A stretch of 10,263 nt of DNA from Pseudomonadota bacterium. GTDB taxonomy: Bacteria > Pseudomonadota > Gammaproteobacteria > Competibacterales > Competibacteraceae. Made by a program: the position numbers and the translations under genes. The number at the start of each line of letters is the position of its first letter. Position 1 is the first letter of the stretch. A model generated the notes under the pieces. That model was not told the origin of the DNA, did no database searches, and was given only the letters and a program-made list of their open reading frames with translations. Shown here in pieces: positions 1 to 10,263 of this stretch. The stretch covers positions 1 through 10,263 of the forward strand of contig JAGTSD010000049.1 in NCBI GenBank assembly GCA_018262135.1. Reading direction: 5' to 3'.

Positions 1-303
1 GCCGGACTGTACAGCGACTGGCGGGTCAAGCCGGACAACATCGCCCGCTGGTCCAAGCGCTGTCTGGACCGGGAGGTCACGCCGGAGCAGTTCGCCGCCG
101 ACGAGGCCGTGGCCCGGCCGGTGCTGGTCTGCGTGCTGGGCCCGGTGCTGCGCGACCAGCTCGCCCAGAGCAACAATAACGAAATGGTCGCGGTGCAGCG
201 CACCGCCGCCTGGTGGATGACGGGTGATCCCGCCCAGTATCGCACCGGTTCTACGGGCGACTACACCCTGCGGGTACTGGAAGCGTATCTGCGGTTTTTC
301 TGA
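1..303 (+). CDS. C-terminal part of an unrecognised protein (5' end outside window)
   Basis: The frame is open from the first base to a TGA at 301-303, giving about 100 residues of the C-terminus of a larger protein. A GTG at 109 could start a shorter 64-residue product, but the same frame continues upstream with protein-like composition, so a partial gene is more likely. The fragment is rich in charged residues and Trp (DWRVKPDNIARW near its start, AAWWMTGDP in the middle) and ends LRVLEAYLRFF. I see no signal peptide, membrane segment, catalytic motif or metal site, and I do not recognise the family. It converges on the AAA-nuclease gene, and a palindromic repeat lies between the two stops. 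I infer no function. Confidence 0.6.
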   Translation, partial: AGLYSDWRVKPDNIARWSKRCLDREVTPEQFAADEAVARPVLVCVLGPVLRDQLAQSNNNEMVAVQRTAAWWMTGDPAQYRTGSTGDYTLRVLEAYLRFF

Positions 304-374
304 AGAACGATAGCGATATCCATGCCGACGGTACTAATACCGGTTCCCAACAGGTTTTATTGGAATTAAGTGAA

Positions 375-443
375 GTAGGATGCGGTGACGAAGGAACCGC
401 ATCCATCGCGACCGATGTGGTTCGCAAGCTCACCGCATCCTAC
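375..443. repeat. 69-bp palindromic (REP/MITE-like) repeat, full copy
   Basis: The outer arms GTAGGATGCGGTGA (375-388) and TCACCGCATCCTAC (430-443) are perfect 14-bp inverted repeats. Inside them AACCGCATC (395-403) and GATGTGGTT (414-422) pair with one mismatch, so the element can fold into a two-storey hairpin with small internal loops. It fills most of the gap between two convergent stops and ends 5 bp before the stop of the AAA-nuclease gene, so it may also act as a bidirectional terminator. A truncated, inverted copy lies at 10115-10163. No transposase is encoded in it. Confidence 0.85.
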
Positions 444-448
444 GAAAA

Positions 449-2023
449 CTAACACCCCCAGACGGTGATGCGCCGACCACGATGGGTTTCCTCGCGGCGG
501 TAAATTTTCTCCGCCCAGGGGCAGGCGCTGCGGTCGAAGATCACCAGATGGCCGGTGCTTTCCCCCAGCCGGTCAAGGTATTGCCAGGTTTGCTCCAGCC
601 CTTCAACCAGAGTGCGCTCCCGGCTTTTGCGCAGGATTTTCAATTCGAGCACGATCTTCTGCACGCCACCGGGGTAGCGCCAGAGCACCAACAGGTCGGT
701 GCGGCCCCGGCCCAGTCCGTATTCGCGCTCCACCCGACCGCCGCCATTGACGAGGCGTTGCAAAAAGGCTTGCATCAACAATTGCGGGCCGGCTTCCTGG
801 TAGTCGAACCGTTGCAGCCAGTGTTCGGAATGCTCGCGGAAGAAGTCCTGAAAGCCGACCAGCAACTTGTCGGCGTCCAGCCGGCCCTCAGGGCGCAGGT
901 ACCAGGCCGGTTCCTGGCTGATCGTCAGGGTGGTGCTGTAGGTCAGTTGCCGGGGGATGATCTCCCGATACATGGCGTTGGCAATAGCCAGTTGGCCGTT
1001 GATCCGGTCAACCAACCCCAAATCAAGGACGTAATCCACATCGTCCGGCGGCAACAGCTCGGGCGCAGCTTCGCCGGCCAGAATGGGCTCGATCACCCGC
1101 CGGACACGAGGTTCGCGGAGCTTGTCGGCCAGTTGGTCGAGATGGGTTTCCCGGCGCAGGATCAGCGCTTCCTTGGCCTCGTCCAGCAGTTCGGCAGTGA
1201 TCGGCTGGGCGCGGTCCCGCCCGGCTGACAGCTCGAAGCAGGTTTCATAGCCCAGGGCGTTGACCAGCCACGGTTGCCCTCGGCTCAGCGCCCAGGCCCG
1301 GTCCAGCGCCGCGCTGGTGAAGGTCTGGCCGGTTTCAGCAGTGTGCTGGGCGTAGAGCGCCGCCATATCTTCCGCCGTGAAATTGCCCAGCCGCAGTGAT
1401 TTGGCCTTGACGTTGAAGGCGCTGCCGCCGGTGATGATTTCCTGGGCCGCCGTCGAGTGAATGCGGTAGTCGCGCACGTCGCGCACGCCGCACAGCAGGA
1501 TGCTTTGGGGAAAGCCAGTCGGGCGGTCAGCGTACCCCGCCCGCAGTTGCCGCAGCACCGCGATCAGGGTGTCGCCGATCAGGGCGTCCACTTCGTCCAG
1601 CAGCAGCACCAGCGGCCGGTCGCTGGCCTGGCTCCAGCGACTGAGCAGCGCCTGCAACGCCCCATGCGGGCCGGCCTGTTCCAGCAACGGATTAATGGCC
1701 ACCTGTGCCAGGTCCGCCGATACGGCTTCGGCCTGCATCCAGGCGGCATAGAGGATCGCCCGCATCGCCGCGCCGACATCCTCGCGGGCGCTCTGGGCGA
1801 TTTCAATGTTGACGTAGACGCAGCGGTAACGGTCGCCGGCGTTGAGATATTGGCGCAAGGCCAGCAGGCAACTGGTTTTGCCAGTCTGGCGGGGGGCGTG
1901 GAGAACGAAATACTTTTTCTGCTCGATCAGCGGCAACAGCATATCCAGGTGAATCCGGCGCAGGGGATCGAGACAGTAGTGATCGGCCGGATTGACCGGG
2001 CCGGCGGTGTTGAAAAAGCGCAT
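449..2023 (-). CDS. AAA ATPase with C-terminal PD-(D/E)XK nuclease-like domain
   Basis: This 524-residue protein begins with an AAA/STAND-type P-loop domain. Walker A is APRQTGKT at residues 43-50, and Walker B is LVLLLDEVD at 138-146. A sensor-like strand SILLCGVRDVRDY lies near 174-186. The middle part (about 210-350) is helical and resembles the lid and winged-helix region of such ATPases. The C-terminal part carries a PD-(D/E)XK signature: D443 in GRTDLLV, then E460-x-K462 in IVLELK, followed by Q478 and Y482. The family is widespread as AAA-ATPase/PD-(D/E)XK proteins in accessory regions; its substrate is unknown. The ATG at 2023 has GGAGG 10 bases upstream, and the start MRFFNTAGPVNP looks native for the family. 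The gene stands alone on its strand, with 92 bp to the end of the NrtR gene. A defence or mobile-element role is only a guess from the domain pair. Confidence 0.85.
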   Translation of the reverse strand: MRFFNTAGPVNPADHYCLDPLRRIHLDMLLPLIEQKKYFVLHAPRQTGKTSCLLALRQYLNAGDRYRCVYVNIEIAQSAREDVGAAMRAILYAAWMQAEAVSADLAQVAINPLLEQAGPHGALQALLSRWSQASDRPLVLLLDEVDALIGDTLIAVLRQLRAGYADRPTGFPQSILLCGVRDVRDYRIHSTAAQEIITGGSAFNVKAKSLRLGNFTAEDMAALYAQHTAETGQTFTSAALDRAWALSRGQPWLVNALGYETCFELSAGRDRAQPITAELLDEAKEALILRRETHLDQLADKLREPRVRRVIEPILAGEAAPELLPPDDVDYVLDLGLVDRINGQLAIANAMYREIIPRQLTYSTTLTISQEPAWYLRPEGRLDADKLLVGFQDFFREHSEHWLQRFDYQEAGPQLLMQAFLQRLVNGGGRVEREYGLGRGRTDLLVLWRYPGGVQKIVLELKILRKSRERTLVEGLEQTWQYLDRLGESTGHLVIFDRSACPWAEKIYRREETHRGRRITVWGC

Positions 2024-2115
2024 GGCTGGAATGCCTCCGATGAGCGGCCGCCACGATGAATCACGGCGGCTGAGACTGTTAGGTTCTCATGGTTTTGGAT
2101 CGCCTCTGCGCCCGT

Positions 2116-2901
2116 TCAGCGAGCATGGCGGCTGATGCTGCGCGGGAAGAAGGTTTGGCGGTCGTAATCGCGGAAGCGATAAAGCTGCGCCGGCCGGCCA
2201 AAACCATCGCGCTGCCTGCCGGGCAGCTCCTCCAGCATGTCGGCCTGCATCACCCGGCGGCGGAAGGAACTCTTGTCGAGCGGCTGCTGCAAGATGATCT
2301 CGTAGATCCGCTGCAATTCCGGCAGGGTGAACTCCTCCGGCAGCAGATGCACGGCGATATGGGTGTATTCCAGCTTGGAGCGCAACCGTTCCACGGCGTC
2401 GGCCAGGATGCGGGCATGATCGAAACCCAGATCGAAGCCTACCTCGTCGCCGCGCACCCGCACCCAGCGCGCGTCCTCCTGATTGCCCAGCAGGCGCACC
2501 GACTCCGAGGCCATCAGCGCGAAATAGACCGTGGTGGCGGTCCAGCCGCGCGGGTCGCGGTCGCGGGAGCCATAGGTCCTGAGCTGCTCCAGATACGGCG
2601 CACGCACGCCGGCCTCCTCGACCAGCTTGCGCGCGGCGCAGGCATCCACCGACGCGTCGCGGCGCGGATCCAGGAATCCCCCCGGCAGCGCCCAGCAGCC
2701 CTTGAAGGGGGGCTCGGCGCGCTTGACCAGCAACGCGTGCAGGTGCTCGTCGCGCACTGTGAAAATCACCAGGTCCACGGTAAAGAACGGTTTTTCATGC
2801 GACGAGGCGTCATGGCGGCGGAGCATTTCCGCTTCGCCCGGATCGGCGGCCATCGTCGTGCCCGCTCTGTCGGGCCCGGTCGGCTCGGGGTGCCCGCTCA
2901 C
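2116..2901 (-). CDS. nrtR: NrtR-type regulator (Nudix domain plus winged helix)
   Basis: The 261-residue protein has a Nudix fold at about 36-150 and a C-terminal winged-helix region at about 178-245, with EEFTLPELQRIYEIIL followed by LDKSSFRRRV. This order is that of the NrtR family, transcriptional repressors of NAD synthesis and salvage that bind ADP-ribose-type ligands. The Nudix box (G75 to G98) is degenerate. R91 is followed by K92 instead of the catalytic Glu, and the spacing from Gly to Arg is two residues longer than canonical. That suggests ligand sensing rather than hydrolysis. The GTG start overlaps the upstream phosphatase stop as GTGA, with GGGAG 8 bases before it; ATGs at M17 and M26 are alternatives, both before the domain. 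It is the last gene of the hydrolase-phosphatase-regulator operon, which fits autoregulation. A plain Nudix hydrolase is the alternative call, less likely given the C-terminal domain. Confidence 0.85.
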   Translation of the reverse strand: MSGHPEPTGPDRAGTTMAADPGEAEMLRRHDASSHEKPFFTVDLVIFTVRDEHLHALLVKRAEPPFKGCWALPGGFLDPRRDASVDACAARKLVEEAGVRAPYLEQLRTYGSRDRDPRGWTATTVYFALMASESVRLLGNQEDARWVRVRGDEVGFDLGFDHARILADAVERLRSKLEYTHIAVHLLPEEFTLPELQRIYEIILQQPLDKSSFRRRVMQADMLEELPGRQRDGFGRPAQLYRFRDYDRQTFFPRSISRHAR

Positions 2902-3782
2902 TGGAAGATCTCCCGCAGGATTATCCCACCGTCCGCACCCAGCCCGCCGGCCAGGCGGACAAACGCCCCCAGCCCGATGTCATCCTTGTTGAACACCTGG
3001 CGCCGGGCATATTTATTCAGGGTTTGACGCAGCCGGCGCTGGACGAACGCATCTTCGAGAGGGGTGAAATCCAGCATCTCGCGCGCCACGGTCCTTAAAT
3101 CCAGCCACGCGCCGGTTTCGGCCTCCACGAACGAATCCAGGCCATCCGTGGCGACCGCCACCACCGGAAAAGCGGCCAGATCGAACTCGAACACGGCCGG
3201 CGCATCGAAGCGTTCCTGGCGGGTGCTCTCCCCGGTATCGCTCTGATAGTGGATGCTCTGCGCCGTCGCCGGCTCACCGATGGCTTCCTGGTAAAACGCC
3301 CAGCGCTCGGAGTCGAGCAGATAGGACAGATAGTAGGGCGCGTTCTCGGCGTATTCGACCCGGATCGTCGCCACCCCGCCCTCCGCATTGCGGGCGGCGA
3401 GACAGCCATCACCGTAGAGATGGACGCGCACGGTCGTCCCATCGCACCAGGCGATCAGCAGCGTGGCGTCGAGCACGGAAGGGTCGAGCCCCAAATCCCG
3501 GGCCTGCCGGGCGGCGCGGCGCACGATGCGCCGGCCCAGCGTCCAGTGGCGAACCCGCCGTTCCTCGTCGCTCGCCGGGCGGGCGACGTGGGACAGCAGC
3601 CAGCGGGCGTTCAGCGCCAGCAGGCGCGCGCCCAGATCGCTGTCGGGCGCGGCCGAGCAGCCATCGGCCAAAATGAGATGAGGAACCGGCTCCCGTCCGC
3701 ACAGGGCGTAGTCCTGGCAGAACAGATGCAGCTTGCCGATGGTGTAGTCGGCATCCACCAGGAGGATCTTTTCGCTCAGCAC
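2898..3782 (-). CDS. PP2C-type protein serine/threonine phosphatase
   Basis: This 294-residue protein shows the PP2C metal-site motifs in order: KLHLFCQDYAL with D24 (motif of the first metal Asp), LILADGCSA with D40-G41, SDLGA at 48-52, DATLLIAW at 105-112, LYGDGCLA at 123-129, VATDGLDSF at 210-218, and DDIGLGAF at 267-274. The family removes phosphate from Ser/Thr using two Mn or Mg ions. The size fits a single catalytic domain; no receptor, membrane or sensor domain is attached. I place the start at a GTG (3780-3782) that overlaps the end of the upstream hydrolase by 7 bp. The frame stays open far upstream, but only antisense-free overlap with the hydrolase gene lies there, and the recognisable protein begins LSEKILLVDADYT. 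The stop overlaps the NrtR start. No kinase is seen in the window, so the substrate is unknown. The operon position suggests a link to NAD metabolism, which is inference. Confidence 0.82.
   Translation of the reverse strand: MLSEKILLVDADYTIGKLHLFCQDYALCGREPVPHLILADGCSAAPDSDLGARLLALNARWLLSHVARPASDEERRVRHWTLGRRIVRRAARQARDLGLDPSVLDATLLIAWCDGTTVRVHLYGDGCLAARNAEGGVATIRVEYAENAPYYLSYLLDSERWAFYQEAIGEPATAQSIHYQSDTGESTRQERFDAPAVFEFDLAAFPVVAVATDGLDSFVEAETGAWLDLRTVAREMLDFTPLEDAFVQRRLRQTLNKYARRQVFNKDDIGLGAFVRLAGGLGADGGIILREIFQ
2910..2914 (-). promoter_or_regulatory. Ribosome binding site supporting the GTG start of nrtR
   Basis: GGGAG on the minus strand lies 8 bases before GTG 2899-2901. It favours that start over the internal ATGs at 2853 and 2826. 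It sits inside the last codons of the phosphatase gene, as expected for a translationally coupled pair. Confidence 0.6.
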
Positions 3783-4573
3783 AGGAACTCTGCCGCCCTG
3801 ACGGTCTTCATGCCGAGCTGGCGCAGGTCGCTGAGGAATTGCCGCGCCAGGTCTTCGAAGCCGGGTACCGGCGAACTGGTGTCCTCGATCAGCACCAGCT
3901 TGCGGATGCCCTCCGGGCCCATGCACTCGGCGATGTCGCGGACCGTGTTGGCGACGCAGTGCGACAGCGCCTGGCCCGACAGCGCTACCACATCGGCGTT
4001 TTGCAGGGTCTGGATCAGCCGGGTGTTGAGCTGGGTGCGGGGATCGTCGGGATCGGGCACGTCGGCCCGCACCGCCGAGTAGTGCTCGGTCCAGGGGTTG
4101 TGGCCCTTGGTCACGTAGCCCACCCGGGCGAAGCAGGTTTCCTCCCAGCGCCGCAGCGCCCCGGCGATCACCGGCATCACGCCGTGGCCCCAGGTGCCGA
4201 CCAGGCAATGCGGTGGCCAGAGGGTCAGGGTATAGCGGCCGTTGTCGCGCAGGGCGCGCACGTAGGCCAGCGCCCGCGCCTGATGTTCCGGCTTGAAAGC
4301 CCGCCATGCGCCCTGCTCCACGTCGGCAACGGAGATCTGGGTGAAGGGCGGCGGCGACTGGCCGCTGGCGTCCCGCCAGAAAACCGGATGGGAAATATCC
4401 ACCAGTTGGTGGGTATCGAGGGTGACGTGAATGGCAGCGATGCGCTCGCCCAGGCGATCCAGCAAGCCCGCCAGGCGTTCGGCATCCGCGCCCGCGCCCG
4501 GTACCGGCAGCGCCGCCCCCGGCGTATCGCTGAAATCGTTCTGCGGATCGATGATCAGGAATTCCAGGCGCAT
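3776..4573 (-). CDS. Isochorismatase-family cysteine hydrolase, probable nicotinamidase
   Basis: The 265-residue protein begins MRLEFLIIDPQNDF, the classic start of the nicotinamidase/isochorismatase fold, with catalytic Asp D9. Other expected residues are present: candidate metal ligands D53 and H55 in LDTH and H122 in WPPHCLVGTWGH, catalytic Lys K156 in VTKGHNPWTEHYSA, and nucleophile C206 in GQALSHCVANTV. Nicotinamidase deamidates nicotinamide to nicotinate and feeds NAD salvage. At 265 residues it is longer than E. coli PncA, so it belongs to a divergent subgroup and another amide substrate is possible. The ATG at 4573 is chosen because GAGGAG (4581-4586) sits 7 bases upstream; the frame runs open to 4771, but that stretch covers the operator region. 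It is the first gene of an operon with a PP2C phosphatase and NrtR, and divergent from a sirtuin, which makes nicotinamide. This context is the main support for the substrate. Confidence 0.8.
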   Translation of the reverse strand: MRLEFLIIDPQNDFSDTPGAALPVPGAGADAERLAGLLDRLGERIAAIHVTLDTHQLVDISHPVFWRDASGQSPPPFTQISVADVEQGAWRAFKPEHQARALAYVRALRDNGRYTLTLWPPHCLVGTWGHGVMPVIAGALRRWEETCFARVGYVTKGHNPWTEHYSAVRADVPDPDDPRTQLNTRLIQTLQNADVVALSGQALSHCVANTVRDIAECMGPEGIRKLVLIEDTSSPVPGFEDLARQFLSDLRQLGMKTVRAAEFLC

Positions 4574-4580
4574 GGCAGTT

Positions 4581-4586
4581 CTCCTC
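4581..4586 (-). promoter_or_regulatory. Ribosome binding site of the cysteine hydrolase gene
   Basis: GAGGAG on the minus strand lies 7 bases before ATG 4571-4573. It decides the start in favour of MRLEFLIIDPQNDF rather than the upstream in-frame ATG near 4771. Confidence 0.8.
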
Positions 4587-4597
4587 GGCAGGGTTCT

Positions 4598-4616
4598 TAG
4601 TGGCTTGGCGCCACTA
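4598..4616. promoter_or_regulatory. Candidate NrtR operator 2 (inverted repeat)
   Basis: TAGTGGC (4598-4604), a 5-base spacer and GCCACTA (4610-4616) form a perfect 7-bp inverted repeat. It has the same layout and nearly the same half-sites as the palindrome at 4627-4649; the one difference per arm is symmetric (T to G, A to C). It lies just downstream of a TATAAA -10-like box for the minus strand operon, where a bound repressor would block transcription. That NrtR is the binder is inferred from the adjacent operon. Confidence 0.55.
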
Positions 4617-4624
4617 TTGTGGAT

Positions 4625-4651
4625 TTTATAGTTGCAAAAAGCAACTATATT
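4625..4651. promoter_or_regulatory. Possible divergent -10 boxes overlapping operator 1
   Basis: On the minus strand TATAAA (4625-4630) resembles a -10 box for the hydrolase operon. On the plus strand TATATT (4646-4651) could serve the sirtuin operon. Each overlaps an outer edge of the 4627-4649 palindrome. No good -35 box is seen at 17 bases for either, which is tolerable for activator-dependent or weak promoters but lowers confidence. Confidence 0.35.
4627..4649. promoter_or_regulatory. Candidate NrtR operator 1 (inverted repeat)
   Basis: TATAGTTGC (4627-4635), AAAAA and GCAACTATA (4641-4649) form a perfect 9-bp inverted repeat, 23 bp in all, in an AT-rich island between divergent genes. 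NrtR regulators are known to bind palindromes of about 20 bp upstream of NAD genes. The centre is 31 bp, about three helical turns, from that of the second palindrome, so bound dimers would lie on the same face. A stem-loop in RNA is an alternative reading, but no T-run terminator follows. Confidence 0.65.
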
Positions 4652-4736
4652 TTCCCATGCGCCGGCGCCATGCCCGGCTGACGCGCGGCGTGCTATGCTG
4701 AAAACCTTCCTGTTTGCCGTGAAGATTCGCGCCGCC

Positions 4737-5510
4737 ATGAACTCTTCCCCGATTCCCGCCGAACTCATCACCCGCCTGCGCGCCGCCCGCCGGGTCGCCG
4801 TGCTGACTGGCGCCGGTATCTCCGCCGAGAGCGGGGTGCCGACTTTCCGCGAAGCCCAGACCGGGCTGTGGGCGCGCTACAACCCGGAAGAGCTGGCCAC
4901 GCCGGACGCCTTCCGCCGCAATCCGAAGCTGGTCTGGGAGTGGTACGCCTGGCGGCAGGAGCGGGTGCGGCAGGCCGAGCCGAATCCCGGCCATCTCGCC
5001 CTGGTGGAGATGGAGCGACGCATCGCCGCGTTCACCCTGATCACCCAGAACGTGGACGGCCTGCACCGGCGGGCCGGCAGTCATCAGGTGCTGGAACTGC
5101 ACGGCAACCTGTTCCGCGCCAAATGCTTCGACGAGGACCGGCCGGTGGAAAACTGGCCGGACAGCGACGAAATCCCGCCGCGCTGCCCGCGCTGTGGTGC
5201 GCTGCTGCGGCCGGACGTGGTCTGGTTCGGGGAAATGCTGCCGGCAGGCGCGCTGCGGGCGGCGGAACAGGCGGCTGCGACCGCCGAGGTCTTCTTCAGC
5301 ATCGGCACCTCGGCCCTGGTCTACCCCGCCGCCGAACTACCGTTCATCGCGCTCCGGGCCGGGGCGACGGTGGTGGAGATCAATCCCCAGCCGACCCCGC
5401 TCAGCTCGCGGGTCAGCTTCAGCGTGCAGGGACCGGCCGGCGAGATTCTGCCGGCCCTGGTCGAGCAGGTCTGGGGCGGTTCGGCCTCGGCGGGCGGGGT
5501 CGGCGCATGA
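4737..5510 (+). CDS. cobB: NAD-dependent protein deacylase, sirtuin family (CobB/SIRT5-like)
   Basis: The 257-residue protein has the full sirtuin signature: TGAGISAESGVPTFR at 24-38, TQNVDGLH at 103-110, the catalytic His H122 in ELHGN, and GTSALVYPAA plus VVEINPQPT in the Rossmann part. Sirtuins cleave NAD to remove acyl groups from lysine, releasing nicotinamide and O-acyl-ADP-ribose. Y70 and R73 (EWYAWRQ) match the Tyr-x-x-Arg pair of class III sirtuins that prefer succinyl, malonyl or glutaryl lysine. The zinc module looks reduced: C130, C150 and C153 are present, but KCFDEDRP has no second Cys after C130. The start is the ATG at 4737, close to the domain; its Shine-Dalgarno match is weak, and in-frame ATGs at 4695 and 4632 are less likely because they reach into the control region. 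It overlaps the next gene by ATGA and is divergent from the probable nicotinamidase, which could consume its product. Confidence 0.9.
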   Translation: MNSSPIPAELITRLRAARRVAVLTGAGISAESGVPTFREAQTGLWARYNPEELATPDAFRRNPKLVWEWYAWRQERVRQAEPNPGHLALVEMERRIAAFTLITQNVDGLHRRAGSHQVLELHGNLFRAKCFDEDRPVENWPDSDEIPPRCPRCGALLRPDVVWFGEMLPAGALRAAEQAAATAEVFFSIGTSALVYPAAELPFIALRAGATVVEINPQPTPLSSRVSFSVQGPAGEILPALVEQVWGGSASAGGVGA

Positions 5511-6268
5511 GTCGCGAGCCCCGCCCGGAACGGCTGACGCTCGCCGACGGGACGATGCTGGCCTGCCACCGCCGGTCCGGCGCCAGTCCAGGCGTGCTGT
5601 TTCTGGGCGGTTTCACCTCCGACATGACCGGCGCCAAGGCGACCACGCTGGATGTCTGGTGCCGGGGGCGCGGCCAGGCGTTCGTGCGCTTCGACTACTC
5701 CGGCCATGGCGCGTCGGGCGGCCGGTTCGCCGATGGCACCATCGGCGGCTGGGCGGAAGAAGCCGTCGCGGTGCTGGACCGGTTGACCGAGGGGCCGCAG
5801 ATCCTGGTCGGGTCCTCGATGGGGGCCTGGGTGATGCTGCTGGTGGCGCTGGCGCGACCGGAACGGATCGCCGGGCTGCTCGGCCTGGCCTGCGCGGTGG
5901 ATTTCACCCGCTACCTGTTGTGGGACCGATTGGACGAGCGCCTGCGGGAACGCCTGCGGCGCGAGCGGGTGATTTCCCTGCCCTCCCCCTACGGCGAGCC
6001 CTACATCATCGCCCTGAACCTGATCGAGGAAGCGGAACGGCATCAGCTGCTGGACGGGCCGGAACTGCCGATCCGCGGGCCGGTGCGCTTGATTCACGGC
6101 ATGGGCGACGCCGACGTGCCCTGGCGGATCAGCCTGGAAGTCGCCGGGAAGATCGCCAGTCCCGACGTGCGGGTGATCCTGGTCAAGGACGGCGAACACA
6201 CCCTGTCGCGGGACCAGGATCTGCGGCTGCTGACCCGCACCCTGGGGGAGATGGTGGAGGGGCGGTAG
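5507..6268 (+). CDS. Alpha/beta hydrolase, ABHD10-like (putative thioesterase/esterase)
   Basis: The 253-residue protein is a compact alpha/beta hydrolase. LFLGGFTSDMTGAKA near 31-45 forms the oxyanion strand, and FDYSGHGASGG follows at 62-72. The nucleophile is S104 in GSSMGAW; the acid is probably D201 in HGMGDADVPW, and the base H231 in DGEHTLSR. The pattern of GGFxSDMxGxKA, a GSSxGxW elbow and HGMxDxxVPW is that of the ABHD10 group, whose mitochondrial members act as S-depalmitoylases and acyl-glucuronide esterases; the bacterial substrate is not known. The ATG lies in ATGA, overlapping the sirtuin stop, so the two are translationally coupled and may both act in deacylation; that link is inference. 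Its 3' end overlaps the convergent queG end by 86 bp. Confidence 0.82.
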   Translation: MSREPRPERLTLADGTMLACHRRSGASPGVLFLGGFTSDMTGAKATTLDVWCRGRGQAFVRFDYSGHGASGGRFADGTIGGWAEEAVAVLDRLTEGPQILVGSSMGAWVMLLVALARPERIAGLLGLACAVDFTRYLLWDRLDERLRERLRRERVISLPSPYGEPYIIALNLIEEAERHQLLDGPELPIRGPVRLIHGMGDADVPWRISLEVAGKIASPDVRVILVKDGEHTLSRDQDLRLLTRTLGEMVEGR

Positions 6269-7328
6269 CCGGCTCCACCAGCGCCCAGACCACATGCTCC
6301 CGCACCAGTTCCGCCGAATGGGCGAGCCGGGCCCGCAGGGCTGCAGTGACCGCCGGTGCGGGGGGCGCGTTGCCCAGCGCCACGGCGATGTTGCGCAGCC
6401 AGCGCTCGTAGCCGATGCGGTGGATGGCGCTGCCCTCGGTGCGGCGCAGAAACTCCCCTTCCTCCCAGCCGAACAGGTCCACCAGCGACGGCGCGTCCAG
6501 CCCATGCCGCGCCCGGAAATCCGGCTCGACCGCCGGCCGGGCGAAGCGGTTCCAGGGACAGACCAGTTGGCAGTCGTCGCAGCCGTAAATCCGGTTGCCG
6601 ATGGCGCGGCGGAATTCCAGCGGAATCGGCCCTGGCCATTCGATGGTGTGGTAGGAAATGCAGCGGCGGGCATCCACCTGATACGGCGCGACGATGGCCC
6701 GGGTCGGGCAAACATCCAGGCAGGCGGTGCAGCGCCCGCAATGCCCGGTCGCGGGTGAATCCACCGGCAGCGGCAGATCCACGTAGATCTCGCCCAGGAA
6801 AAACCAGGACCCGGCCCGCCGGTCGAGCAGATTGCTGTGCTTGCCGATCCAGCCCAGCCCGGCCTGCTCGGCAAGGGCCTTTTCCAGCACCGGCGCGCTG
6901 TCCGTGAACACCCGGTAGCCAAACGGCCCGATGGCGGCGGCGATGCGCCCGGCCAGCCGTTGCAGGCGCCGGCGCAGGACCTTGTGGTAATCCCGGCCCA
7001 GGGCGTAGCGCGACACATAGCCGAGTTCCGGGCATTGCAACACGCCCCACGGGTCAGCGGCGGCCGGCGGCAGATAGTCCATCCGCGCCGAAATCACCCG
7101 CACCGTGCCGGGCACCAGCTCCGCCGGTCGGCTGCGCCTGACCCCGTGCCGGGCCATGTAGTCCATCGCGCCGTGAAAGCCCGCCGCCAGCCAGTCGAGC
7201 AGCCGCGTCTCGTGTTCCTGCAAGTCAATATCGGCGATCCCGACCTGCTGGAAGCCCAGTTCCCGCCCCCAGATCTTGAGGGCGGCGGCCAGTTCGGCGA
7301 GCGCGGGAGCGGCAAGGGAAACGGTCAT
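6183..7328 (-). CDS. queG: Epoxyqueuosine reductase QueG
   Basis: QueG performs the last step of queuosine synthesis, reducing epoxyqueuosine to queuosine in tRNA with cobalamin and two 4Fe-4S clusters. The 381-residue protein shows the expected parts: VGIADID near the N-terminus, RYALGRDYHKVLRRRL at 107-122, the catalytic Asp D143 in FTDSAPVLEK, GLGWIGKHSNLL at 157-168, the cluster motif C197-x2-C200-x2-C203-x3-C207, and the second set C223, C250, C253 and C257 (YGCDDCQLVCPWN). The ATG at 7328 gives the usual N-terminus; the much longer open frame upstream is antisense to nnr. The family normally ends near VREHVVWAL (residue 350). Here about 30 Pro/Ala/Gly-rich residues follow because the frame runs into the antisense of the hydrolase gene. 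It is divergent from nnr across 69 bp. Confidence 0.93.
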   Translation of the reverse strand: MTVSLAAPALAELAAALKIWGRELGFQQVGIADIDLQEHETRLLDWLAAGFHGAMDYMARHGVRRSRPAELVPGTVRVISARMDYLPPAAADPWGVLQCPELGYVSRYALGRDYHKVLRRRLQRLAGRIAAAIGPFGYRVFTDSAPVLEKALAEQAGLGWIGKHSNLLDRRAGSWFFLGEIYVDLPLPVDSPATGHCGRCTACLDVCPTRAIVAPYQVDARRCISYHTIEWPGPIPLEFRRAIGNRIYGCDDCQLVCPWNRFARPAVEPDFRARHGLDAPSLVDLFGWEEGEFLRRTEGSAIHRIGYERWLRNIAVALGNAPPAPAVTAALRARLAHSAELVREHVVWALVEPATAPPPSPPGCGSAAADPGPATGCVRRP

Positions 7329-7385
7329 GGCGGTGGCTGGAATTGGCAAATGGACGGGCGTATTGTGTTCCCAATCATCGTGGTC

Positions 7386-7391
7386 GAGGAG
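7386..7391 (+). promoter_or_regulatory. Ribosome binding site of nnr
   Basis: GAGGAG ends 6 bases before ATG 7398. It fixes the start of nnr although the frame is open back to 6837; the upstream part is antisense to queG. Confidence 0.75.
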
Positions 7392-7397
7392 ATTTCC

Positions 7398-8899
7398 ATG
7401 CGCGAACTGCCTGTTGAACTGTACCGCGCCGCCCAGGTGCGGGAACTGGACCGCATCGCCATCGAGGAGCGCGGCATTCCCGGCTATACCCTGATGAACC
7501 GGGCCGGCGCAGCAGCGTTCGACCGGTTGCGCCAACGCTGGCCGGACGCGCGCCGGATCGCGGTGGTCTGCGGCGGGGGCAACAACGCAGGCGACGGCTA
7601 CGTGGTGGCCCGGCTGGCCCGACAGGCGGGACTGGAAGCTCGGGTGCTGACGCTGGCCGGTCCGGACCAGTTGCGCGGTGATGCCCTGACCGCCTGGCGG
7701 GACGCCGAGGCCGCGGAAGTCTTGATGACGCCCTTCTTCGCTGGCGGCCTGGACGGCGCCGACCTGCTGGTGGACGCCATCCTGGGCACCGGGCTGGAGC
7801 GGGACGTGAGCGACATCTGGCGCGAGGCGATCGAGGCCATGAACGCCCATCCCGCCGACTGCTTCGCTCTGGACATCCCCTCCGGCCTGCACGCTGACAC
7901 CGGGGCGATCCTGGGCGCGGCGGTCCATGCGGCTGCCACGATCACCTTCATCGGCCTCAAGCAGGGTCTGTTCACCGGGCAGGGGCCGGCCTGTTGCGGC
8001 GAGGTCCATTTCGCCGACCTGGACGTGCCGCCCGACCTCTACCGGGCGATTCATCCGGCCTGCTGGCGCTACGCGGGCGCGGATTTGCCGGCGCTGCTGC
8101 CCCGCCGGTCGCGCAGCGCCTACAAGGGCCATTTCGGCCACGTGCTGGTGATCGGCGGCGAGTTGGGAATGGCCGGCGCGGCGCGGATGGCCGGCGAAGC
8201 TGCCGCCCGCTGCGGCGCGGGTCTGGTCAGCGTCGCCACCCGCGCCGCGCACGCCGGCCTGCAGGCGGCGGTCCGCCCGGAACTGATGGTCCACGGCATC
8301 GAAACCCCGGATGAGCTGGAGCCGCTGGTCAACCGGGCGACGGTCATCGCCATCGGGCCGGGTCTGGGGCGCGGCGACTGGGGCCGGGCGATGCTGCAAG
8401 CCGCGCTCGCCACGGATAAGCCGCTGGTGCTGGACGCCGACGCCCTGAATCTGCTGGCGGTCGAACCGGGCTTTCGCGACCCCTGGATTCTGACCCCGCA
8501 TCCGGGCGAGGCCGCGCGGCTGTTGAAGATGACCCCGGCCCAGGTCGAGGCCGACCGCTTCGCCGCCGTCGAGGATCTGGCGCTGCGCTTTGGCGGGGTG
8601 GCGGTGCTCAAGGGTGCCGGCTCGCTGATCGCCAGCCAGGCGGATGGACTGGTGGCGCTGTGTGCCGCCGGCAATCCGGGCATGGCCAGCGGCGGCATGG
8701 GCGACGTGCTGACCGGGATCATCGCCGGGCTGGTGGCGCAGGGTCTGCCGCCGTTCGCGGCGGCCAAGGCCGGCGTTTATCTGCATGGCCGGGCTGGCGA
8801 TCTGGCGGCGGGGGCTTGGCGGCGGGGGCTGGCGGCGAACGCGGCCTGCTGGCGACCGATCTGCTGCCCTTCCTACGGCAACTGGTCAATCCGTGCTAA
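7398..8899 (+). CDS. nnr: Bifunctional NAD(P)HX epimerase/dehydratase Nnr, frameshifted near its 3' end
   Basis: Nnr repairs hydrated NADH and NADPH. The N-terminal part epimerises S- and R-NAD(P)HX and the C-terminal part dehydrates S-NAD(P)HX using ADP or ATP. The epimerase domain (about 1-215) shows GGGNNAGDGYVVAR at 59-72 and DIPSGLHADTG at 159-169. The dehydratase domain (about 235 onward) shows KGHFGHVLVIGG at 243-254, DADALN at 346-351, LTPHPGEAARL at 365-375 and GNPGMASGGMGDVLTG at 425-440 with D436. After residue about 470 the literal frame becomes atypical and runs to a stop at 9071, inside tsaE. The expected end (GGERGLLATDLLPFLRQLVNPC, stop 8897-8899) is encoded in another frame. 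An exact 14-bp tandem duplication at 8803-8830 explains the shift: with one copy removed the frame is restored, giving 495 residues. Catalytic motifs precede the shift, so the 557-residue read-through product might keep some activity. It is followed by tsaE. Confidence 0.9.
8803..8830 (+). repeat. Exact 14-bp tandem duplication causing the nnr frameshift
   Basis: TGGCGGCGGGGGCT occurs at 8803-8816 and again at 8817-8830, followed by a partial third copy GGCGGCG (8831-8837). Fourteen is not a multiple of three, so the extra copy shifts the frame. Deleting one copy gives D-L-A-A-G-A-G-G-E-R-G-L-L across the join. Slippage in a GC-rich repeat or an assembly error could both produce it. Confidence 0.9.
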
Positions 8900-8902
8900 G
8901 CC

Positions 8903-9439
8903 ATGTCCGAATTCCCGCTCGATTCCGCTGCCGCCACCGAACGCCTCGGCGCGCGGCTGGCCCGGGTTCTCCAGCCCGGCTGCGTGCTGTATCTGCGCGG
9001 CGAACTGGGCGCCGGCAAGACTACGCTGGCGCGCGGCCTGCTGCATGGCCTGGGCCATCGCGGCACGGTGAAAAGCCCGACCTACACGCTGGTGGAGCCG
9101 TATCAGATCGGCGCGTGGCGGCTGTTTCACTGGGATTTGTACCGGCTCAGCGATCCGGAGGAACTGGAGTTTCTGGGTCTGCGCGATCAACTGGACGGCG
9201 AAGCGGTGCTGTTGATCGAGTGGCCGGAGCGCGGCCAGGGGGAACTGCCAGCGGCGGATGTGGAGATCGGGCTGGACTATGCCGGGGCGGGGCGAAACTG
9301 CCGGCTGGAGGCCCGTTCCGAGACGGGAAGCCGGTTGCTGGCGCGGCTGGGCCGGCCCCGCGCCGCCCGGTCCGGCTGCGAACCGCCCGGTGCGCCTGTT
9401 ACCATGCTTTCGGCTGAAACTTCGCGTCGTTCAGAATGA
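8903..9439 (+). CDS. tsaE: tRNA t6A biosynthesis ATPase TsaE
   Basis: TsaE is the ATPase partner of TsaB and TsaD in making N6-threonylcarbamoyladenosine at position 37 of ANN-decoding tRNAs. The 178-residue protein shows Walker A GELGAGKTT at 33-41, SPTYTLVEPY at 58-67, HWDLYRL at 76-82 and LLIEWPER at 103-110, in the usual order. The family is normally about 150-160 residues. The last 28 or so residues here (after LLARLG) are low-complexity and probably read-through into the flanking DNA, overlapping the convergent downstream gene by 41 bp. The ATG lies 3 bp after the restored nnr stop with a poor Shine-Dalgarno match, suggesting coupling to nnr translation. In many gammaproteobacteria amiB follows; it is absent here. 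Confidence 0.93.
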   Translation: MSEFPLDSAAATERLGARLARVLQPGCVLYLRGELGAGKTTLARGLLHGLGHRGTVKSPTYTLVEPYQIGAWRLFHWDLYRLSDPEELEFLGLRDQLDGEAVLLIEWPERGQGELPAADVEIGLDYAGAGRNCRLEARSETGSRLLARLGRPRAARSGCEPPGAPVTMLSAETSRRSE

Positions 9440-10064
9440 TGACGCTGTCGCCTGACTGGGCCAGCACGAACAGGCCCTGCCGGTAGGCATGGCGGGCCAC
9501 GTCCCTGGGTACGACCATTGCCGCCACCGCTCCCATCGCCCGCACGTCGGCATAGCGCGGCAACATCTGCTTGAATTTGGCCAGCCGTTCCAGGTGTTCG
9601 TTCACGTCGGCGATGGTCAGCTTGCTCTTGACTTCGACCAGGATCGCTTCGGCGTCGTTGACCACCAGCAGGTCAATCTGGATGCCTTCTTCGCCGCGAT
9701 CCACTTCCACGTCAGGATAGATTTCATGGACGGCGATCCCGCGCGCCTGGAACAGCCGCACCACCGCCGGCTTGACCAGCCCTTCGACGAATTCCCCCAG
9801 CCGGTTGCCCAGCTTGCCCAACTGGTCGTTGAGTTGCTTCAACCGCCGGTCGGTATCTTTCATCAACCGGTCGGTTTCCTGAAACTGTTGCGTAGTTTCC
9901 TGAAACTTCCGGTCGGTCTCCTGAAACTTCCGGTCGGTGTCCTGAAACTTCCGGTCGGTGTCCTGAAACTTCCGGTCGGTCTCCTGAAACCGCTGGGCGG
10001 TGTCCTTCTGGGCTTCCGCGACTTCGCGGAACAGGGCCCATACCTCCTCTAATGTTGTAGCCAT
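9399..10064 (-). CDS. Coiled-coil protein with PD-(D/E)XK nuclease-like domain (DUF3782-like)
   Basis: The 221-residue protein has two parts. Residues about 18-80 form a coiled coil of near-perfect heptads of the form RKFQ(E/D)TD. Residues about 85-220 carry a PD-(D/E)XK-like core: D131 in IQIDLLVVND and E144-x-K146 in ILVEVKSKL, with further conserved-looking Lys and Glu in NEHLERLAKFKQML. Such coiled-coil plus restriction-endonuclease-like proteins (DUF3782 group) are common in Chloroflexi, cyanobacteria and environmental proteobacteria; their function is unknown to me. The ATG at 10064 has a perfect AGGAGG 8 bases upstream. No membrane segment or signal peptide is visible. The gene is single, converges on tsaE and overlaps its end. 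Its position after tsaE, where amiB is often found, suggests insertion of accessory DNA. Confidence 0.75.
   Translation of the reverse strand: MATTLEEVWALFREVAEAQKDTAQRFQETDRKFQDTDRKFQDTDRKFQETDRKFQETTQQFQETDRLMKDTDRRLKQLNDQLGKLGNRLGEFVEGLVKPAVVRLFQARGIAVHEIYPDVEVDRGEEGIQIDLLVVNDAEAILVEVKSKLTIADVNEHLERLAKFKQMLPRYADVRAMGAVAAMVVPRDVARHAYRQGLFVLAQSGDSVIILNDAKFQPKAW
9878..10003 (-). repeat. 21-bp tandem repeat array encoding coiled-coil heptads
   Basis: Read on the plus strand, units beginning CCTGAAACTTCCGGTCGGT start at 9899, 9920, 9941 and 9962, spaced exactly 21 bp and differing mainly at one base (G or C before the last T). Diverged units flank them at 9878 and 9983. Each unit encodes one heptad of the form RKFQ(E/D)TD. 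The DNA-level identity points to recent unit duplication and likely copy-number variation in frame. Confidence 0.85.
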
Positions 10065-10114
10065 CGCCTTATCCTCCTATTGGGAATCTGACCGGGATTT
10101 TATCACCAGTAGCA

Positions 10115-10163
10115 GTAGGATGCGGTGAGCTGGCGAACCGCATCGGTCGCGATGGATGCGGTT
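10115..10163 (+). repeat. Truncated copy of the palindromic repeat
   Basis: These 49 bases match the reverse complement of the 375-443 element over its first 49 bases with only two differences. The final 20 bases, holding the closing arm of the outer stem, are missing, and a protein-like reading frame begins at the break. The orientation is inverted relative to the left copy. The inner stem (AACCGCATC with GATGCGGTT) is perfect here. Confidence 0.8.
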
Positions 10164-10263
10164 ACCAGCCGACCTACGCCATCTGGCTGCTGGGTCAGAC
10201 CCTGCGGCCCGGGATTGCCGAAGCGATCCACTGCTTCCGCCTGCGCGACGACCAGGGCCGCAG
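10164..10263 (+). pseudogene. Start-less fragment of an Rpn / PDDEXK_2-like gene (continues past window)
   Basis: In the frame of 10166 the DNA encodes QPTYAIWLLGQTL followed by HCFRLRDDQGR. This resembles the middle of Rpn-family / PD-(D/E)XK transposase-like proteins, where a (P)xYxIWLL strand precedes an HRFxLRD segment. The roughly 100-residue N-terminal part of that family is missing. The frame is open back to a TAG at 10058-10060 but contains no ATG, GTG or TTG, and it crosses the truncated repeat, so a normal start is unavailable. I therefore call it a remnant. Only about 32 residues are visible, so the family call is tentative. Confidence 0.45.

Follow-up and report, generated by a model that had tools for sequence, protein, structure and literature searches.

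The window, the whole 10,263-nucleotide stretch of a Competibacteraceae MAG analysed here, holds two head-to-head operons whose common gap contains a palindrome at positions 4627 to 4649 that, from its sequence and setting, is probably an operator for the NAD-status regulator NrtR. This candidate box, lying between a nicotinamidase-type operon and a sirtuin operon, is probably what is new here. We somewhat favor the view that the locus is an NrtR-repressed NAD-turnover module, a reading in which sirtuin output would be coupled to the cell's NAD turnover. In plain terms, some wastewater bacteria keep the genes for a sirtuin and for recycling its waste product back to back, around one DNA switch that is probably controlled by a sensor of NAD status.

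The ORF list and frame reading place five genes here. The minus-strand operon encodes NrtR (2116 to 2901), a PP2C-type protein phosphatase (2898 to 3782, from a GTG start at 3782) and a nicotinamidase-type cysteine hydrolase of 265 amino acids (3776 to 4573), while the plus-strand operon encodes a Sir2-family sirtuin (4737 to 5510) and an ABHD10-like alpha/beta hydrolase (5507 to 6268). These coordinates bear out the original prediction of five overlapping genes in two divergent operons, with overlaps of 7 bp (PP2C/hydrolase, taking the GTG start) and 4 bp each (NrtR/PP2C and sirtuin/alpha-beta hydrolase); Pfam matches to NrtR_WHD, NUDIX, PP2C_2, SIR2 and Hydrolase_4 likewise support the gene families it had named. 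The divergent gap measures 163 bp. Relatives whose proteins are 53-92% identical keep the same gene order, so the arrangement is more than chance. A search of the window for RNA families and tRNAs found none.

NrtR combines a Nudix-like domain with the NrtR winged helix, both above their cut-offs (PF00293, 54.2 bits against 21.1; PF21906, 90.2 bits against 27), and its best PDB match is 3gz5 (E 1.4e-51). Its score of 232.5 bits for the NCBIfam equivalog NF050029 lies under the cut-off of 400, and we therefore file the protein by its domains rather than as that equivalog. Read by eye against the Nudix motif GX5EX7REUXEEXGU, as given in an excerpt of PMC4666351, the catalytic motif is impaired (GGFLDPRRDASVDACAARKLVEEAGV), with RK replacing RE and the first Glu displaced. 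A palindrome lies near its own operon, and on this sequence evidence NrtR is the predicted repressor of both operons.

In the window, no perfect palindrome other than this one, TATAGTTGC-AAAAA-GCAACTATA, combines arms of 9 or longer with a spacer of 3-8 bp; a weak sigma-70-like -10 site coincides in part with its left half. The palindrome was absent from the original prediction, whose proposal of one control region for both operons gains support from a candidate operator there whose presence tracks NrtR. Of the 19 family genomes whose sirtuin lies head-to-head, those with an NrtR ortholog have a box scoring at least 12/14 in 11/11 cases, those without it in 1/8 (Fisher p 1.6e-4, with related genomes counted singly, most genomes being MAGs, and the cut-off of 12 chosen after the scores were seen). 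Degraded relics at a similar distance persist in five NrtR-less genomes (G024, G027, G028, G032 and G035); box and regulator are thus kept or lost together. In favor of the NrtR-module reading, NrtR-less rows also lie at several places of the sirtuin tree (11/28 inner branches well supported). G036 has a perfect box and no NrtR ortholog was found in that genome, which is 83% complete; G017, whose contig breaks off at the sirtuin and which was therefore not counted in the 19, scores 11. The box also lies upstream of hydrolase relatives with NrtR opposite at six loci (L092, L093, L096, L097, L101 and L107). Against the NrtR-module reading, G006 has NrtR, PP2C and hydrolase together (L034) but lacks the box, and no box was found upstream of the NrtR-PP2C pair in G011, G021, G026 and G030.

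In the window's own genome the loose pattern WNTAGTTG-N7-CAACTANW has a single site, and its reversed control none. With one mismatch allowed, 40 relatives hold 13 sites versus 30 for the reversed control, so that this pattern alone is not specific and a wider NrtR regulon drawn from it was rejected. Six of the 13 fall at the sirtuin/NrtR module (G002, G003, G005, G007, G008 and G022) and one adjoins a second NrtR (G019, contig C36); the remaining six lie at other genes (two each in G019 and G024, one each in G023 and G038).

The cysteine hydrolase is probably a nicotinamidase, as originally proposed; this prediction draws on conserved residues, a structure model and the distribution of PncA. 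Seven residues do not vary across the 18 proteins aligned: D9, K156 and C206, which we take to be the Asp/Lys/Cys triad, and D53, H55, H62 and H122, presumably the Asp-His-His-His metal site. The model (pLDDT 89.7) is nearest to nicotinamidases, since the first 16 VIA-align rows are all nicotinamidases or pyrazinamidases, at 22-26% identity. Compared with PncA and yeast Pnc1, the window protein has an insertion before the WPPHC motif and falls under the Pfam cut-off (Isochorismatase PF00857, 21.1 bits against 27), a domain that some close relatives do carry. Within the family, canonical PncA turned up only where this hydrolase is missing (6/13 genomes, versus 0/24 with it; G355 and G356 stand outside the genome-wide hydrolase search), and this exchange supports the nicotinamidase name for the family. 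The family has many members (of 8000 candidates scored, 4382 reach E <= 1e-10), and some sources already call its relatives nicotinamidase.

An NrtR facing a nicotinamidase operon is already published for Pseudomonas: in P. aeruginosa, according to an excerpt of PMC6363681, NrtR represses two divergent operons, nadD2-nrtR facing pncA-pncB1-nadE. NrtR regulons also exist in Shewanella and, with nadABC, in M. smegmatis. The window shares with these regulons, as excerpts of PMC6363681 and PMC6800001 describe them, a repressor of the NrtR family, a palindrome within a divergent control region and a nicotinamidase gene as target. It differs in that one side consists of the sirtuin and the ABHD10-like hydrolase, and in that the cluster has a PP2C gene and lacks nadD, pncB and nadE. 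Our literature search found no description of this five-gene set and no report of NrtR facing a sirtuin, although a sirtuin target may figure in the main NrtR survey (Rodionov 2008).

Mechanistically, NrtR made from the leftward operon would bind the palindrome in the common control region and repress both operons. For the rest we infer which ligand acts, which way the response runs and what each enzyme does. NAD cleavage would raise ADP-ribose and so release NrtR, as published for the relatives from S. oneidensis and Synechocystis (PMC4666351) and from M. smegmatis (PMC6800001). For one NrtR-family member, an excerpt of PMC4666351 gives NAD, and not ADP-ribose, as the ligand. Release would yield more sirtuin and ABHD10-like hydrolase, together with more nicotinamidase, PP2C and NrtR, and the freshly made NrtR would limit the response. 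The sirtuin would deacylate protein lysines, converting NAD to nicotinamide and O-acyl-ADP-ribose, and the nicotinamidase would clear nicotinamide, a sirtuin inhibitor, as nicotinate for salvage. Use of the nicotinate has to fall to genes outside the locus; contig C376 of the same genome has an NAPRT-family match. The claim that the five genes cover one cycle was too strong, as this predicted use lies outside the locus and neither PP2C nor the alpha/beta hydrolase has a demonstrated place in the cycle, any role for either being conjectural. Feedback through ADP-ribose would moreover act positively on the sirtuin, an unusual design that speaks against the module. If the sirtuin is indeed a member of the NrtR regulon, this lineage would run protein deacylation as an output regulated by NAD status, and the control of the sirtuin level would be open to test.

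The sirtuin exceeds its cut-offs for SIR2 (PF02146, 178.5 bits against 24) and NF001753 (304.8 against 243). Besides the catalytic His122, it carries Tyr70 and Arg73, a Tyr-x-x-Arg pair that we take to be the class mark of SIRT5/CobB-like sirtuins; all three residues are invariant in 31 rows. Rather than four zinc cysteines, the 28 sirtuin rows listed, the window's included, show CxxE...CxxC. A possible alternative, to which we give perhaps one chance in four, is plain co-location: NrtR would control the nicotinamidase operon, and the sirtuin and its partner would share the promoter region with no functional coupling. The sirtuin is indeed unlinked, and without the box, in 10/31 family genomes, five of which carry an NrtR ortholog (G002, G006, G011, G021 and G026). 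Co-occurrence of the five families is also rare, which weakens the original prediction by the refuting condition that it had set itself: the full set occurs in 10/39 family genomes, and sirtuin and partner at 0/56 hydrolase loci and 0/27 other gammaproteobacterial NrtR loci outside the family, many of the 56 being cut by contig ends. However, in G008 NrtR directly faces the sirtuin with the box between them and no nicotinamidase there, so the sirtuin branch faces NrtR on its own, and sirtuin and ABHD10-like gene lie on one strand at most 3 kb apart in 27/31 genomes.

The ABHD10-like protein matches Hydrolase_4 (41 bits against 27) and, over its whole length, the mycophenolic acid acyl-glucuronide esterase 6ny9 (E 4.5e-60). 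The Ser/Asp/His positions of ABHD10 align as well (Ser104 and Asp203 invariant 27/27, His231 26/26); the window protein differs in being bacterial and encoded beside a sirtuin. Because this nearest solved relative takes an acyl group off a sugar acid, the hydrolase might split O-acyl-ADP-ribose to free ADP-ribose, the NrtR ligand. Every deacylation would in that case be reported to the operator of the sirtuin itself, with the nicotinamidase disposing of the second product. We regard such a self-reporting circuit as rather unlikely; it would link a sirtuin reaction to a transcription factor by a path of its own. The sirtuin/ABHD10-like pair offers a handle on possible O-acyl-ADP-ribose breakdown in bacteria. 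Of 321 genomes of the class, 18 have an ABHD10 homolog at E <= 1e-40, and a search of these for the pairing in other lineages found the sirtuin within 1.5 kb only in three Competibacteraceae genomes (G000, G011 and G021, 78-100% identity).

The phosphatase matches PP2C_2 (PF13672, 48.3 bits against 24) and has Asp24, 40, 213, 267 and 268 invariant in the 25 rows covering them; no PDB sequence matched up to E 1. At other loci, near relatives of the hydrolase, PP2C genes have vWA-like and kinase-like neighbors, in triads that we take to be of TerY-P type, and the leftward operon might be mainly a remnant of such a phosphorylation-signalling module with an NAD-status input, the sirtuin being a side product. 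At the 56 outside loci, with neighbors classified by profiles that had been trained on the loci themselves, the hydrolase is followed by a vWA-like protein in 13 cases, by a kinase-like one in 8 and by PP2C in 7. The window nevertheless has PP2C alone, without a vWA or kinase gene, and none of ten proteins (five from the window, five from other loci) matched a PADLOC model, which also disposes of a defence system. NrtR at 14 of the 56 loci, NadE at 6 and NadM at 7 point to NAD metabolism, and we consider a signalling remnant improbable. Similarly improbable is a direct loop in which the sirtuin deacylates the NrtR hinge residue Lys176, so that NAD would set NrtR through acylation, instead of or besides ADP-ribose: K134 of M. 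smegmatis NrtR, in the stretch LVAkLSYTNIG, is acetylated, and there the window protein reads LRSKLEYTHIA by eye, with the lysine kept throughout 17 family NrtRs, but cobB deletion left that acetylation unchanged and the lysine is described as widely conserved (excerpts of PMC6800001), and is thus no mark of this locus.

The five open reading frames of the original prediction and their overlaps (7, 4 and 4 bp) were borne out by the reading frames of the window: NrtR (2116–2901), PP2C (2898–3782) and a nicotinamidase-type cysteine hydrolase (3776–4573) on the minus strand, and a sirtuin (4737–5510) and an ABHD10-like gene (5507–6268) on the plus strand. This locus is a real, lineage-specific NAD consumption-and-recycling unit, probably under NrtR control as judged from sequence; it extends the NrtR regulon in a new form rather than founding a new kind of system. 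The window corresponds to contig C384 of a 2.59-Mb MAG that is fragmentary (469 contigs, 75.5% complete); Competibacteraceae of this genus are wastewater bacteria. Downstream of the five genes lies a queG-type gene (minus strand, named by eye); the plus strand there carries genes for NAD(P)H-hydrate epimerase/dehydratase and TsaE (profile matches). The minus strand also encodes an AAA-like ATPase (449–2023; AAA_35, 30.3 bits against a cut-off of 27) and a protein with repeated QETDRKFQ-like heptads (9399–10064; weak matches, below cut-off, to DUF3782 and PD-(D/E)XK nuclease).

Across Competibacteraceae, the sirtuin was found (E <= 1e-60) in 31 of 39 genomes, 27 of which carry the ABHD10-like gene within 3 kb on the same strand, four of them (genomes G012, G027, G034, G355) with an opposite-strand ORF, photolyase by eye, between the two. 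In the remaining four, the contig end cuts G035, while G010, G014 and G020 have a more distant sirtuin (61–69% identity). The full set occurs in 10 of the 39 genomes (G000, G001, G003, G004, G005, G007, G012, G019, G022, G031), complete in G012 but with the inserted ORF. The sirtuin stands head-to-head with a partner in 19 genomes (hydrolase in 15; PP2C in G032, G035 and G355; NrtR in G008), is unlinked in ten (G002, G006, G010, G011, G014, G020, G021, G025, G026, G029) and meets a contig edge in two (G017, G018).

The divergent gap (4574–4736) contains the palindrome TATAGTTGC-AAAAA-GCAACTATA (4627–4649), a candidate NrtR operator; a weak promoter-like -10 site shares bases with its left half. 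WNTAGTTG-N7-CAACTANW has one site in this MAG and none for the reversed control; allowing one mismatch, the pattern gave 13 sites in 40 genomes against 30 for the reversed control, and is not specific genome-wide. Scored at 14 positions against TTAGTTG-N7-CAACTAA, the box upstream of the hydrolase reached at least 12 in 20 of 80 loci (none of 200 single-base shuffles per locus equalled it): 11 family loci, L057 (Thiotrichales), L058 (Ca. Venteria), six with NrtR opposite the hydrolase (L092, L093, L096, L097, L101, L107), and L109, which has the box but not NrtR opposite.

Before the sirtuin, a box of at least 12/14 was present in all 11 head-to-head genomes with an NrtR ortholog (67% identity or more) versus one of the eight without; when 3000 stretches of 320 bp were drawn at random from these loci, with the real boxes left in, 39 reached 12. 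Degraded relics (9 to 11 of 14) lie at a similar distance from the sirtuin in G024, G027, G028, G032 and G035. G017 was not counted among the 19, as the sirtuin lies at the end of its contig; it has NrtR, a box scoring 11 and, by eye, a sirtuin start opposite PP2C. NrtR-less rows appear in several places of the sirtuin tree, many of whose inner branches are weak (G032/G035 beside G017; G024/G028; G027/G034/G355; the G036 group), and this scatter fits repeated loss of NrtR. In G036 (83% complete), the box before the sirtuin matches at all 14 of 14 positions (locus L123, 6525–6545), yet an NrtR ortholog was not found.

Outside the family, neither sirtuin nor ABHD10-like gene was found at 56 hydrolase loci (of the 80, kept from 285 relatives; flanks of at most 7 kb, often cut), where neighbours were NrtR (14), vWA-like (13), kinase-like (8), NadM (7), PP2C (7) and NadE (6) genes. 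At the 27 best-scoring NrtR loci, from 44 outside genomes with matches, the hydrolase and a kinase-like gene were each seen once and a sirtuin never. The wider association is therefore that of NrtR with the hydrolase, to which Competibacteraceae seem to have added the sirtuin branch. On a Variovorax plasmid (L338; NZ_LR594667.1, 632565–647398), the hydrolase is faced by a NUDIX-domain gene matching the NrtR profile, amid macro domain, Nudix, NAD kinase, vWA-like and nucleoside 2-deoxyribosyltransferase-like genes. At L060, L065, L067, L071, L074, L076, L079 and L082 the hydrolase has a kinase-like gene nearby, in most cases together with vWA-like and PP2C genes; the titles of these records range from Desulfobacteraceae to archaeal MAGs, some perhaps misassigned. 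Hydrolase relatives (37–49% identity) also occur in three unannotated uncultured phage records (LR745208, LR756511, LR756500; 462–595 kb).

Mechanistically, the sirtuin reaction yields nicotinamide and O-acyl-ADP-ribose, and the Tyr-x-x-Arg pair presumably points to acidic acyl substrates such as succinyl. The sirtuin zinc site (5124–5198) reads CxxE...CxxC rather than four cysteines in all 28 printed rows. A bolder, speculative reading is that the ABHD10-like enzyme turns O-acyl-ADP-ribose into the NrtR ligand; its closest relative of known structure bears the name acyl-glucuronide esterase (PDB sequence match). The PP2C aspartates are kept in the alignment of family rows. ADP-ribose releases repressors related to NrtR from DNA (PMC4666351, PMC6800001), and NrtR of P. 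aeruginosa represses a pair of divergent operons, of which one contains pncA (PMC6363681). The NrtR encoded here would be expected, by analogy, to act as repressor of both operons of the locus.

Family genomes also carry another gene of the NrtR family, with about 45% identity (L229–L237, L241; e.g. L230, 7465–11615), which faces a DnaJ-like protein (weak PF00226 match), a paralogue of adenylosuccinate synthetase and an unknown protein of ~314 aa that looks vWA-like by eye; several of these loci carry a related palindrome, e.g. TTATTTG-N7-CAAATAA.
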